NCBI RefSeq assembly: GCF_003148885.1
Contig: NZ_QGHD01000005.1
Location: 62,001-126,000, forward strand
Direction of reading: 5' to 3'
Origin: Hallerella porci
GTDB lineage: Bacteria > Fibrobacterota > Fibrobacteria > Fibrobacterales > Fibrobacteraceae
Length of the DNA stretch: 64,000 nucleotides
Every line of letters starts with the position of its first letter. Within the stretch, counting starts at the first letter, position 1. Made by a program: the position numbers and the translations under genes. A model generated the notes under the pieces. That model did no database searches and was not told the origin of the DNA. It saw only the letters and a list, made by a program, of their open reading frames with translations. This document shows, piece after piece, positions 1-64,000 of the stretch.

Positions 1-1047
1 GCAGCCGAATTTGAATTTGAAAATAATTCGCTCGGAAATGAAAATTGGAATCATTGGATTTTAGCTTTTAAAACGAGTTCAGGTTTATGGTATCTGCGCG
101 CCGATGCATATAGCGTGGAATCTTTTAGCGGGTCAAGTGTCGGCTATTATAAATCGTGGAATAATGATTGGGAAAAATTCAAAGCGATTTTCAAAAATGC
201 AAAAGTGAAAATCAAAGCGGTTCGAAGCGAATCGACGATAAACGTTTTTGTTTACGCAAAGGATTCTTTGGTTTATGCAGCGTCTGCGACGAATACACCC
301 GACAGCGATTACGAAATTTATTTAGGCGCGGATAACGCAGAACTTAAAATTTCAAAAGTTTCTATCGGCGAAAATTTAGAGCGCATTTTAGTCGGCGAAA
401 TCGACGATGCGGGAAATTATACTTCGGCATTTAACGCAAAGGTTTCGCAAGAATTTAAGGCGCCGGCGGGGAACTTTAAAATGAATTTAAAATTCGCGAA
501 TTACGGAAATGGCGAAGGCGCAAGCAACTGGGATAATTTCTTGATCCGTGAAAATGTAAATGGCAAAACGATGATTTTGCGCGCGGATGTTTACGCTCTC
601 GATGCTTTAGGAAATGTGAAATTTTCAAGCGATTGGGACTGGGATAATTTCTCGGAAATTATGCGCAATGCAAATGTCGATTTATCGATTGAACGTTTGA
701 AAGATACGATTCATTTTGCAGGAATTATTTCTGCGGAAAATGGCGACGTGTATCATTATGGCGCAATTCAAACGGGTGCATCGACCGATGAAATTTCGTT
801 TAGTCTAAGCGTCGAAAAAAGTGCTGTAGATTTGTTCGAAGTTTCGTCTTTCAAATCGGTTGGAAAAATTATCCCCAGCGATACGACGAAAAAAGATACG
901 TCGGAAATTGAAAAGCCCTCTTCGATTTTAGAAATTTCAAAGAATGCGCAAGCAAAAAAATCTTCGGTTTGGTTAGTGCGCAAAAATGGAAATGCCGAAG
1001 TGAAAATGAAAGGGAAAAGCTTTAGAATTAACGGAAAAAGAATGTAA
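1..1047 (+). CDS. Secreted two-repeat protein, 3' part (5' end outside window)
   Basis: The frame is open from base 1, so the true start lies upstream; the GTG at 115 is internal. About 348 residues are visible. Two copies of a similar module can be seen: the first has NWNHWILAFK and WYLRADAYSV followed by a WEKFKAIFKNAKV stretch, the second has NWDNFLIREN, MILRADVYAL and WDNFSEIMRNANV. Each looks like a beta-sandwich repeat of about 150 residues. A Thr/Lys/Ser linker follows, then a short basic tail ending SFRINGKRM, which resembles the C-terminal tails of secreted Fibrobacter proteins. I do not recognise the family. An extracellular, possibly carbohydrate-related role is inference from the repeats and the tail. 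Confidence 0.75.
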   Translation, partial: AAEFEFENNSLGNENWNHWILAFKTSSGLWYLRADAYSVESFSGSSVGYYKSWNNDWEKFKAIFKNAKVKIKAVRSESTINVFVYAKDSLVYAASATNTPDSDYEIYLGADNAELKISKVSIGENLERILVGEIDDAGNYTSAFNAKVSQEFKAPAGNFKMNLKFANYGNGEGASNWDNFLIRENVNGKTMILRADVYALDALGNVKFSSDWDWDNFSEIMRNANVDLSIERLKDTIHFAGIISAENGDVYHYGAIQTGASTDEISFSLSVEKSAVDLFEVSSFKSVGKIIPSDTTKKDTSEIEKPSSILEISKNAQAKKSSVWLVRKNGNAEVKMKGKSFRINGKRM

Positions 1048-1058
1048 GAAATGGCGTA

Positions 1059-1218
1059 GCCGTGCAACGCTGCGGGAAGTATTCAAATTACTTTTGAATT
1101 CTTCATGTAACTCTGCACGGACAGTTCAAAAGGGTTTTGAGGTATTCATGCAACTCTGCACGGACAGTTCAAAAGGGTTTTGAGACTTCGTGCAACTCTG
1201 CATAGTCAGTTCAAAAGG
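1059..1218. repeat. Tandem 42/43-bp repeats
   Basis: Three clear copies of a unit containing CTCTGCACGGACAGTTCAAA begin near 1102, 1145 and 1187, so the period is 43 then 42 bp. The third copy diverges (GCATAGTCAG). A weaker, more diverged copy (CGTGCAACGCTGCGGG) lies just upstream from about 1069. The array sits between a secreted-protein gene and guaB. The minus strand is open across it, but the putative peptide is made of the repeat itself, so I do not call a gene. Confidence 0.8.
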
Positions 1219-1296
1219 AAAATTCATTTTTATTTGCGTTAGCGACTGACGCCCGAAGGGTTCGGATTTTGCGGCACGAAGTGGCGCAAAAGCTGA

Positions 1297-2865
<1,569 letters not shown>

Positions 2866-2880
2866 ATAAACCAATTCAAA

Positions 2881-2909
2881 AAAAAGCTCCGCCACGGCGG
2901 AGCTTTTTT
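2881..2909. terminator. Bidirectional rho-independent terminator
   Basis: Stem AAAAAGCTCCGCC (2881-2893) pairs with GGCGGAGCTTTTTT (2896-2909) across a very short loop. It has A and T runs on both sides, so it can end transcripts of guaB and of the convergent recombinase gene. Confidence 0.9.
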
Positions 2910-2946
2910 CATGGAAAATCAAAATTGAATTGCGACAGTTTTGCTT

Positions 2947-3843
2947 TTAACCGCGCGGATGCGCTTTCTTAAAACTTTCGCGGAGACGTTCTGCGGAAAC
3001 GTGCGTGTAGACTTGAGTGGTTGCTAGACTCGAATGCCCGAGCATTTCTTTGACGCTCATTAAGTCGGCGCCATTTTCCAAAAGATGCGTTGCAAAACTA
3101 TGCCGCAGAACATGCGGACTCGCTTTGCCTTCCCAACCGATGCTGCGCAGTAAATCGTGAATGTCGCGGCGGAGTGTGCGGACATCGTGAGCGTTGCCGT
3201 GCTCGTTTAAGAAAACGGGATTTTTCCCCGAGGAATTTCTCCCGGCTTCGCTTAATTTTCCTTGATACAAATGAAACCAATGAATCGCTTCGTGGGTGAG
3301 TGGAACGATGCGTTCTTTGCCACCTTTGCCGAAAACTTTTACGGTGCGATTGGGAAAATCTAAACGGAGCCATGTCAAACTTTGACATTCCGAAATACGA
3401 AGACCCGAACCATAAATGAGTTCCAAAAGGACGCGGGCGCGTAACATCGGAAGCGTTGGATTTTCAATTTGCAAAAATTTTTCGTCGGCGAGATCTTTTT
3501 GCGAAAGGAAAGATACAAGTCGCTTCGGCTGCTTTGGCATCGGAATAATTTCGGCGGGATTATTTTCTAAGGCGTGGCTTCGGACAAGATATTTTCCAAA
3601 ACTTTTTAAGCAAGCGATGTGCAAATCGATGCTCGAAATTTTGAGATTTTCGTCTTGGCGCATTTCCCAAATAAAGCGTCGAATCGCTTCGGTGGTGAAG
3701 GCTGAAAGCTCTGCGTTTTCGGGAAGAAAATGTTGAAATTTTTCGAGGGATTCTTGATAAGTTTTGACGGTACGCGGAGAAAATCGCCGCTCTAGCGAGA
3801 TGTACTTCAAAAATTTTTCAACATGTTCCGAAAGGAATGCCAT
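2947..3843 (-). CDS. Tyrosine recombinase XerC/XerD
   Basis: Site-specific tyrosine recombinase of 298 residues, the usual length for XerC/XerD, which resolve chromosome dimers at dif together with FtsK. The N-terminal SAM-like DNA-binding domain covers about residues 1-90. The catalytic set is complete: R149 in SGLRIS, a lysine in FGKGGKER (about 173), H244 and R247 in HVLRHSFATH, H270 in LGHSS, and nucleophile Y279 in TTQVYTH. With no phage or integron genes nearby, a housekeeping Xer role is likelier than a mobile integrase. Whether it is XerC, XerD or a single-recombinase XerH-type system cannot be decided here. Confidence 0.93.
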   Translation of the reverse strand: MAFLSEHVEKFLKYISLERRFSPRTVKTYQESLEKFQHFLPENAELSAFTTEAIRRFIWEMRQDENLKISSIDLHIACLKSFGKYLVRSHALENNPAEIIPMPKQPKRLVSFLSQKDLADEKFLQIENPTLPMLRARVLLELIYGSGLRISECQSLTWLRLDFPNRTVKVFGKGGKERIVPLTHEAIHWFHLYQGKLSEAGRNSSGKNPVFLNEHGNAHDVRTLRRDIHDLLRSIGWEGKASPHVLRHSFATHLLENGADLMSVKEMLGHSSLATTQVYTHVSAERLRESFKKAHPRG

Positions 3844-3904
3844 TCCTCTTAAATTTACAAGTTTTTTCGGGCAAGATTTCGCGGAAAATTTTATCTTGTG
3901 AAAA

Positions 3905-5074
3905 ATGTTCCGCAGAATGGTAAAATCGCTGTCGATTCTTCTGGCGTTTGCCGCTTGGCAAGCGTGGGCGATGGATCGTGTGGTGGGCGCAAACGCTTCG
4001 CTTGATATTCATGCGGGCGCGCGTTCTGCTTCTCTCGGCGGAGCCTCTCTTGCTGTGGATCACGACCTTTTGGAACTTACTTCTAATCCGCAGCAATTAG
4101 CGAATGTTGAAAATTCTTGGGTCGCATTTAGCCATGTCGCTTACTACGAAGATACGCGTTACGATTATGGTGCGGTTCAATTTCCACTCGGCGAATTAGG
4201 CGGACTCGGAATTGCTTTTTCGCGTTTCGGTGCAGACGATATTCCGTGGATTGCCGAAGGAGATCCGCTGCCCGAAGGCTCGGATTATCGAACTCTTTCG
4301 ATTGCGGACTATGTGTTCACCCTTGCTTGGGGTCGTCGATTCTTGGATGATCGCTTGGATGTGGGCGTGAGTTTTCACGGACTTTACCGCGAACTCGATC
4401 AGACCGGTTGGGGATTTCGCGGAGACATCGGCGCCAATTATCATGTGCATCCGCAGTTTACGGTTTCGACATTTCTCAAAGGTTGGACTTCGTCCGCGAC
4501 GACTTGGGAAGAAGGAACTTTTGAATACAGTTCTCCCGAATGGTATTTGGCGTTGCATTTTGAACAGCCGATTTCTTATTTCTACGGAAAGCTCGGCGCC
4601 TATTGGCAAAGCGCGGGAATTTTGCACCGCGAAAACCGCGATGAAGATTGGGACGGTGAACCGCGCGGCGGCAGATTTTGGGAACATCCGGGCGATTGGT
4701 TTGGCGGCGGTCGAGCGGGCGTAGAATTTGCATTTGATTTTGGACTTTCTCTGCGCGCGGGTCTTGCAAGTCTTTCGGAAATGGAAAGCTGGACTGCGGG
4801 CGCGGGCATTGCGCTTTCGAATTGGCTGCGGGTCGATTATGCATTTGAATCGCATCCGACTCTTTCGGCTGTGCACCGCGTAAGCCTTGAATTTTCACCG
4901 GGATTATTCCTGTTCCCGAAGAAAAAATCGGAACCCAAACCGTCAGCGATGCAATCGCAAGCGATGGAAAAATCGGAAGAAGCAGAAGAAAAATCTGCGG
5001 TTTCGGAAATGGAACCGACTTCGGAAGAAACTTTGGACGAGGATTCTTCGGGTGGCATTTACTGGGAAGAATAA
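3905..5074 (+). CDS. PorV/PorQ-like outer-membrane barrel protein
   Basis: Predicted outer-membrane beta-barrel of 389 residues. A signal peptide (about 1-22, ending AWA) is followed by GARSASLGGASLA and a SNPQQLA segment, the hallmark start of PorV/PorQ and UPF0164-type barrels. Alternating aromatic strands run to about residue 335, then an acidic Glu/Ser tail to the end. PorV-type proteins assist type IX secretion in Bacteroidota. Such a role here is inference, supported only by sorting-tail-like C-termini elsewhere in the window. A second ATG at 3917 is an alternative start. It is the first gene of a five-gene plus-strand run and is divergent from the Xer gene by about 60 bp. Confidence 0.7.
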   Translation: MFRRMVKSLSILLAFAAWQAWAMDRVVGANASLDIHAGARSASLGGASLAVDHDLLELTSNPQQLANVENSWVAFSHVAYYEDTRYDYGAVQFPLGELGGLGIAFSRFGADDIPWIAEGDPLPEGSDYRTLSIADYVFTLAWGRRFLDDRLDVGVSFHGLYRELDQTGWGFRGDIGANYHVHPQFTVSTFLKGWTSSATTWEEGTFEYSSPEWYLALHFEQPISYFYGKLGAYWQSAGILHRENRDEDWDGEPRGGRFWEHPGDWFGGGRAGVEFAFDFGLSLRAGLASLSEMESWTAGAGIALSNWLRVDYAFESHPTLSAVHRVSLEFSPGLFLFPKKKSEPKPSAMQSQAMEKSEEAEEKSAVSEMEPTSEETLDEDSSGGIYWEE

Positions 5075-5088
5075 GGTATATTAGAATT

Positions 5089-5703
5089 ATGAGCGAACTC
5101 AATAATTTTCGAGCAGTTGGATTATTTGATTTGGTCTCGGCGCCGATTACTCCGATTGGAGCATTCGATGCAGAACAATTCAAAAAAGATGTGCAGCCTC
5201 TTTTGGATAAAGGCTCGAGTTTTATCGCAATCGATTTGACAGGAATTGATTTCCTTTATAGCGATGCTTGCAGCGCATTTAAAATAGTGCGGCAAGAACT
5301 TGCCGAAAAGAACGGCGCATTTGGCGTTCTCACGGATCACGATATCGTTGTCGATTGTTTGCACAAAGCGGGACTTGATAAAAGTCTTCTCATTTTCCGC
5401 AAAGAAGCGGACATGCTTTCGTTCTCTATCAAAGAAGATTCGCTCAAAAATGAAGAACCGGCTCCGGAACTTTCTGCCGAAGTGAAAAGCGAAAATCGCC
5501 GCCCGTCGGGATCGATGCAATCAATTCGTCGCCGTGTCACGGGACGCTTTACCAAAAGTTTTAATGCGATTCATAAAGATAATTCCATCAAGGGAATGGA
5601 TAATCCTTTCAAAGAAGAAAAGCAAAAATCGTCTGCGGGCATTTGGATTGTTCTCGCTCTTCTCGTCGTCGCTGGCGTTATTGCTTATATGACTTTGGTC
5701 TAA
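5089..5703 (+). CDS. STAS-domain protein with C-terminal membrane anchor
   Basis: 204 residues. Residues about 8-115 form a STAS domain (anti-sigma factor antagonist fold), with the core IDLTGIDFLYSDACSAF; S58 falls at the position of the usual phosphorylated serine, although the preceding aspartate is replaced by tyrosine. A charged linker (about 120-180) leads to one C-terminal transmembrane segment (IWIVLALLVVAGVIAYM). STAS proteins normally act in partner-switching or as transporter modules. A tail-anchored form is uncommon. It lies 14 bp after the PorV-like gene, and its TAA stop overlaps the next ATG by one base, so they are probably cotranslated. No kinase or phosphatase partner is seen nearby. 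Confidence 0.75.
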   Translation: MSELNNFRAVGLFDLVSAPITPIGAFDAEQFKKDVQPLLDKGSSFIAIDLTGIDFLYSDACSAFKIVRQELAEKNGAFGVLTDHDIVVDCLHKAGLDKSLLIFRKEADMLSFSIKEDSLKNEEPAPELSAEVKSENRRPSGSMQSIRRRVTGRFTKSFNAIHKDNSIKGMDNPFKEEKQKSSAGIWIVLALLVVAGVIAYMTLV

Positions 5704-6641
5704 TGGATTCGTTTCGCGAATACAAAAATTTGAAGCCGAAAAGGAAAAAGCGAATTCCGATTATTCGGACTTTGCTCGGTTTATTTTTGCTTTATGGAGT
5801 TTATTCGAGCGGAGCCGTTCAGAAAGCGTATCAATTTATCGAAGAAAAAAATCGTCATCCGCAAAAAGAATTGACTTATGCGGATTTTGAAACGGAATGG
5901 CGCGAAGGCTGTGAATTTTCTCACGGTTCGCCGTTTACGATGAAGAAAAAATTTTGGGGCGGTTGTTCGTGGACTTTAAAATCTGCGGCAGATATTTCAA
6001 TGCTTCCTGAAAATTCCTTTGTGCGTTATGTTGCGAATATTCCCGGAAGTTCGTATCCGCAGAAAGTGCATTGGATGTCGGATACCGCGAATTTTTGGAA
6101 ACCGAAAATCATCGGCGTGCAAAGCGATTCAACGGTGAACTGGTATTTTTATTGGATGATGGCGGATTCTTCGTATGCGTGGGTGCGCGCAGACGGTTGC
6201 CGTTATCCGGGAGTTTGTCCGCGGAATCCGCTTTCGGGCGGAGCAATTCCGATTTTTTCCAATTTCGATTTTGGCGGACGCGAAGAACTTTTGTTGAAAG
6301 ATCTTTTTATCGGCATCGGCGAAGCGCCGGTCTTTCCGATTCTCGCTGCGGAAATTGTTTCCGTCGAAAAAGATTCTCTCGGTTATAAAATTTTTCTCAA
6401 TCACGGAGGCAATTTATTTTCTCGCGTCTCGGGAATTTCTTTAATTTCTCCGGGGATTCAAGCGGGCGCAAAAATTCAAGCGGACGATGTTTTGGGACGC
6501 CTTTCGCCGAGCGATAGTTCTGCATTTTTCTTAGAAGTTTTGCGCAACGGTCGCTTTGTTCGTTGGGATGATTTTTACCGCGAAACGCATGTCGCCGAAG
6601 CAAATTATGTGACGCGTTTCCGAATGGATGCGGGGTTTTAA
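5703..6641 (+). CDS. Membrane protein with degenerate M23/LytM-like domain
   Basis: 312 residues starting at ATG 5703, which overlaps the STAS stop; an in-frame extension upstream lies inside that gene and is unlikely. A basic N-terminus and one transmembrane helix (about 20-37) put the rest in the periplasm. Residues about 205-288 follow the M23 peptidase pattern (YKIFLNHGGNLFSRV, GIQAGAKIQADDVLG, FFLEVLRNG), but the metal site is lost: SSAFFLEV replaces the HLHFEV motif, and the upstream H-x3-D is absent. It is therefore probably a non-catalytic LytM-like protein, as in NlpD/EnvC-type activators. The family assignment is inference from pattern, not from a search. Confidence 0.6.
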   Translation: MDSFREYKNLKPKRKKRIPIIRTLLGLFLLYGVYSSGAVQKAYQFIEEKNRHPQKELTYADFETEWREGCEFSHGSPFTMKKKFWGGCSWTLKSAADISMLPENSFVRYVANIPGSSYPQKVHWMSDTANFWKPKIIGVQSDSTVNWYFYWMMADSSYAWVRADGCRYPGVCPRNPLSGGAIPIFSNFDFGGREELLLKDLFIGIGEAPVFPILAAEIVSVEKDSLGYKIFLNHGGNLFSRVSGISLISPGIQAGAKIQADDVLGRLSPSDSSAFFLEVLRNGRFVRWDDFYRETHVAEANYVTRFRMDAGF

Positions 6642-7793
6642 ATGAAGCGCAGCATTCTTCTTTTTCTCGTGGGAATGTTTTTCGCTTGTTCGCAATCCGA
6701 CGATGGTCCCATCGATATTTATCCCGATGGATTTGATTTAGATGGCTACGGCTATGTGCTTTCTGCAGAAATTGATTCGGGATTTCGCTTTCATGTGCAA
6801 GGCGATACGATTCGACTAACTCTCGATAGCATGTGGACTTTTGGAAATTGTTTTTTGCGCAATATCGAATTGCATTTGAATTTTCAAGAAGATACAATCG
6901 CCGTTGTCACGGTAAAACTCGCCCTCGGAAATACGGGAATTACCGATTGCCCGAGCCCGATTTTCCGCCCCGATACGACTCTTCTCATCGCATTCCCAGA
7001 ATCGTGGAAATCGCGAAATATTCGGGAACTTCGCATCGAAGGAAATTCGCACAATGATTTTTTTGTCGGCAGCGAAGACACTTCGGTGGCTGCGAATGCG
7101 ACTTTTAAAGATTCCATTCTCATTCGAAAAGGCGAACTTCGCGCCGAAAGCATTTCGGTTTATCTCGATTCTTCGTTTAAAAATCCGTATAAATTTCCGC
7201 GTCGCACATTTAACGATACCGCAGGCGTTTTAACGGTGACGGATTCAATTCGCGTCGATACTTTTGAATTTCGCTATGTGAATGCAAAATGCAAAGTCAT
7301 TCACGATACTTGCGAAGTCATTCCCGATACGATTTGGAATACATCGTGGCGGCGCTTGGACACGAATACGGTGCAAATTCGCGCGGTTTGCGCAGCCGAT
7401 ACCGCAGGGGATTCTCTCGTTTATTGCAAAAGTTCAAACTGGAAAATTGATTCGACAAGTTTCAGCGATTCCGTTTACAATTACTTGGACACGAATTGGT
7501 TTAACACAAATTATTTCGTCGAAAAAATTCCGCATTGCGCGAGTTTAGATCACGGCGATTTTTCGGGAATGGTTTCGTTTGGACGTTACTTCACGACGAA
7601 ACATTTTGTATTCGTTCCCGCATCCGATGAAAAATCTTGCGGGCCTGCGGCGCATGCCGATTGGATGATTTTCGATTTAAAAACGAAAAAAGAAATTCTC
7701 GATTCCGCGAAGGCTGATACATTACTTTCTGCATGGAAAAAAGCTTCGGTGGGAATTGAAAAGGAAAAATCAAATGGAACAAAAAGACGTTGA
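6642..7793 (+). CDS. Putative lipoprotein of unknown function
   Basis: 383 residues with a lipoprotein signal (GMFFAC, lipidated cysteine at residue 16). The rest is beta-rich with many cysteines and DT/DS pairs and no recognised domain. It abuts the preceding stop codon and its 3' end overlaps the Nudix gene by 20 bp, so it belongs to the same operon. It is probably envelope-anchored. I do not recognise the family. Confidence 0.65.
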   Translation: MKRSILLFLVGMFFACSQSDDGPIDIYPDGFDLDGYGYVLSAEIDSGFRFHVQGDTIRLTLDSMWTFGNCFLRNIELHLNFQEDTIAVVTVKLALGNTGITDCPSPIFRPDTTLLIAFPESWKSRNIRELRIEGNSHNDFFVGSEDTSVAANATFKDSILIRKGELRAESISVYLDSSFKNPYKFPRRTFNDTAGVLTVTDSIRVDTFEFRYVNAKCKVIHDTCEVIPDTIWNTSWRRLDTNTVQIRAVCAADTAGDSLVYCKSSNWKIDSTSFSDSVYNYLDTNWFNTNYFVEKIPHCASLDHGDFSGMVSFGRYFTTKHFVFVPASDEKSCGPAAHADWMIFDLKTKKEILDSAKADTLLSAWKKASVGIEKEKSNGTKRR

Positions 7794-8508
7794 ATTTACT
7801 TTTTCCGATGAAGTTTTAGAAAGCGATCGCGATGCGGTTGTGAACAGTCAACTTTTTCAAACATGGCTGAAAAATTCTCAAGAAAAATTCATCGTTTCAA
7901 AAATTCATTTTTCTTCTGTGGATTTTCGGTTTAAAGATCATTCGCCGCTTTTCATTAAATTGACGGCGATGGCGACACTTCCCGATGGAAAACCGGTGCA
8001 CGGAATTGTTCTTGTTCGCGGCAATGCTGTGGGCGTTTTGGTCGTGCTTCGCTGCGAAGGAAAACCGTATTTGCTTTTGGTGCGGCAGCCTCGTTTTGCG
8101 ATTTCCGAAACGGAATCGTTAGAAATTCCCGCGGGCATTCTCGATTGGTCTTTGGATTATCGCAAAGTGGCGCTTTCGGAATTAAAAGAAGAAGCGATGA
8201 TCGATGCGAAAGACGAAGAATTGATCGACCTCACCGGCTTTTATACCGACGGAAAATTAGATGGTCACGCAGGAAGCTGCGGCCTTTTGGATGAACGCAT
8301 TCGTTTGTATGCAATTGAACGCGAAGTTTCTCCCGAAGAATTGAAACGTTTAGATGGTCGGCGTCAAGAATATACCGATGAAAATGAATGGATTAAAACA
8401 GTCGTGCTTCCTTACGAAGAAGCGGGAAAACAATTCATCGATCACAAAAATTTGTTAGCGATGTTTATGTATGAACGTTATCTGCGTTCGCAGGGCAGGC
8501 ACTTGTAA
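7774..8508 (+). CDS. Nudix hydrolase, ADP-sugar/ADP-ribose pyrophosphatase-like
   Basis: 244 residues from ATG 7774, chosen because an AAGG site lies 8-10 bp upstream; an in-frame TTG at 7756 is less likely. The Nudix fold is visible from about residue 74 to 225, with the box around EIPAGILDWSLDY and SELKEEAMI (G121, E136, E139, E140). The box departs from consensus: the first glutamate and the arginine are replaced. The overall arrangement resembles ADP-sugar diphosphatases (plant NUDX14 type), which cleave ADP-ribose or ADP-glucose. The substrate is inference. The last 44 bp overlap tail-to-tail with the PHP gene on the other strand. Confidence 0.78.
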   Translation: MEQKDVEFTFSDEVLESDRDAVVNSQLFQTWLKNSQEKFIVSKIHFSSVDFRFKDHSPLFIKLTAMATLPDGKPVHGIVLVRGNAVGVLVVLRCEGKPYLLLVRQPRFAISETESLEIPAGILDWSLDYRKVALSELKEEAMIDAKDEELIDLTGFYTDGKLDGHAGSCGLLDERIRLYAIEREVSPEELKRLDGRRQEYTDENEWIKTVVLPYEEAGKQFIDHKNLLAMFMYERYLRSQGRHL

Positions 8509-9967
8509 GCGCAAAATTTCCGTTTTCGGTTTCGGCTTCAGCGCGTAGATATTGAAAATCTTTTCGCGCAAGAGAAATCGTTAATTCAAATTCAGAAATT
8601 TTTTGGAAATCGATTTTTTCGATTTCCTTTTCTTTTTCGTCGGAAAATTTTTTCCCAAAAATGCGAATCGATTTTTGACTTCCGAAGTCCGAGTTGCTTA
8701 AAAAATGGAAAGTAACTTCGGATTGAGAAGTAGTCCACCAGAGCGCAGGTCCATCGGTTACATATAAATTCATTCCGCAGAAAAGTTTCAGCGGATTTTC
8801 GCCAAAAAGGACTGTGCGCACTTTGCCAAAAATGTGTGCGTGCGAACGTTTTAATCGGAAAAGCGGAATTTGAACGCCGGTGAATTCATTCAAATCGCCG
8901 TGTGCGTCGTTTCCGCCAAAGGGTAAAATGAAATTTCCTTTTTCAAGTTCCGAAATCCAAAAATTTTTTCCGCGGTAAAATCCCGCGTCGCGAGAACCGT
9001 TCCAAAATTCTAAAGCGACAATCGGATTTTTCGAATTCTTTTGTAAATCGTTCGCGCTCCAATCGCCGCGTCGAAAAATAAAGCGTTCTAAACGGCTCAT
9101 CGTTTCTTTTGGATGGGCAGCGATGCATGGCAAATTTGTTTTGTTTACGATTTCTGCAATTGAAAGAGTCGGCTTATTGTTTAACCATTTTCTGCCGCAG
9201 TCGCCTTCGCCGGGAACATAAAATGGATTTCCGGGAAAAAGCAAATGCACATTTTTGTTTTGTGAATTTCCCGCAGAAATTTCTTCGCCCGCAATGAGGC
9301 TTGGCGATGGCGCAAGTGCAGCGATTTCTTTTCGCAATTTTTCAAAGCGCACATTCGCATCGGCGCGAATCATATAATCGTTTTCGTCAAAGGCAAAATC
9401 GTAAGAATGATCGGTGCAAAAAACAAAATCCAAGCCGACGGATTTTGCGGCTTTTTGTAGAACGGCGGGCGATGCGCCAAATTCAACGGGGTCAGCCGAA
9501 ATGTAAGTGTGCGCATGCGTTTCGCCTGCGATAAATCCTGCGGGTTTTGGAATCGGATTTTGTAAAACGCAAATGCGGAGCGGAGTCGTCGTAAGTCCGC
9601 TTAAATTAAATCGGTGAATGCATTTTTCTTTGCCGTTGATTTTTATTTGAACTTGAGTTTCGACAGTATAATTTCCCGCGGGCATTTTCCCGCAATCGAT
9701 TTCGATAAAACGAAATGCAGAATTGACCAATTCGTTTAACGGTTGCCATTTGCGAATGCGCGTTTTTCCGCAGATAAAATCCGCCGAAAAATTTTTGAGA
9801 AAAACGGGAAAGCGATTGCCTTCGCGGATAATGAGAAAAAGTTTTACCGATTTTCCGGGGACGATTTGAAAGGGCGCATCAACAATAATTTCGGGCTCTT
9901 TTTTGTAAAGCAGCGACCAAGGAAGTTTGAATTTGTAATGAATTTCGGCGTATTCCGGCTTGAACAT
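8465..9967 (-). CDS. PHP-domain metallophosphoesterase, CehA/McbA-like
   Basis: 500 residues. An N-terminal beta-rich domain (about 1-145) precedes a PHP domain starting at GETHAHTY (H151, H153) with TDH (D186, H187), GEE (about 228-229), AAHP (H285) and GGNDAHGD (D354, H356), a complete set of metal ligands. The C-terminus (about 370-500) is again beta-rich. CehA/McbA-type PHP proteins hydrolyse phosphoesters or small carbamates; the substrate here is unknown. No signal peptide is obvious. It is the last gene of a minus-strand operon after the bamD-like gene and a barrel protein. Confidence 0.8.
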   Translation of the reverse strand: MFKPEYAEIHYKFKLPWSLLYKKEPEIIVDAPFQIVPGKSVKLFLIIREGNRFPVFLKNFSADFICGKTRIRKWQPLNELVNSAFRFIEIDCGKMPAGNYTVETQVQIKINGKEKCIHRFNLSGLTTTPLRICVLQNPIPKPAGFIAGETHAHTYISADPVEFGASPAVLQKAAKSVGLDFVFCTDHSYDFAFDENDYMIRADANVRFEKLRKEIAALAPSPSLIAGEEISAGNSQNKNVHLLFPGNPFYVPGEGDCGRKWLNNKPTLSIAEIVNKTNLPCIAAHPKETMSRLERFIFRRGDWSANDLQKNSKNPIVALEFWNGSRDAGFYRGKNFWISELEKGNFILPFGGNDAHGDLNEFTGVQIPLFRLKRSHAHIFGKVRTVLFGENPLKLFCGMNLYVTDGPALWWTTSQSEVTFHFLSNSDFGSQKSIRIFGKKFSDEKEKEIEKIDFQKISEFELTISLARKDFQYLRAEAETENGNFALTSACPANADNVHT

Positions 9968-9973
9968 AGCGGA

Positions 9974-10777
9974 TTATTTTTTCTTGTTGATGACGCCTAA
10001 ACTAAAGCGGAATTGAAGCATTAAACCGCCTAAATCCCATTTGGCTTTGTCTGTATCGGTGTCGGGAACGACTCCAGAAAATGGTTCATCGGAGCGCACG
10101 ATAATGCGAGAATAACCGATGTCTCCGTAAATGTTGATGTTCTTCCACGACGTTACGAGATAGCCTAAGCTTACGCCGAAGCCGTTGCCGTAAGGTTTCG
10201 TTTCTGCTTCGATGTGTCCCCAGCTCGAATAAATTTCGGTCCCGGGAAGCATCCAATACCAACGAACAGAAATGCTAAAAAGGCTTGCGTTCGAAATAGA
10301 AATAAGACTTGTCGGAAATGCGATGCGATATTCTAAATACAGCGGAAATCCTTGCAACGTGTAACTGTAATTATGAATTTTGTCTTTGCGGTCGGTGACG
10401 ACGACGGATTCATTATCGTAAATGTAACCGAATCCGAGACTCATAAAATGTCCATCGCGAATTTGATATTGCAAACCCGCTGTAATCGGAAAACAGAAAT
10501 TCACATTTTGAAAATCTTGCTTGGCGACGTAAGCCGATTCCGCTTCGGTCAATGCTTGCGCACGAAAATCTTTGTAAATCGTATCGATTTGCGCTTGGAA
10601 TTTATCGCGGGAATCAAATCCGATAAATGAAATGGACGGCTGAATGAAAAAGGAAAGAATGCTGCGATCTTCTGACTTTTCGGAAGATGCTTCGCGGGAA
10701 TCAAATCCGATAGAAGAATCAGACGCCGCAGAAATTGCCGCGCAGAAAATCACGATGGCGAGCAAAAAATTTTTCAC
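9974..10777 (-). CDS. Putative outer-membrane beta-barrel protein
   Basis: 267 residues with a signal peptide (about 1-17, ISAAS). The mature part consists of alternating amphipathic strands rich in Tyr, Phe and Gly (for example MSLGFGYIYDNE, GVSLGYLVTSW), suggesting a small barrel of 8-10 strands. An IGFDSRE/IGFDSRD motif occurs twice near the N-terminus. Its ATG overlaps the stop of the bamD-like gene by 4 bp, so it is translationally coupled to an outer-membrane assembly factor. Function unknown. Confidence 0.65.
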   Translation of the reverse strand: MKNFLLAIVIFCAAISAASDSSIGFDSREASSEKSEDRSILSFFIQPSISFIGFDSRDKFQAQIDTIYKDFRAQALTEAESAYVAKQDFQNVNFCFPITAGLQYQIRDGHFMSLGFGYIYDNESVVVTDRKDKIHNYSYTLQGFPLYLEYRIAFPTSLISISNASLFSISVRWYWMLPGTEIYSSWGHIEAETKPYGNGFGVSLGYLVTSWKNINIYGDIGYSRIIVRSDEPFSGVVPDTDTDKAKWDLGGLMLQFRFSLGVINKKK

Positions 10778-11673
10778 TCGTATTCGTCCTCTTCTTCATC
10801 TTCTTCGGGATGCGCTTCGGCTTCTTCTTTTGCCTCTTCTTTTTCTTGCAATTTTTCGGCTTGCTCTTTGAGAATGCGTTTCTGGAATTTCTTTTCCAAT
10901 TTCGCAATATACTTTTCTTGGTCTTCTACCGATTCGATGCGTTTCTGAATGCTATCGGGAACGGTTGTGCGGTAATTGTCCAAGTAATAGCGAGCAGTTT
11001 CAAATTGATCGAGTTCCGCATAACTTTCGATTAAAAGATATAAGGCTTCGGGGCGGCGCTTGCTCTTCGGATACAAATCCAAAAATTCCTTCATATAAAT
11101 GACAGTCGACTGCGGATGTCCTAATTTATGATAAAGGCGAGCGGTGCGATAATCGCGTTCGGCGCGGCGTTCCAAAAGTAAATTCATATAATAGCTGACC
11201 GAATCAATCAGCGGAGATTCCGGATAATTCGACATGAATTTTTCGAAATCTTTCATCGCTAAAGTCGTATTGGTTTCGTCGCGGTCAATGTTATATTCGA
11301 TGTTGAATGCGGAAACCGCTTTGCGAAATTCTGCGGTTTCGATGAATGGAGAACTCGGGAAATTATTGATGAAACTGCCGTATTCTCCGCGGGCTTCAAG
11401 CCATTCTTCCAAATTGAAGTAACTTTCGGCGAGAAGGAACTGCGATTGTTCCATGTAGCCGGTGCCGATGCAGAGATTTAAAATTTCTTCGAGAGGTTCT
11501 TTCACTCTGCCGTAACGGCCTTCTTTAAAATCTTTGTCCGCTTCTTCAAAACGTTTCCGGCACATTTGAGTGCGATCGCCGCCGCCTTCGGAAGCGCAAG
11601 CGGAGAAGGTGAGAATAATCGCGGTGAAAAGTCCAGATAACGCGATGAGCGAGATGTAATTTTTTTTGCGCAT
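10774..11673 (-). CDS. bamD: BamD-like outer-membrane assembly lipoprotein
   Basis: 299 residues from ATG 11673, chosen because it places a typical lipoprotein signal at the N-terminus (LTFSAC, cysteine 26). The mature protein has tetratricopeptide-like helical repeats: FEEADKDFKEGRYGRVKEPL, SQFLLAESYFNLEEWLEA and FIETAEFRKAVSAF, followed by an FMSNYPESPLIDSV motif. This is the BamD/YfiO architecture that scaffolds the BAM complex at the inner face of the outer membrane. The C-terminus adds a Lys/Glu coiled coil and a very acidic tail beyond the usual BamD length. It is divergent from lptF by about 70 bp, a suitable place for promoters of both envelope operons. Confidence 0.85.
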   Translation of the reverse strand: MRKKNYISLIALSGLFTAIILTFSACASEGGGDRTQMCRKRFEEADKDFKEGRYGRVKEPLEEILNLCIGTGYMEQSQFLLAESYFNLEEWLEARGEYGSFINNFPSSPFIETAEFRKAVSAFNIEYNIDRDETNTTLAMKDFEKFMSNYPESPLIDSVSYYMNLLLERRAERDYRTARLYHKLGHPQSTVIYMKEFLDLYPKSKRRPEALYLLIESYAELDQFETARYYLDNYRTTVPDSIQKRIESVEDQEKYIAKLEKKFQKRILKEQAEKLQEKEEAKEEAEAHPEEDEEEDEYE

Positions 11674-11742
11674 TGGTCCGTCTAGAAAAGGATGGAACGT
11701 TTTCAAGTTTCTAAATTAGCAAAAAATGAGAATAGAAATTTT

Positions 11743-13158
11743 ATGATTCTTGTACGGTATGTGCTGAAGGAACATATAGCGCCGTTTTTGCTCGCGCTGT
11801 TTGTCATCACATTCCTTTTTGTCGTTGATTTTTTGGTGACGATTCTCGATAATGTACTTTCGAAAGGACTTCCCATTTCAACGGTGCTTGAAATTTTTGC
11901 GCTGAATATTGCGTGGATGCTTTCGCTTTCTATTCCGATGGCGGTTCTTGTCGCGTGCTTGATGGCGTTTGGACGCCTTTCGGGGGACCAAGAAATTACA
12001 GCGATGAAAGCGGCGGGAGTTTCTCCGCTTGCGATGATGCGCCCGGTTTTACTCGTGGGCGTTCTCATTTCGGAACTTCTCATCTTATTTAATAATTGGA
12101 TTCTTCCCGAAGCGAATCATAAATCGGTAGAACTCATGAGCGCTGTTTCGCGGAAAAAACCGCATGCGTTTATCGATGCCGGAAAATTGATTACGCAGTT
12201 TCCCGGCGTGCAACTTTGGGTCGATCGCATCGATCCTTCGACAGGAACTCTTTACGGAATTCAAATTTTTGAAACCGATGGAAAAGGCCCGCCTCGCGTC
12301 GTCATCGCAGACAGTGCGACAATGGATTACGCAGATCATGGAGCGACTTTAATGTTGCGTTTAAAAAGCGGAGAAAATCACATCGCCGACAAAGATGATC
12401 CCGCACAATATTTTCGCATTCGTTTTTCGTCCGAAGATTTCGCTGTGAAAAATGTCAACGATCGCTTGGAAAGACGAGATAGAAAACATCGAAGCGACCG
12501 TGAAATGCCGGTGAATATGATGCTCGACGTTATCCGCGAAGCAAAAAAAAATGAAGCGGCAATCGTCCAAGAATCGCACGAAACTTTATTCCCTGATTTA
12601 GTGCGTCTGCGGAAAGCTGCTCTCGGCGATTCCATTCTCCCGAAAGAAGGCGATTGGAAATTGACTCCGGATTCGCTCAAACATTTGCGGGCTCTGCGCG
12701 ATGTTTCCATTTCCGAAAAGACTCGTTTGCGTTTAATTCGTCGGACGACAGAACGCGTGCTTAACGAACAAAAACGCCAAGCGCAATATTGGGTCGAAGT
12801 GCACAAAAAATTCAGCACCGGAGTCGCTTGTTTCATTTTTGTTTTAATCGGAGCGCCTCTCGGCATTATGGCGCGGAAAGGTGGCATCGGAACGGGAATT
12901 ATTTACAGCATCGCATTTTTTGTGTTGTATTGGGTGTGCTTAATCGGCGGCGAAAATTTAGCGGACCGCTTAATCGTTTCTCCGATTCTTGCGATGTGGA
13001 TTTCGAATGTGATTATCGGAAGTTGCGGCGTTCTCTTTATGTGGAAAATGTATCGCGACCGTTATTCGGGAACTTCTCCGCTTGGTCATGTGAAAAATTT
13101 CTTCCGCCGAATTTGGCAAAAATTGCAGCGTAAAAAATCGCAAGAGGTCTCGAAATGA
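11743..13158 (+). CDS. lptF: LPS export permease LptF
   Basis: 471 residues from ATG 11743. Family YjgP/YjgQ, the inner-membrane permease that, with LptG and the LptB ATPase, extracts lipopolysaccharide towards the periplasmic bridge. Three N-terminal helices (about 14-120) include the conserved SGDQEITAMKAAGVSP loop. A periplasmic jellyroll spans about 130-260, then a charged insertion (RRDRKHRSDRE and following) of about 90 residues, and three C-terminal helices. The start was moved inward from an upstream in-frame codon because the family begins close to this membrane helix. It overlaps lptG by 4 bp. Confidence 0.92.
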   Translation: MILVRYVLKEHIAPFLLALFVITFLFVVDFLVTILDNVLSKGLPISTVLEIFALNIAWMLSLSIPMAVLVACLMAFGRLSGDQEITAMKAAGVSPLAMMRPVLLVGVLISELLILFNNWILPEANHKSVELMSAVSRKKPHAFIDAGKLITQFPGVQLWVDRIDPSTGTLYGIQIFETDGKGPPRVVIADSATMDYADHGATLMLRLKSGENHIADKDDPAQYFRIRFSSEDFAVKNVNDRLERRDRKHRSDREMPVNMMLDVIREAKKNEAAIVQESHETLFPDLVRLRKAALGDSILPKEGDWKLTPDSLKHLRALRDVSISEKTRLRLIRRTTERVLNEQKRQAQYWVEVHKKFSTGVACFIFVLIGAPLGIMARKGGIGTGIIYSIAFFVLYWVCLIGGENLADRLIVSPILAMWISNVIIGSCGVLFMWKMYRDRYSGTSPLGHVKNFFRRIWQKLQRKKSQEVSK

Positions 13159-14483
13159 AATTTTCGCGGTATCTTCTCGGCAATTTTTTGAAGATGTTTT
13201 TGCTCGTCCTTTTGGGCGCTGTTTTCATGTTCATCGTCATCGACTTCGTGGGAAATATTCGCACTTGGCTTGCCCGCGATGTGATGGATGCTCGCGGTTA
13301 TTATTTGGCGTATTTGCCGTATATCATTTATTTGGTGAGTCCTGTGGCGCTTTTCATCGGCGTCGTCGCTTCGGTGGGAAATATGTCGCGGCATTTGGAA
13401 ATGACTGCGATTCAGCAATCGGGACGCAGTCCTTTCCGCGCTCTCGTTCCCATCTTTTTTGCGGGCGCAGGGATGACTCTTTTCTCTTTTTATTTAGATG
13501 CAAAAGTTCTCCCCGATGCGAATCATGAGCGTTATAAAATTATGGAGCCCGCATCGCAGCAAAGACGCGACCCGCGAATAAAAGATAAGCGGGATTTCGT
13601 TTACATTTCGGGCGATAAAACGAGTTGGTTTATGCGCTCTTACGGCGGCACATCCAAAGTCGGGCGCGATGTCGTGCTACTCATTTACCGCGACGGTGAA
13701 CTTTATGAACGCTTTGACGCAAGGCGTTTACGTTGGGTAGAACCCGAAACTTTAAAAGTGGAAGAAAAGAAAATTGGAGAATCGGTGGAACGGAAAAAAG
13801 CAAATCGCCGCGGAGAAATTATTCAAACGGCGGATGTTTCTGCGGATTCATTAACGCCATCGCAGGATTCTCTCGCCCAAAATTCGGCGGAAAATATTTC
13901 GCTTTTGCAGAAAATTTCTGCGTGGAAAAATCAAGCGCTCGCCTTCTTAAAATTAGCGCCGAAAGATTCTTCGGCTGCAGAAATTGCACCGGGTTATTGG
14001 CGCTTAGAAGAAGGTTATGATCGCACCTTTTTAAAAGATGGAACTGTGCAAATTCGTCATTTTGTGCGGGAAAGTTTAAAAGGCAAAACGACATTACTTC
14101 CCGAAGATTTTTTGGATGAGCGTCAACGCGGCGATGAAATGGATGCGAAAACAATTCTTCGAAAAATTGAAGTGCAAAAACGTTCGGGCGAAAACACGAA
14201 TAAATTGGAAACCGCTTACTATTTCAAATTCTCTGGCTCGATGATGAATTTTATCGTTCTTCTTATCGGCGCAGCGCTTGCGCATCGATTTAGTCGGAAT
14301 GGTGGGCTTTCTCAAAAATTCGGGGTTGGGATTTTGCTTGTGTTTAGCTATTATGTGGTTATTCGAATCGGCCTGAAGATGGGAGAAAACGGTGCGCTTT
14401 ATCCAATGCTGGGTGCTTGGATTGGACATTTGATTTTTGCGATGGTGGCGGTGTGGATGCTTTACCGATCGTTCCGTCTTTAG
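13155..14483 (+). CDS. lptG: LPS export permease LptG
   Basis: 442 residues, paralogue of the preceding protein and joined to it by an ATGA overlap. N-terminal helices (about 13-110) carry the MTAIQQSGRSPF cytoplasmic loop that contacts LptB. The periplasmic domain is followed by a Ser/Ala-rich insertion (about 215-275), then three C-terminal helices ending near residue 440. Assignment as LptG rather than LptF follows from its second position and its NMSRHLEMTAIQQSG loop; the two are hard to separate by eye. Confidence 0.9.
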   Translation: MKFSRYLLGNFLKMFLLVLLGAVFMFIVIDFVGNIRTWLARDVMDARGYYLAYLPYIIYLVSPVALFIGVVASVGNMSRHLEMTAIQQSGRSPFRALVPIFFAGAGMTLFSFYLDAKVLPDANHERYKIMEPASQQRRDPRIKDKRDFVYISGDKTSWFMRSYGGTSKVGRDVVLLIYRDGELYERFDARRLRWVEPETLKVEEKKIGESVERKKANRRGEIIQTADVSADSLTPSQDSLAQNSAENISLLQKISAWKNQALAFLKLAPKDSSAAEIAPGYWRLEEGYDRTFLKDGTVQIRHFVRESLKGKTTLLPEDFLDERQRGDEMDAKTILRKIEVQKRSGENTNKLETAYYFKFSGSMMNFIVLLIGAALAHRFSRNGGLSQKFGVGILLVFSYYVVIRIGLKMGENGALYPMLGAWIGHLIFAMVAVWMLYRSFRL

Positions 14484-14499
14484 CTGAAGTGGGTGGAAT

Positions 14500-16395
14500 A
14501 TGTCTGATATTTTATACGTCGTTTCTGGATTGCTTATCGGCCTTGCTTTTCAAGGCGGATTATTTCTTTTTGCAATTCCGTTTGCGCTTGTTTCGCTTGT
14601 GCTTGCGTGGTTAAATCGCCCGAGTTTAACGGCGGCAAAAAATCCGACGGCAACGGTTCCGATTTTGCGGGCAACGCGGACAACGGATGCGACGGCTGTT
14701 GGACGCATTCTTCGCCCTGCGATGACTCAAACCGATCCGATTATTTCTACGCGGGATATGGTCTCTGCCAATTCGACCGAAGACGAATCGTCTTTAGCCA
14801 AATTAAAAGGTAAAGAAATTTGGGAAAAATTAGATCAAGAATTGAGTTTAATTTATCGCCCGGTATTATCTGCGCTGCGCGCACTTTTGCCCAAGTCGCA
14901 TTCTGTCGTTTTCTTTTTCCGCAATGTTGAAGGGCACTTTTTTTCGATTCGCCAATTTTCGTCGGCGGGAGAAAATGAAATTAACGATGATCCCACTTTT
15001 TATATTCCCGATGGCGCAGGAATTATTGGGCAGCTCGCAAACCGCGATGTGTCGCGCATTTTAGAAGGCGATTTGCCAAATGGAAAAAGTCTCGGTTATT
15101 ATAAATCGGTGCCGCAAATTCATTCGGTGGCAGCGGTTCCGTGTTATCACGCCGAAAAACAATGTGTCGGCGCTTTGGTCGTCGATTCTTTAGAAACGAA
15201 TGCGTTTAATTCTTCAATCATTTCGATTTTAGAAAGTTTCGCGTCGATGTTCTTTATGTTAACGCGGAAGAGTTGTTTGTCGGCGTTGAATTTTATCGAA
15301 AAAAATAAATACTACGAACTCGCAAAATATCAGCAGAATTTTTTCAAATCGAATTTGCTGAAAGATACTTACAAAGAAATTTTTGAATATGTCAATCAGA
15401 ATTTCATTTCGGATCGCATGATGATTCTCGTTTACGATCATCCCGAAAGCGAAGAAGGAACGGTGGCATTTTGCCGCGGTGAAGATGAAAAAGTTTTTGA
15501 AGGAATGCGCTTCTCTTTTTCGGACAAAGGAATTTTCCAACTTGCGATGAATTCGCATGTTATGATGGAACGCAGTTTGCACGGGCGTGAATATGTTTAT
15601 CGTTTGAAAGAAGGCGAACCGCGGAATCACGCATTGCAATATCTTTTTGTGCAGCCGAGTTCGATGACGATGCGCAATGTGGTGAAAAATGAACCGTCGG
15701 AATTTGCGATTTGCTTAGAACGTCGCGAAGACGTAAAGCTTGAACAAGTAGAAAAAGATTTGCTCCGCTTTATGGTGAACATCGCTTACTTTGCGTATCA
15801 GCGTGGCTCTCAAGTGGAGCGCGAACAATTTGAAATTTATCACGACGCTCTCACCGGACTTTTAAACCGCCGCACGATTGATGAACGCATTGTTGAACTC
15901 AACAAAGTGCATCAAGAAAAAGATGTCGGCGTGATGATGATGGACATCGACCACTTTAAGCATATCAATGACACTTACGGTCACCAAGCGGGCGATACCA
16001 TTCTCAAAGGAATCGCTTCGCGAATCGCATCGGTTGCGGATAAAGATGATAATTTGCTTGCGCGTTACGGCGGCGAAGAATTTTTCGTTTCGATTCCTGG
16101 TGCCACTCAAGAAATTTTGACGGGAACTGCAGAAAAAATCCGCGAAGCGGTGGCGTCGGCTCCGTTTGATATTCATCAAGGCGCACCGATTGCAGTGACG
16201 GTAAGTATTGGCTGCTATTTAGCGACCAGAGAATTCCACGGCGAAATGAAACGTGCGGTGAGCTATGCCGATGCTGCACTTTATAACGCAAAAGAAACCG
16301 GAAGAAATCGCGTTGTTGAATATCAAGAACGCACCTTTGCAACAGATAAAGCGAAAGAAAATTTAGAAGGAACTTCAGATGTTCACAACTCTTGA
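14500..16395 (+). CDS. GAF-GGDEF diguanylate cyclase
   Basis: 631 residues. The N-terminus has one or two transmembrane helices (about 4-40), then two GAF-like sensor regions (about 110-265 and 275-440) and a C-terminal GGDEF domain (about 450-610). The active loop is RYGGEEF (524-528 for GGEEF), so cyclase activity making c-di-GMP from two GTP is expected. The inhibitory I-site is degenerate (KDDN instead of RxxD), suggesting little product inhibition. It follows lptG by 16 bp and its end overlaps the symporter start by 17 bp. Confidence 0.9.
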   Translation: MSDILYVVSGLLIGLAFQGGLFLFAIPFALVSLVLAWLNRPSLTAAKNPTATVPILRATRTTDATAVGRILRPAMTQTDPIISTRDMVSANSTEDESSLAKLKGKEIWEKLDQELSLIYRPVLSALRALLPKSHSVVFFFRNVEGHFFSIRQFSSAGENEINDDPTFYIPDGAGIIGQLANRDVSRILEGDLPNGKSLGYYKSVPQIHSVAAVPCYHAEKQCVGALVVDSLETNAFNSSIISILESFASMFFMLTRKSCLSALNFIEKNKYYELAKYQQNFFKSNLLKDTYKEIFEYVNQNFISDRMMILVYDHPESEEGTVAFCRGEDEKVFEGMRFSFSDKGIFQLAMNSHVMMERSLHGREYVYRLKEGEPRNHALQYLFVQPSSMTMRNVVKNEPSEFAICLERREDVKLEQVEKDLLRFMVNIAYFAYQRGSQVEREQFEIYHDALTGLLNRRTIDERIVELNKVHQEKDVGVMMMDIDHFKHINDTYGHQAGDTILKGIASRIASVADKDDNLLARYGGEEFFVSIPGATQEILTGTAEKIREAVASAPFDIHQGAPIAVTVSIGCYLATREFHGEMKRAVSYADAALYNAKETGRNRVVEYQERTFATDKAKENLEGTSDVHNS

Positions 16396-17851
16396 TTGGC
16401 TTGTTCTAGTTCTTTACATTCTCATCTCGGTAGGAATCGGGATCTGTGCTTCTCGTAAAAGCAATTGCGGATTTAGCGAATATATGCGCGGCGGCGGAGC
16501 GATGCCGTGGGTTGCAATCGGGATTAGTTTAATTGCGACATCGGTCAGCGCAACCACTTTCCTCGGAAATCCCGCAGAAAGTTATTCGGCGGATATGAGT
16601 TATCTCATGAACAATATCGGCGCGTTAATTGCGATTATCGTCGTCGGGTTCATTTTTATTCCGCGGATTCGCAGCGCAAAAATTTCAAGCGCATACGAAC
16701 TTTTTGAAGTAAAATTTTCTTCGAAAGTGCGCCGCATTGCAGCTGTTTTTTATAGTCTGCATTTGCTTTTGCGCATGGGAATTTTGCTTTACGCGCCTTC
16801 TCTTGTTCTCGCTCCGATTTTAGGAATTGATATTCACGTGGCGATTCTTGTGACCGCTGTCGTCGCAACTCTTTACACATGGTACGGCGGATTTAAAGCG
16901 GTCATTTGGACGGATGTTTTGCAATTTGTCGTGCTCTTTGGCGGTGGCGTCATTGCGCTTTTCATTTTGGCCAAAGGCATCGGCGGATTTTCCGAAATGT
17001 TCCAGCTCGCTTCCGAAGCCGGCAAAACGAAATTTTTTGATGCGGCAAATTGGGATCCGGCGAATGCGCGCAATTTATTGTCTGCAGGCTTGGTTTATGC
17101 GGTCATCGAAATTTCAATTCGCGGTTGTGATCAGCAATTTGTGCAGCGTTATCTCAGCTGTGATTCGGTCAAATCGGCGAATGCATCGAGTGTGCTCAGC
17201 ATGGTTCTCGGCATTTTCGTTTCGATTCTTTTCTTCTGGGTTGGCGCAGGTCTTTTTGTTTATTATCAAGTCAAAGGCGTTTCCATTCTCCCGGCAGAAT
17301 GTCCCATCAATCAAGTTTTCCCGCATTTTATTGTGCATGTAATGCCCGCAGGCGCAACTGGACTTGTCGTCGCTGCCATTTACGCTGCGGCGATGAGCAG
17401 TCTTTCGAGTGCAATCAATGCGCTTGGCAATACGACGGTGAAAGATATTTTACTCGTGCGTTCGGAAAATGCGTCCGCGCTGGCGAAGGCAAAAAAGTGG
17501 ACCGTTTTATGGGCGATTCTCAGTACGGTTTGCGCTTTCATCGCTGCCGATATGCAAAGTTCACTTTTGTCCAATGCGCTTTTCTTTACAGGACTTTTTA
17601 CGGGTCCGCTTCTCGCCCTTTTCTTGCTCGCATTCTTTTCGCATAAATTAACTTCTCCTGCGGTGCTCGCTGGCGTTTTCTGCGGAATGGCTTCGATACT
17701 TCTCTTCAATCGCATTCCGATTATTCCTGCTTATGTGCCACCGTTTGGCGGTATGTTTAGCTTCTTTTGGAATCCCGCGATTTCTTGTGTGATGACAATT
17801 CTCATGGCGAATATTTTCCGTTTCATTTTCCCAAAACGGAACGCAAATTAA
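16379..17851 (+). CDS. Sodium:solute symporter (SSS family)
   Basis: 490 residues with about 13 hydrophobic helices, the usual SSS size and topology. Characteristic segments include SLIATSVSATTFLGNPA in helix 1-2, WYGGFKAVIWTDVLQF in the central region, and AAAMSSLSSAINAL in the helix-8 region that carries sodium-coordinating serines. It belongs to the branch of SSS proteins including sugar and sialic acid carriers; the substrate cannot be read from sequence. The start overlaps the GGDEF gene. Confidence 0.9.
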   Translation: MFTTLDWLVLVLYILISVGIGICASRKSNCGFSEYMRGGGAMPWVAIGISLIATSVSATTFLGNPAESYSADMSYLMNNIGALIAIIVVGFIFIPRIRSAKISSAYELFEVKFSSKVRRIAAVFYSLHLLLRMGILLYAPSLVLAPILGIDIHVAILVTAVVATLYTWYGGFKAVIWTDVLQFVVLFGGGVIALFILAKGIGGFSEMFQLASEAGKTKFFDAANWDPANARNLLSAGLVYAVIEISIRGCDQQFVQRYLSCDSVKSANASSVLSMVLGIFVSILFFWVGAGLFVYYQVKGVSILPAECPINQVFPHFIVHVMPAGATGLVVAAIYAAAMSSLSSAINALGNTTVKDILLVRSENASALAKAKKWTVLWAILSTVCAFIAADMQSSLLSNALFFTGLFTGPLLALFLLAFFSHKLTSPAVLAGVFCGMASILLFNRIPIIPAYVPPFGGMFSFFWNPAISCVMTILMANIFRFIFPKRNAN

Positions 17852-17863
17852 ACGGAGATTTTA

Positions 17864-18367
17864 ATGACCGATTCCGAAGATATCCGCTGGATGGATGCCG
17901 CAATTCGCGAAGCCGAAAAAGCTTATGATTTGGGAGAAGTTCCCATCGGTTGCGTTATCGTCAAAGATGGACGTTGCATTGCCCGCGGCTATAATCAAGT
18001 GGAAACTCTCAAAGATGCGACAGCGCATGCCGAAATTATCGCAATCGGAGCGGCTTCGTCGTCACTCGAAAATTGGCGGCTTTCGGGTGCTACACTTTAT
18101 GTGACTTTGGAACCGTGCCCGATGTGTGCCGGCGCAATTTTAAATAGTCGCATTTCGCGGATTGTTTACGGTTCGCCCGATTCGCGTTTCGGCGGTTGCG
18201 GCAGCACAATTGAAGTCATTCAAAATAATGCATTGCATTTGAATGTGCAAGTCACAGGCGGCGTCAAAGCCGAAGAATGCCTCGGGCTTATCAAAGCTTT
18301 TTTCATGGAAATGCGCTTAAAGAAGGGCGATTCTGGAGCAAAGCCTCCAAAAGAAATGCTCTCATAA
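17864..18367 (+). CDS. tadA: tRNA adenosine(34) deaminase
   Basis: Converts A34 to inosine in the anticodon of tRNA-Arg(ACG). 167 residues, normal length. Zinc and catalytic motifs are complete: HAE (H55, E57) and PCPMC (C85, C88). The segment ILNSRISRIVYG is typical of TadA. A GGAG site sits just before ATG 17864. It is 12 bp downstream of the symporter gene. Confidence 0.95.
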   Translation: MTDSEDIRWMDAAIREAEKAYDLGEVPIGCVIVKDGRCIARGYNQVETLKDATAHAEIIAIGAASSSLENWRLSGATLYVTLEPCPMCAGAILNSRISRIVYGSPDSRFGGCGSTIEVIQNNALHLNVQVTGGVKAEECLGLIKAFFMEMRLKKGDSGAKPPKEMLS

Positions 18368-18381
18368 ATTATTTTTATAGC

Positions 18382-19218
18382 ATGATTCGTTTTGCGCTCT
18401 CGTTTCTTTTACTGCTTTATTCTTTTGCGCTTATCGCTTGCGATGAGAAAAAAATTTCTCTCGGCTTTAATACGCAAAATCCGACTTCCGAAGATTATGA
18501 ATTGCAAAGTTCGCTTTGCATTCTTTTGAATGTGGCAGATTCTGCTGCGGAATCGCAATCGATGTCGGCGAATGTTAATGTGCGCGTGCATTCGGAACTT
18601 CTTTCGGCTTATGATGATGGCACGGGACGTTTCCTTTTACGCGTTGATTCGGCGTCGTATTCTTCGGACAATCGCTCTGTCGAAGAAGCGGATCACATTC
18701 AGCGTTATTTGCAGACGCAAGCTGTGCAATATAAAATGGGCGGCGACGGTGAAATGAGTTCTGTCCGCTTAGACGAAATGGTTGCGCTTCCCGATGTAGG
18801 CGATGTGGACATTCGTCGTGTATTTCTCAAAGTGCAGCCCGTACTTCCTGCTGGGAAAATCGCTGTGGGCGATTCGTGGGAACGGCAGCAAGTGATCGCT
18901 GACGAAAATGGAAAACAAAGCGTTGTTTATAAATGGTTTAAACTCGAAGAAGTTTTTGAACGCAGCGGCGTAAAACTCGCCAAATTAAAAATGAATGTGC
19001 GCTATAAACAGAACAGCGAAGACGATGCGCAAATTATGGAAAGCCCCGATTTTATTTTGGGCTCGGGCACAATTCTCTTTGACATCGACGCGGGAAAAGT
19101 TGTCGAAGGTGAACTTTTAATCGAAGGAAAAGTTCGCATCATCGAAAAGAAATTGGGCGATACGATTCCTGATTTACGCGTCCGCCAGAAAATCACGTTG
19201 AGGAGTCTTCGCGGATGA
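18382..19218 (+). CDS. Putative lipoprotein, DUF6263-like
   Basis: 278 residues starting at ATG 18382; this start gives a lipoprotein signal (FALIAC, cysteine 20), whereas in-frame codons further upstream lie inside tadA. The mature part is beta-rich, with VGDSWERQQ and GSGTILFDIDAGKVVEGE segments that resemble the DUF6263 family by memory. Function unknown; probably attached to the outer or inner membrane. It overlaps the following gene by 4 bp. Confidence 0.65.
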   Translation: MIRFALSFLLLLYSFALIACDEKKISLGFNTQNPTSEDYELQSSLCILLNVADSAAESQSMSANVNVRVHSELLSAYDDGTGRFLLRVDSASYSSDNRSVEEADHIQRYLQTQAVQYKMGGDGEMSSVRLDEMVALPDVGDVDIRRVFLKVQPVLPAGKIAVGDSWERQQVIADENGKQSVVYKWFKLEEVFERSGVKLAKLKMNVRYKQNSEDDAQIMESPDFILGSGTILFDIDAGKVVEGELLIEGKVRIIEKKLGDTIPDLRVRQKITLRSLRG

Positions 19219-19916
19219 AAAAAATTTTGATTTTCTTTGCGCTTTTAAGCGCTAGCGTTTTTGCGGTGACGCCGTTTCCCTCCGTCAAACATCACAAAGT
19301 TTTTTTGCCTGCGATTTCTTCGCCGTATCTTTTGGAAACGAGTTTTGTTCTTGCAGAAAATGATACGTTAGAAATTGAACCCGGTGTTGAAGTTTTTTTT
19401 AGCGGCTACGCTAAATTGTATTTGCGCGGGACCGTTCGCATCGAAGGCTCTGTGCAAAAACCGATTGCATTTCTCAATGCGGATTCCGCAGAATCGTGGA
19501 ATGGCATTTATTTATCGACGGGCGAAAATTATTTTCACGTAAAAAATTTGCGCATCGAAAATGCATTCCGCAATACGATTATTCGTTCGCAAGGATTATT
19601 TGAAAACGTTAAATTCGTGAATAATTACTACGGACTTTGGGTTGAAAATTCGCCGCATTTCGAACTCGTCGGCTGCGATTTTAAACGCAATCGTTTTGCG
19701 CTTTCGGTCGGCGTCGGCTCCGTGCGATTCCGCAACACAAAAATTCAAGAAAATGTTTTTGGACTTTATCTGTATAAAGGCACTTCTTTTGACGGCGATG
19801 CAAAATCGGTGGCGAATAATTTAGAAGCGGATATTCGTCGCGAATTGGATGAGCATACCGGAAAAAGCAGCCGCATTTCCAAAAGCGTTTGGCAAAGAAT
19901 TGAAGCGGAATTTTGA
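19215..19916 (+). CDS. Exported right-handed beta-helix protein
   Basis: 233 residues with a signal peptide (about 1-17, ASVFA). Repeating turns such as LEIEPGVEVFFSG, LYLRGTVRIEGS, FENVKFVNNYYGL and FELVGCDFKRNRF fit a parallel beta-helix. No catalytic residues of polysaccharide lyases are apparent and it is short for an enzyme, so a binding or structural role is likelier. It is coupled to the preceding lipoprotein by an ATGA overlap and lies 8 bp before the motor operon. Confidence 0.65.
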   Translation: MKKILIFFALLSASVFAVTPFPSVKHHKVFLPAISSPYLLETSFVLAENDTLEIEPGVEVFFSGYAKLYLRGTVRIEGSVQKPIAFLNADSAESWNGIYLSTGENYFHVKNLRIENAFRNTIIRSQGLFENVKFVNNYYGLWVENSPHFELVGCDFKRNRFALSVGVGSVRFRNTKIQENVFGLYLYKGTSFDGDAKSVANNLEADIRRELDEHTGKSSRISKSVWQRIEAEF

Positions 19917-19924
19917 GGTAAAGC

Positions 19925-20818
19925 GTGGACGAAAAATTTCGCAGAGCGATTCGACGGATGACGGGCACAAGCTTACTCGGCTTGGGCTTTCGTTTGGATC
20001 GTGCCTCGGAACTGGCAAATCTTTCGCAGTCGATGGATGTCCGCTGGTCTATTGCGCTTTACGAACATTTAGACGCTGCCGAATCCAATCCCGAAGAAAT
20101 GATGGCGGGCAGCGAAATGATTTCGAATGGAACCGCTGCGTGGAAATTAGCTGCCGAAGATTTTCCGATTATCCTCGAAGAATATCGTCAAAAGTTTGAA
20201 GAATTTCGGGCAAAGTGGATGCAGCGTTTTGCGACAGAAGAAATCACGCGGATGCTTTCGCAAAATCAGTACATTATTCAAGATGATCACGGTTGGTATT
20301 TTTCCGTCACCGCAGAAAAACTTCGCAATCTTTATTTTTCGACGATTCACTTGATGGTGGGCGATGCGGAAAAACTCCTCGTCAATTTATCGGGTCGCGT
20401 AGAACACATGCAAGATAAACTTTCTCGTTTGTGGTATCGCGAAAGTGCCGTGGACGCCGCTTCAAAAATTTTACCGTCTTTAGAAGCTGCGCTGCGTTCT
20501 AGCGAATATGCGTTGACCGCTCGCTTGCGCGCTTCGCTTGCGAACATTTCGCGGACGCGTTTCATGGCAGAATTTAAACCGCCGCGCGAAAAGCCAAAGC
20601 ATTTTCAAACCGCGCGTTCTTGCGCAAAAAATGTCGGCGCAAATAACGCTAACATCGCATACGAAAATGCCTTCCTCGCTTTTACCGATGACTTTTGCGA
20701 TTACGCACAAGGAATCACGCTTTTCGTCGGCAAATGGTACCGCGACAAATGGCTTTTATATCTCCGCGGATTTTCTCGCGGGCAGTTGGATCTTTTTACT
20801 CATAAAAACATGGGATGA
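19925..20818 (+). CDS. Unknown protein, DUF3348-like, first gene of motor operon
   Basis: 297 residues from a GTG start with a GAGG site 8 bp upstream. Helix-rich and soluble, with no signal peptide or membrane segment. It contains a conserved-looking GTSLLGLGFRLDRASELANL start and Trp-rich C-terminal region (GKWYRDKWLLYLRGFSRGQLD kept in two parts here). Its stop overlaps the ATG of the MotA/ZorA-like gene by 4 bp. In several Proteobacteria a DUF3348 protein precedes a DUF802 (ZorA-like) protein, an OmpA-family protein and a DUF2894 protein in this order; the match here is by gene order and general features, from memory. Confidence 0.55.
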   Translation: MDEKFRRAIRRMTGTSLLGLGFRLDRASELANLSQSMDVRWSIALYEHLDAAESNPEEMMAGSEMISNGTAAWKLAAEDFPIILEEYRQKFEEFRAKWMQRFATEEITRMLSQNQYIIQDDHGWYFSVTAEKLRNLYFSTIHLMVGDAEKLLVNLSGRVEHMQDKLSRLWYRESAVDAASKILPSLEAALRSSEYALTARLRASLANISRTRFMAEFKPPREKPKHFQTARSCAKNVGANNANIAYENAFLAFTDDFCDYAQGITLFVGKWYRDKWLLYLRGFSRGQLDLFTHKNMG

Positions 20819-22662
20819 AAATGACAAAATCTCTTCGGATTTTAATGGTTTCGTTAATCGGCGCAGCAATTCTTGCGTTGGGAGCTTTTTACTTTGGCGC
20901 TCCGCTTTTTGGCTGGGTGATTATGGTGGCGATTTTCGTCATCTATTTGATGTCGGCGATGCAAATTTTTAGCAGCGTTCGTACAGCTGATGCAGAACGG
21001 AATCTGTTGAAAAAATCAGCGGAAGCTTGCGATGCGGGAAATGAAATTATCGCAGAAGAATTGCCTGCGGGAATTTTTCAAGACCGCGTGCAATTTTTGA
21101 AGCGCTTCGCGTCACGTCATATCGCACTTTCGGCTCAAGATTTGCCGATGTTAAAATCGATGTGGGCTTCGAAAGAAGAATTGCCGATTAAAAGTCATAG
21201 CGGCGTCGTGGTTTTGCTCGGTCTCATGGGAACATTTTTTGGCTTAATGCTTTCGATCAATGCGGCGGGCGGAGCAATTGATTCGAATGCAACTTCCGAA
21301 ACGACTCTCGGCATTATTCAAAATATTTTTGCGAGCATGAAGGGAATTTTCGGCTCTTCGCTTTGCGGACTTTTTGCCGCGCTGATTTTAAATGCGATTT
21401 ATGCGACCTATGAATCGGATCACGAAAAACTTATCGCCGAATTAGATGCGTTTACACTTTTCTATTTGATTCCGAAAACGGTATCCGAAAAAGATGAAGC
21501 CACCGTTGAAATTCGAAAACTCATCGATACGGTGAAAGCTTCGGATGCGGCGCGCGCTGCCGATTTCCGCGGAATGATCGAAGCTTCGAAATCTGCCGAA
21601 ATTTCTCGGACAGAATCCCTCGCCCAAAGTATCGCGGGCTTGCAATCTGCCGAAGAAAAAACTTTGACGAATTTATCAAATGCTCAACAGCAAAATCTTT
21701 TGGAACTTCAAAAAATGTTTGCCGATGGCATTTTGAAAGCGGGCGAAAAAGCCGTCGCCGATTTGGAAAATGCGCAGAAAGTGGCACTCGATTCGATGCA
21801 AACTGCGGTGCAAAAACTCGCCGCGGATTTTGTGTCGGTGCAGAAAAATGCAGCCGAAGGCATTTCGGAATCCGGCAAGAATGCAACCGCAGAACTTCGC
21901 GATTCGCTTTCGCAAGTGACTGCAGGCCTTTCCGAAGAAATGCAAAAACTTTCGACGAGTGTGCGCTCTATCGAATCGGGCGTTGTCGAGGGACTCGAAA
22001 AAGAAATTTCAAATCTCTCGGCAAGTGTTGCGGATTCGATTTCGTTGCATTTGGATAAGCAAATTTCAAATTCGAGCGAACAGTGGAATGCGTTAATGGA
22101 ATCGTTAAAAACGTCGACGGAACAAGTTGCCGCCGCAGAACAAAAAGGCTTGGAAGTTCTGCGCAGCGTTGCCGAAGAAGTGGCTTCGAAAGCGAACGAT
22201 TCAACTGTCGGACTTTCGAATACGGTTACCGGCGAAATCGAAAATCTTTCGCAAAAGGTGCAGTCTTCGTTTGCAGAACTCGCCAAGTCTTCGGAACTTT
22301 TGGTTTCGTCGCAGCGTGAACTTATTGCGGGAATTGAAAATCGCGTCGTCAAAGAAAATGAATCGACGGAAGCGCTCGGCTCGGGAATTACCGAAGCCGC
22401 GAAACTCATGCGCGTCAATCAATCCGAATTTGCGGCGAACTTGGAAATGTTCGGCAAGGGAATTGAAGCCGTTCTCTCGAAACTTTCGGGCGATGTTCCG
22501 GAACGTGAAAATGAACAGAACTTTATGGATCAGCTGAATACCGCTTTGCAGTCCTTCCAAGAACGCTCGGGTGAAGTGCTTCTGGAAAATGCATTGAAGA
22601 CGCAAGAAATTCTCCTTGAAATTCTTGACCAAGTGCAGAAAACTCCGAAGAAGGCTGAATAA
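20815..22662 (+). CDS. MotA/TolQ/ZorA-like channel protein with long coiled-coil tail
   Basis: 615 residues. Two helices (about 8-50) are followed by a cytoplasmic segment and two helices (about 127-150 and 175-197). The first of these has the GLMGTFFGLMLS motif typical of MotA/TolQ/ExbB proton-channel subunits. From about residue 215 to the end the protein is a long alpha-helical tail rich in Ala, Glu and Ser with heptad-like repeats. This layout (four helices plus a long cytoplasmic tail) matches ZorA of Zorya defence systems and DUF802 proteins. No Zorya effector genes (ZorC, D or E) are nearby. It probably forms a stator with the next gene product. Confidence 0.75.
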   Translation: MKMTKSLRILMVSLIGAAILALGAFYFGAPLFGWVIMVAIFVIYLMSAMQIFSSVRTADAERNLLKKSAEACDAGNEIIAEELPAGIFQDRVQFLKRFASRHIALSAQDLPMLKSMWASKEELPIKSHSGVVVLLGLMGTFFGLMLSINAAGGAIDSNATSETTLGIIQNIFASMKGIFGSSLCGLFAALILNAIYATYESDHEKLIAELDAFTLFYLIPKTVSEKDEATVEIRKLIDTVKASDAARAADFRGMIEASKSAEISRTESLAQSIAGLQSAEEKTLTNLSNAQQQNLLELQKMFADGILKAGEKAVADLENAQKVALDSMQTAVQKLAADFVSVQKNAAEGISESGKNATAELRDSLSQVTAGLSEEMQKLSTSVRSIESGVVEGLEKEISNLSASVADSISLHLDKQISNSSEQWNALMESLKTSTEQVAAAEQKGLEVLRSVAEEVASKANDSTVGLSNTVTGEIENLSQKVQSSFAELAKSSELLVSSQRELIAGIENRVVKENESTEALGSGITEAAKLMRVNQSEFAANLEMFGKGIEAVLSKLSGDVPERENEQNFMDQLNTALQSFQERSGEVLLENALKTQEILLEILDQVQKTPKKAE

Positions 22663-22665
22663 TTT

Positions 22666-23307
22666 ATGAAGCGTCGTGAAGAAAATCACTGGCTCATTTT
22701 TACCGACTTAACCGCCGGTTTGCTTGCGCTTTTCATTCTCGCTTTTGTAGCGATGACGACGATGAAAGAAAAGAAAGCCGAAGCGCTGACGCGTACCGAA
22801 CAAGAAGTCGTCAGCTGCCAAGAAGAAATGCGCCGCGTTGCCAAAGAAAGAAACGCTTTACTTTCGCAGAGTCTGCGCGCCCCGCTCGAAAAAGGAATCA
22901 TCGCACTAGAAAACGGAAACATTCAAATTCAAGCATCGTTTTTGTTTCCGCGAAACGGTGCGGATTTGACAAGCGAAGGCGTGAACATTATTAAATCGAT
23001 TGGCAAAGGATTGCAAGACGTTTTGGATACGGGCGATGCCATTATGGTTTCGGGTTTTACCGATGACACGCCGACCAATTCGCCGACTTATACGAACTGG
23101 AATCTTTCGACAGAACGCGCTGTCAATGTGGTGAAAACTTTGATCAATCAAGGATTCCCGCCAGAACGCGTTTTTGCCGCAGGCTTTGGCGAAAATCATC
23201 CGCGCGTCCCGAATACGAGTGAAAAAAATCGCAGTTTAAATCGCCGCGTTGAAATTGGCGTTACGCCGATTCGTCGTTCTAATTTAGCCGAGGTCGCTCC
23301 GGAATGA
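22666..23307 (+). CDS. MotB/ZorB-like stator protein with OmpA domain
   Basis: 213 residues. Short cytoplasmic N-terminus, one helix (about 12-32) containing an aspartate (D14 in IFTDLTAG), the position of the proton-carrying residue in MotB and ZorB. A short linker leads to an OmpA/MotB peptidoglycan-binding domain (about 70-205), with VSGFTDDTPTN, LSTERAVNVV, AAGFGENHPRVPN and LNRRVEI. It would anchor the channel to the cell wall. It starts 3 bp after the ZorA-like gene and overlaps the next gene by 4 bp. Confidence 0.85.
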   Translation: MKRREENHWLIFTDLTAGLLALFILAFVAMTTMKEKKAEALTRTEQEVVSCQEEMRRVAKERNALLSQSLRAPLEKGIIALENGNIQIQASFLFPRNGADLTSEGVNIIKSIGKGLQDVLDTGDAIMVSGFTDDTPTNSPTYTNWNLSTERAVNVVKTLINQGFPPERVFAAGFGENHPRVPNTSEKNRSLNRRVEIGVTPIRRSNLAEVAPE

Positions 23308-23984
23308 ACGAAGCTTTAAACGCAGAATTTACCGCATTAAAAACCAAAGTAGACGAACTCCGCAAAAAGGATCGTCTGCCGTATTGGCGTCTTTCTTACG
23401 CAGAATTTTCCATCGTCCGCATCGAAGAATACATTACCGTAGGCGAAGAAGAGGAAGCGCACGAAATGATTTTGCGTTTAAACCGTTGGGTGGATTCTCA
23501 CGAAAAAGAACTCGCTCGCACGGCGAAATCGGCGCCCGCAAAAGTTCCGCTTTGGAATGCTTCGACGATTGAACAAGAAATGGATGCGCTCCAAGCAAAA
23601 CTCAACGCCAAAAATTATTTGATTCCTGTCGCCGAACGCATTTCGTTTTCCAAAAATATGGAGCAAGCGAAACAGAAACTCGCCGCCGGAAAATTTGACG
23701 CTGCTTATGCGGAATTATTCTCTTTGCGAACTCTTTTAATTTCGCGTTTACATCGCTCTTACCGCGCTCGCGCTGTGATGATTCTTTACAGCAAACACGC
23801 AACGGGATTTGGGCATTCGCTTTCGGGAGCGGTTGTCGGCCCCTATAACGCCGAGCACACTTTGGAAAATGCGCTTTCCCTCGTCGGTGAACGCGATGCG
23901 ATTTGGGTCGAAGATTTCCTCGAACTTTACGATTCGATTTCAAAAATTACCGAAAAATTAGCGCCGAAAAAAGCAAAAAATTAA
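23304..23984 (+). CDS. Unknown helical protein, DUF2894-like, last gene of motor operon
   Basis: 226 residues, mostly alpha-helical, charged and without signal peptide, so probably cytoplasmic. Its start overlaps the ZorB-like gene (ATGA). The pattern LYWRLSYAEFSIVRIEEYI-like region near residue 25-45, with a helical hairpin after it, is compatible with DUF2894 proteins found at the end of DUF3348-DUF802-OmpA operons. A conserved-looking AVVGPYNAEHTLENAL segment lies near the C-terminus. Function unknown; operon position suggests a partner of the motor. Confidence 0.55.
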   Translation: MNEALNAEFTALKTKVDELRKKDRLPYWRLSYAEFSIVRIEEYITVGEEEEAHEMILRLNRWVDSHEKELARTAKSAPAKVPLWNASTIEQEMDALQAKLNAKNYLIPVAERISFSKNMEQAKQKLAAGKFDAAYAELFSLRTLLISRLHRSYRARAVMILYSKHATGFGHSLSGAVVGPYNAEHTLENALSLVGERDAIWVEDFLELYDSISKITEKLAPKKAKN

Positions 23985-24030
23985 ATCAAAATTTTTTAAG
24001 ATAAGAAAATTGAAAAAATGCCAAAAAAAT

Positions 24031-24059
24031 TTGCGATTTTTTGGAAAGATAATTATATT
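24031..24059 (+). promoter_or_regulatory. Candidate sigma-70-type promoter for HD-GYP gene
   Basis: TTGCGA (24031-24036) and TATATT (24054-24059) are separated by 17 bp, 30 bp before the ATG at 24090. The spacing is ideal and the surrounding gap is AT-rich. Confidence 0.55.
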
Positions 24060-24089
24060 TGGCAAAAATTGTAAGGAAATAAAACTTAA

Positions 24090-25781
24090 ATGACGAAAAA
24101 AGAAAAAGAATCTTATACCGAAGATCGCAAAGACCGAATTCAGTATATCGTAACGCTTGCGGTAACATTACTTGCGTTGATTTTCATCGTCGTTTATAGC
24201 TTTGGCTCCTTTTATAAATTAGCGAAAAGCGATGCGGTTGAAATTGGGGCGCGCGCCGTTTCCGAAGAATCCGAAAAGTTGAATAATTTCTTGCTCATGG
24301 GAATGGACGTTCTCCAAGTAACGGGATTAACGATCGATCACATGATGCAATCGGGAGAAACTCCGGAAAAAATTCTCGCGTATTTATTAAAAGAATCCGC
24401 AGAATATACCGCGCAAATCGATTCGAGTTTCACGGGAATTTACGGCGTTTTTAATGGCAAATATCTCGACGGAATCGGTTGGGAGCCAGAAGCAGGTTAC
24501 GTTCCCGAAGAACGTCCGTGGTATACTGCGGCGAAAAAAGGAAATGGAAAACCGGTGATTGTGCCGCCGTATTTGGACGCGCAAACGCATAGCGTAATGA
24601 TTTCGGTGAGTCAACTTCTTTCGGATAAGAAAAGCGTGGTTTCTCTTGACATTGTCATGGATGATATGCAAAGAATTGCGCAAGGAATTCGCTTAAACGG
24701 TCACGGCTACGGTTTCATCATCGATCAGTCCGGATTAATTGTCGCCCATTCCGATGAACGCGAAAAAGGGAAAAATTATTTGCAAGATAGCACGGTCAGC
24801 AGCGAACGAAAAGAATTGATTCAAAAAATTTTGCAGTCAAATGGAGAAACAATCGATACCGAAATCAATGGGAAAAATTGCCGCGTCTTCTCGAAGAAAG
24901 TGCAAGATGATTGGAGCGTTGTTATGGTCATCAACACCGAAGATTTATTGCACCGCGTCCAAATGAATTTATTCCGGAATATAATTCTTTCGCTTTTGAT
25001 TTTCATCGTCGTCTTGTATTATTGCACTCTCAGTCACAGGAACCGCATTAAAGCAGCGCATTATGCGAATGAACTTCAAAAATCGCAGCAAACATTGGAA
25101 GCGCGAGTCGTTGAACAGACGAATAAAATCAAAGAGCAAACCGATCAAATTATGAACCTGCAAGAAAATGTCATCGAAGGTATGGCGACTCTCATCGAAA
25201 GCCGCGACGGCAACACAGGCGAACACGTCCGCAGCACGAAAAAGTACGTCGGCATGATTGCTTCGTATATGTTGGATCATCAGTTGCATCCCGAAGAAGT
25301 GAACGAAGAATTTGTACGTTCGCTGACGAATGCGGCGCCGCTTCACGATGTCGGCAAAATTATGATCGCCGATAACATTTTGAATAAACCCGGGCGCTTT
25401 ACTCCCGAAGAATTTGAAGTGATGAAAACGCATTCCAAAGTCGGCGCAGAAATTGTGGAAAATATTCTCGCGGGCAGTGGCAACGAACGCTTGATCCAAC
25501 TTTCTTGCGATGTCGCGCATTATCATCATGAAAAGTGGGACGGCTCGGGTTATCCCGAAGGATTAAAAGGAAACGAAATTCCGCTGAGCGCAAGAATTAT
25601 GGCGGTCGCCGACGTTTTCGACGCTCTCGTTTCGAAGCGCGTTTACAAAGATGCGATGCCTCTCGACAAAGCATTCTCCATTTTAATTCAAGATTCCGGC
25701 AAACATTTTGATCCCGAAATTGTCGTGATTTTCTTAAATCTTCGCAAAAATGTCGAAAAATATTTGAAGCGTTCCGCTTAA
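24090..25781 (+). CDS. Membrane Cache-HD-GYP c-di-GMP phosphodiesterase
   Basis: 563 residues. Helix 1 (about 14-36), a periplasmic dCache-type sensor (about 40-295, with RPWYTAAKKGNGKPVIVPPY), helix 2 (about 297-317), a short coiled coil, and a C-terminal HD-GYP domain. The domain has EHVRST, LHDVGKI (H419, D420), HSKVGAEI, HYHHEKWDGSGYP (GYP at 487-489) and ADVFDAL, so it should hydrolyse c-di-GMP. It senses an extracellular small ligand by inference from the Cache domain. It is monocistronic as far as visible. Confidence 0.92.
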   Translation: MTKKEKESYTEDRKDRIQYIVTLAVTLLALIFIVVYSFGSFYKLAKSDAVEIGARAVSEESEKLNNFLLMGMDVLQVTGLTIDHMMQSGETPEKILAYLLKESAEYTAQIDSSFTGIYGVFNGKYLDGIGWEPEAGYVPEERPWYTAAKKGNGKPVIVPPYLDAQTHSVMISVSQLLSDKKSVVSLDIVMDDMQRIAQGIRLNGHGYGFIIDQSGLIVAHSDEREKGKNYLQDSTVSSERKELIQKILQSNGETIDTEINGKNCRVFSKKVQDDWSVVMVINTEDLLHRVQMNLFRNIILSLLIFIVVLYYCTLSHRNRIKAAHYANELQKSQQTLEARVVEQTNKIKEQTDQIMNLQENVIEGMATLIESRDGNTGEHVRSTKKYVGMIASYMLDHQLHPEEVNEEFVRSLTNAAPLHDVGKIMIADNILNKPGRFTPEEFEVMKTHSKVGAEIVENILAGSGNERLIQLSCDVAHYHHEKWDGSGYPEGLKGNEIPLSARIMAVADVFDALVSKRVYKDAMPLDKAFSILIQDSGKHFDPEIVVIFLNLRKNVEKYLKRSA

Positions 25782-25870
25782 AAAAATAAGGGAAATGCAG
25801 CGTTCATTTTCTGCGCAATTTTTTTGCGATTGCAGCAGAGTTTGTGCGCTTATTCCGAGACAATTCCTTT

Positions 25871-25876
25871 TATAAT
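25871..25876 (+). promoter_or_regulatory. Candidate -10 box for flavodiiron gene
   Basis: A perfect TATAAT lies 33 bp before the ATG at 25909 in an AT-rich leader. No good -35 element is visible at 16-18 bp spacing, so only the -10 is called. The leader also carries an AAGGAAAA ribosome-binding site. Confidence 0.45.
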
Positions 25877-25908
25877 TTGTTAGTTTAGGGAAAAAAGGAA
25901 AAATAAAA

Positions 25909-27075
25909 ATGAAAATTTCTGACTCGATCCGCTATGTGGGCGTTAACGAACATCAACTTGATTTGTTCGAAGGCATCTTTGATGTGCCGAACGGAATGGC
26001 TTACAATTCTTACGTCATCGTCGATGAAAAAATCGCCGTGATGGATAGCGTTGGCGAAGGCTTTGGCGAAGAATGGCTTTCAAAAATTCAAGAAGCGACC
26101 GGAGGCCGCAAGCCGGATTATCTCGTCGTGCATCACATGGAAATGGATCATTCGGCGAATATTCAGAAATTTTTGGAAGTGTATCCGGACGCAAAAATCG
26201 TCGCTTCGAAAATGGCTTTTGTCATGCTCAAAAGTTTATTTGGAAATGCGATCGGCGATATTACGGCAAAGCAAATCGTCGTCGCAGACGGCGCTACTTT
26301 AGAACTCGGAACGCATCAGTTGCAATTCATCGCAGCGTCCAATGTGCATTGGCCCGAAGTGATGTTCTCTTACGAGACCGCAGAAAAAGTTTTGTTTAGC
26401 GCGGATGCTTTTGGAAAATTCGGCGCGCTCGATGTCGAAGATTCCGAAGGTTGGGCTTGCGAAGCGAGACGTTATTATTTTGGAATCGTCGGTAAGTTTG
26501 GTGCGAATGTGCAGAACGTGTTCAAAAAATTAGAAGGCAAATCGATTGAAAAAATTTGCTCGTTGCACGGTCCGGTTTTGGACGCAGACATCGAAAAATA
26601 TTTGAATTATTATCGGACATGGTCGAGCTATAGCGTCGAATCCGAAGGTATCGTCATCGCTTACACTTCGGTTTACGGCAACACGAAAAAGGCGGTAGAA
26701 AAACTCGCTGAAATTTTGAACGCAAAAGGCGCTAAAAAAGTCGTGGTCGTCGATCTTGCCCGCGACGATATTTACGAATGCGTCGAAGAAGCTTTCCGCT
26801 ATGGTAAATTGGTTCTGGCAAGTACGACTTATAACGCAGGCGTTTTCCCGACGATGCGCGAATTCATCGAACTTTTGAACGAACGCAATTATCAGAATCG
26901 GACGATTGCGTTTATCGAAAACGGTGCGTGGGCACCCGCAGCAAATAAAGCGATGGAAAAATTATTAGAAGGCGCAAAGAGTATCACATTTGCATCGACA
27001 AAAGTCAGCATTAAAATTGCGATGACCGATGCCAATGTCGCTCAGTTAGAAGCTCTCGCTGCAGAACTTGTCTAA
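25909..27075 (+). CDS. Flavodiiron protein (FprA-type O2/NO reductase)
   Basis: 388 residues: an N-terminal metallo-beta-lactamase-like diiron domain (about 1-245) and a C-terminal flavodoxin domain (about 248-388) with the FMN loop YTSVYGNTKKA. Metal ligands are complete: HHMEMDH (H76, E78, D80, H81), H147, D166 and H220. Such proteins reduce oxygen to water, or nitric oxide to nitrous oxide, in anaerobes, taking electrons from rubredoxin or similar carriers. It fits a strict anaerobe that needs oxygen protection. Followed by a double-hairpin terminator region. Confidence 0.95.
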   Translation: MKISDSIRYVGVNEHQLDLFEGIFDVPNGMAYNSYVIVDEKIAVMDSVGEGFGEEWLSKIQEATGGRKPDYLVVHHMEMDHSANIQKFLEVYPDAKIVASKMAFVMLKSLFGNAIGDITAKQIVVADGATLELGTHQLQFIAASNVHWPEVMFSYETAEKVLFSADAFGKFGALDVEDSEGWACEARRYYFGIVGKFGANVQNVFKKLEGKSIEKICSLHGPVLDADIEKYLNYYRTWSSYSVESEGIVIAYTSVYGNTKKAVEKLAEILNAKGAKKVVVVDLARDDIYECVEEAFRYGKLVLASTTYNAGVFPTMREFIELLNERNYQNRTIAFIENGAWAPAANKAMEKLLEGAKSITFASTKVSIKIAMTDANVAQLEALAAELV

Positions 27076-27081
27076 TGAAAA

Positions 27082-27150
27082 CGCGCCGCGAAGCGGCGCG
27101 TGCAGTCTCGTTTTTTCAGTTTCAGAGAAGCACGGCTTTGCCGTGCTTTT
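27082..27150. terminator. Two consecutive hairpins between convergent genes
   Basis: Stem CGCGCCGC (27082-27089) with 27093-27100 is followed a few bases later by a T run. A second stem AAGCACGGC (27128-27136) pairs with GCCGTGCTT (27140-27148) and runs into TTTTTT. The second overlaps the stop of the minus-strand gene, and both can serve the converging transcripts. Confidence 0.85.
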
Positions 27151-30100
27151 TTAATTCATCCACGTATTTTCAAAATCAAATCCGATGGAGAATTTAATCT
27201 TCGTCGGGCGAATGGATTTTGGTAAAATGGAAATTCCAATCGGTTCCATTTTGCGCCCGCCTTCACCGTATTCATCTTCGCCGATGCGGTCTAGTCCGCG
27301 GGCTAAGTTAAGCGAAATGTTAAACGGTAACGTGTAGAAAATGCGGTTCGCCATGCGGAATTCTAAGCCGACGCTTCGATCCCAGAAATCGCGCTTTTTG
27401 AATTTTGACATCGGAACGCCGTGATCATTCCACGCAGCGCCCACTTGCGCATATAAATTCACAAAGAAATCGCGGGTCGTGAAAATCCAAAATTGTTTGC
27501 GGAAATCTTCGAAAATGGGGAAGAGATAATGCAATTCGGCTTTTGCTGTTTTCCGTCCGCTGCGGTTATAATCTTCCGTCGTAATCAAATACGGATAACC
27601 TTCGAGGAGAAGTGGCGAAAGATAATAACTGTCCAAAGTATCCTTGGAATCTTCGGCGCTCCAAGCGGCGAGCCCTGCAACGGTAATGCCCGCAGCAAAT
27701 CGGGAACCGCTAAAAATCGGCGACGCTAAACTGCCATGCATATTGAAATAGAAATTGTGCAAAGTATAAGTGCGATAAATCGGTTCGATTTTTCCGCTCG
27801 GGCTTACGGTGAAACTTTCTGCAAATGTGCCCGGACGATACAAATCCGAATTGGCAATTTGATAAACCGCAGAAACTCCGTTCCCCACGCCCGCGGTATT
27901 TGTCGCCGTCGCTTCGCTTGTTCCGCCGTCGAGAGAAACGCCAATCGATGCGGATAAACGTTTCTGATAAGTCCATTCCAAATTATCTTCGTATAAATTA
28001 AAATTCGCCCAATCATATCCCGCATTCACAAAGATGCTATCGCCCGATTTGAAAATGCTGTAAGCCGCCGACGCTTCCACTGCACTCATCGGAATCGAAT
28101 ATTGCGATGTTCCCACCGAATCTTCGTGGCTTCGCGGATCTTCGTAGCGGACCGTATCTTTGGAGCGGTAATTCACATTGGTAAACGAAATTCCCAAGGT
28201 AACCGGCGTCGAATGATTTTCTAAAGAAACGGTAAATTCGCGTTCGATTTCGGGATTGATTCCGTCGCTGTTAATGTAATCAAATCCGTTGCCGACTTCT
28301 AAAAGCAGCCCCGCCGAAAGAATATTCTTCTTTAACGGATCGGAAAGAGTCATCGCTAAACCGATTTTTGGCGTCGCTTGGCCATCGCCTTTCACGGTGA
28401 AATCGGGGGAACGTTCTTGGATAACAAATAACGGTGCGAGAAGAAGAGTCGTCGGAATCGGCTTGTAATTGCGCTCGCTTCCCGCATATTCGATTTCGGC
28501 AAATTCCAAATGCTTTTCTTCTTTGGCGAGTTTTTCACCGGCTAAAATCAGCGGTGGATTTGCGGGCTTTTTGAGAATGGAATCGCGGCGAGTGATGAGG
28601 GTATCTATTTTACAAGGACTTAAAACGAGATAACTTTTTGACGAATCCGGAGCGGAATTTTTTAACGAATCCGTGAGAAGAGAATCGATAGCCAAAGAAT
28701 CTTTTGCGAGGAAGTCCATTTCCGCTGAATCCGAGACGCTTAAAATTTTTGCCGAATCGATTGCTGTTGAATCAGCTGTTGAATTTGCTGCCGAAGAATC
28801 AATTGCAGCTTGTAAAAGCGATGAATCGGAAACAGGTTCGGGGCAAGTCGTGTAAGTCGTATCGTAGAGAACGATGACAGAATCTTTTGTCGCATCGTAA
28901 TCGGTCAAAGGAATCGAATACAGAGAAAATCCATCTTTATCGTAATTGGTGTAATAGACAATTCCCGAATCGACGACAGGAGTGAATGCGCCGCCGAGAA
29001 CATTTGTAATCGGATGTTCCGCGCTTCCGTTTATTTTTTTCGTGTAAAGGTTAAAAATTCCCGTGCGATTGCTCGAATAAATGAGAGTTTCATTGTCTAC
29101 CCAGTTCGGGTCGCGCAAATCAATTCCCGCTTGTTTTAAATCGATGAGATTTGAACCATCGCTGTTGATAATAGCGATACCGCGATCGTGATCGTCAAAA
29201 TAGCTGAAAGCGATTTTCTTTCCATCGGGGCTGAACTTCGGCGTGTAAATATTGTAATACAAGAATTTTGCATCGGGAACGAAAAGGTCGATCAATTCAT
29301 CGGGGCTTTTTGCGCCGACTTCGGGAAGAGTTGTTTTGCTCAACACGAATCGGGTCGAATTGATTTCGCGTCGCACGAAGACAATTTCTTTTCCATCGGG
29401 AGAAATGTCGGGGTAAACGGCATCGGCAAGGCGCGTCGCGAGTTGCTTATTTCCATTCGTATCGGAGATTGCGATATCAAAATGAGCGTGTCCGTTGCGG
29501 TCGCGCTTTTGAAAAGTCGTGTAAGCGAGAACTGGTCCGCGTTCTGGAATATCGCGGACAGAAATGCCTTTGTCAAACCAAGGCTTCTCGGTTTTGAAAC
29601 CGCTCTTCGCATATTGCGAAATATCCAAAACAGAATCTTGAACGGTAATGGAAATGCCCGAAGCCGAATCGGTCACAGCCACCGAATCTTCGGCGTGAGT
29701 GGGAATCTTAAACAAATTGCCGTCGAACCAAGGACCGCCAAAATTGGAAACGCCGTAAATGTTTCCGCCCGCGACGACAGGAAAATCATTGTAGAAGGCT
29801 TCTTCCGTCCATTTTTTCCCGTTGACGAGAACGCCTAAACTTTCTTCTTGTTTTTTATAATGCGCTGTAATTTCATTTTTCCATTCGGCGTAAAGCGAAT
29901 CTTCATCGATGCCGATGACTTTTTGAAGCGCTCCCGAAAGGGTCACGCGGTAAGGCTTTGAAAGTTCAAACCAAATATCGGGAACAGCTTGCTCTCCATA
30001 TTTTTCGTGAATGTAGCGCACAAGGGAAAATCCTTGCGTGTAAGGGCCGAGTTCTGCATCGAGAGAATTGTCCGCGAAATCGTGCATGTAATTGAGCTCG

Positions 30101-30723
30101 AGTAAATTATCGTTGAGCGCTGCGATACGGAGCAGCATATCGCGATGACTATCCCAACTATCAAATCCCATACGAGCCGATTCAAATTGCGCCGTTCCTT
30201 CGGCAAGCCAAAGCGGTTGTAATGTAAAAGGCAAAACGACCGAAGCATTTTGATTATTTCGTTCGTTATAATAATCGATGTAGGAAACTTGTAAACCGTA
30301 AAGGAAGTGGGGAAGTTTGCTTCCGCTTTCGATGCTCACCAAATGCGAAAATTCATGGGTCACAACATCGGTTACCCAAGGATGCGTACTGCGGATTTTA
30401 AAATCCCAATTCGAAAGAAATAAATTGACCGCATTTTCATTGGGAACCGCGGAACCGTTTGCGTATAACGCATTTTGAATCGAGACATCGATGCGCAAAG
30501 GCATTTCAATATGATACCGCGAAACGATGGAATCGTAAACCGCTTCCGCAGCCGAGGCAACGCGCCCTGCGTGGGTGCTATATTCTGCAGGATAAATGTA
30601 ATTGAAATGCTCCGACGCCGAAGTTTTCCAACGAATATCGCTGTTATTTCCCGAAAAAGAAATTTCCGCCGCCGCAGAAATTCCGCAAAAAAAACACAAG
30701 AATAAGAAAAGATGAAATTTCAC
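27151..30723 (-). CDS. Large secreted protein: gluzincin peptidase, propeller and outer-membrane barrel
   Basis: 1190 residues. Signal peptide about 1-18. Residues about 30-290 form a peptidase-MA/gluzincin-like domain with HEFSH (H123, E124, H127) and the downstream glutamate E175 in WLAEGTAQFE. Residues about 300-640 carry TolB-like propeller repeats (YPDISPDGKEIVF, PKFSPDGKKIAFS, NLYTKKINGS). A linker of about 100 residues is rich in Asp, Ser and Ala. From about 790 to the end, alternating strands end in a BamA-like barrel (VGLEFRMANRIFYTLPFNIS). Similar composite proteins occur in Bacteroidota-related phyla with unknown role. A surface protease tethered by its own barrel is inference. Confidence 0.75.
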   Translation of the reverse strand: MKFHLFLFLCFFCGISAAAEISFSGNNSDIRWKTSASEHFNYIYPAEYSTHAGRVASAAEAVYDSIVSRYHIEMPLRIDVSIQNALYANGSAVPNENAVNLFLSNWDFKIRSTHPWVTDVVTHEFSHLVSIESGSKLPHFLYGLQVSYIDYYNERNNQNASVVLPFTLQPLWLAEGTAQFESARMGFDSWDSHRDMLLRIAALNDNLLELNYMHDFADNSLDAELGPYTQGFSLVRYIHEKYGEQAVPDIWFELSKPYRVTLSGALQKVIGIDEDSLYAEWKNEITAHYKKQEESLGVLVNGKKWTEEAFYNDFPVVAGGNIYGVSNFGGPWFDGNLFKIPTHAEDSVAVTDSASGISITVQDSVLDISQYAKSGFKTEKPWFDKGISVRDIPERGPVLAYTTFQKRDRNGHAHFDIAISDTNGNKQLATRLADAVYPDISPDGKEIVFVRREINSTRFVLSKTTLPEVGAKSPDELIDLFVPDAKFLYYNIYTPKFSPDGKKIAFSYFDDHDRGIAIINSDGSNLIDLKQAGIDLRDPNWVDNETLIYSSNRTGIFNLYTKKINGSAEHPITNVLGGAFTPVVDSGIVYYTNYDKDGFSLYSIPLTDYDATKDSVIVLYDTTYTTCPEPVSDSSLLQAAIDSSAANSTADSTAIDSAKILSVSDSAEMDFLAKDSLAIDSLLTDSLKNSAPDSSKSYLVLSPCKIDTLITRRDSILKKPANPPLILAGEKLAKEEKHLEFAEIEYAGSERNYKPIPTTLLLAPLFVIQERSPDFTVKGDGQATPKIGLAMTLSDPLKKNILSAGLLLEVGNGFDYINSDGINPEIEREFTVSLENHSTPVTLGISFTNVNYRSKDTVRYEDPRSHEDSVGTSQYSIPMSAVEASAAYSIFKSGDSIFVNAGYDWANFNLYEDNLEWTYQKRLSASIGVSLDGGTSEATATNTAGVGNGVSAVYQIANSDLYRPGTFAESFTVSPSGKIEPIYRTYTLHNFYFNMHGSLASPIFSGSRFAAGITVAGLAAWSAEDSKDTLDSYYLSPLLLEGYPYLITTEDYNRSGRKTAKAELHYLFPIFEDFRKQFWIFTTRDFFVNLYAQVGAAWNDHGVPMSKFKKRDFWDRSVGLEFRMANRIFYTLPFNISLNLARGLDRIGEDEYGEGGRKMEPIGISILPKSIRPTKIKFSIGFDFENTWMN

Positions 30724-30866
30724 GAAAACAATTTAGAAAATTAGGAATGAGGAGTTAGGAATGAGAAATGGAGATGATGGCGCGGCTTCGCTGCGCGGGG
30801 AATGCGACAGAAATAGTGGTTAGTGGTCAGTGCGCAGTGCTCAGAGGTCGGAAATTTGCAAAATTT

Positions 30867-31018
30867 TATCTCCGGAGTTTTGATGGAATAATTTTTCATG
30901 TAAAATGTTATCTCCGGAATCCCGACGGACAAATTTTGCGTGCAAAATGTTATCTCCGGAATCCCGACGGTCAAATTTTGCATCAAAATAATGCCCCAAA
31001 TTTTCAAACGGACAAATT
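30867..31018. repeat. Tandem 42-bp repeats
   Basis: Copies begin at 30867, 30909 and 30951, each starting TATCTCCGGA; a fourth, diverged copy from about 30993 retains CGGACAAATTTTG. The period is exactly 42 bp. The two middle copies are nearly identical (GGAATCCCGACGG). The array lies in a gap of about 390 bp (30724-31116) between two minus-strand genes. The minus strand is open through it as a 14-residue repeat, but with no supporting start signal I do not call a gene. Confidence 0.8.
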
Positions 31019-31045
31019 TTGAATTCAAAACTTCGCACAAATGAT

Positions 31046-31095
31046 CTTAGAGCTTAGAGATTTCTAAGATCTAAGTTCTAAGCTCTAAGTTCTAA
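31046..31095. repeat. Inverted and short tandem repeats (CTAAG-type)
   Basis: CTTAGAGCTTAGA near 31046 pairs with TCTAAGATCTAAG near 31063 with one mismatch. It continues into tandem copies of TCTAAGT/CTCTAAGT up to about 31095. It may act as a transcript-end hairpin after mutL on the minus strand, or as a slippage-prone repeat. It lies 22 bp from the mutL stop. Confidence 0.6.
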
Positions 31096-31116
31096 AAACC
31101 CTGCGCTCCAAATTTC

Positions 31117-33075
31117 TCACTTCTTAAATTTTTTGTGAATCTCGGAGAGCGGTAAACGCATCAGCGTGGGGCGGCCGCTTGGCGAACTCATCGGATCTTG
31201 AGTCGTGAGAAGCGATGCCATCAAATGCGTCATTTCTTCGGTCGAAAGTTTATCGCCCGCTTGAATCGCATTATTTTTTGCCCACGCTTTCGCTAAAATT
31301 TCGTGCGAAGGATTTTCCAAAGTTTCGCCTTCGATTGCCGCAGAAACGAGCCCGCGGAGCGCTTCGACAGAACGGGAGAACGGAAGATCGCGGGGAGTTC
31401 CGCGCAGCTGATAAGTATTCTTTCCGAATAATTCCAAATGAAAACCTAAAATGTCGAGAGTCGGCAGTAACTGCGGAATAAAGCTCGCTTCGGCTGCGGT
31501 AAAATCGACGATTTCGGGGAATAAAAGTTCTTGGCTTTCGAGCGCAGATTCTTGGGCGAGTGAATTCATCGCTTGCTCAAAAAGGATGCGTTGGTGCGCT
31601 GCATTTTGGTCGATGAGCAAAAGTCCTTCGCTGTCTTCGCAGACGAGGTAAGTGTTTGCGAGCTGGAAAAATTGCGGAGGCGTCGTCTTGTCCATCCGAG
31701 TGGGCGGACGCAAATTCTGCGGCGTAAGCGGAATAATGTTTCCGTTTTCGGGGAGAGAAAATAAATCTTGAATAATGTCGTCGGGATCGTCGTTGCGAAA
31801 TTTTTTGCGCGGCTCTTCCACTTCTTTTGAAGCATTTTTTGTTGCGCTCAGAGCGGGAGAATTGCTCCCGAATGAATTTGAAAACGATTGCGACTTCGCC
31901 GAATAATTTGGCGCAGAAAAATTTTCTTCCGGTTCTGCGGAAGCTTGATTTGAAATCGGAAAACTCCGCATCGGTTCAAAATTTTTAATGCCGATACCCG
32001 AATCATTTGCCGATGAATTTGTGCTAAACGAATTCACCGAAGCCGAAGAAATATCTTCGAGGCGAATCGTCGGATGATTTTCGTCGGGCTTTTGGAATGC
32101 GTCGCGGACAGCGTGATGCACCGCTAAGAACACATCGTTTTCATTGGCAAATCGGACTTCGCGCTTCGTCGGGTGCACGTTGACATCGACTGCGACATCG
32201 GACATTTCTAAGAATAAAACCGCAATCGGTGCGCTGCTATTGCCGTAAGGTTCGTAGGCGCGGTTCACCGCTTTCGTCATCACCGGATTCCAAATCGGAC
32301 GTTTCTGCACATAAAAATAAAGCTTGCTGCGTTTATTTTTTTGTTCGCCGGGCGGGACGACAAATCCCGAAACGCGGATGCCCGCTTCTTCGTAATCGAC
32401 GGGAATCATCGAACGCGCAATTCCTGCGCCGAGGGCTTCTGCAATGCGGCTCCGCAAATCGTTTCCATCGACCGCGGTAAATGTATCGCGACCGTTGGAT
32501 TTGTAATCGATGCGCACATTCGGATTAGCAATCGCAAGGCGCGTCACCGTATCCAAAATGCGGGAAGCTTCGAGAGTTTCGCTCCCGAGAAAAGTCTTGC
32601 GAACCGGCGCATTAAAAAAGAGATCTTCGATGAGAAAAGTCGTGCCGCGGGGTGAAGCGTCTTGGAATTTTTTTTCCACCGTTCCGCCACTTAAACGAAT
32701 GGCGTTTGCTTCGCTTGCGTCTTCGGTGCGGCTCGTAATCGTGAGCTTCGAAACCGCAGCAATGGAGGCAACGGCTTCGCCGCGGAATCCGTTTGTCGCC
32801 AAGTGAAATAAGTCTTCTGCCGAGGTGAGCTTTGACGTCGTATGCGGCAGATAGCAGAGATTTAAATCGGCTTCGGACATTCCGCAGCCGTTATCGCGAA
32901 TGAGAATTGACTTCTTCCCACCCTCTAAAATTTGAATTTCAATCCGAGAAGCTCCTGCGTCCAAGGCGTTTTCCATCAGCTCTTTGACGACCGAAGCAGG
33001 GCGTTCCACCACCTCTCCAGCAGCAATTTGATTGACAACATCCTCGGGAAGGGCATGAATTCGGGAATTTTCCAT
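31117..33075 (-). CDS. mutL: DNA mismatch repair protein MutL
   Basis: 652 residues from ATG 33075, chosen because MENSRIHALPEDV is the family start; an upstream in-frame ATG at 33120 would add an unrelated hydrophobic stretch. The GHKL ATPase is complete (ELMENALDAGA, DNGCGM, TSKL, GFRGEA). A Ser/Asn/Pro-rich linker covers about residues 340-455 and the C-terminal dimerisation domain follows. The endonuclease motif is degenerate: DQNAAHQRILFE instead of DQHA-x2-E-x4-E. Further on, SPSGRP stands where many nicking MutLs have CPHGRP. It probably lacks intrinsic nicking activity. No mutS is in the window. Confidence 0.95.
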   Translation of the reverse strand: MENSRIHALPEDVVNQIAAGEVVERPASVVKELMENALDAGASRIEIQILEGGKKSILIRDNGCGMSEADLNLCYLPHTTSKLTSAEDLFHLATNGFRGEAVASIAAVSKLTITSRTEDASEANAIRLSGGTVEKKFQDASPRGTTFLIEDLFFNAPVRKTFLGSETLEASRILDTVTRLAIANPNVRIDYKSNGRDTFTAVDGNDLRSRIAEALGAGIARSMIPVDYEEAGIRVSGFVVPPGEQKNKRSKLYFYVQKRPIWNPVMTKAVNRAYEPYGNSSAPIAVLFLEMSDVAVDVNVHPTKREVRFANENDVFLAVHHAVRDAFQKPDENHPTIRLEDISSASVNSFSTNSSANDSGIGIKNFEPMRSFPISNQASAEPEENFSAPNYSAKSQSFSNSFGSNSPALSATKNASKEVEEPRKKFRNDDPDDIIQDLFSLPENGNIIPLTPQNLRPPTRMDKTTPPQFFQLANTYLVCEDSEGLLLIDQNAAHQRILFEQAMNSLAQESALESQELLFPEIVDFTAAEASFIPQLLPTLDILGFHLELFGKNTYQLRGTPRDLPFSRSVEALRGLVSAAIEGETLENPSHEILAKAWAKNNAIQAGDKLSTEEMTHLMASLLTTQDPMSSPSGRPTLMRLPLSEIHKKFKK

Positions 33076-33171
33076 ACAAAACAATATAGAAAAGTCAAAA
33101 AACAGTACAAATTTTGCCAAAAGTTTGGTATATTGATAGACAAAAGAACCTTAAACAAGTAAATTAGGCAT

Positions 33172-34488
33172 ATGCAAGCTACTGACAACAAAATTCCTAA
33201 TGTCTTTTTGAAATTGGCTTATAGCGAACTGCTTCTCTCCTTCCGGACAGAAGAATTGGTGCCACTAGTTCAAAATGCGAGCATCTCGAGCCGCAAATTG
33301 ATTGAAAATGCGTGGCAAGAAGATGAAATGGTCAATGCCGAAGATAACGCATTGATTATCGCAGGCTTTTCGAATTGGCTCCTTTCAAAGGGCGTTAATT
33401 TGGACGAATTTGCCAATCGCATGTTTGAAAAGGTCGGCCACTTAAATTCTGTGCCGAAACGCGCACTGCTCCGTTCTTATTTGCCGTATATCCGTGACTT
33501 TTACGAGATGAAAGATCAGCGCCAGGGCATTCTCCGCTTGATTGAAAAGCGCAATATGTTCCGCGAAAATTTGATCTACGTCGAAGGCGAAATCGAAAAC
33601 GATCGCCATCACGATTTCTTGGTCGGCAGCGGAAATCAAATCAATCATCCGATGGCGATTTATTCCAACTGGCTTCTCCGCTTTATTCAAACCGGACCGT
33701 GCCTGCTGGATCTTCCTGCTTTTGAAAATCTCAGCATTTACGCTTGCGAACATACCGCCGAAGAAGCTTTGCTCGGTCGCTTGGCTGGCAACTTGGACGG
33801 TGAGACATTCTATGTCAGCGGTATCGCAGTGGGTAAATTGGTCAAGTTTGCCGAATGCATCGAAAAGCATCCGATGAAGCATGACCTTTCGCAGTTTGCC
33901 GATAAGCTCTGCGTGCGTTTGGATACCGATGTGATCGATACATTCACCGGAACGCATTTGCTTTATAAGGATCGCTATTACGGAGCTCCGGTTGCGATGG
34001 CTGAATTCGTTTACGCGAAGGACATCAGCACAAAGGATCCGTTTGCAAATTTGATTTCTTCTCTTGTTCAAGAAGAATACAACGTATGGCCGCCAGTGCA
34101 AAAAGCGCACGATGAACTTTTGCACAAGATCAATCACGTTGCAGAAATCATTTACTACGAAGCGGATGATTCGATTTCGGTCAACGGCAAGCATTTGATG
34201 CGCAATGTGCCGGCTCGCATTCTTCGCAATGTTCTTCGCGAATACACGAAGACCGGTCGTGAAGAATTCGAAAACCGCGAATTTAAGCGTGATCCGGAAA
34301 TTTGCATTGATCCGGTGAACCCGAACTTCGAAAGCCGTTTGAACCGCGTCGTCGATCACTTGGCAAAGGTTTCGGAAGTGATGAATTTGAATCGTCACCG
34401 CCGCGGAGGTTTCCGCTTCGAACCGCATTGTCACATCGACTTCCACGAAGAACCGGCTGCGATTCGCAAACCGAAAAATAAGCAATAA
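33172..34488 (+). CDS. Conserved-looking protein of unknown function
   Basis: 438 residues, soluble, helix-rich, no signal peptide. Codon use matches highly expressed neighbours (nusA, infB) and the frame is long and clean. Segments such as LLSFRTEELVPLVQNAS, RRGGFRFEPHCHIDFH and NRVVDHLAKVSEVMN look structured, but I recognise no family. It is divergent from mutL by about 96 bp. The transcript probably ends at the hairpin at 34614-34643. It is probably a lineage-specific cytoplasmic protein. Confidence 0.8.
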   Translation: MQATDNKIPNVFLKLAYSELLLSFRTEELVPLVQNASISSRKLIENAWQEDEMVNAEDNALIIAGFSNWLLSKGVNLDEFANRMFEKVGHLNSVPKRALLRSYLPYIRDFYEMKDQRQGILRLIEKRNMFRENLIYVEGEIENDRHHDFLVGSGNQINHPMAIYSNWLLRFIQTGPCLLDLPAFENLSIYACEHTAEEALLGRLAGNLDGETFYVSGIAVGKLVKFAECIEKHPMKHDLSQFADKLCVRLDTDVIDTFTGTHLLYKDRYYGAPVAMAEFVYAKDISTKDPFANLISSLVQEEYNVWPPVQKAHDELLHKINHVAEIIYYEADDSISVNGKHLMRNVPARILRNVLREYTKTGREEFENREFKRDPEICIDPVNPNFESRLNRVVDHLAKVSEVMNLNRHRRGGFRFEPHCHIDFHEEPAAIRKPKNKQ

Positions 34489-34534
34489 ATAACGCGGATT
34501 TTTTGGGATTTCTTCTATATTTGATAGTGAAATT

Positions 34535-34609
34535 AGGCGGAAAGGTAAATCCTCTAACAACTCTATCATTGCTCCCCTCCTGGTAAGTTCGGGGTTCGAT
34601 CCGCCACTT
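34535..34609 (+). ncRNA. Possible structured RNA or 3' leader element, unassigned
   Basis: Downstream of the unknown gene, GGCGGA (about 34537-34542) can pair with TCCGCC (about 34600-34605) around an interior containing GGGGTTCGATCC, which resembles a tRNA T-loop. A possible -10 box TATATT lies at 34516-34521 and a terminator follows at 34614. A tRNA fold fails: the T-stem has mismatches and no D-arm or anticodon arm can be drawn. It may be only the 3' UTR of the preceding gene. Confidence 0.25.
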
Positions 34610-34613
34610 TTTT

Positions 34614-34643
34614 AAGGTCCTGCGAAATTTCGCAGGACTTTTT
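34614..34643 (+). terminator. Rho-independent terminator
   Basis: GTCCTGCG (34617-34624) pairs with CGCAGGAC (34631-34638), extended by AAG/CTT and an internal GAAATTTC, followed by TTTTT. It ends the transcript of the preceding unknown gene or the putative RNA. Confidence 0.88.
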
Positions 34644-34733
34644 GTATTTTATTTTTCAAAATTTTCTGCGGGCATTTTCTCGTAGCACTTGCCGCGAATT
34701 CTTTTTTCTCTTCTTTTTTTGAATTGCTAATTT

Positions 34734-36263
34734 ATGGCTATGCGTCGTTCCCTTTTTTTGCTTTTATTTTTTGCGGTCGCGGCGATGGCTGCAACCGATT
34801 CTCTTTCGACGGTAACACCGGCGGATTCTAATTTGAATGCAGTCGTTGCGGATTCGGCAAAAGTTTCGATGGAATTGACCGCTGCGGATTCTATCGTGGT
34901 GGATTCTGTGGCAAAGGATTCTCCAAAATCCGATTCGTTGGTGGCGAAAATTCCGTCGACAGATACCGCAAAAACGGTTGCGGAAAATGCTCCGCAGAGT
35001 ATTGAACAAGCGATTTTAGCGGAACCGATTCCGAATGATGAAATGATTCGTCGTGCGCGGCATTTGCTTTTGCGGGCTTTGCAATCTGGCGACCGCGAAC
35101 GCGCTTTGCAGACGATTGAATTTTTAAGCCGTGAAAATTCGGAATATACTTGCTCGTTTTCGGGAATGGAAAAGGGACTTGCTTTTTTGAATGCGGGACT
35201 TTACGATTCTGCGCTCACGAATTTGTTGCACGAACGCCGTCTTTTTGCGCCGGAAGCGCGCCGCATCGTTTCGAATGAAGATCGCTGCATTGCCGAAATT
35301 CAAAATGATAATTGGAGAACGTCGCGCGTAATCCGCGATGAACTTTTGATGTATTTGGACGCTTATCAGAAACAAGTTGCGTCCGATTTGAATGCGGTAA
35401 ATGCGGCGGTGCAAAATTCTGCGGTGAATGATTTTTATAAAGAGGCTGCGCCCGCATTTTTGCCGGTGATTTTTACAACATCGTGGGGTGCTACCGAAGA
35501 ATCGACGGTGCGTCAAGTCTTCGTTTCGGGATCGGTATTTGTGCAAAAATATCCGATGCACGAAGACGGCATTTGGCTCGAACGCAATTTCTTAAAGCCT
35601 TTCCAAAAGAGATTGGAAAATCAAGTGGCTGCATCCGAAGATCCCGTTGAAAATCATCTTTATGGAAAAAGCGTCGGCTTTGAATTTCTATCGGGAATTG
35701 GATTTTTGACGAATGATTTGAAAGACGAATTCCATCATAAATATTGGAATTATTATGTTGCCGTTCCGATTCAACTTTATCGTATCGTCTTTACGCCGTT
35801 CATTTCTTTTGGTTGGATTGAAACGCGGAATAATCGCGCATTCTCCGATGTCCTTTGGGAAAAGAACAGCGAGCTTTTAGTTTATGAAGGCGGTATCACT
35901 CTCGGCTTTGTCGCCTTTGACAGTCGTTATGTGAAAATTGAACCATTTGCAGGAATCGCATCGGCGAGCGCAGAGCTTCCGGATAATAGCAGCGACTATT
36001 ACTATTATACGAGCAGACCGAATAATGATTATCGCCGTTTACGTCATCATGTCGAATCCAATAATTCCATCGCTTATTTAGCAGGAGTTTCGGGCGAAGT
36101 GCGTCTTTTAACCGTTTGCCATCGCAATCCGAATGCTCCGCTTAATTCGATTTCTCTCCGTGTAAAATATATGGCGAGTTACTTGGATCACGATTTCGGC
36201 TACGCCAAAATGGAAGGCGTTTCGCATAAAGTTTTAGCGGGCTTAGGCTTCTTTATTTGGTAA
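34734..36263 (+). CDS. Exported protein with TPR-like region and C-terminal barrel-like strands
   Basis: 509 residues. Signal peptide about 1-19 (AAMAA). A low-complexity Asp/Ser/Ala/Val linker (about 20-95) precedes a helical region (about 100-210, with ALQTIEFLSREN and FLNAGLYDSALTNLL, TPR-like). From about 300 the sequence becomes alternating aromatic strands ending LGFFIW, typical of an outer-membrane barrel with a terminal aromatic. I do not recognise the family. It probably sits in the outer membrane with a periplasmic helical domain. Confidence 0.7.
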   Translation: MAMRRSLFLLLFFAVAAMAATDSLSTVTPADSNLNAVVADSAKVSMELTAADSIVVDSVAKDSPKSDSLVAKIPSTDTAKTVAENAPQSIEQAILAEPIPNDEMIRRARHLLLRALQSGDRERALQTIEFLSRENSEYTCSFSGMEKGLAFLNAGLYDSALTNLLHERRLFAPEARRIVSNEDRCIAEIQNDNWRTSRVIRDELLMYLDAYQKQVASDLNAVNAAVQNSAVNDFYKEAAPAFLPVIFTTSWGATEESTVRQVFVSGSVFVQKYPMHEDGIWLERNFLKPFQKRLENQVAASEDPVENHLYGKSVGFEFLSGIGFLTNDLKDEFHHKYWNYYVAVPIQLYRIVFTPFISFGWIETRNNRAFSDVLWEKNSELLVYEGGITLGFVAFDSRYVKIEPFAGIASASAELPDNSSDYYYYTSRPNNDYRRLRHHVESNNSIAYLAGVSGEVRLLTVCHRNPNAPLNSISLRVKYMASYLDHDFGYAKMEGVSHKVLAGLGFFIW

Positions 36264-36266
36264 AAA

Positions 36267-36293
36267 AATGCGCCCGATTGCGGGCGTTTTTTT
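36267..36293. terminator. Bidirectional terminator
   Basis: CGCCCG (36271-36276) pairs with CGGGCG (36281-36286) around ATTG, flanked by an A run and a T run. It separates the exported-protein gene from the convergent ftsB-like gene. Confidence 0.88.
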
Positions 36294-36582
36294 ATGGAAT
36301 GAATTGATAAACGGCTTCGCCTTTTTTGGACATACCGTATTTGGTGCGGGCGATGGATTCGATGTAAAAAGAATCTTTGAGCAATCGCTCTTCTTCGTTT
36401 TTGCGATGCTCTAATTCATTTTTGAGCGAATCGATTTCCAATTCCATCCGATCGATTTGCACTTGCAATTTGTGCTGTTTCCATAAACCATTTTCTCCAA
36501 AAGTAAACGCCCATAAGGATGTTGCTACAAAAACGAGCAGCAACACGATGACGATTTGAAGAACGATTTTTTGGATTTTCAA
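36292..36582 (-). CDS. ftsB: Septum formation initiator FtsB/DivIC-like
   Basis: 96 residues. One N-terminal helix (about 7-28) followed by a periplasmic coiled coil (about 36-70, LQVQIDRMELEIDSLKNEL) and a short globular end with IARTKYGMSKKGE, the classical FtsB/DivIC layout. It would link FtsL and FtsQ in the divisome. The start codon is TTG at 36582, supported by a GGAG site 6 bp upstream; the preceding dprA-like gene ends 3 bp before it. Confidence 0.88.
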   Translation of the reverse strand: MKIQKIVLQIVIVLLLVFVATSLWAFTFGENGLWKQHKLQVQIDRMELEIDSLKNELEHRKNEEERLLKDSFYIESIARTKYGMSKKGEAVYQFIP

Positions 36583-36585
36583 ATT

Positions 36586-37485
36586 TTACTCCATCGAGGA
36601 AAAGTGAAACGCATCGCCATCTTTGGAATGGACGAGGCCTGCAATTTCCAGTTCTGTTAATATAGCTAAAAGCGAAGAAACTGGAATAGAAGAACTTGTG
36701 CATAACTCGTCGAGAGAATGCGTAAAGCCCGCATTTTTTGAAAAGAGGTTTTTTGCATTTTCGGAAAGTTCAATTCCCGCGGCGAGCAGATCGGCGGGAG
36801 TTTGATCCGAAAGGCGTTTTGCGCCGCAGAGATCCGAGAAATCGCTCGCATTCCAAATCGGATGCGCTTTGCCTTTTGCAATGAGAAAATTCGGGCCTTG
36901 TGCGGTTTCGGCGAGAATATTTCCGGGAAGGGCGAGAATTCGCCGCTGAAATTTTTCGGCATAATCGACGGTAATCATGCCGCCGCCTTGCAGTTTACTT
37001 TCGACTAAGGTGATGCTTCGAGAAAGTCCTGCGATAATACGATTCCGCTGCGGAAACATAAAATTCCGAGAAATCATCGAGCCTGGATATTCCGAAAGAA
37101 TGGTTCCGCCGTTTTCGAGAATTTTATCGGCAATCATTTTTCGGGAACCGCCGAGAGGTGCATCTAATCCTTGGGCGATAACAGCGACGGTGGGAATATG
37201 AAATTCAAGCGCTGCGCTATGACAAAAACTGTCAATTCCTTGAGCAAGTCCGGAGACGACAATCGCATCGGTGTCGATGAGATTTTTGACGAGTGCGCGA
37301 CAGATTTCTTCGGCGTGAATGCTCGGGCGCCGCGTCCCGACCATCGCAATCCAAGAATGTTTAAAATCGGGAAGAGTGCCGCGGTAATACAACTGCTTCG
37401 GTGCATTTGGAATGCTTTTCAGTGCCCGCGGAAAATTTTCAGCGGCTAAAATTTGAATGGGAAAAATGTTAGTTTTGGAAATCAT
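36586..37485 (-). CDS. dprA: DNA-processing protein DprA
   Basis: 299 residues from ATG 37485. Rossmann-like fold with GTRRPS, SGLAQGIDSFCHSAAL and GGGMITVDYAEK, which in DprA bind single-stranded DNA and RecA during natural transformation. A C-terminal winged helix (about 235-299) is present. The N-terminal SAM domain of longer DprA proteins is missing. The start codon shares two bases with the mazG start on the other strand; a longer in-frame start at 37560 would lie within mazG and is less likely. It is cotranscribed with ftsB. Confidence 0.9.
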   Translation of the reverse strand: MISKTNIFPIQILAAENFPRALKSIPNAPKQLYYRGTLPDFKHSWIAMVGTRRPSIHAEEICRALVKNLIDTDAIVVSGLAQGIDSFCHSAALEFHIPTVAVIAQGLDAPLGGSRKMIADKILENGGTILSEYPGSMISRNFMFPQRNRIIAGLSRSITLVESKLQGGGMITVDYAEKFQRRILALPGNILAETAQGPNFLIAKGKAHPIWNASDFSDLCGAKRLSDQTPADLLAAGIELSENAKNLFSKNAGFTHSLDELCTSSSIPVSSLLAILTELEIAGLVHSKDGDAFHFSSME

Positions 37486-38296
37486 GAAATACTCCTTTGA
37501 AGATTTGATTCGGATTATGAAACAGCTGCGTTCGGAAAACGGTTGCCCGTGGGATCGCAAACAGACGACGCAAACTCTTTTGCCGTATTTGGTCGAAGAA
37601 AGTTCGGAATTTATCGATGCGGCGCAAGATCACGATACGGCGCACATGTGCGAAGAATTGGGCGATGTCCTTTTTCAAGTGGTGTTTCATTCGCAGGTAA
37701 CCGCAGAAAATGGCGACTTTACAATCGACGATGTGACCGATGGAATTTGCCGCAAAATGATTCGAAGACATCCGCATGTATTCGGCGATGCGCATGTGAA
37801 AAATGCGGGCGAAGTTTCGAAGCGTTGGGAAGAAATTAAAGCGAAAGAAGCGAATAATTTGAAGCTTCAAGGAATGTCGGCGATGGATAAAGTTGCGCAC
37901 AGCATGCCGACTCTTTCGCGGGCGCAAGATATGGGACGCCGTGCCGCAAAATGCGGATTTGATTGGAAGGATAATGAATCGGTTCTGCAAAAAGTCCGCG
38001 AAGAATGGAATGAATTTTTGGCGGAATACGAAAAGCATTCGGAGAAGTCGCCGAATTTGGACCGCATGGAAGATGAATTGGGCGACGTGCTTTTTACCCT
38101 TTGCCATTTGGCGCGTCATCTCGGATTGAATGCCGAAACCGCATTGATCCGTGCGAACAATAAATTTGATAAACGATTCCGTTCTTTGGAAAAATTGGCG
38201 AAAGAAAAACAGCCCGAAAAATCCCTCGGAGAAAATTCCCCCGAAGAACTTCTCGCTCTTTGGCAGAAAGCCAAAAACGAGACTAGTCAAAGATGA
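37484..38296 (+). CDS. mazG: Nucleoside triphosphate pyrophosphohydrolase MazG
   Basis: 270 residues from ATG 37484; family members begin just like this (MKYSFEDLIRIMKQLR, ENGCPWDRKQT). It has two MazG domains, each with the EExxE/ExxD metal motif: LVEESSEF with EELGDVLFQ in the first, and EDELGDVLF with LARHLGL in the second. It hydrolyses NTPs to NMP and pyrophosphate, and may remove aberrant nucleotides. ATGs at 37457 and 37466 are possible but lengthen the protein beyond the usual start. Its 3' end overlaps the small minus-strand gene by 14 bp. Confidence 0.93.
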   Translation: MKYSFEDLIRIMKQLRSENGCPWDRKQTTQTLLPYLVEESSEFIDAAQDHDTAHMCEELGDVLFQVVFHSQVTAENGDFTIDDVTDGICRKMIRRHPHVFGDAHVKNAGEVSKRWEEIKAKEANNLKLQGMSAMDKVAHSMPTLSRAQDMGRRAAKCGFDWKDNESVLQKVREEWNEFLAEYEKHSEKSPNLDRMEDELGDVLFTLCHLARHLGLNAETALIRANNKFDKRFRSLEKLAKEKQPEKSLGENSPEELLALWQKAKNETSQR

Positions 38297-38498
38297 GATT
38301 ATTGACCACTAGACCTACGAAAAATACGAGCAAATAGCCGTACCAAAGAATGGTGAGCGGATAATTCAAAATCCGTTTCGATTTGCTTTCGATTGTTTTA
38401 TTCTTTTCGGCGATGCGGAGCAGATTCCGTCGCAGATAAAAGACGGTTCCAGCGGTGCCGATAAGGCTTACAAGAATGAGCAGTAAAACAGAAAGCAT
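38283..38498 (-). CDS. Small two-helix membrane protein
   Basis: 71 residues with two hydrophobic segments (about 3-20 and 48-67) separated by a basic loop (RIAEKNKTIESKSKRIL). No family is recognised and the ribosome-binding site is weak. The hydrophobic-basic-hydrophobic pattern and lack of a better frame support a real small inner-membrane protein, with moderate certainty. It overlaps mazG tail-to-tail. Confidence 0.5.
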   Translation of the reverse strand: MLSVLLLILVSLIGTAGTVFYLRRNLLRIAEKNKTIESKSKRILNYPLTILWYGYLLVFFVGLVVNNLIFD

Positions 38499-38570
38499 GT
38501 GATAAAGATAAAAAACGCAGCCGATTTGCGCAAAGTGAGTTGCCTAGTATCGTGAAAATTTCTCTATTTG

Positions 38571-38599
38571 TTGACGATTATGGCTCGTTTATGTAAACG
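38571..38599 (+). promoter_or_regulatory. Candidate promoter of the rimP-nusA-infB operon
   Basis: TTGACG (38571-38576) is a good -35; at 17 bp spacing the -10 would be TAAACG (38594-38599), which is weak. It lies 18 bp before the first possible rimP start, so the leader would be short. Confidence 0.4.
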
Positions 38600-38616
38600 A
38601 ACCTTTCTTTCATGAG

Positions 38617-39072
38617 GTGTATTTGGATACACAAGAAAAATTGAATTCGCTGATCGCTCGGGCGTGTGAAAGCGCTCAAGTGGAACTTGTCGAATTTGAC
38701 CAATTCAAAGCGGGCAATCGCAAAGTGCTCCGCATTTACATCGATAAACCCACAGGCATTGACGTAGAAGATTGCGCAACGGTAAGTCGCAGTCTTTCCG
38801 ATGCGTTGGATCAAGATGAATCTTTAATCGATGGCGCATACACTCTGGAAGTTTCGTCTCCCGGAATCGACCGTCCCCTCAAGTCCACTCGGGATTTTGA
38901 GCGGAATTTAAACCGTTTGCTTCGGATTACTCGTGAAACGGGGAAGCCGTTAACGGGCACACTGACGGCGGTGGACGAAGAAAATTTAACCCTGTCTGTA
39001 AAAGGCGTGACAGACGCGGTCTTGGTTCCTAGGTCCGAGATCCTCTCTGCCAAAGTAGAAGTTCAATTCTAA
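38617..39072 (+). CDS. rimP: Ribosome maturation factor RimP
   Basis: Needed for 30S subunit maturation. About 151 residues with the typical LVEFDQFKAGNRKVLRIYID core, DVEDCATVSRSLSDALD and YTLEVSSPGIDRPL. The start is uncertain: GTG 38617 has no ribosome-binding site, whereas TTG 38623 is preceded by GAGGTG at very short spacing. First gene of the conserved rimP-nusA-infB-rbfA-truB-ribF cluster. Confidence 0.93.
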   Translation: MYLDTQEKLNSLIARACESAQVELVEFDQFKAGNRKVLRIYIDKPTGIDVEDCATVSRSLSDALDQDESLIDGAYTLEVSSPGIDRPLKSTRDFERNLNRLLRITRETGKPLTGTLTAVDEENLTLSVKGVTDAVLVPRSEILSAKVEVQF

Positions 39073-39085
39073 AACAAAGGCTCTT

Positions 39086-40366
39086 ATGACAACGAAGAAC
39101 AAGGAACCCAAAATCAATTTGATCGATGCCTTCAAGTCGGTCGTAGACACCAAGAACATCGACAATTCTATTGTAGAAGGCGCTTTGAAAGACGCTTTGA
39201 TAACAGCGGCTCGCAAATATTTGAATATTGAAAAGCACTTTGAAGTGAAAATCGACGAAGAAACTTCTGCGATTTCAATCGCGCTCGTTGTCGATATCGT
39301 GGATGATTATCCGGATTACGATGAATCGCTTTCTCCGGAAGCAGTCCAAGAAATGGACGAACATTACATGCTGGTGGAACAAGCCCGCGAATGGAACCCC
39401 GATGTGCAACCGGGCGACCATTTGGAAATGGAACTGCCGGTGGAAGCCTTTGGTCGCCAAGCGATTCAAACGGCAAAGCAATTCTTGATTCAGCGCATCC
39501 GCGATGCAGAACGCAGCAAGATTGTGGACACTTATCGTAGCCGTATCGGTCAGATTGTGAATGGCGAAGTTCTCCGCGTCGAAGGTCGCAATGCAATCGT
39601 TTCGATTGGCCGTCAGACAGAAGCCGTTCTCCCGATGAAGGAACAACTCCCGAAGGAACGTTTCCAACAGGGAAGCTCGGTGAAGGCTGTGATTAAAGAT
39701 GTCGCAGATTCGGCTAAGAATGGCGCACAAGTGATTCTTTCTCGTACAAACGAAATGTTCTTGTACGAACTCTTCCGCCAAGAAGTTCCTGAAATCTTTG
39801 ACGGAACCGTTGAAATTAAAGGCGTTGTCCGTGATCCGGGCTACCGCGCAAAAATTTCCGTTTACGCGCATGACGGACGCATTGACCCGGTCGGCGCTTG
39901 CGTTGGCATGAAGGGTGCGCGAGTGCAGGCAATTGTCCGCGAACTCGGCAACGAACGCATTGACATTGTGCATTGGGATCCGGATCTGATTACGTTTGTT
40001 CGCCACGCACTTTCTCCGGCAAATATTGTCAAGTATTTTGAAGTGCCGGGTACGCGTCGTTTGGTCATTGTTATCGCTGACGAAGATTTGGCGCAGGCGA
40101 TTGGTCGCAGCGGTCAGAATGTGAAGCTCGCTTCGCAGTTGGTCGAACACGATTTGGACGTCTTTGGTGAAAAAGAATGGTCCGAAAAGAGCGACGAAGA
40201 CAAGCAGAAAGTTTTGGCACCGCGTCCGAATGAAATCGCTGCTGCCGAAGAATTCCGCGCAAACGAAGCGTTGTTCAAGGATAATGCAAGCGCAGCAGCA
40301 ACGGCTGAAACCGCAGAAGCTGCACCGGCAGAAGAAACTCCTGCGCAAGAAGGTTCTCAAGTCTAA
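39086..40366 (+). CDS. nusA: Transcription termination/antitermination factor NusA
   Basis: 426 residues. N-terminal RNA-polymerase-binding domain (about 1-135), S1 domain (about 136-205, with IGQIVNGEVLRVEGRNAIV) and two KH domains (about 230-350, with DPVGACVGMKGARV and EDLAQAIGRSGQNVKLAS). An acidic Ala/Glu-rich tail (about 380-426) replaces the C-terminal acidic repeats of E. coli NusA. Starts 13 bp after rimP. Confidence 0.97.
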   Translation: MTTKNKEPKINLIDAFKSVVDTKNIDNSIVEGALKDALITAARKYLNIEKHFEVKIDEETSAISIALVVDIVDDYPDYDESLSPEAVQEMDEHYMLVEQAREWNPDVQPGDHLEMELPVEAFGRQAIQTAKQFLIQRIRDAERSKIVDTYRSRIGQIVNGEVLRVEGRNAIVSIGRQTEAVLPMKEQLPKERFQQGSSVKAVIKDVADSAKNGAQVILSRTNEMFLYELFRQEVPEIFDGTVEIKGVVRDPGYRAKISVYAHDGRIDPVGACVGMKGARVQAIVRELGNERIDIVHWDPDLITFVRHALSPANIVKYFEVPGTRRLVIVIADEDLAQAIGRSGQNVKLASQLVEHDLDVFGEKEWSEKSDEDKQKVLAPRPNEIAAAEEFRANEALFKDNASAAATAETAEAAPAEETPAQEGSQV

Positions 40367-40396
40367 GGATTTAAGCTTATTGGAGCAAAAGCATAG

Positions 40397-43300
40397 ATGA
40401 GTAATGAAATCAAAATCACCCCGGGTGAATGGGCAAAAAAACATGGCGTAGATGCCAGCCGAGTTGTCACATTGTTGCATGAAAATGGCGTGCAGGTGTT
40501 AACTCCGTATAGCCCTGTTCCCCAAATGGCTTTTGCTTCGATCGAAGCTCAAGTTCTAGAAGAGAAAGCGAAGGCCGATGCACGCCGTGCAAAAGCCAGC
40601 AGCCTTTTTAAGAACAAAAATGCAAAGAAGCCTGCGGCAAACGAAAAAGAAGCCGCTCCGGCAACAACGACTCCGGCTGCACAGCCGACAGGTCGTCGCA
40701 CGATTACGGGAACTTTTAAAGGTGGCAATGTCCGCTTAACTCGTGACGCGAATGCGAAGGATAATAAGCCCGCAGCAAAGCCTGTGACATTAGGTGTTAA
40801 AGTGACTTCGACGGGAAAGCCGTTAACGTCCGGTGTAAAACCGGTTCAACCTGCAAAGCCCGCCGCTACGCCAGTCACTGCAAAGCCTGCACAACCAGCG
40901 GTCGCCAAGCCCGCGGTAAAACCGGTTGCGCAAACTCCGGCGGTGAAGCCTGCTCCAACTCAGCCGGCAAAGCCCGCTAATCCTGTGGTGAAACCGGCTC
41001 AACCGGCAGTGAAGCCGGCTCCGGCTGCTGTAAAGCCTGCGCAAAATGTGGCAAAGCCTGCGCAAGCTCCGGTGAATCGTCCTGCGGCAGCACGTCCAGC
41101 GGGAACTGTTCCGCCTCGCGTTAATGCAACACCGGTCGGCGAACTTCGCCAAGTCGAAATGAAGGCGCAAGTCTTCAAACCGGATGCAGCGATTCTTGCG
41201 CGTATCGAAAAGTCGCGTCAACAGGCTGCAGCACAGCATCGTTATCGCGGAAACAACAATTCTTCGGGACAAGGTTATACAGGTCACTTTGGACCGGGCG
41301 GCGGTAACGGATATCGCAGCGGCAATGGTCAAGGTGGCAATTCCCATTACAGAAACGGGAATGGTCAAGGCGGCAACCGTTCTTTCGGCGGTCAATTGCA
41401 GGGACAATCCCGCGGCGGACATTTCTCCGGCCAAAATATGCAAGATGTTTTTGCTAATGCACAAAATGGTGCGGGCAGCGGAAATCGTTTTGGCGGAAAT
41501 GGTAAAGGAAATCAAAGCCGTAACGACAAAAATAAACGCGGTAAAAATGGCCGCGATAATAAGGACAGTCGCTTTGAACAGAGCGAACAGCAGGATTCGA
41601 TTCGTCAGAATGTTTCCCGCGTGATGGCTTCGCTCTCGAAGAATCCTGTCAAGAAAGTTTATCACAAAGATAAAGCGGCTGCCGCTGATGGCGAACAGCG
41701 CAAAATTTTGAAGACTTCGGACTTCATCACAGTCGGCGAACTCGCTGGTATGATGGATCAGATGCCGGCACGTGTCATTGCAAAGTGCATGGAAATGGGA
41801 ATGATGGTTACCATCAATGCCCGCTTGGACTTTGAAACGATTCAAGTGCTCGCAGACGAATTTGGTTACGAAGCGCAGTTGATGGAAGAATACGAAGAAG
41901 AAGCTTTGGGTGTCGATGACGAACAAAACGAAGACTTGGAACCGCGTCATCCGGTGGTTACTGTGATGGGTCACGTGGACCATGGTAAAACTTCTCTTCT
42001 CGACTGGATTCGTAAAACGCATGTGGTTTCGGGCGAATCGGGTGGCATTACGCAGCACATCGGCGCTTACGAAGTTACCACATCGGTGGGTAAAGTTACC
42101 TTCCTCGATACGCCGGGTCACGAAGCGTTTAGCGCAATGCGCGCTCGCGGATCTCAAGTGACGGACGTGATTGTCCTTGTGGTCGCAGCAGACTCGATGG
42201 TGATGCCGCAGACGGTCGAATCGATCGAACTTGCAAAGCGTGAAAAAGTGCCTCTGGTCGTTGCCATCACCAAGATGGATCTTCCGACGGCGAATCCGGA
42301 TAAAATTCGTGCGCAGCTCGCAGAACGCGGCGTCGAAGTGGAACAGTGGGGCGGTAACGTCAGCTGTATCGAAGTCTCGGCGCGTACGGGTGCAGGCATG
42401 CAGCAACTTTTGGAAACTCTCGCCCTCGAAGCAGAAGTTCTTGAACTCAAGGCTTCGAAGAGCGCACGCGCTCGCGGTGCTGTCGTCGAATCCAAACTCG
42501 ATGCGGGTAAAGGTTCAATGGCGACAATCCTCGTGCAGAACGGAACTCTCCACATCGGTGATCCGTTTGTGTGCGGTGTTTATGCGGGACGTGTCCGCGC
42601 GATGTTTGACGATCGCGGTAAACAGATGAAGAGCGCAGGTCCTTCGGCTCCGTGTCAAGTTCTCGGCTTTGACGGAACTCCGCAAGCGGGTGATGAACTC
42701 ACGGTGGTTGAAGACGAAAAGGCAGCACGTGAAATTGCATCAAAGCGTCGTATGGCTGCTCGTGAACGCGATTTGCGTGCGCGTAAGTCCATTTCGCTCG
42801 AATCGACTTATGAAGGCGTGAAGAACGGAACCATTTCCGAACTCAACTTGATTATCAAGGCGGACGTGGGCGGATCTTCCGAAGCAATTGCCGCAAGTCT
42901 CGAAAAACTTTCGAACAGCGAAGTCAAAGTCAACATTATTCGCAAAGGCGTCGGTGCGATTACCGATTCCGATATTCTCTTGGCATCGACTTCTCAGGCT
43001 GTGATCGTTGCCTTCCATTTAATGCCGTCGTTCTCCATCCGTGAAATGGCGCAGAAAGAAGGCGTCCAAATCAAGAATTACCGCATCATTTACGAAATCA
43101 TCGACGATATCAAGAATACGGTCGAAGGTCTTCTCAAGCCGACGACTCGCGAAGAACTTACCGGCGAAGCGGAAATTCGTCAAATCTTCCGCATTCCGAA
43201 GGTCGGCATTATCGCGGGCTGTATGGTTACCGATGGTGAAGTGGACCGCAACAGCCGCGTTCACGTTTACCGTGCCGGCGTGGAATTGGGTCAGACCGTT

Positions 43301-43522
43301 GTGCAATCGCTCAAACGCGTGAAGGACGATGTCAAGTCGGTTTCTCGCGGATTTGAATGCGGTATCGGTCTGAAGGGCTACGATAATTTGCACGAAGGCG
43401 ATACGCTTATGTTCTTCAAAGAAGTCACTGTGGCGCGTACTTTGGCAGATGTCGCTCGCGATGAAGCTGCAGCAAAGGCTGCCGCCGAAGCAAAAAAGGC
43501 TAACGAACAGAAGGATGCTTAA
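40397..43522 (+). CDS. infB: Translation initiation factor IF-2
   Basis: 1041 residues. A first IF2_N-like motif lies at about 1-60. It is followed by a long low-complexity region: Ala/Pro/Lys repeats (about 75-245) and a Gly/Asn-rich stretch (about 275-390). A second IF2_N domain (about 435-495) precedes the GTPase with GHVDHGKT (525-532), the DTPGH switch and TKMD. Domains II to IV follow to the end. It delivers initiator tRNA to the 30S subunit. The disordered N-terminus is long for the family. The stop overlaps rbfA by one base. Confidence 0.97.
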   Translation: MSNEIKITPGEWAKKHGVDASRVVTLLHENGVQVLTPYSPVPQMAFASIEAQVLEEKAKADARRAKASSLFKNKNAKKPAANEKEAAPATTTPAAQPTGRRTITGTFKGGNVRLTRDANAKDNKPAAKPVTLGVKVTSTGKPLTSGVKPVQPAKPAATPVTAKPAQPAVAKPAVKPVAQTPAVKPAPTQPAKPANPVVKPAQPAVKPAPAAVKPAQNVAKPAQAPVNRPAAARPAGTVPPRVNATPVGELRQVEMKAQVFKPDAAILARIEKSRQQAAAQHRYRGNNNSSGQGYTGHFGPGGGNGYRSGNGQGGNSHYRNGNGQGGNRSFGGQLQGQSRGGHFSGQNMQDVFANAQNGAGSGNRFGGNGKGNQSRNDKNKRGKNGRDNKDSRFEQSEQQDSIRQNVSRVMASLSKNPVKKVYHKDKAAAADGEQRKILKTSDFITVGELAGMMDQMPARVIAKCMEMGMMVTINARLDFETIQVLADEFGYEAQLMEEYEEEALGVDDEQNEDLEPRHPVVTVMGHVDHGKTSLLDWIRKTHVVSGESGGITQHIGAYEVTTSVGKVTFLDTPGHEAFSAMRARGSQVTDVIVLVVAADSMVMPQTVESIELAKREKVPLVVAITKMDLPTANPDKIRAQLAERGVEVEQWGGNVSCIEVSARTGAGMQQLLETLALEAEVLELKASKSARARGAVVESKLDAGKGSMATILVQNGTLHIGDPFVCGVYAGRVRAMFDDRGKQMKSAGPSAPCQVLGFDGTPQAGDELTVVEDEKAAREIASKRRMAARERDLRARKSISLESTYEGVKNGTISELNLIIKADVGGSSEAIAASLEKLSNSEVKVNIIRKGVGAITDSDILLASTSQAVIVAFHLMPSFSIREMAQKEGVQIKNYRIIYEIIDDIKNTVEGLLKPTTREELTGEAEIRQIFRIPKVGIIAGCMVTDGEVDRNSRVHVYRAGVELGQTVVQSLKRVKDDVKSVSRGFECGIGLKGYDNLHEGDTLMFFKEVTVARTLADVARDEAAAKAAAEAKKANEQKDA

Positions 43523-43905
43523 TGCCGCGTAATTCTCACAGTCACAGCAATCGGCGCGTGCCGCGTACCGTGCGACTTGACGAACAGTTCCGCGAAGAAA
43601 TCAGCAAGCTTTTGATGAAAGGGCTGAAAGATCCGCGGGTCGGTTTCGTCACCATTAGCCGTGTGGAAATTACGAATGATTTAAGCTATGCGAAGGTTTT
43701 CGTGTCGGTGCTCGGCTCGGATCGGGAAAAGGCTTCTTCTCTCATCGGGCTGCGCAATTCGGCGGGATTTATTCGCACTTATTTAGGCAAAGCGCTGAAG
43801 ATTCGCAAAATTCCGCTCTTAACTTTTGTCCTCGACGAAAGTCTAGATCACGCGATGCACATTGAAGAAATTCTCGCAGAATTAAAGGATTCGGGTGAGC
43901 TCTAA
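43522..43905 (+). CDS. rbfA: Ribosome-binding factor A
   Basis: 127 residues; 30S maturation and cold-adaptation factor. The KH-like core is visible: VRLDEQFREEISKLL, DPRVGFVTISRVEIT and YAKVFVSVLG. Starts at the last base of the infB stop (TAATG) and overlaps truB by 11 bp. Confidence 0.96.
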   Translation: MPRNSHSHSNRRVPRTVRLDEQFREEISKLLMKGLKDPRVGFVTISRVEITNDLSYAKVFVSVLGSDREKASSLIGLRNSAGFIRTYLGKALKIRKIPLLTFVLDESLDHAMHIEEILAELKDSGEL

Positions 43906-44821
43906 AGCTTCGGTTTCTGGACTGATTTTGCTTGATAAACCAGCGGGTGTTACCTCGTGTAACGCCCTTTTTCCTCTTCGGAAAATTTTTAAAACGCGGC
44001 GAGTTGGACATGCGGGCTCTCTCGATATGCGGGCTTCGGGACTCATCGTCGCAGCAGTTGGGCGCGCAACGCGCCTTCTCCCGTTTGTTGAAGCGGGCGA
44101 AAAATCGTATACATTTACAGCGCACTTTGGCTATTCCACAGAAACGGATGAATGGGACGGCGCTCTCGTTGCAGAAGATTCGGAAACAGCTCCGATTTCC
44201 GAAGAAGAAGTGCAAAAAATTTTGCCGCAGTTCATCGGTGAAATTGACCAAATTCCGCCCGATTATAGCGCGGTAAAACTCAACGGCAAACGCGCTTCGG
44301 ATTTGAAACGCAAAGGCCGCGAAGTGGAGTTAAAAGCCCGCCGAATTTACATTCGCCAGTTGGAATGCCTGGGCAAAGCGGATGCGCCCGCAGAAATTTC
44401 GGGGCGAATTCGTTCTTCGTATCAATTTCGTTGCGACTGTTCTAAAGGCACTTATATCCGTTCCCTTGTCCGCGATATGGCGAAAGCGCTCGGCACAATC
44501 GGCGCTGTCTCGGGAATTCGCAGAACGCGCATCGGACACATGTTGGTTACTGACGCCGTGCGTCCCGAAGAATTAAATGAAAATTCGCTTTTAAAACCGC
44601 AGGAATGTATGCATTTTCCTGTCGTCGAATTTACAGACCGCCAAGTGGAAGCGGTGCGGAATGGTCGCTCTATTTCGTGGAATGGCGAAGCAATTCAAAT
44701 TGAAGAAGATGCGCCGAATCTCATTTTAGCGGTCGGCAAAGACGGTGAACTCAAAGCGGGTTGTTCTTTTGAAGACGGAAAAATTTCCCCCAAATTTTTC
44801 TTGGGAATTGACGATGAATAA
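43895..44821 (+). CDS. truB: tRNA pseudouridine(55) synthase TruB
   Basis: 308 residues from GTG 43895, inside the end of rbfA. Isomerises U55 in the T-loop of tRNAs. Contains LLDKPAGVTS, the catalytic motif GHAGSLDMRASG with D44, and KSYTFTAHFGYSTETDE. The motif departs from the usual HTGTLDPxATG, but the aspartate is kept. A C-terminal PUA-like segment follows about residue 235. Overlaps ribF by 8 bp. Confidence 0.95.
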   Translation: MSSKASVSGLILLDKPAGVTSCNALFPLRKIFKTRRVGHAGSLDMRASGLIVAAVGRATRLLPFVEAGEKSYTFTAHFGYSTETDEWDGALVAEDSETAPISEEEVQKILPQFIGEIDQIPPDYSAVKLNGKRASDLKRKGREVELKARRIYIRQLECLGKADAPAEISGRIRSSYQFRCDCSKGTYIRSLVRDMAKALGTIGAVSGIRRTRIGHMLVTDAVRPEELNENSLLKPQECMHFPVVEFTDRQVEAVRNGRSISWNGEAIQIEEDAPNLILAVGKDGELKAGCSFEDGKISPKFFLGIDDE

Positions 44822-45695
44822 TTCGAAAGCGCGCGCAATTACCGTTGGCAATTTTGATGGTTGTCATTTGGGGCATCAAGAAGTTTTTCAAATCCTCCGC
44901 AACGAAGCGAAAGCGCACGGCTTGATTCCGACGGTCGTTTCTTTTGAACCGCATACGCGTCATGTTTTAGGAGTTCCCGGGCATCCGGCGCTTTTAACGA
45001 CGACCGAAGAAAAAGAATTTTTTGTCAAATCTCTCGGGCTTGATTTTGTTGCGTTACCTTTTTCGCGGGAAGTGGCGGAGCAGCCTTTTCAAAAATTCAT
45101 CCAAGAAAAATTATTGGACGAATTGAATGCCAAATTTTTAGTTCTCGGACACGATCATCGTTTTGGCGCAGCGGGCAAAGGAAATTTCGACGCGATTATT
45201 TCAGCGTTTCCCGAACTTTCTGCGATTCAAGTTTCTGCAAAATATAAAGACGGCGAAATTTTAAGTTCTTCGCGGATTCGCAATGCGCTAGAAAATGGTG
45301 CGGTCGAAAGAGCGACGACTTTTCTCGGCAGGCCGTATCGTATGCACGGCATCGTCGTCAACGGAAAACATCTCGGCAGAACGATTGGATTTCCTACGGC
45401 AAATGTGCAAACCGGAAAATTTAAATTGATTCCCAAATACGGTTCTTATGCTGCGGTCGTGCGCTTGCAAGATGCGTCGGCGCACAAAGCCGTTGTAAAT
45501 ATTGGGCTGCAGCCGTCCATCGGCGATTTACCGCTTGCGATTGAAGCGCATATTTTAGATTTTCATGACGACATTTATGGGCAATCAATCGATGTGGATT
45601 TGCTCACTTTTATTCGCCCCGAACAAAAATTTGCAAGCGTCGAAGATTTAAAACGTCAAATCGGAATGGACGCCGATTTTGCGCGCAATTGCTAA
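44814..45695 (+). CDS. ribF: Bifunctional riboflavin kinase/FAD synthetase
   Basis: 293 residues from ATG 44814; an upstream in-frame ATG at 44745 lies well inside truB. The N-terminal nucleotidyltransferase domain has GNFDGCHLGHQ and SSSRIRNAL; the C-terminal riboflavin kinase domain (about 165-290) has GIVVNGKHLGRTIGFPTANV. It converts riboflavin to FMN and then FAD. Last gene of the translation operon, as in many bacteria. Confidence 0.96.
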   Translation: MNNSKARAITVGNFDGCHLGHQEVFQILRNEAKAHGLIPTVVSFEPHTRHVLGVPGHPALLTTTEEKEFFVKSLGLDFVALPFSREVAEQPFQKFIQEKLLDELNAKFLVLGHDHRFGAAGKGNFDAIISAFPELSAIQVSAKYKDGEILSSSRIRNALENGAVERATTFLGRPYRMHGIVVNGKHLGRTIGFPTANVQTGKFKLIPKYGSYAAVVRLQDASAHKAVVNIGLQPSIGDLPLAIEAHILDFHDDIYGQSIDVDLLTFIRPEQKFASVEDLKRQIGMDADFARNC

Positions 45696-45721
45696 CTAAA
45701 AAATTGGGAATCGCTTTTCCA

Positions 45722-46591
45722 TTACGGCACACGCACTTCGCGACCGTTTAAATCATAAAATTTTCCCGATTTTTTCTGCGTTTTTGCAGAATGATTTTTC
45801 TTTATTTTGCGAATTGAAAGCGGAATTTTGTTGTCGGGTTCATTGTAGAGCGCAAGGATTTCGTCATCGTTTAATGCGCGCGAATAAATTCTTAAATCAT
45901 CGATGCGACCTTGAAAAAAGCTCCACTTTGAGCGCGTGCCAAGTCGTAACGGAGCGCTTCCATTTTGAACATGAACATTGTAAGTCGCATCATTCAACTC
46001 GTCTTCGTCTTTTTTGACGCCGTTTTTGTAAAGCGAAATTTTATTTGTGAGCGTATCAAATCGGGCGACGAGATGAATCCACTCGTTTTCGGTAACGGTT
46101 TCTTGCACATAACTTCCAGCGCCAAGTCCGCCGTCTAAATTGAATGCGTATGCTGAAATTCGGTTCGGTCGATTTTCGCCCTGCGCAATATTTTTGTTGT
46201 ACATACGAAAAACCCATTCGTGTTGATGCGGCTCGCCTTTTCCCATCCAATGAACGTAGCCACCGCTTTCTGCATTTTTAAAATCCAAAACTTCGGGACT
46301 CATCCACACCGAAATGGTGAGCGCTCCCGTCGTCGAAATGCTAAGCGCATCGTTATCGGGAATTTCAAGGTAAGCGCTGTCGCCATCAAAATACGCTGCG
46401 GAATTTTCGTTTCCAAATCGATCGCTTGCAAAAGTTGCACCGTGATTTTCTGCAGAAACGTTGCCATCGTCGGCAGCATTTTCAAAATTTTTGTTAAAGG
46501 TAAAATCGGCGACGAGTCCATCCGAAGGAATTTCGGCTGCAGTGGCAATGGCAGCAAATACAGCTATGACGGAGAAAAATTTTTTACGCAT
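45722..46591 (-). CDS. Secreted LamG/concanavalin-like domain protein
   Basis: 289 residues from ATG 46591, with an AGAGGT site 6 bp upstream; an in-frame TTG one codon earlier is less likely. Signal peptide about 1-18. One LamG-like beta-sandwich (about 24-245) has AAYFDGDSAYLEIPDND, LTISVWMSP, WIHLVARFDTLTNKISLYKNG split here by reading, and GRIDDLRIYSRAL. The basic tail ends KFYDLNGREVRVP, a short sorting-like motif seen in secreted Fibrobacter proteins. Function is probably binding of polysaccharide; the ligand is unknown. Confidence 0.8.
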   Translation of the reverse strand: MRKKFFSVIAVFAAIATAAEIPSDGLVADFTFNKNFENAADDGNVSAENHGATFASDRFGNENSAAYFDGDSAYLEIPDNDALSISTTGALTISVWMSPEVLDFKNAESGGYVHWMGKGEPHQHEWVFRMYNKNIAQGENRPNRISAYAFNLDGGLGAGSYVQETVTENEWIHLVARFDTLTNKISLYKNGVKKDEDELNDATYNVHVQNGSAPLRLGTRSKWSFFQGRIDDLRIYSRALNDDEILALYNEPDNKIPLSIRKIKKNHSAKTQKKSGKFYDLNGREVRVP

Positions 46592-46632
46592 CAATTACCT
46601 CTTGCTGAAAAACACTCGTCTCAATTCAAAAT

Positions 46633-47841
46633 TTAATTTTTCAATAACCATTCACGCAAATTCATGCGAATAATTCCGCCTTCATTTGACTTCGGCAAAT
46701 CATCCAGTGATAAAATGAGTTTAGGGTAATTGTCTTTGATTTGAGTTAAGGGTAAGTATTCTCTTGCCTTTGTATTTTCATCAGCCATCAAATAACAAAC
46801 TTGAATGTAAATTCGCTCCTCATTTTTTTGTGCAATAAAATCAATTTCTAATTCACCAAATTTTCCTACATAGACTTTATAGCCTCGACGAAAGAGTTCA
46901 ACAAACACAATATTTTCTAAAATTCCATTGATGTGTGAATCTTTAAAACCTTGCAAAAAATATTTGATGCCTTGATCAGCCAAATAATACTTTTCAAGAG
47001 TCTCTAAAATTTTTTTTCCTTTTAAGTCAAAGCGCGGTACTTTGTAAATGACAAAGGCTTCTTCTAAAAATTTTAAGTTGTTATAAATCGTTTCAACACT
47101 CATGGAGCGTCGCTGTGATTTCATAAATTTTGCTATCGTATTTGCCGAAAAAATATTGCCAATGTTATCACAGACATAGAGAATCACTTTTTCTAAAAAA
47201 TTAGTATCGCGAATATTATTTCTCTGAATAATATCTTTCAATAAAACCGTCGAATAAATTCCTTCAAGATACGACTCTATGGAATCTTTTGACTTCATAT
47301 CCTTTAAGCCAGGGAAGCCTCCGATGGACAGAAATTTGTTAAAAACATTTTTCGAATCTTTAGTTTTATGGAATCGCAAAAATTCTTGATACGAAAGCGG
47401 CTGAATTTGAATATTGACATAACGCCCTGAAATGTAAGTCGCAAGTTCTGACGATAAAAGTTTGGCGTTACTACCCGTAATATAAATATCGCAATCAATC
47501 ACCTGCGAAGAATACAAGCTGTTGATGCATTTTTCCCAACCCTCTAGTTCCTGAATTTCGTCAAAAAGCAAGTACAATTTTTTTTGTGTCTTTTCAGCAC
47601 GCTTCTTAATAAAGGAATATAAAAATTGCAAATCCAAAAATTCTTGATTGTCAAAGTCTTCAAAATCAATTTTTATCACGCAATCTGCATTTGCTGTTTT
47701 CAAAAGCGACTCTTGCAAAAGCTCTAGCACAAATGACTTGCCTGCACGACGAATTCCTGTAATCACTTTGATGACAGGAGTATCCTTGTAAGATTCAAGG
47801 ATTTTTTTTGCATAATCTCTAAAAACAGGATTTTTTTTCAT
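46633..47841 (-). CDS. AAA+ ATPase with DUF4143 (AAA_14-type)
   Basis: 402 residues. Walker A GIRRAGKS (residues 29-36), Walker B LYLLFDEIQEL, a sensor-like ITGSNAKLLSSELA, and LSGR-type motif ISGRYVNIQIQPLSYQEFL are typical of the AAA_14/DUF4143 family. The C-terminal DUF4143 nuclease-like region (about 230-395) includes ELEIDFIAQKNEERIYIQVCY. Its codon use is AT-richer than neighbours, suggesting transfer. The cellular role of the family is not established. Upstream lies an array of operator-like repeats. Confidence 0.88.
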   Translation of the reverse strand: MKKNPVFRDYAKKILESYKDTPVIKVITGIRRAGKSFVLELLQESLLKTANADCVIKIDFEDFDNQEFLDLQFLYSFIKKRAEKTQKKLYLLFDEIQELEGWEKCINSLYSSQVIDCDIYITGSNAKLLSSELATYISGRYVNIQIQPLSYQEFLRFHKTKDSKNVFNKFLSIGGFPGLKDMKSKDSIESYLEGIYSTVLLKDIIQRNNIRDTNFLEKVILYVCDNIGNIFSANTIAKFMKSQRRSMSVETIYNNLKFLEEAFVIYKVPRFDLKGKKILETLEKYYLADQGIKYFLQGFKDSHINGILENIVFVELFRRGYKVYVGKFGELEIDFIAQKNEERIYIQVCYLMADENTKAREYLPLTQIKDNYPKLILSLDDLPKSNEGGIIRMNLREWLLKN

Positions 47842-47853
47842 AAAAAGATTCCA

Positions 47854-47945
47854 CTATAGTCGAAACAATATTAAATATAATCAAAACTTTCGGTTATAAT
47901 AGAAAACTTTATGATTTTTTATAAAAGTTTCTAGTATAATGGAAA
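47854..47945. promoter_or_regulatory. Phased operator-like repeats upstream of ATPase gene
   Basis: Four copies of a TATAATnGAAACTTT-like box lie at 47854 (TATAGTCGAAAC), 47875 (TATAATCAAAACTTT), 47894 (TATAATAGAAAACTTT) and 47934 (TATAATGGAAACTTTT). Spacings are 21, 19 and 40 bp, close to multiples of two helical turns; the vacant position near 47914 holds an inverted copy (ATAAAAGTTTC). The array starts 13 bp upstream of the minus-strand ATPase start. The gap 47842-48102 otherwise shows no gene. Confidence 0.65.
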
Positions 47946-48102
47946 CTTTTATATTTTACGAAAATGATTAAAAATGAGATTCCGCGGGAAATCTTATGAA
48001 AATATTGCGATATTCAGCGGAAAGTGGGTGAAAATAGGCAGATTCCGCAGAAAATCGAGATGTTTTGGGAAAAAGTCTAAAAAAGAAAAATTGAATTTTT
48101 TT

Positions 48103-48131
48103 TTGAATTATATACCCCATAGGGGTATATT
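48103..48131 (+). promoter_or_regulatory. csoR-copA promoter with embedded CsoR operator
   Basis: TTGAAT (48103-48108) and TATATT (48126-48131) with a 17-bp spacer form a good promoter. A near-perfect palindrome with core TACCCCATAGGGGTA occupies 48110-48130, covering the spacer and -10. It is the typical GC-rich CsoR/copper operator, so binding would block transcription until copper is present. Confidence 0.88.
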
Positions 48132-48161
48132 TTACTATATTCTTGACAAAGGAAGTTAGAG

Positions 48162-48470
48162 ATGACTAAAAATGTTTTAGAATGCATGAAATGCAAAGTG
48201 AAGCATCGCGATGCGGCAGAAAAGAAAAAGCTGATGAGTCGGCTGAATCGCATTGAAGGACAAATTAAAGGCATCAAAGGAATGCTTGAAAAGGATGCGT
48301 ATTGCCCGAATATTTTGATTCAAGTTTCGGCGGTAAATGCTGCGCTCAATTCTTTTAACAAAGAACTGCTCGCTTCGCATATTCAAACTTGTGTGGTGAA
48401 ACATTTACGCGCGGGCGATGAATCTGTCGTCGATGAATTGGTTTTAACCCTTCAAAAATTGATGAAATAA
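48162..48470 (+). CDS. csoR: Copper-sensing repressor CsoR
   Basis: 102 residues, all-helical CsoR/RcnR family. Ligands C48, H73 and C77 have exactly the spacing of the CsoR Cu(I) site (C-x24-H-x3-C). SRLNRIEGQIKGIKGMLEKD is the family signature helix. Extra cysteines occur near the N-terminus (C8, C11). It would repress its own operon through the palindrome upstream. A GGAAG site precedes ATG 48162. Confidence 0.94.
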   Translation: MTKNVLECMKCKVKHRDAAEKKKLMSRLNRIEGQIKGIKGMLEKDAYCPNILIQVSAVNAALNSFNKELLASHIQTCVVKHLRAGDESVVDELVLTLQKLMK

Positions 48471-48481
48471 AGGAGTCAAAA

Positions 48482-48826
48482 ATGGTGAATGGAATTATCA
48501 TTTTCGTGTTAGCGGTTGCCGTTATTTTTGCTTTTGCCGGCGCGCTGAAACATTTAAAAGGCGAAGGCTCGTGTTGCGGCGGCGGGAGCTGTAGTTGCAA
48601 AAAGAAAAAATTAGATGCGGTGACATTTCAGAAAACGGTGAAAATTCAAGGAATGATGTGCGAACATTGCGCTGCTCATGTTACCGAAGCGTTGAATGCA
48701 CTCGAAGGCGTTTCGGCTAAAGTCAATTTGAAAAAAGCGGAAGCGGTGATTGAAGCGTCGCGAGAAGTCAGCGATGCCGAAATTAAAAGTGCAGTGGAAA
48801 GTGCGGGAAATTATACAGTTGTCTAA
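48482..48826 (+). CDS. Cysteine-rich membrane-anchored HMA copper protein
   Basis: 114 residues. An N-terminal helix (about 3-20) and a Cys/Gly cluster (CCGGGSCSCKKK, C31, C32, C37, C39) resemble FeoB-associated Cys-rich membrane proteins. They are joined to a heavy-metal-associated domain (about 48-113) with the MMCEHC metal site (C60, C63). It is probably a tethered copper chaperone delivering to CopA. The fusion is unusual. It starts 11 bp after csoR. Confidence 0.82.
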   Translation: MVNGIIIFVLAVAVIFAFAGALKHLKGEGSCCGGGSCSCKKKKLDAVTFQKTVKIQGMMCEHCAAHVTEALNALEGVSAKVNLKKAEAVIEASREVSDAEIKSAVESAGNYTVV

Positions 48827-48833
48827 AAAAATC

Positions 48834-48856
48834 GGCGGGATTTTTCCGCCTTTTTT
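48834..48856 (+). terminator. Intercistronic hairpin within copper operon
   Basis: GGCGG (48834-48838) pairs with CCGCC (48846-48850), followed by TTTTTT. It lies between the HMA gene and copA, so it may be a partial terminator lowering copA expression relative to the chaperone. Confidence 0.6.
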
Positions 48857-48867
48857 GCGGAGAGTTT

Positions 48868-51018
48868 ATGCAAAAATTTTCTGTATCGGGAATGAGTTGT
48901 GCTGCGTGCAGCGCCCGCGTTGAAAAAACGGTGAAGCAAATTCCGGGAGTTTCTTCGTGTGCGGTGAGTTTACTTACAAATTCACTTCGCGTAGAAGGAA
49001 ATGCTTCGGCAAATGCAATTATTTCTGCGGTGGAAAAAGCGGGCTACGGCGCGCGCCTTTGGGAAACGCCGACTTTGCAAGATACAGAAACTCCTGTTTT
49101 AAAAAAACGTTTAATCTTTTCGCTTTTCTTTTTAATCGTTCTGTTATACGGAAGTATGGCGCATCCGATTTTCGGATTTCCGTTGCCGCTTTCTCCTTTT
49201 GTCGCAGGCATTTTGCAAATGCTTCTCGCGTTCATCGTGATGTTTATCAATCGCAAATTTTTCATTAGCGGTTTTACGAGTTTATTGCACGGTGGACCGA
49301 ATATGGATACGCTTGTCGCCATGGGCTCGGGAGTTTCTTTTCTTTACAGCGTTCTAGTGCTTTTTAATTCTGCGGGCGCAGGAAATCTTTATTTTGAAAC
49401 CGCCGCGATGATTGTGACTCTCATTACCGTTGGGAAACTTTTGGAATCGATTTCAAAAGGGCGCACGACGACAGCGTTAAAAAGTTTATTGGATTTAGCG
49501 CCGAAGAAAGCGACGCTTTGGAAAGATGAAAAAGAAATTTCTGTTCGCGTGGAAGAAGTAAAAGTCGGCGATATTTTTGTGGTCAAACCGGGTGAAAAAA
49601 TTCCGGTCGATGGAATTGTGTTAGAAGGAAATTCGGCGGTGAATGAAGCTGCATTAACGGGCGAAAGTATTCCCGTGGATAAAATGAAAAATGCATCGGT
49701 CAGCGCAGCGACTCTAAATCAAAGTGGATTTTTAAAATGTCGCGCAACGCGAGTGGGCGAGAATACGACTCTTTCGCAAATCATTCAACTTGTTAGCGAT
49801 GCGTCGGCGACGAAAGCTCCGATTGCAAAAATTGCGGATAAAGTTTCGGGCGTTTTTGTGCCGGCTGTGATTTTAATTGCAATGGTAACGGCAGCGGTTT
49901 GGATTATTCTTGGAAAGGAAATTTCGATTGCGCTTTCTCATGCGATTGCGGTTTTGGTTATGAGTTGCCCTTGTGCGTTAGGGCTTGCGACACCGGTAGC
50001 GATGATGGTTTCGAATGGAAAGGCTGCGAAGAAAGGAATTCTTTTTAAAACGAGCGCGAGCATCGAAGAAATGGGACGCATTAAAATTGTCGCTTTAGAT
50101 AAAACCGGAACGATTACAGAAGGGCGTCCTGCGGTTACCGAAATTTTTCCGGCGGAAATTTCAACGGCAGAATTTTTACAACTAGCGGCATCGTTAGAAT
50201 CGAAAAGTGAACATCCGCTTTCGCAAGCGATTCTCGCCAAAGCAAAAGAAGAAAATATTTCGCTTTTGTCGGTGACGGAATTTGAAGCGTTTCCCGGAAA
50301 TGGTCTTGCGGGAAAAATTGCGGGGCAGAAAATTTTTGCGGGAAAAGAAAAATTTGTAGAATCGAAAATAGCGATTTCGAAGGAATGGACTCAGCGGGCG
50401 CAGGCACTTGCTTGCGAAGGAAAATCGCCGACATTTTTTGCGACAGGAGAAAAATTTCTCGGAATGATTGCGCTTGCCGATTCTCTCAAATCGGACAGTG
50501 CCGAAGCGATTGCTGAATTGAAAAAGCTCGGTGTTCAAACGGTAATGTTAACGGGCGATCATACGAAAACCGCCGAAGCGATTGCGAAAAAAGTAAATGT
50601 GGATCAATTTGTCGCCGAAATTTTGCCTAGCGAAAAAGACGCAGAAATTCGTCGATTACAAAATTGGGGAAGCGTCGCCATGGTTGGCGACGGAATAAAC
50701 GATTCGCCCGCGTTAACGCGGGCGAATGTGGGAATTGCAATCGGTGCAGGCGCAGATGTCGCTATTGATGCTGCAGATGTTGTCCTTGTGCAAGGCAGTT
50801 TAAAAGGAATCGTCGAAGCGATTTGCTTAAGTCGCAGAACTCTTCGAATCATTCATCAAAATTTATTTTGGGCATTCTTTTACAACGTCGCCTTGATGCC
50901 GCTTGCGGCGGGAGCTTATTATGCTTTTGGCGGTTGGTCCATGCACCCAATTCTCGGAGCGGCTGCGATGAGCCTCTCGAGTTTTTGTGTGGTGATGAAT
51001 GCGTTACGTCTGCGTTAA
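48868..51018 (+). CDS. copA: Copper-exporting P1B-type ATPase CopA
   Basis: 716 residues. One N-terminal HMA domain (GMSCAAC, C11, C14), then the transmembrane domain with the CPC metal site (367-369 in SCPCALGLATP). The phosphorylation motif is DKTGT with D411, followed by SEHPL (HP motif) and GDGINDSPAL. It exports Cu(I) using ATP. The 4-bp overlap at its end with argH is tail-to-tail. Confidence 0.96.
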   Translation: MQKFSVSGMSCAACSARVEKTVKQIPGVSSCAVSLLTNSLRVEGNASANAIISAVEKAGYGARLWETPTLQDTETPVLKKRLIFSLFFLIVLLYGSMAHPIFGFPLPLSPFVAGILQMLLAFIVMFINRKFFISGFTSLLHGGPNMDTLVAMGSGVSFLYSVLVLFNSAGAGNLYFETAAMIVTLITVGKLLESISKGRTTTALKSLLDLAPKKATLWKDEKEISVRVEEVKVGDIFVVKPGEKIPVDGIVLEGNSAVNEAALTGESIPVDKMKNASVSAATLNQSGFLKCRATRVGENTTLSQIIQLVSDASATKAPIAKIADKVSGVFVPAVILIAMVTAAVWIILGKEISIALSHAIAVLVMSCPCALGLATPVAMMVSNGKAAKKGILFKTSASIEEMGRIKIVALDKTGTITEGRPAVTEIFPAEISTAEFLQLAASLESKSEHPLSQAILAKAKEENISLLSVTEFEAFPGNGLAGKIAGQKIFAGKEKFVESKIAISKEWTQRAQALACEGKSPTFFATGEKFLGMIALADSLKSDSAEAIAELKKLGVQTVMLTGDHTKTAEAIAKKVNVDQFVAEILPSEKDAEIRRLQNWGSVAMVGDGINDSPALTRANVGIAIGAGADVAIDAADVVLVQGSLKGIVEAICLSRRTLRIIHQNLFWAFFYNVALMPLAAGAYYAFGGWSMHPILGAAAMSLSSFCVVMNALRLR

Positions 51019-52412
51019 GCTTTTTGCTTTTTCAAAATTGCCGCAGCTTTTTTGAATTCTTCTTTGACGGAATTTAATCCGGTTCCGCCTTCGATATTGC
51101 GACGGCTTACGGAATAAGCGAAAGTCAAACGCTTCTTCACGCTCTGCGGATTGGGAACGCCTTTGTTCGCCCATTCTTCGTCCGAAAGATCCGTAAATTG
51201 TTCGCCAATTCTTGCTGCTTCGCCGACGAGACTTCCGACGATTCGGTGCGCATCGCGGAAAGGAACGCCGTCTTCGACGAGAATGTCCGCGAGGTCGGTT
51301 GCAAGAAGCGCCGGAAGCATTCGATTTTCCATTTTATCAAAATTCCACTTGGCGGATTCAATCGCTTCTTTCATCACGCGCAAAATCACTTTGATCGTGT
51401 GAACGCTATCGAAAACGGGCTGCTTATCTTCTTGCAAATCGCGGCTGTATGAAAGCGGAGCGCCTTTGACGAGAGTAAACATCGCTGTAAAGTTTCCGAG
51501 CATCCGACCGGATTTTCCGCGGATGAGTTCCATCGAATCGGGATTTTTTTTCTGCGGCATCATCGAAGAACCGCTAGAGAATGCATCGGAAAGAGTTAAG
51601 TAACCGAATTCGCTCGAACTCCAAATGACGAAATCTTCGGCGTAACGGCTGAGTGTATTCGCGATAATCGCGAGATCGCTCAAAAATTCGAGAGCCATAT
51701 CGCGATGGCTGACTGCGTCAATGCTATTTGCGCTCGGACGTTCAAAGCCGAGTTCTTTGGCGACGAGACTTCTGTGATACGGGAATGCAGAACCGGCGAT
51801 GGCGCCGCTGCCGAGAGGAAGCTCAACATGCAATTCCAAGAAATTTTCCAAGCGTTTCACATCGCGGGTCAGCGCAAAGAAAAGGCTCATCAAATAATGG
51901 CTGAAAAGAATCGGCTGCGCTTGTTGCAAGTGCGTGTAGCCGGGCATAATTTTTCCAAAATTTTCTTTGGCGACGGCGAGAACTGCTTTTTCTAATTCGA
52001 CGGTTAATGTGCGAATTTCTGCCGCGCGGTGGCGCATATAAAGTTTGAAGTCGGTAGAAACTTGGTCGTTACGACTGCGTCCGGTGTGAATTTTTTTGCC
52101 GAGATCACCGATGCGATCGGTGAGAACGCGTTCCACAGCCATGTGCACATCTTCATCGGTCGGAAGCCAAAGATTTTTTCCTGCGTGAACATCGGCAAGA
52201 ATACTTTGCAGACCTTTACTGATTTTTGCGTAATCCGATTTGCTTAAAACGCCGGATTCGACGAGGCCTTTTCCGTGTCCGAGAGAACCTTGAATATCTT
52301 CTTCCAAAAGTTCTTTGTCAAAATCCAGACTAAAGCTGAGATCGATCATACTTTGAGCCATGCCGCAATCAAAGCGACCATCCCACATCATTTTTTTGCC
52401 TTTCGTGGCCAT
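51015..52412 (-). CDS. argH: Argininosuccinate lyase
   Basis: 465 residues, normal length. Cleaves argininosuccinate to arginine and fumarate, last step of arginine synthesis. The signature loop GSSMMPQKKNPD holds the catalytic serine; HTGRSRNDQVSTDF and TPGYTHLQ-like PGYTHLQQAQPI are also conserved. No other arg genes are nearby. Its 3' end meets copA. Confidence 0.97.
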   Translation of the reverse strand: MATKGKKMMWDGRFDCGMAQSMIDLSFSLDFDKELLEEDIQGSLGHGKGLVESGVLSKSDYAKISKGLQSILADVHAGKNLWLPTDEDVHMAVERVLTDRIGDLGKKIHTGRSRNDQVSTDFKLYMRHRAAEIRTLTVELEKAVLAVAKENFGKIMPGYTHLQQAQPILFSHYLMSLFFALTRDVKRLENFLELHVELPLGSGAIAGSAFPYHRSLVAKELGFERPSANSIDAVSHRDMALEFLSDLAIIANTLSRYAEDFVIWSSSEFGYLTLSDAFSSGSSMMPQKKNPDSMELIRGKSGRMLGNFTAMFTLVKGAPLSYSRDLQEDKQPVFDSVHTIKVILRVMKEAIESAKWNFDKMENRMLPALLATDLADILVEDGVPFRDAHRIVGSLVGEAARIGEQFTDLSDEEWANKGVPNPQSVKKRLTFAYSVSRRNIEGGTGLNSVKEEFKKAAAILKKQKA

Positions 52413-52447
52413 GAAAAATCCTCGTTTTAATTTTTTCCAAAAATAAA

Positions 52448-52477
52448 AAAAGTGACGAGCTGCAGCCCATCACTTTT
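52448..52477 (-). terminator. Terminator of the GH16 transcript
   Basis: Read on the minus strand, AAAAGTGA pairs with TCACTTTT around an inner GCTGCAGC palindrome, followed by a T-rich run. It lies just after the GH16 stop and before argH. Confidence 0.78.
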
Positions 52478-52493
52478 CAGGAGTATTGGAAGT

Positions 52494-53468
52494 TTAAAGA
52501 GCTTCTGGATTTGCTTCGCGGGAAAGTTGCAGCACGCACATGCCATCGCGAACGATTACATTATCCGGATTCAAATTGACGCGTTCCATTTGCCAGTTGC
52601 CTGTAGCCCAATGTTCCGAAAGAGTTGTGCCTTCGAAATCATCTTGCCAATCGAGCGCAAAAGTCTTCGTCGCTTCATCGTATGTGTAAACGCGGACATA
52701 ATCGATGAGCTGTTCTTGCGGACCGGCGGCAAGTTCTGCGCCGGTAAATTTGCCGACCCAGCCTGCGCTCTGCGATGCCCACAGATTAAAGCGAAGAGTT
52801 TCCGTTTCGGTGAGGAATGCAACTTGGTCGGAGTCAGCGTGAGTGCCGCGAGAGATGCCGAGAGTATCTCTGCGCACTTCAACGCTATCGATTTCCCAAG
52901 CGACATATTCCGGCGTCCAAATCATTGCGTACAAATGAAAATCTTCGGTCGCATCGTATTCGGTTTGGTGAATTTTTTCGGACGATGTATTCTTTTTAAT
53001 TTCCGGCAAGCCTTCGCGGGTAATGATATTCGACTGCCAAGAAGTTTTAGATTTTCCGAGAACTTCGATGTCGATTTCGTTCCAAGGAACATCTTCTTTC
53101 TTGTAAGAATCATCGTAGTAAAGGAACATCGAACTGACAGAACCCGGAATGGAAACCATTTTCATGCGGGCTTCGAAACGTCCGTATTTGAATTGATCAA
53201 CGCCAGAAAGTTCTGCGCCATAATACGAATATTTTTTTTGATCATAAGTTTCGTTCGGATCTACGATGGAAACCGATGAAGACGATTCCACAATCGGTTG
53301 ATCGGGAATTGTCGAAGAAGATGATTCAATCGGCTGAGTTGGAATTTCCGAAGACGAAGAAACTTCGGGAGTTTCGGGAACTTCGGGTGCAGTAGAAGAG
53401 CTGCTGCTATCTGAGCAAGCGATGAGAGTGCCCAGCGCAAGAGTCGGAAGAAGGAAAAGTTTTTTCAT
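52494..53468 (-). CDS. Circularly permuted GH16 1,3-1,4-beta-glucanase lipoprotein
   Basis: 324 residues from ATG 53468, giving a lipoprotein signal (GTLIAC, C18), then a Ser/Pro/Glu linker (about 19-68). The catalytic domain has the GH16 motif EIDIE (E131, D133, E135) in WNEIDIEVLGK. The segment that begins ordinary GH16 enzymes (WQDDFEGTTLSEHW, NWQMERVNL) lies here at the C-terminus, after YVRVYTYDEA. This is the same permutation known for the F. succinogenes lichenase, whose YGKFEARMKM and SSMFLY motifs also match. It should cleave mixed-linkage beta-glucan. Lipid anchoring and an N-terminal linker differ from that enzyme. Confidence 0.93.
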   Translation of the reverse strand: MKKLFLLPTLALGTLIACSDSSSSSTAPEVPETPEVSSSSEIPTQPIESSSSTIPDQPIVESSSSVSIVDPNETYDQKKYSYYGAELSGVDQFKYGRFEARMKMVSIPGSVSSMFLYYDDSYKKEDVPWNEIDIEVLGKSKTSWQSNIITREGLPEIKKNTSSEKIHQTEYDATEDFHLYAMIWTPEYVAWEIDSVEVRRDTLGISRGTHADSDQVAFLTETETLRFNLWASQSAGWVGKFTGAELAAGPQEQLIDYVRVYTYDEATKTFALDWQDDFEGTTLSEHWATGNWQMERVNLNPDNVIVRDGMCVLQLSREANPEAL

Positions 53469-53595
53469 AAGAACCTCGTTGTTTGTTACAGGAATCAATA
53501 TAGCTAGGCAAATCGGGCGCAGAATAATTTCGAATGTAACGAAAATAAAAATCTGTATCAAGTGTAGCTTTTATAAAAATTTGTTCAAAATGAAA

Positions 53596-53630
53596 ATCAG
53601 CCTCCGCTCTGGTTCTTGAGGGAGGCTGAT
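53596..53630 (-). terminator. Terminator of the TIGR02147/lipoprotein/PAS operon
   Basis: A perfect 10-bp stem (ATCAGCCTCC, 53596-53605, with 53621-53630) has a T-rich run on its minus-strand exit side. It lies 25 bp after the PAS gene stop. Confidence 0.8.
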
Positions 53631-53655
53631 AATAGATAGGAGTTAGCAGTAAAAT

Positions 53656-54045
53656 TTAAAGAGCAAGACTTGCAGGCTGTTCGCCGAGAGATTCTTCAAT
53701 GAGAGAAGATGTGCGGGAATCATCTAATGGTTCTGCGGTATCGGCGAGTTTGCGAAAAGTATTGCAATAAATTGTTTTGCCGTTTTCGTTTTCGGCGTGG
53801 CGAGAAATGCTTGCAAGAAAACTGCGACCTTTGCGATTTTTCAAGCGCACAATAAAATGCGCTGCTTTGGCGGAAGCCTTTTGTAAAAAGGTAATCCAGT
53901 CTTGATCGTAGCGGAAAATATCGCGGATATAATGCCACTCGATTTCGTGTTCTTGGTAGCCGAAAAGACTGCAAAATTTTTTGTTCGCCGATAGAAGGCG
54001 ACCGTGAGTATTGATTTCGCAGAATGCGGATTCTTTGATTTTCAT
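53656..54045 (-). CDS. Small stand-alone PAS-domain protein
   Basis: 129 residues, single PAS domain (about 5-100) with FCEINTHGRLLSANKKFCSLFGY and AHFIVRLKNRKGRSF. No kinase, GGDEF or DNA-binding output domain is attached. A strong AGGAGGT site precedes its ATG. Third gene of an operon with a TIGR02147 regulator and a LamG lipoprotein, 9 bp after the latter, so a sensing role in that module is inferred. Confidence 0.78.
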   Translation of the reverse strand: MKIKESAFCEINTHGRLLSANKKFCSLFGYQEHEIEWHYIRDIFRYDQDWITFLQKASAKAAHFIVRLKNRKGRSFLASISRHAENENGKTIYCNTFRKLADTAEPLDDSRTSSLIEESLGEQPASLAL

Positions 54046-54054
54046 TCGGACCTC

Positions 54055-55341
54055 CTATTCGTTGTAACGGTAAATGGCATCGATGTCTTCGATGGATGTG
54101 GTGTAAATTTTTACATCGTCGATGAACAAATCGAGATTTTCTTTTCCCAAATAAATGGGAATATTTTTTCCAGAAAGTTGGTGAAATTTTGTTTCTGCAG
54201 AAGCTTCACGTATTCCGTCAACATAAAGAATTGTCGAATCGCCATTCCATGTAGCCGCTAAATAATTCCAACGATTTAGAGAAATTTCATTTTTGGAAAT
54301 GGCTGCGTTTTCGCAGAGAAGAGAATCGCCGTTTCCTTCTGCAAGGAAAAATCCAAAGGCCGAGCCTTGAACGCCGCAAGTATCTTGAACGACAGCGATG
54401 CTGAAAATGGTGGAATCGCCGAAGCTGAGTTTTCCCAAAATATTTTTAATCTTCGCCGACTCAGCGGGAATATTTTGAATGTCGACCCACATTTCTATCG
54501 TGAAATTTTTTGCGCTGTCAAGGATGCCTTTATCGTTTTCGATGACGGCAAAGTCGGAGGCATTTTGCAAATGCAAAGATTTTCCGCGCTGTCTTCCGAG
54601 TTCAAGTTTTGCGTTTCCGTAAAGAGCTGCGTTTCCCGAAATGCTTCGGCTATCGTGAACGACGCCAGCATTTGCTTCGTCAAAAGTCCAATAGCCAGCG
54701 ATTTTGTATTCCGGCGAAAGCGGTAAAATCCAACGGAAAGAAGCGGGAGATTGAATCGCTTCGGAATCTAAATGATTTGCCGTCGCATCAAAAGTTTGCC
54801 CGAGAATCCAACTTTTATCGGGCGAAGAAACGGATACAGAAATTTCTCCTTCGGGAATTTGATTTAGAACAAAGTAACCATTTTCATCCGTCGTCGTTTT
54901 CCACGGAGAACCGGGAATTTGAACAGCAACTTGCGATGCAGAAATTGCTGAGCGCAAATAAACATTGCCCGAAATCGAAGTCGCCGAAACGAAATCACCA
55001 TTGCGCTGAACGCTTTTTCCGTTGAGTGAAACGGTATCGTAATAAGCAAAATGATTTGCGTTTGCGCTTAGACCGTAAAGTCCGCGGGCATTTGCTGTGA
55101 GCGAAAATTTTCCTTCGGCATCTGTCGTATCGACGAAAATCGCAGCTTCATTTTCAATCGATTGCAGTTGCATCGCAATGCGTGCTGCGACATTTCCATC
55201 GGGGAATTTTAAAATTCCTGCGACAGTATTTGTTTCTTCGGAAACGCCGCCGGCGACTTCGGTGGAACACGCAGAAAAATAAAATGCAGTTCCCAAAAAT
55301 GCGGTCAAAAGAAGCGTTGCTTTTTTCTGCAAAAATTTCAT
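54055..55341 (-). CDS. Lipoprotein with carboxypeptidase-regulatory-like and LamG domains
   Basis: 428 residues. Lipoprotein signal (FYFSAC, C25). Residues about 38-190 contain two CarboxypepD_reg-like beta-sandwiches (TDAEGKFSLTANARGLYGL, TTDENGYFVLNQIPEGE). A LamG-like domain (about 215-425) has GKSLHLQNASDFAVI, FTIEMWVDI and FIDDVKIYTTS. It is probably a surface polysaccharide-binding protein. Preceded by a strong GGAGG site and overlapping the TIGR02147 gene by 4 bp. Confidence 0.8.
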   Translation of the reverse strand: MKFLQKKATLLLTAFLGTAFYFSACSTEVAGGVSEETNTVAGILKFPDGNVAARIAMQLQSIENEAAIFVDTTDAEGKFSLTANARGLYGLSANANHFAYYDTVSLNGKSVQRNGDFVSATSISGNVYLRSAISASQVAVQIPGSPWKTTTDENGYFVLNQIPEGEISVSVSSPDKSWILGQTFDATANHLDSEAIQSPASFRWILPLSPEYKIAGYWTFDEANAGVVHDSRSISGNAALYGNAKLELGRQRGKSLHLQNASDFAVIENDKGILDSAKNFTIEMWVDIQNIPAESAKIKNILGKLSFGDSTIFSIAVVQDTCGVQGSAFGFFLAEGNGDSLLCENAAISKNEISLNRWNYLAATWNGDSTILYVDGIREASAETKFHQLSGKNIPIYLGKENLDLFIDDVKIYTTSIEDIDAIYRYNE

Positions 55342-56177
55342 GCAGCGCCTCCTTCTACATTATCGTTGAGTTTTTGCGTCAACGGAAAAAATTGCACATT
55401 CAATCGATAAACGCGATCGGTTTCGTTTGTTTCTGCGGCGATGTTTGCGATGCGGCGACGAAATTCAGCAATTTCAGCGCGAATGCGATCGAAAGATTTT
55501 TCGGGAATTCCAAAAGTGAGACCAGAAATATCGCGCTCAGCAACGGGGACTTTTTCCAAGGATTGCACAGCGAGTTCGCCCATTTGACGATGCATATCGC
55601 GAATAGCGAGCGAAGGCATTTCCAAATTTCCGGTAGAAAGGCGGCGGTCGGTTTGTGTAAAGTGTCCGTTTTCTTCGCGGAGAAATCCGGCATCGGTTAA
55701 AACGCGAATCGCTTTGCGGATTTCTTTTGTCGAAGATTCAAAAGTTAATTTATTTGCAATTTGAGAAATTTTATTTTCTTGAATTTGCGGAAGCGCTTCG
55801 CGCAAAACGGGAGAAAGCCACGATTCATAATAATCGTATTGTTCTTCGCCGACGATTTTGACTTGATTTGCTTTTGCGATTTCACGCAGATTTTTGAATA
55901 ATTCTTTTTTCTTCGCCGCATTTTTTTCTTGATTCATTTGAACCAAAAAACGAAAATAGAGCAAATCACTTCCGGTAAGTCCGATGGCATTTGCGACGCG
56001 CTCTGCGCCCGCTTCCGAAAGGTTTGCTTTTCCTTCGATGACGAGTTTTAAAAAAACGGGAGAACTGTAGCCGGCGAGCTTTGAAAATTCACGATACGAG
56101 AATCCCGAAGGCTTACGTTCTGCGTAGAACGCCTTCAAAAATTCGCGGAAATCGTTGAATTGCATCACGGGCTGCAT
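55338..56177 (-). CDS. TIGR02147-family regulator
   Basis: 279 residues from ATG 56177, the start giving the family opening MQPVMQFNDFREFLKAFY; upstream in-frame codons extend into an AT-rich promoter. N-terminal helix-turn-helix-like part (FSKLAGYSSPVFLKLVIEGK, about 25-60) and C-terminal helices with TFGIPEKSFDRIRAEI. TIGR02147 is a Fibrobacter paralogous family, described as conserved with unknown function; a transcriptional role is inferred from the helix-turn-helix-like part. It heads an operon with a lipoprotein and a PAS protein. Confidence 0.88.
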   Translation of the reverse strand: MQPVMQFNDFREFLKAFYAERKPSGFSYREFSKLAGYSSPVFLKLVIEGKANLSEAGAERVANAIGLTGSDLLYFRFLVQMNQEKNAAKKKELFKNLREIAKANQVKIVGEEQYDYYESWLSPVLREALPQIQENKISQIANKLTFESSTKEIRKAIRVLTDAGFLREENGHFTQTDRRLSTGNLEMPSLAIRDMHRQMGELAVQSLEKVPVAERDISGLTFGIPEKSFDRIRAEIAEFRRRIANIAAETNETDRVYRLNVQFFPLTQKLNDNVEGGAA

Positions 56178-56313
56178 AAGAATAATATAGATAAATTTAT
56201 CATGAAAAGCAAATTTTTTAAGATACAAAATTGGCTAAATTTTGCTAAAAATGGATGAAATTTGAAAATTTGTCTAAAATATGAAAATTCTATAATACAA
56301 AATGAGACGAAAA

Positions 56314-56334
56314 AGCGCCCGCAAAGCGGGCGCT
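56314..56334 (-). terminator. Terminator after GH5 gene
   Basis: A perfect 9-bp stem (AGCGCCCGC, 56314-56322, with 56326-56334) and minus-strand T run directly follow the GH5 stop. The gap 56178-56357 otherwise is AT-rich and probably holds the promoter of the TIGR02147 gene. Confidence 0.85.
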
Positions 56335-56357
56335 GCGGAAACTTTTCCCGAAAGAAT

Positions 56358-58220
56358 TTACTTCACCAAAATTCCCATTTGAGAATTGCCGACTTTCAAA
56401 ATGTACTTGCCGGAATTTTGCAAATTCACATTGAAATTTTCATTTGCAATTCCCGATTTCACAACTTGTCCAAGCATATTTGTAATGCTAAAGCGTGAAC
56501 CATTTTGAATGCCGTGAACGCTTAAATTTTTTCCTTGGATCGACACTTGTAAATGATGAATCGAATTTACTTTTTGAAGTTTTGTATAACCCGAAATATC
56601 TTCGATGCATTTTAAATTTTCAATCCAAAGAGAAGTATCAAACATATCATTTGTTACAACAAATCGGAAAGCCGTTGCTGCATCGATAACAGAATTTGTT
56701 GGGATTCCTTTTTGCCAGCCGTTGCTCATCATCCAACCTAAATCGATGTGAACCGTTTCCCATTCGGGTGCGTATGGCATTTCTACAAACGGATAATCCC
56801 AAACGCCTTCGCCAAAATATTCAACGCTTGCGTTCCAATCGTAGTACAAAGTAAATTGATGATTTGCTCCTTTATATTGATAACTCACCATTTTGCATTT
56901 TGATAAATCAACGCCTTCGCCAAAGGTATATTCGGCGCGAATGTAAGGCGCATAATCAAATCCCGTTCCGACGGTATCCAATTTCATGTTATCCATTTTA
57001 ACAGTTGTTTCGGTTGAATTATTGGTGAATGTGGAATTTCCTTTGTCGCCTTGTTCATCGCCGTAATCATCGATGTCGCTTGTGGTACTCCACTTGCCAG
57101 CGATTTCTGAAGATGTTCCGTAAGTGACTAAATTAGGCAATTTATCTGTAATCGAATTTTCCCAAATTAAATTTTTTGTATAAGTGCGTTTCGCCGGTAA
57201 AATATTTGCTTTGATATAATTATCGATGGCGTTATCTTCTAAGAAAGGTTTTTCGACATCCCATTTTGCACAGGATAATTTCTTTTCATTTGTCCAAGCT
57301 AAAAATTTTTCAAGTCTTTCTTTGTGAGTTTCATTTTCAAAAATTTTATCGATGCCGCCCCATTCTGTGACAAAAACCGAAAGCCCTGCAGCGAGCGCTT
57401 TATTGGAACTTTCAATGTGATCGGGCATATTGTGCAAATCGGCGTAAAAGTGATAAGTGTAAGCGACGTTTTTATCGTCAATGGGATTTGCGACTGCGTC
57501 GCCTGCTTGCGATGACCACATCGGAGTTCCTACGACAATTAAGTTGTCGGAATATTTTCGAATCTCAGGAATTACGGTGTCGGCGTAAGCTTTCAAATCT
57601 GCCCAAGATTCGCTCACCGGTTCATTATAAATTTCAAAAATCACATGTGGATATTTTCCGTAGCGTTCCGCCATTTTTCCAAAAAATTTTGCAGCATCGT
57701 TTGCGGTAAAGCATGTTTTGTTATCGTTAAATTCATATTTGGGTTTTTCGCCTTGATGAATGCAATTGTATAAGCCGCCTTCGGAATGCCAATCGATTAA
57801 AACATAGACATCGTTTGCAATTGCCGCTTGAACAACGCTATCCATTTGCGATTCAAAATACGCAGGGCGAGTCATATAGCCGCCATGTCCCCAAGGCGGC
57901 ACAACTCCCATTGCAGAACGCACGAGTTCAACATTCCAAGAAGCTACTAAAGTATCGATAAAAGTTTTTCCGTAAAATGCAGAACCATACGGCCAATACA
58001 TACTCCATGTTAAACTCATGCCGCGCACTTGAACTTCGGAGCCGTCCACAATTCCTTTGACGGAACCGTAAATGCGCCCTTCGCCCGCAGCATTTTTTCC
58101 CGCTTGCAAAGCGCCGTATTCGCTTACAGGACCTACGCGTTTTGGCGTAATCGTTGCAAATGCAGAACTTGCAAATGCAATCGCGCAAATACACGCTAAA
58201 GCTAAATTGAATTTTTTCAT
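56358..58220 (-). CDS. GH5 endoglucanase with CBM-like and C-terminal sorting-like domain
   Basis: 620 residues from ATG 58220 (AAAGGA site upstream). Signal peptide about 1-22 (SSAFA). The GH5 barrel (about 30-345) has the acid/base E200 in IFEIYNEP and nucleophile E286 in FVTEWGG, with WHSEGG typical of subfamily 2 cellulases. Residues about 360-545 form a CBM11-like beta-sandwich. The last 70 residues (FSITNMLGQVVKSG, GKYILKVG) resemble a type IX secretion sorting domain. Expected to attack beta-1,4-glucan. It lies 35 bp after a lipoprotein gene in a TIGR02147 operon. Confidence 0.93.
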   Translation of the reverse strand: MKKFNLALACICAIAFASSAFATITPKRVGPVSEYGALQAGKNAAGEGRIYGSVKGIVDGSEVQVRGMSLTWSMYWPYGSAFYGKTFIDTLVASWNVELVRSAMGVVPPWGHGGYMTRPAYFESQMDSVVQAAIANDVYVLIDWHSEGGLYNCIHQGEKPKYEFNDNKTCFTANDAAKFFGKMAERYGKYPHVIFEIYNEPVSESWADLKAYADTVIPEIRKYSDNLIVVGTPMWSSQAGDAVANPIDDKNVAYTYHFYADLHNMPDHIESSNKALAAGLSVFVTEWGGIDKIFENETHKERLEKFLAWTNEKKLSCAKWDVEKPFLEDNAIDNYIKANILPAKRTYTKNLIWENSITDKLPNLVTYGTSSEIAGKWSTTSDIDDYGDEQGDKGNSTFTNNSTETTVKMDNMKLDTVGTGFDYAPYIRAEYTFGEGVDLSKCKMVSYQYKGANHQFTLYYDWNASVEYFGEGVWDYPFVEMPYAPEWETVHIDLGWMMSNGWQKGIPTNSVIDAATAFRFVVTNDMFDTSLWIENLKCIEDISGYTKLQKVNSIHHLQVSIQGKNLSVHGIQNGSRFSITNMLGQVVKSGIANENFNVNLQNSGKYILKVGNSQMGILVK

Positions 58221-58255
58221 GATCTTTCCTTTTTGAAGTGTAAATTCTGAGCTAA

Positions 58256-59443
58256 TCAAAATCGCATGCCTAAAGCCGGCCACATACTCGGAGAAATTCC
58301 GTCAAAGCGAATATTATCCAAATAAATTTCCGCATTGCTTCGCACCATAAAATTGATAGAATTCACCGCAAGAAGTTCGCAATCAAAATCGTCTGCGGTA
58401 AATGTAAAGTGCTGCCATGCAGATTTTAAAACGGCTGGACTCGTTTCGTGAAATTCGCGTTTCCCATCGACGCCTCTTTTCGTAATTTGCAAATAAAGTT
58501 CGCCTTCGCCTTTGGCGTCAAATGAAATCGCCGTCGCATTTCGCAAATCATAAAATGCAAACATTTCATTTTCATCGAAGTCATCGCCAATGCTAAATCC
58601 TGCAACGCCGTAATGTCCGACGGTTTCTTCGTCAATCGTAAATTTCAAATGAAGACTGCTTCCTGTTTTTGCAGAATCGCCAGTCACTAAAAGATTTTTA
58701 CTGGTGATGCCTTCGCTTACGCGGCTTCCGCCACCTTGCAAAGAATCGGTGCAAATAAACCACCAACCTTGTCCGAAACTTTTTCCTAAAAGAGTTTGCT
58801 TTGTTTTCCAGTTTTCAAAATCTTCGACGACGGTAAAAATTTTTTCGGCGACATCGATGTGATTTGTCTTTGCGTCTTCGCTTAAATCCGTTTGCATTTG
58901 ATACGAAAATTTTCCAAAATAGCCTTCGACAAAAGCGTAATGAACTCCCGAGGGAAGCGATTCAAATTCAAAATTTCCGTTTGTATCAGTCGTAGTTAAT
59001 TTATCTAAAATTTGAATCTTTACATTGGGCAAAGGCCTTCCGTTATTTAAAATTTTTCCTTTTAACGGAACACTTTTTTCAAGCGATAAATTTTGCGAAG
59101 GCGCGCGATTAAAATCTACCCAACGCATCGCCGACAAAGAATCGCCCGAATACGTTTCGATGAGTTGAATCGAAGAATTATCGTTTTCCGAAATTGTCGA
59201 AGTAAATTTCAAGGAGCCCGCTTCATCAAATTGATTTTCGTAAGCGACTTTCATCGAATCTTCATTTAAAATCCACACGCGTGCAGAGGCATGAGTAAAT
59301 GGATTTCCCGCTGCATTCGTTGCGGTGATAATTCCCGCCAATTCGGTTTCGCCAGCGTTTGAACCGGTTCCGTTTGCAACCGAAGAATCGGAACAGCTAC
59401 AAAAAAATGCTGGGATTAAAATCAAAAAAGAAAAATATCTCAT
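58256..59443 (-). CDS. Lipoprotein with carboxypeptidase-regulatory-like and CBM-like domains
   Basis: 395 residues from ATG 59443, preceded by AAGGAG. Lipoprotein signal ending FFCSC (C17 likely lipidated). A carboxypeptidase-regulatory-like domain lies at about 130-200 (LPNVKIQILDKLTTTDTNG, FEFESLPSGVHYAFV). A CBM-like sandwich follows (about 215-385, WWFICTDSLQGGGSRVSEG, FMVRSNAEIYLDNIRFDG). It is a likely surface sugar-binding protein, cotranscribed with GH5. Confidence 0.8.
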   Translation of the reverse strand: MRYFSFLILIPAFFCSCSDSSVANGTGSNAGETELAGIITATNAAGNPFTHASARVWILNEDSMKVAYENQFDEAGSLKFTSTISENDNSSIQLIETYSGDSLSAMRWVDFNRAPSQNLSLEKSVPLKGKILNNGRPLPNVKIQILDKLTTTDTNGNFEFESLPSGVHYAFVEGYFGKFSYQMQTDLSEDAKTNHIDVAEKIFTVVEDFENWKTKQTLLGKSFGQGWWFICTDSLQGGGSRVSEGITSKNLLVTGDSAKTGSSLHLKFTIDEETVGHYGVAGFSIGDDFDENEMFAFYDLRNATAISFDAKGEGELYLQITKRGVDGKREFHETSPAVLKSAWQHFTFTADDFDCELLAVNSINFMVRSNAEIYLDNIRFDGISPSMWPALGMRF

Positions 59444-60282
59444 TATTTTTTCTCCTTGATTTGGGCGCGATTTACCAGCTGAAATCCGACATAACAAACA
59501 CGATCTGGATTTTTTTCTTCACGCGAAATCGCTAAAATTTTTTCACGCAATTTTGCAATTTCTTCGCGGACTTTTTCAAAACTTTCTCGAGAAAGTGAAC
59601 ACGTTACACTTGTGATGCTGCGATCATCGCTTGTGAATGCATCGTAAACTTGGGCGTTTACTTCTAAATTTTTCAAGTGGTATTTGCGTAAAATTGTCGA
59701 ACGCACGCGCGGAGGCGTTGAAATGATCGGCTGCGAAACTTTGTAAGTTCCATTTTTTTGTAGTGTGACAAATCCTGCTTGGATTAAATATTGAATGCCG
59801 CTTTGAATTTGTGGCGCACGCAAAGCGGGAGTAAACATCGCTCCGATTTTTGCAGCCGAAATTTTTGCAGGCAAGAGCGGTAATAAATCGCGCAAAACAG
59901 GATAATACCATTTCGAAAAAAATTGAAGCTTGGAATCTTGTAATGCAAATTCTTGATTTTGTGCACGCGCCGCTAAAAGTTTTTTCATATAAATTTCGCG
60001 TTCATCGATATTTTTTTCATTTCCAAATCGCACTAAATCCAAAAAATAATCCGATTCTTCGGCGGTTAATTTCCAAGACTTTGTGAGTTTTTTCGCATTT
60101 TCTAAAGAAAGTGGGCGCGCGTTATCTAAAATGCGACTAAAAAATGCAGAGCCAGAAACTTGCGAAAATTCTTGAATCGCTCGGGTTGAAAATCCTTTAG
60201 CCTGGAAATTTTCCAAAACAGTGCGGAGATATTCGCGGTAATCGAAATACATAAATACACTAATTTTGGAAACATTATTCAT
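59443..60282 (-). CDS. TIGR02147-family regulator
   Basis: 280 residues, paralogue of the gene at 55338: MYFDYREYLRTVLENF opening, a helix-turn-helix-like region (FSTRAIQEFSQVSGSAFFSRIL) and SLSRESFEKVREEIAKL near the end. Its TAA overlaps the ATG of the following lipoprotein gene. AT-rich upstream region to 60500 holds divergent promoters with PL1. Function as a transcriptional regulator of the operon is inference. Confidence 0.88.
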   Translation of the reverse strand: MNNVSKISVFMYFDYREYLRTVLENFQAKGFSTRAIQEFSQVSGSAFFSRILDNARPLSLENAKKLTKSWKLTAEESDYFLDLVRFGNEKNIDEREIYMKKLLAARAQNQEFALQDSKLQFFSKWYYPVLRDLLPLLPAKISAAKIGAMFTPALRAPQIQSGIQYLIQAGFVTLQKNGTYKVSQPIISTPPRVRSTILRKYHLKNLEVNAQVYDAFTSDDRSITSVTCSLSRESFEKVREEIAKLREKILAISREEKNPDRVCYVGFQLVNRAQIKEKK

Positions 60283-60500
60283 AGCGTTAAATATAATTAA
60301 ATAGGTAAATAATATATGTAAATTTTGTAGTTACAAATCAAAAATACATAAAAATTGGAAACATTAAATTTCGCATTTTTGGCGAAAATTTCACAATAAA
60401 CGCCAAATTCGGTGTTGTCGCTAGACTACGAGAAATTTTTCTTTTTCGTAAAATGGGAACTTTCCTCTCTAAATTTGAATGCAGCAAAAGGAGTTTTGTG

Positions 60501-62345
60501 ATGAGATGGATGAGAATTTTTTCTGCTGGAATTTCGGCGATGCTTTTGAACGCGCCGAATTCTCCAATTTGGGCGGCGTCGGCAATTCATATTCGCGGCG
60601 TGGTGACGGAAACATCTTCTGCGACAGTGATAGAAAACGCACAAGTTTCGCTAAAAAATTTTGCACTTGAAACGCAGACTAATTCTGCGGGCGAATATGC
60701 TTTGGATTCTATTTTGACTGTGGATTCTTCAAAAACGGATACGATGACAGAATCGATTTTTCACCGGATGCAGTCTAGAAATGAATCGAATTTTTCGTCT
60801 ACATCGATGCATTTTGCAGACGGTGCTGTGCAAATTGCAGTGCCGAGTTCGCGCGGATTTTATGAATGTCGATTTGATATTGCGGGGCGTTCTTTGGGAA
60901 TGCGGACTGTGCCGCAAAAGCTGAAAATGTCTGCAAAGAAAAGCGCAAAGGTGGCGTCGCTTTCTGAAGAAAATTTCTGCGATACTCTCGTTGTAGAAAA
61001 AGAAGGATTCTTCTCAAAACGAATTGTGCTTACCAATTCCGATACGGTTTTAAATATCGCTCTTGATTCAATTCCGCAAGCAAAATTTTTAAAACAAGGC
61101 GCGGGAAGTTCGAGTCAAACGATTTCACAAAATGCAGAGATTGTGCCGTTTTCATTTAAAGTTGAAAACGCTGATAGTGTCATCATCGAAAATATTCCGA
61201 AAGGAATTTCGGCAGTGTTTGATTCCAAAAATAAAACGGTTAATTTCTCGGGAAAAGTCACCGACAAAGAAGGAACTTATTCGTATAAATTAACTGCAAT
61301 CGGTGAATATTCCAAAGCAACGCGCGAAGGAAAATTCATCGTTACAAAAGAAGAAAAACCGGTTGTAAAAATTGACAGCGCAAGGGCGTGTATTCCCGAT
61401 GGCTATGCAATGGTCGATGGCGTTACCACGGGTGGCGCGGGCGGCGACACGGTTGAAGTTTCGACCTACAAAGATTTTAAAGATGCTGTTCAAGCAAAAG
61501 AAGCGAAAGTCGTTGTGGTCAAAGGCTTAATCAAAACAACGGATGGCGATGGCTACGGACTTGGAATTGCATCGAACAAAACGATTATGGGAAAAGATAG
61601 CGCCGCGACAATTTACGGCGGGCTCGCGATTAAAAATGCATCGAACATTATCATTTACAATTTAAACATCAACGGAACCTATCCAAATCCTGGTCCAAGC
61701 GATGGCATTGCGGTTGCCAATTCTCATCATATTTTTATTAGCCATTTAAACATTTGGAACGCTGAAGACGGCAATTTAGATATTACGAATAGATCGAGTT
61801 ATGTGACGGTTTCGTATGTGAAATTTTGGTACACGGATAAAAATCATCCGCATCGTTTGAATGCTTTAATCGGAAGCGGCGCCGCAGATCATCCCGAAGA
61901 TTTTGGACATTTGAAAGTTACTTATCATCATAATTGGTTTAGCACTTTGGTGAACGAACGCATGCCGCGCGTGATGTACGGAAACGCTCACATTTACAAT
62001 AATTATTACAATGCTCCGGGCAATTTATATTGCATTGGCGTGGGTTCTTACGGTTCTGCGCTCATTGAAAATAATTACTTTAAAAATGTTCAAAATCCAA
62101 TTCAATTTATGTACAACATTTACGCGTTTATTTTGCAGCGCAATAATCAATTTGAAAATACGACGGGCACGCAAGACGGAACGGCGACCGGAAAAATTTA
62201 CGGTGAAAGATACATTACCACAGACCCTTACACGCTAAAAGAAGATCCCGTAAAACTCACTTCGGTGCCTTACAAATACAAATTAGACGATGTAAAAAAT
62301 GTGGAAAATTTTGTGATGAAAAACGCTGGACCGCATAAGTTGTAA
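60501..62345 (+). CDS. Pectate lyase, PL1 family, multidomain
   Basis: 614 residues from ATG 60501, with GGAG 7 bp upstream. Signal peptide about 1-25. A carboxypeptidase-regulatory-like domain (about 28-70) and an Ig-like segment (about 205-295) precede the PL1 parallel beta-helix (about 315-600). The calcium and substrate site shows AEDGNLDITNRSSYVTVSYVKF, read in two pieces, and the catalytic region ERMPRVMYGNAHIYNNYYN with R487 and R490. It cleaves polygalacturonate by beta-elimination. An internal FDIAGRSLGM segment resembles a sorting-type motif. Divergent from the TIGR02147 gene. Confidence 0.9.
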   Translation: MRWMRIFSAGISAMLLNAPNSPIWAASAIHIRGVVTETSSATVIENAQVSLKNFALETQTNSAGEYALDSILTVDSSKTDTMTESIFHRMQSRNESNFSSTSMHFADGAVQIAVPSSRGFYECRFDIAGRSLGMRTVPQKLKMSAKKSAKVASLSEENFCDTLVVEKEGFFSKRIVLTNSDTVLNIALDSIPQAKFLKQGAGSSSQTISQNAEIVPFSFKVENADSVIIENIPKGISAVFDSKNKTVNFSGKVTDKEGTYSYKLTAIGEYSKATREGKFIVTKEEKPVVKIDSARACIPDGYAMVDGVTTGGAGGDTVEVSTYKDFKDAVQAKEAKVVVVKGLIKTTDGDGYGLGIASNKTIMGKDSAATIYGGLAIKNASNIIIYNLNINGTYPNPGPSDGIAVANSHHIFISHLNIWNAEDGNLDITNRSSYVTVSYVKFWYTDKNHPHRLNALIGSGAADHPEDFGHLKVTYHHNWFSTLVNERMPRVMYGNAHIYNNYYNAPGNLYCIGVGSYGSALIENNYFKNVQNPIQFMYNIYAFILQRNNQFENTTGTQDGTATGKIYGERYITTDPYTLKEDPVKLTSVPYKYKLDDVKNVENFVMKNAGPHKL

Positions 62346-62349
62346 AAGG

Positions 62350-62378
62350 ATTCCCCCGATGCGGGGAATTTTTTTTTG
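62350..62378 (+). terminator. Terminator of PL1 gene
   Basis: TTCCCC (62351-62356) pairs with GGGGAA (62363-62368), followed by a run of nine T, directly after the PL1 stop. Confidence 0.85.
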
Positions 62379-62456
62379 AATAAATTCTTGAACTTTTATA
62401 AACTTAAAATCGTTTGAAAGCCTTGTAAATAAAGGGCTTAAACGATTTTAGAAAAT

Positions 62457-63899
62457 TCATTTGAGTTTGTATTCTTCAAAAGCTTTAGGGTTTGCATAAA
62501 GATTAGGACCTTCCCAATCAAACAAAGGAGCACCCCATTCGCCGCTTAAAGTAGGCTCCCAAAAAAATGCTCCAATAAAACCTTTGATACTTTTGACAAG
62601 TTCATGTGTCAAGTTTCTTGTGCCATCAAAATTGTAATGCCCTTTGGAATCGCCACCATTATATTCTGCTACAATAAATTCTAAATTCGGATATTTTTGA
62701 GTTAAACTTTTAAATAAATCCATCCATTGATTTGGAGTCCCGTCGCCATAAGCTGTGTAGGCAGAAAATCCCATGACATCGGCATTTACTTTTTGAATTT
62801 CAAAAATTTCTTTCATCCACCAATTAACCGTATTTTTATTCTTGATACTTTCAATATGTAAAACGGTTTTAGTTTTTTGAGAAACATCTTTAACCGCTTT
62901 TATTCCGGCTTTAAAATATTTGGCTGCATTTGATTTTCCCATATTAGTAGACATATCACCACTGATTATGTCAGGTGCTTTTTGAAGATTTTCGCCCCAA
63001 CAATTTGTTTCAGAAGTTGGCAAATGAATTAAAATTCCTGGAGTCGTTTCGTTGCCGATTTGCACCATATCAGGCATTGTATTTTGAGCTTTTAAAGCGC
63101 TCAATAAATCATAAGTGTAATGATAAATAGAATCTTTTAATTCCTCTGAATTTTTCACATGACGCCAACGAGTCGGAATAATTTGTTTTGCAGGATCCGC
63201 CCAATTATCGCTATAATGAAGGTCGAGTAAAAAAGCCATTTTAGCTTCTTTAATTTTTTTTGCAAATTTTAAAATATGATTTTTATCGCCGTAAGATTCT
63301 GCACTATGGTCGCAGCCTTCGTAAGCATAGCCATATTTTTCACTGGGTGATACAAAAGTTCGAATTCGAATCGCATTAAATCCATAGCTTTTCAACAAAG
63401 TAAAAATATCGGTTTCTCTTTTTTGTGTATCATAAAATTTGGCATTAAATCGTTCGTATTCTTGAACTGTCGAAATATCGGCTCCATGATAAAAACTAAA
63501 ATCAAGTGGAGGTTCTCCTTTTGAAGATTTTGGAATTTCATGCTTTGAAGAAGAGGAATATTTTAAAAGTTCACTGGATGAAGACGAAATTTGTTTTACG
63601 CTAGACGAACTTTGCAAAATGATATTGCTAGAAGAAAAAGTCAAATCACTGGAAGAAATATTTTCATATTCCGACGAACTTGAATAATTTATACTGGATG
63701 AAATTTTAGATAATGAATCTTGAATTTCTGTAGAATTCATTTCACTCGATGAGCTCATTTCATACAAACTAGAAGATAATTTTAGTTCATTGGAAGGAGT
63801 CGGATTTGTACTTGAATCACTATCGCATGCGATTAAATAAATTCCCATGCAAATGCAAAAAAACAAGCAAAATAATTCTGAAATTTTTTTTGAATTCAT
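62457..63899 (-). CDS. GH53 endo-beta-1,4-galactanase lipoprotein
   Basis: 480 residues. Lipoprotein signal (YLIAC, C25), then a long Ser-rich linker (about 28-125). The GH53 barrel (about 135-480) has FYHGADISTV, LDLHYSDNWADPAKQ, acid/base E284 in QIGNE and nucleophile E412 in FIVAEYNGG. It cleaves beta-1,4-galactan side chains of pectin, complementing the PL1 enzyme. Codon use is AT-rich compared with housekeeping neighbours. About 100 bp after its start (63900-64000) hold no feature I can name. Confidence 0.93.
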   Translation of the reverse strand: MNSKKISELFCLFFCICMGIYLIACDSDSSTNPTPSNELKLSSSLYEMSSSSEMNSTEIQDSLSKISSSINYSSSSEYENISSSDLTFSSSNIILQSSSSVKQISSSSSELLKYSSSSKHEIPKSSKGEPPLDFSFYHGADISTVQEYERFNAKFYDTQKRETDIFTLLKSYGFNAIRIRTFVSPSEKYGYAYEGCDHSAESYGDKNHILKFAKKIKEAKMAFLLDLHYSDNWADPAKQIIPTRWRHVKNSEELKDSIYHYTYDLLSALKAQNTMPDMVQIGNETTPGILIHLPTSETNCWGENLQKAPDIISGDMSTNMGKSNAAKYFKAGIKAVKDVSQKTKTVLHIESIKNKNTVNWWMKEIFEIQKVNADVMGFSAYTAYGDGTPNQWMDLFKSLTQKYPNLEFIVAEYNGGDSKGHYNFDGTRNLTHELVKSIKGFIGAFFWEPTLSGEWGAPLFDWEGPNLYANPKAFEEYKLK

Positions 63900-64000
63900 A
63901 GGCTAAATTTATACAAACTTTCTATTAAAAGCAAAAAAAGAGAACTCGCCCAAGCAAGTCCTTTTTTGAAAGGCAGATTTTACGATGCGTGCGCAGGAAA

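Follow-up and report, generated by a model that had tools for sequence, protein, structure and literature searches.

Fibrobacterota are key cellulose degraders of the rumen and gut. The literature that we searched holds no description of how their polysaccharide-degrading enzymes are regulated, and the closest described systems come from other phyla. In Bacteroidota, PULs (SusE/F, SGBP) place a local regulator beside a glycan-binding-type lipoprotein and have glycanases in the regulon, and in these respects the locus described here is alike. In Streptomyces, WhiJ-like regulators form a large paralogous family of HTH proteins, each encoded beside its own DUF397 partner. The window, a stretch of 64,000 nucleotides from Hallerella porci, encodes two regulators, A and B, that belong to TIGR02147 (Fsuc_second)/DUF4423, which NCBI catalogues as a paralogous family. 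In the literature searched, no description of the function, operator or partner of TIGR02147 was found, and DUF4423 appears only as a table entry in Bdellovibrio, with no function, operator or partner given; we know of no effector pocket in DUF4423. From the sequence comparisons below, we consider it fairly probable that a TIGR02147 protein acts as a local transcription factor that governs a partner surface glycan-binding lipoprotein together with linked glycanases.

Two regulator-lipoprotein units in the window

The preliminary description had recognised two minus-strand operons with the same gene order and a differing third gene, and this arrangement was borne out (Table 1). Unit A is composed of regulator A, lipoprotein A and a small PAS-domain protein, and unit B of regulator B, lipoprotein B and a GH5 cellulase; a strong intrinsic terminator keeps them apart. 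Each lipoprotein gene overlaps its regulator gene, by 4 bp in unit A and by 1 bp in unit B, within the range of 1-4 bp given earlier. The PAS gene begins 9 nt past lipoprotein A and the GH5 gene 35 nt past lipoprotein B (ATG at 58220; a longer GTG ORF is unnecessary). The longest ORF of regulator A extends to a TTG at 56228, and the ATG start was taken; an alternative start of regulator B is possible at 60252. Strong ribosome-binding sites, which had been claimed for every downstream gene, precede lipoprotein A (GGAGG), the PAS gene (GGAGG) and lipoprotein B (GGAG), but that of the GH5 gene is moderate only (AAGGAAAG); none was found before either regulator gene.

Table 1. Features of units A and B and their putative operators (positions in the window)
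Feature	Position	Strand	Basis or remark
Small PAS-domain protein, third gene of unit A	53656..54045	-	PAS_9 E=7.6e-8
Lipoprotein A, lipobox C25, box CSTEVAGGVSEETNTVAG, CarboxypepD_reg, Laminin_G_3	54055..55341	-	Pfam and lipobox consensus
Regulator A, TIGR02147/DUF4423, 279 aa	55338..56177	-	ATG start; TIGR02147 250.6 bits
Putative operator A copy 1 (TTTTGTATCTTA)	56219..56230	-	Conserved as TTTTGTATCAT in 5 other species, ~-67
Putative operator A copy 2 (TTTTGTATTATA)	56291..56302	-	
Intrinsic terminator AGCGCCCGCTTTGCGGGCGCT-TTTTCG, between GH5 and regulator A	56314..56334	-	
GH5 cellulase, third gene of unit B	56358..58220	-	Cellulase PF00150 E=4.3e-47
Lipoprotein B, box CSDSSVANGTGSNAGETELAG, CarboxypepD_reg, C-terminal CBM11-like beta-sandwich	58256..59443	-	ATG start; Pfam, model
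Regulator B, TIGR02147/DUF4423, 279 aa	59443..60282	-	TIGR02147 184.7 bits
Putative operator B copy 2 (TGTTTCCAAAATTAGTGTATT)	60254..60274	-	Within annotated first codons of regulator B
Putative operator B copy 1 (TGTTTCCAATTTTTATGTATT)	60343..60363	-	Conserved in 5 species

Both regulators score >50 bits over the full 272-position TIGR02147 model, the threshold for membership, and regulator A has orthologues in 6 species. The structure of regulator A was modelled as an XRE-like HTH followed by a winged helix and a helical C-terminus. In the model, residues 27-100 resemble XRE domains of the HigA/C.BclI type (Foldseek probability up to 1.0, with E values of only ~0.1), and no full-length PDB relative was found by Foldseek at E<0.001. 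The only match above the cut-off in the regulators was DUF4423/TIGR02147; no kinase, sigma or anti-sigma domain, as expected of a two-component, HTCS or ECF-sigma/anti-sigma sensor pair, was found in them. A peptide-pheromone regulator of the RRNPP type was rejected, as the C-terminus is made up of the winged helix and long helices with no Pfam match to TPR. The best Foldseek matches of the HTH are HigA antitoxins, which, together with the overlapping genes, might recall a toxin-antitoxin-like pair. Nevertheless, the partner, an exported lipoprotein, has binding domains but lacks any toxin domain, and the regulator, at 280 aa, has a second winged helix; we regard such a pair as scarcely credible and, like the pheromone reading, rejected it on domain content.

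The carbohydrate-binding and carboxypeptidase-regulatory-like folds attributed to the lipoproteins were recovered. Lipoprotein A carries two CarboxypepD_reg stretches and one Laminin_G_3 domain. Lipoprotein B, which also carries CarboxypepD_reg, models as having a CBM11-like glucan-binding fold, next to its GH5 gene: the best PDB match of the predicted C-terminal domain was the CBM11 1v0a (Foldseek, E 1.5e-7, TMt 0.70), in a model with a mean pLDDT of 67 that reaches 84-93 across most of residues 301-380. The lipidated cysteines (C25 in lipoprotein A and C17 in lipoprotein B) were assigned by consensus match only, not by a signal-peptide predictor. The GH5 cellulase has a weak C-terminal T9SS-type sorting domain. 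A second species (genome G033) keeps both third genes at the orthologous loci (L143 and L266), although units A and B lie 450 kb apart there. The third gene was rejected as a constant part of the unit, since most pairs in the window's own genome stop after the lipoprotein. A Pfam scan of the 9 ORFs at 52494-63899 detected no SusC or SusD domain.

Pairing across genomes and the N-terminal box

The pattern is wider than the preliminary description stated. A lipoprotein gene lies directly downstream of 144 of the 154 TIGR02147 genes inspected in Fibrobacterota, and 4 more adjoin one in convergent, divergent or lipoprotein-first order (148/154 in total); 6 regulators have no adjacent lipoprotein. 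The regulator and the lipoprotein thus form a unit, as had been proposed on the understanding that most TIGR02147 genes should have such a neighbour. Since lipoprotein-like ORFs account for ~40 of 316 on one 396-kb contig, the 144/154 pairing is far beyond chance. It is one-to-one and outlasts rearrangement, in a family of up to 39 copies per genome, and about half of the pairs scored overlap by 1-4 nt. The partner ectodomains comprise LamG, CBM_4_9, CBM11-like, LRR, Kelch and propeller folds. A global mirror-tree test of pair coevolution was weak (r 0.14 for the box described below, r 0.20 for the ectodomain) and is not used as support.

The partner lipoproteins share a previously undescribed box, AG[G/T]..ET.N, just past the lipidated cysteine. 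As judged from one 396-kb contig and a genome-wide profile search, the box is essentially confined to TIGR02147 partners: regulators and boxed lipoproteins number 11/11 in the window's own genome, 7/7 in G027 and 13/12 in G033, and it is absent from other lipoproteins of the window's own genome, among them the window's GH16 and GH53 lipoproteins. Profile matches at C1:306613, C3 and C15 turned out to be signal peptides that lack the box. Bdellovibrionota have a related pairing, but the box of their exported partners is another one (GNGG).

Lipoprotein signals known to direct sorting or export sit directly after the lipidated cysteine, where the box is also found. Thus, the box may do no more than sort or dock one class of lipoproteins that the regulators happen to serve, a reading compatible with transcriptional control of the partner, to which we give serious weight while holding it somewhat less than evenly balanced. 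Against it, such a signal would have to be private to TIGR02147 partners, since other lipoproteins of the same genome lack the box. Alternatively, the regulator could bind its unexported partner precursor at the box region and sense the export load, the precursor being the effector. The gene overlaps, the position of the box at the mature N-terminus in both Fibrobacterota lipoproteins and the Bdellovibrionota GNGG partners (non-lipoprotein exports included), and a weak correlation between regulator and box distances with the ectodomain allowed for (partial r 0.095, p 0.019) are consistent with this feedback. Nevertheless, the correlation is small, recognition of the partner's most shared part would cause cross-talk among 11-39 paralogues, and pairs are kept when unlinked, where co-translation is impossible; we therefore judge it very unlikely. 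The broader conjecture appears improbable as well: that the box is part of signalling, the regulator, a one-component cytoplasmic factor, reading the partner's precursor or export state and so sensing the outside with no transmembrane sensor, in a phylum-wide undescribed system that regulates fibre degradation and is shared in outline with Bdellovibrionota.

Conserved upstream sites and a probable pectin clade

All 11 regulator orthogroups of the window's genus have a conserved upstream motif of their own, usually at ~-70 and seldom present at other orthogroups; these motifs are described from the very alignments in which they were found. Putative operator A is located at the promoter of its own unit. 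Putative operator B reads TGTTTCC-N8-TGTATT; its two copies are the sole exact matches genome-wide, both at their own operon, and lie 89-91 bp apart wherever a species shows both. Typically the sites begin 66-75 nt ahead of a start that is probably leaderless, which makes the regulators probable activators.

An independent test, from the unlinked partner gene and from other genera, applies to the site of one clade only. In this orphan clade, the window's genus has the regulator and lipoprotein genes at separate loci, and both carry the palindrome RTTGTYYNNRRACAAY (core TTGT-N6-ACAA), which lies ahead of 17/17 regulator genes and of 16/20 partner lipoprotein genes (shuffles expect 0.1-0.2), including 6/6 unlinked lipoproteins of the window's genus. 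The same site precedes PL1-, PL10- and PL11-type lyase genes and a GH43 gene, and the probable substrate assigned to this clade is pectin. A putative operator shared by the regulator's own gene and its presumed targets was seen in the orphan clade only. No sensible target accompanies the TTGT..ACAA-type matches at L316, L317, L325, L334 and L343, which are probably due to chance. The conserved sites suggest that each regulator turns on its own partner; at least one of them would turn on pectin-degrading enzymes as well.

It had earlier been suggested that the units perhaps report on bound polysaccharide. A link to polysaccharide holds, given the CBM11-like fold, the GH5 gene in unit B and the operator of one clade before pectin lyases. 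The lipoprotein as sensor, which would bind polysaccharide outside and pass the signal to its cognate cytoplasmic regulator, fared less well. The ectodomains are typical binding folds and the one-to-one pairing outlasts rearrangement, as a sensor module would lead one to expect. Nevertheless, the unit encodes neither a transmembrane partner nor a kinase or anti-sigma factor, so that a trans-envelope link is not apparent, and the operator data require only control of the lipoprotein by the regulator. Moreover, the box, being common to all pairs, cannot carry pair-specific signals via one shared adaptor. We consider the sensor module possible but rather unlikely.

Proposed mechanism and comparison with known systems

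In the reading that we prefer, local transcriptional control, the TIGR02147 protein would be a cytoplasmic DNA-binding regulator with an XRE-like HTH and the DUF4423 winged helix, recognising a private operator and controlling its own operon and the partner lipoprotein gene. The lipoprotein would display a variable binding module (LamG, CBM11-like, LRR, Kelch or propeller) behind a transthyretin-like stalk. Degradative enzymes may also be under the control of some regulators: one clade's putative operator stands at pectin and rhamnogalacturonan lyases, and GH5 lies within the operon of unit B. From these patterns we infer regulator binding at the site, the direction of regulation, the nature of the signal and the surface location. 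Set against this reading is a published proteome (PMC6851124) in which four carboxypeptidase-regulatory-like lipoproteins, possibly TIGR02147 partners, were lower on cellulose than on glucose. The TIGR02147 family thus gains a probable role with concrete candidate operators, and the box can be used for finding partners. If the proposed control is genuine, regulons should be predictable one regulator at a time.

In place of the SusR, HTCS or ECF-sigma regulators of Bacteroidota PULs, the units described here have a one-component HTH/DUF4423 protein, and their lipoproteins bear an N-terminal box of their own. As a further point in common, the Foldseek list of lipoprotein B includes the surface glycan-binding protein B of B. 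thetaiotaomicron. The C-terminal domain of lipoprotein B shares its modelled fold, on which the comparison is made, with CBM11 of C. thermocellum Lic26A-Cel5E (1v0a), but is carried on a lipoprotein stalk rather than on an enzyme. Finally, the WhiJ-like regulators of Streptomyces have a small cytoplasmic DUF397 partner, whereas the partner of a TIGR02147 regulator is an exported lipoprotein.

Two regulator-lipoprotein operons in the window

The window (G000:C5:62001-126000, within the 2.85-Mb genome) carries, with minor corrections, the two minus-strand operons of the preliminary description, in which a TIGR02147 regulator gene is followed by a lipoprotein gene and a differing third gene. The Shine-Dalgarno sequences were confirmed for the downstream genes of both units (GGAGG, GGAGG, GGAG and AAGGAAAG), but the regulators have none. 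Both three-gene orders were found again in the second species of the genus, G033 (L143 and L266). As they are 450 kb apart there, the adjacency of units A and B in the window is incidental. The C-terminal domain of lipoprotein B has a CBM11-like fold in a structure model, and a GH5 protein is encoded in the same operon. The two units are flanked by genes for a GH16 lipoprotein (52494-53561), a pectate-lyase protein (60453-62345) and a GH53 lipoprotein (62457-63899); the orthologous locus of G033 lacks the GH16 gene.

Features of units A and B
Feature	Position	Strand	Remarks
Regulator B	59443-60282	-	unit B
Lipoprotein B	58256-59443	-	unit B; 1-bp overlap with regulator B
GH5	56358-58220	-	unit B; 35 nt beyond lipoprotein B
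Strong terminator	56314-56334		between units A and B
Regulator A	55338-56177	-	unit A
Lipoprotein A	54055-55341	-	unit A; 4-bp overlap with regulator A
Small PAS protein	53656-54045	-	unit A; 9 nt beyond lipoprotein A

Pairing and a shared box in Fibrobacterota

TIGR02147 was present in 54 of the 61 genomes sampled from the phylum, with up to 39 copies per genome. The proposal that regulator and lipoprotein form a unit was borne out, as a lipoprotein gene lies directly downstream of 144 of the 154 TIGR02147 genes inspected (92 plus 62, adjudicated by eye), most commonly with a 4-bp ATGA overlap (37 of 85 pairs scored). The order is reversed at L067, and six of the 154 regulators (L004, L093, L055, L136, L176 and L184) lack an adjacent partner lipoprotein. 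Five pairs stand in tandem within 17 kb at L195 (G055:C3:143001-162999), and thus the pair has been duplicated as a unit.

Immediately after the lipidated cysteine, the partners carry a box with the consensus C-x(2-8)-[AS]G-[GT]-x(0-2)-[ST]-[ED]-[TE]-x-N-x-[IV]-A, with variants (11 families). Among ~40 lipoprotein-like ORFs on a 396-kb contig of the window's genome, only the two TIGR02147 partners and the one orphan partner possess it. A profile of signal and box (A3) recovered as many boxed proteins as there are regulators in the window's genome (11 each; one match weak, at E 0.006) and in G027 (7 each), and 12 against 13 regulators in G033; the weaker matches that were checked lacked the box. 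Beyond it the partners are variable: CarboxypepD_reg is the commonest domain (71 of 110), followed by LamG, LRR, propeller, Kelch, CBM_4_9 and others. Of the roles that the box may have, sorting or docking is the likeliest, and interaction with the regulator is conceivable. At L142 (G033:C1:1353081-1355557) the regulator is fragmentary and the boxed lipoprotein downstream intact, suggesting recent decay of the former.

Candidate operators and a proposed mode of regulation

One orthologous regulator clade is seemingly orphan (L004, L092-L094 and L096), and a single boxed lipoprotein in the window's genome, at C1:292076 (L117), has no regulator. A search with the latter showed that the two belong together: they are divergent or convergent neighbours in 10 of 20 fetched loci, all outside the window's genus, lie <3 kb apart in several further genomes, and are unlinked in all examined genomes of the genus. 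Alignment of the regulator upstream regions from four species revealed a conserved palindrome, GTTGT-N6-ACAAC, and ATTGTC-N5-GACAAC-type sites precede the unlinked lipoprotein gene in the same genus. Over all genera, the palindrome lies upstream of 17/17 regulators, mostly at -69, and 16/20 partners, against 0.1-0.2 sites expected from shuffles. Sites matching TTGTNTNTNGACAA are rare (four in the window's genome, none in the control) and also precede genes for PL11 rhamnogalacturonan lyases, PL10 and PF00544-type pectate lyases and one GH43 gene. In the window's genome they lie upstream of the boxed lipoprotein gene (PL11 gene adjoining), a gene for a pectate-lyase-like protein with no lyase Pfam match, and GH43. 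This boxed LamG lipoprotein gene and the PL11 gene that follows it, with the putative pectin-clade operator at C1:292009, make up a probable pectin-response locus (L117:13476-18282; C1:292076-296882).

The simplest account takes the regulator to be a pathway-specific transcription factor whose targets would be its own operon, its surface lipoprotein and, for certain clades, secreted glycanases as well. Judged from sequence, no other single argument for this account weighs as much as the presence of the same putative site at two unlinked genes, because operon structure cannot explain it. The lipoprotein may do the sensing, which would require an unseen transducer.

A transcription-factor role may also be read from the genus's other orthogroups, each of which has its own conserved upstream motif with few matches in other groups, such as TTGCAAAA-N2-CTTTGCAA, CGTATTC-N5-GAATACG and TGGACA-N3-[AT]GTCCA; the cluster 11 orthogroup is the exception, with no clear motif. 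The regulator A motif, TTTTGTATCAT, lies at about -67 in six species (the window copy differs by one base), with a second copy 72 nt further upstream in two. The regulator B motif, TGTTTCC-N8-TGTATT, occurs as two copies 89-91 bp apart, and its exact matches in the window's genome are confined to the regulator B promoter. Regulator mRNAs in the window's genus are probably leaderless, unlike those of the downstream genes, since TAnnTT elements are most frequent 11-15 nt upstream of the ATG (within -30 to -4 at 51 of 67 regulators vs 21.8 in shuffles) and no Shine-Dalgarno sequence is present; the putative operators would thus occupy usual activator positions. Window examples lie at 56178-56200 and 60283-60300.

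Bdellovibrionota and published observations

Bdellovibrionota genomes, reached through a 16S primer pattern, had 3-16 TIGR02147 matches each. About 19 of the ~47 such genes with room overlap or abut an exported-protein gene, and in 13 of these partners a G-N-G-G type box begins the mature part (L205-L241). In 400 kb of B. bacteriovorus, by a crude signal-peptide test, this box occurs only beside TIGR02147 genes. Long versions (>300 aa) there have no partner. A second partner class at L205-L241 is a lipoprotein family starting CAS.HPG.

In the literature searched, which took in few subscription papers, TIGR02147 was not found by name and DUF4423 was named in one paper, for Bd3700, which increased during growth in prey (PMC12546842). 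In F. succinogenes, four carboxypeptidase-regulatory-like lipoproteins were lower on cellulose than on glucose (PMC6851124), and these may be TIGR02147 partners.
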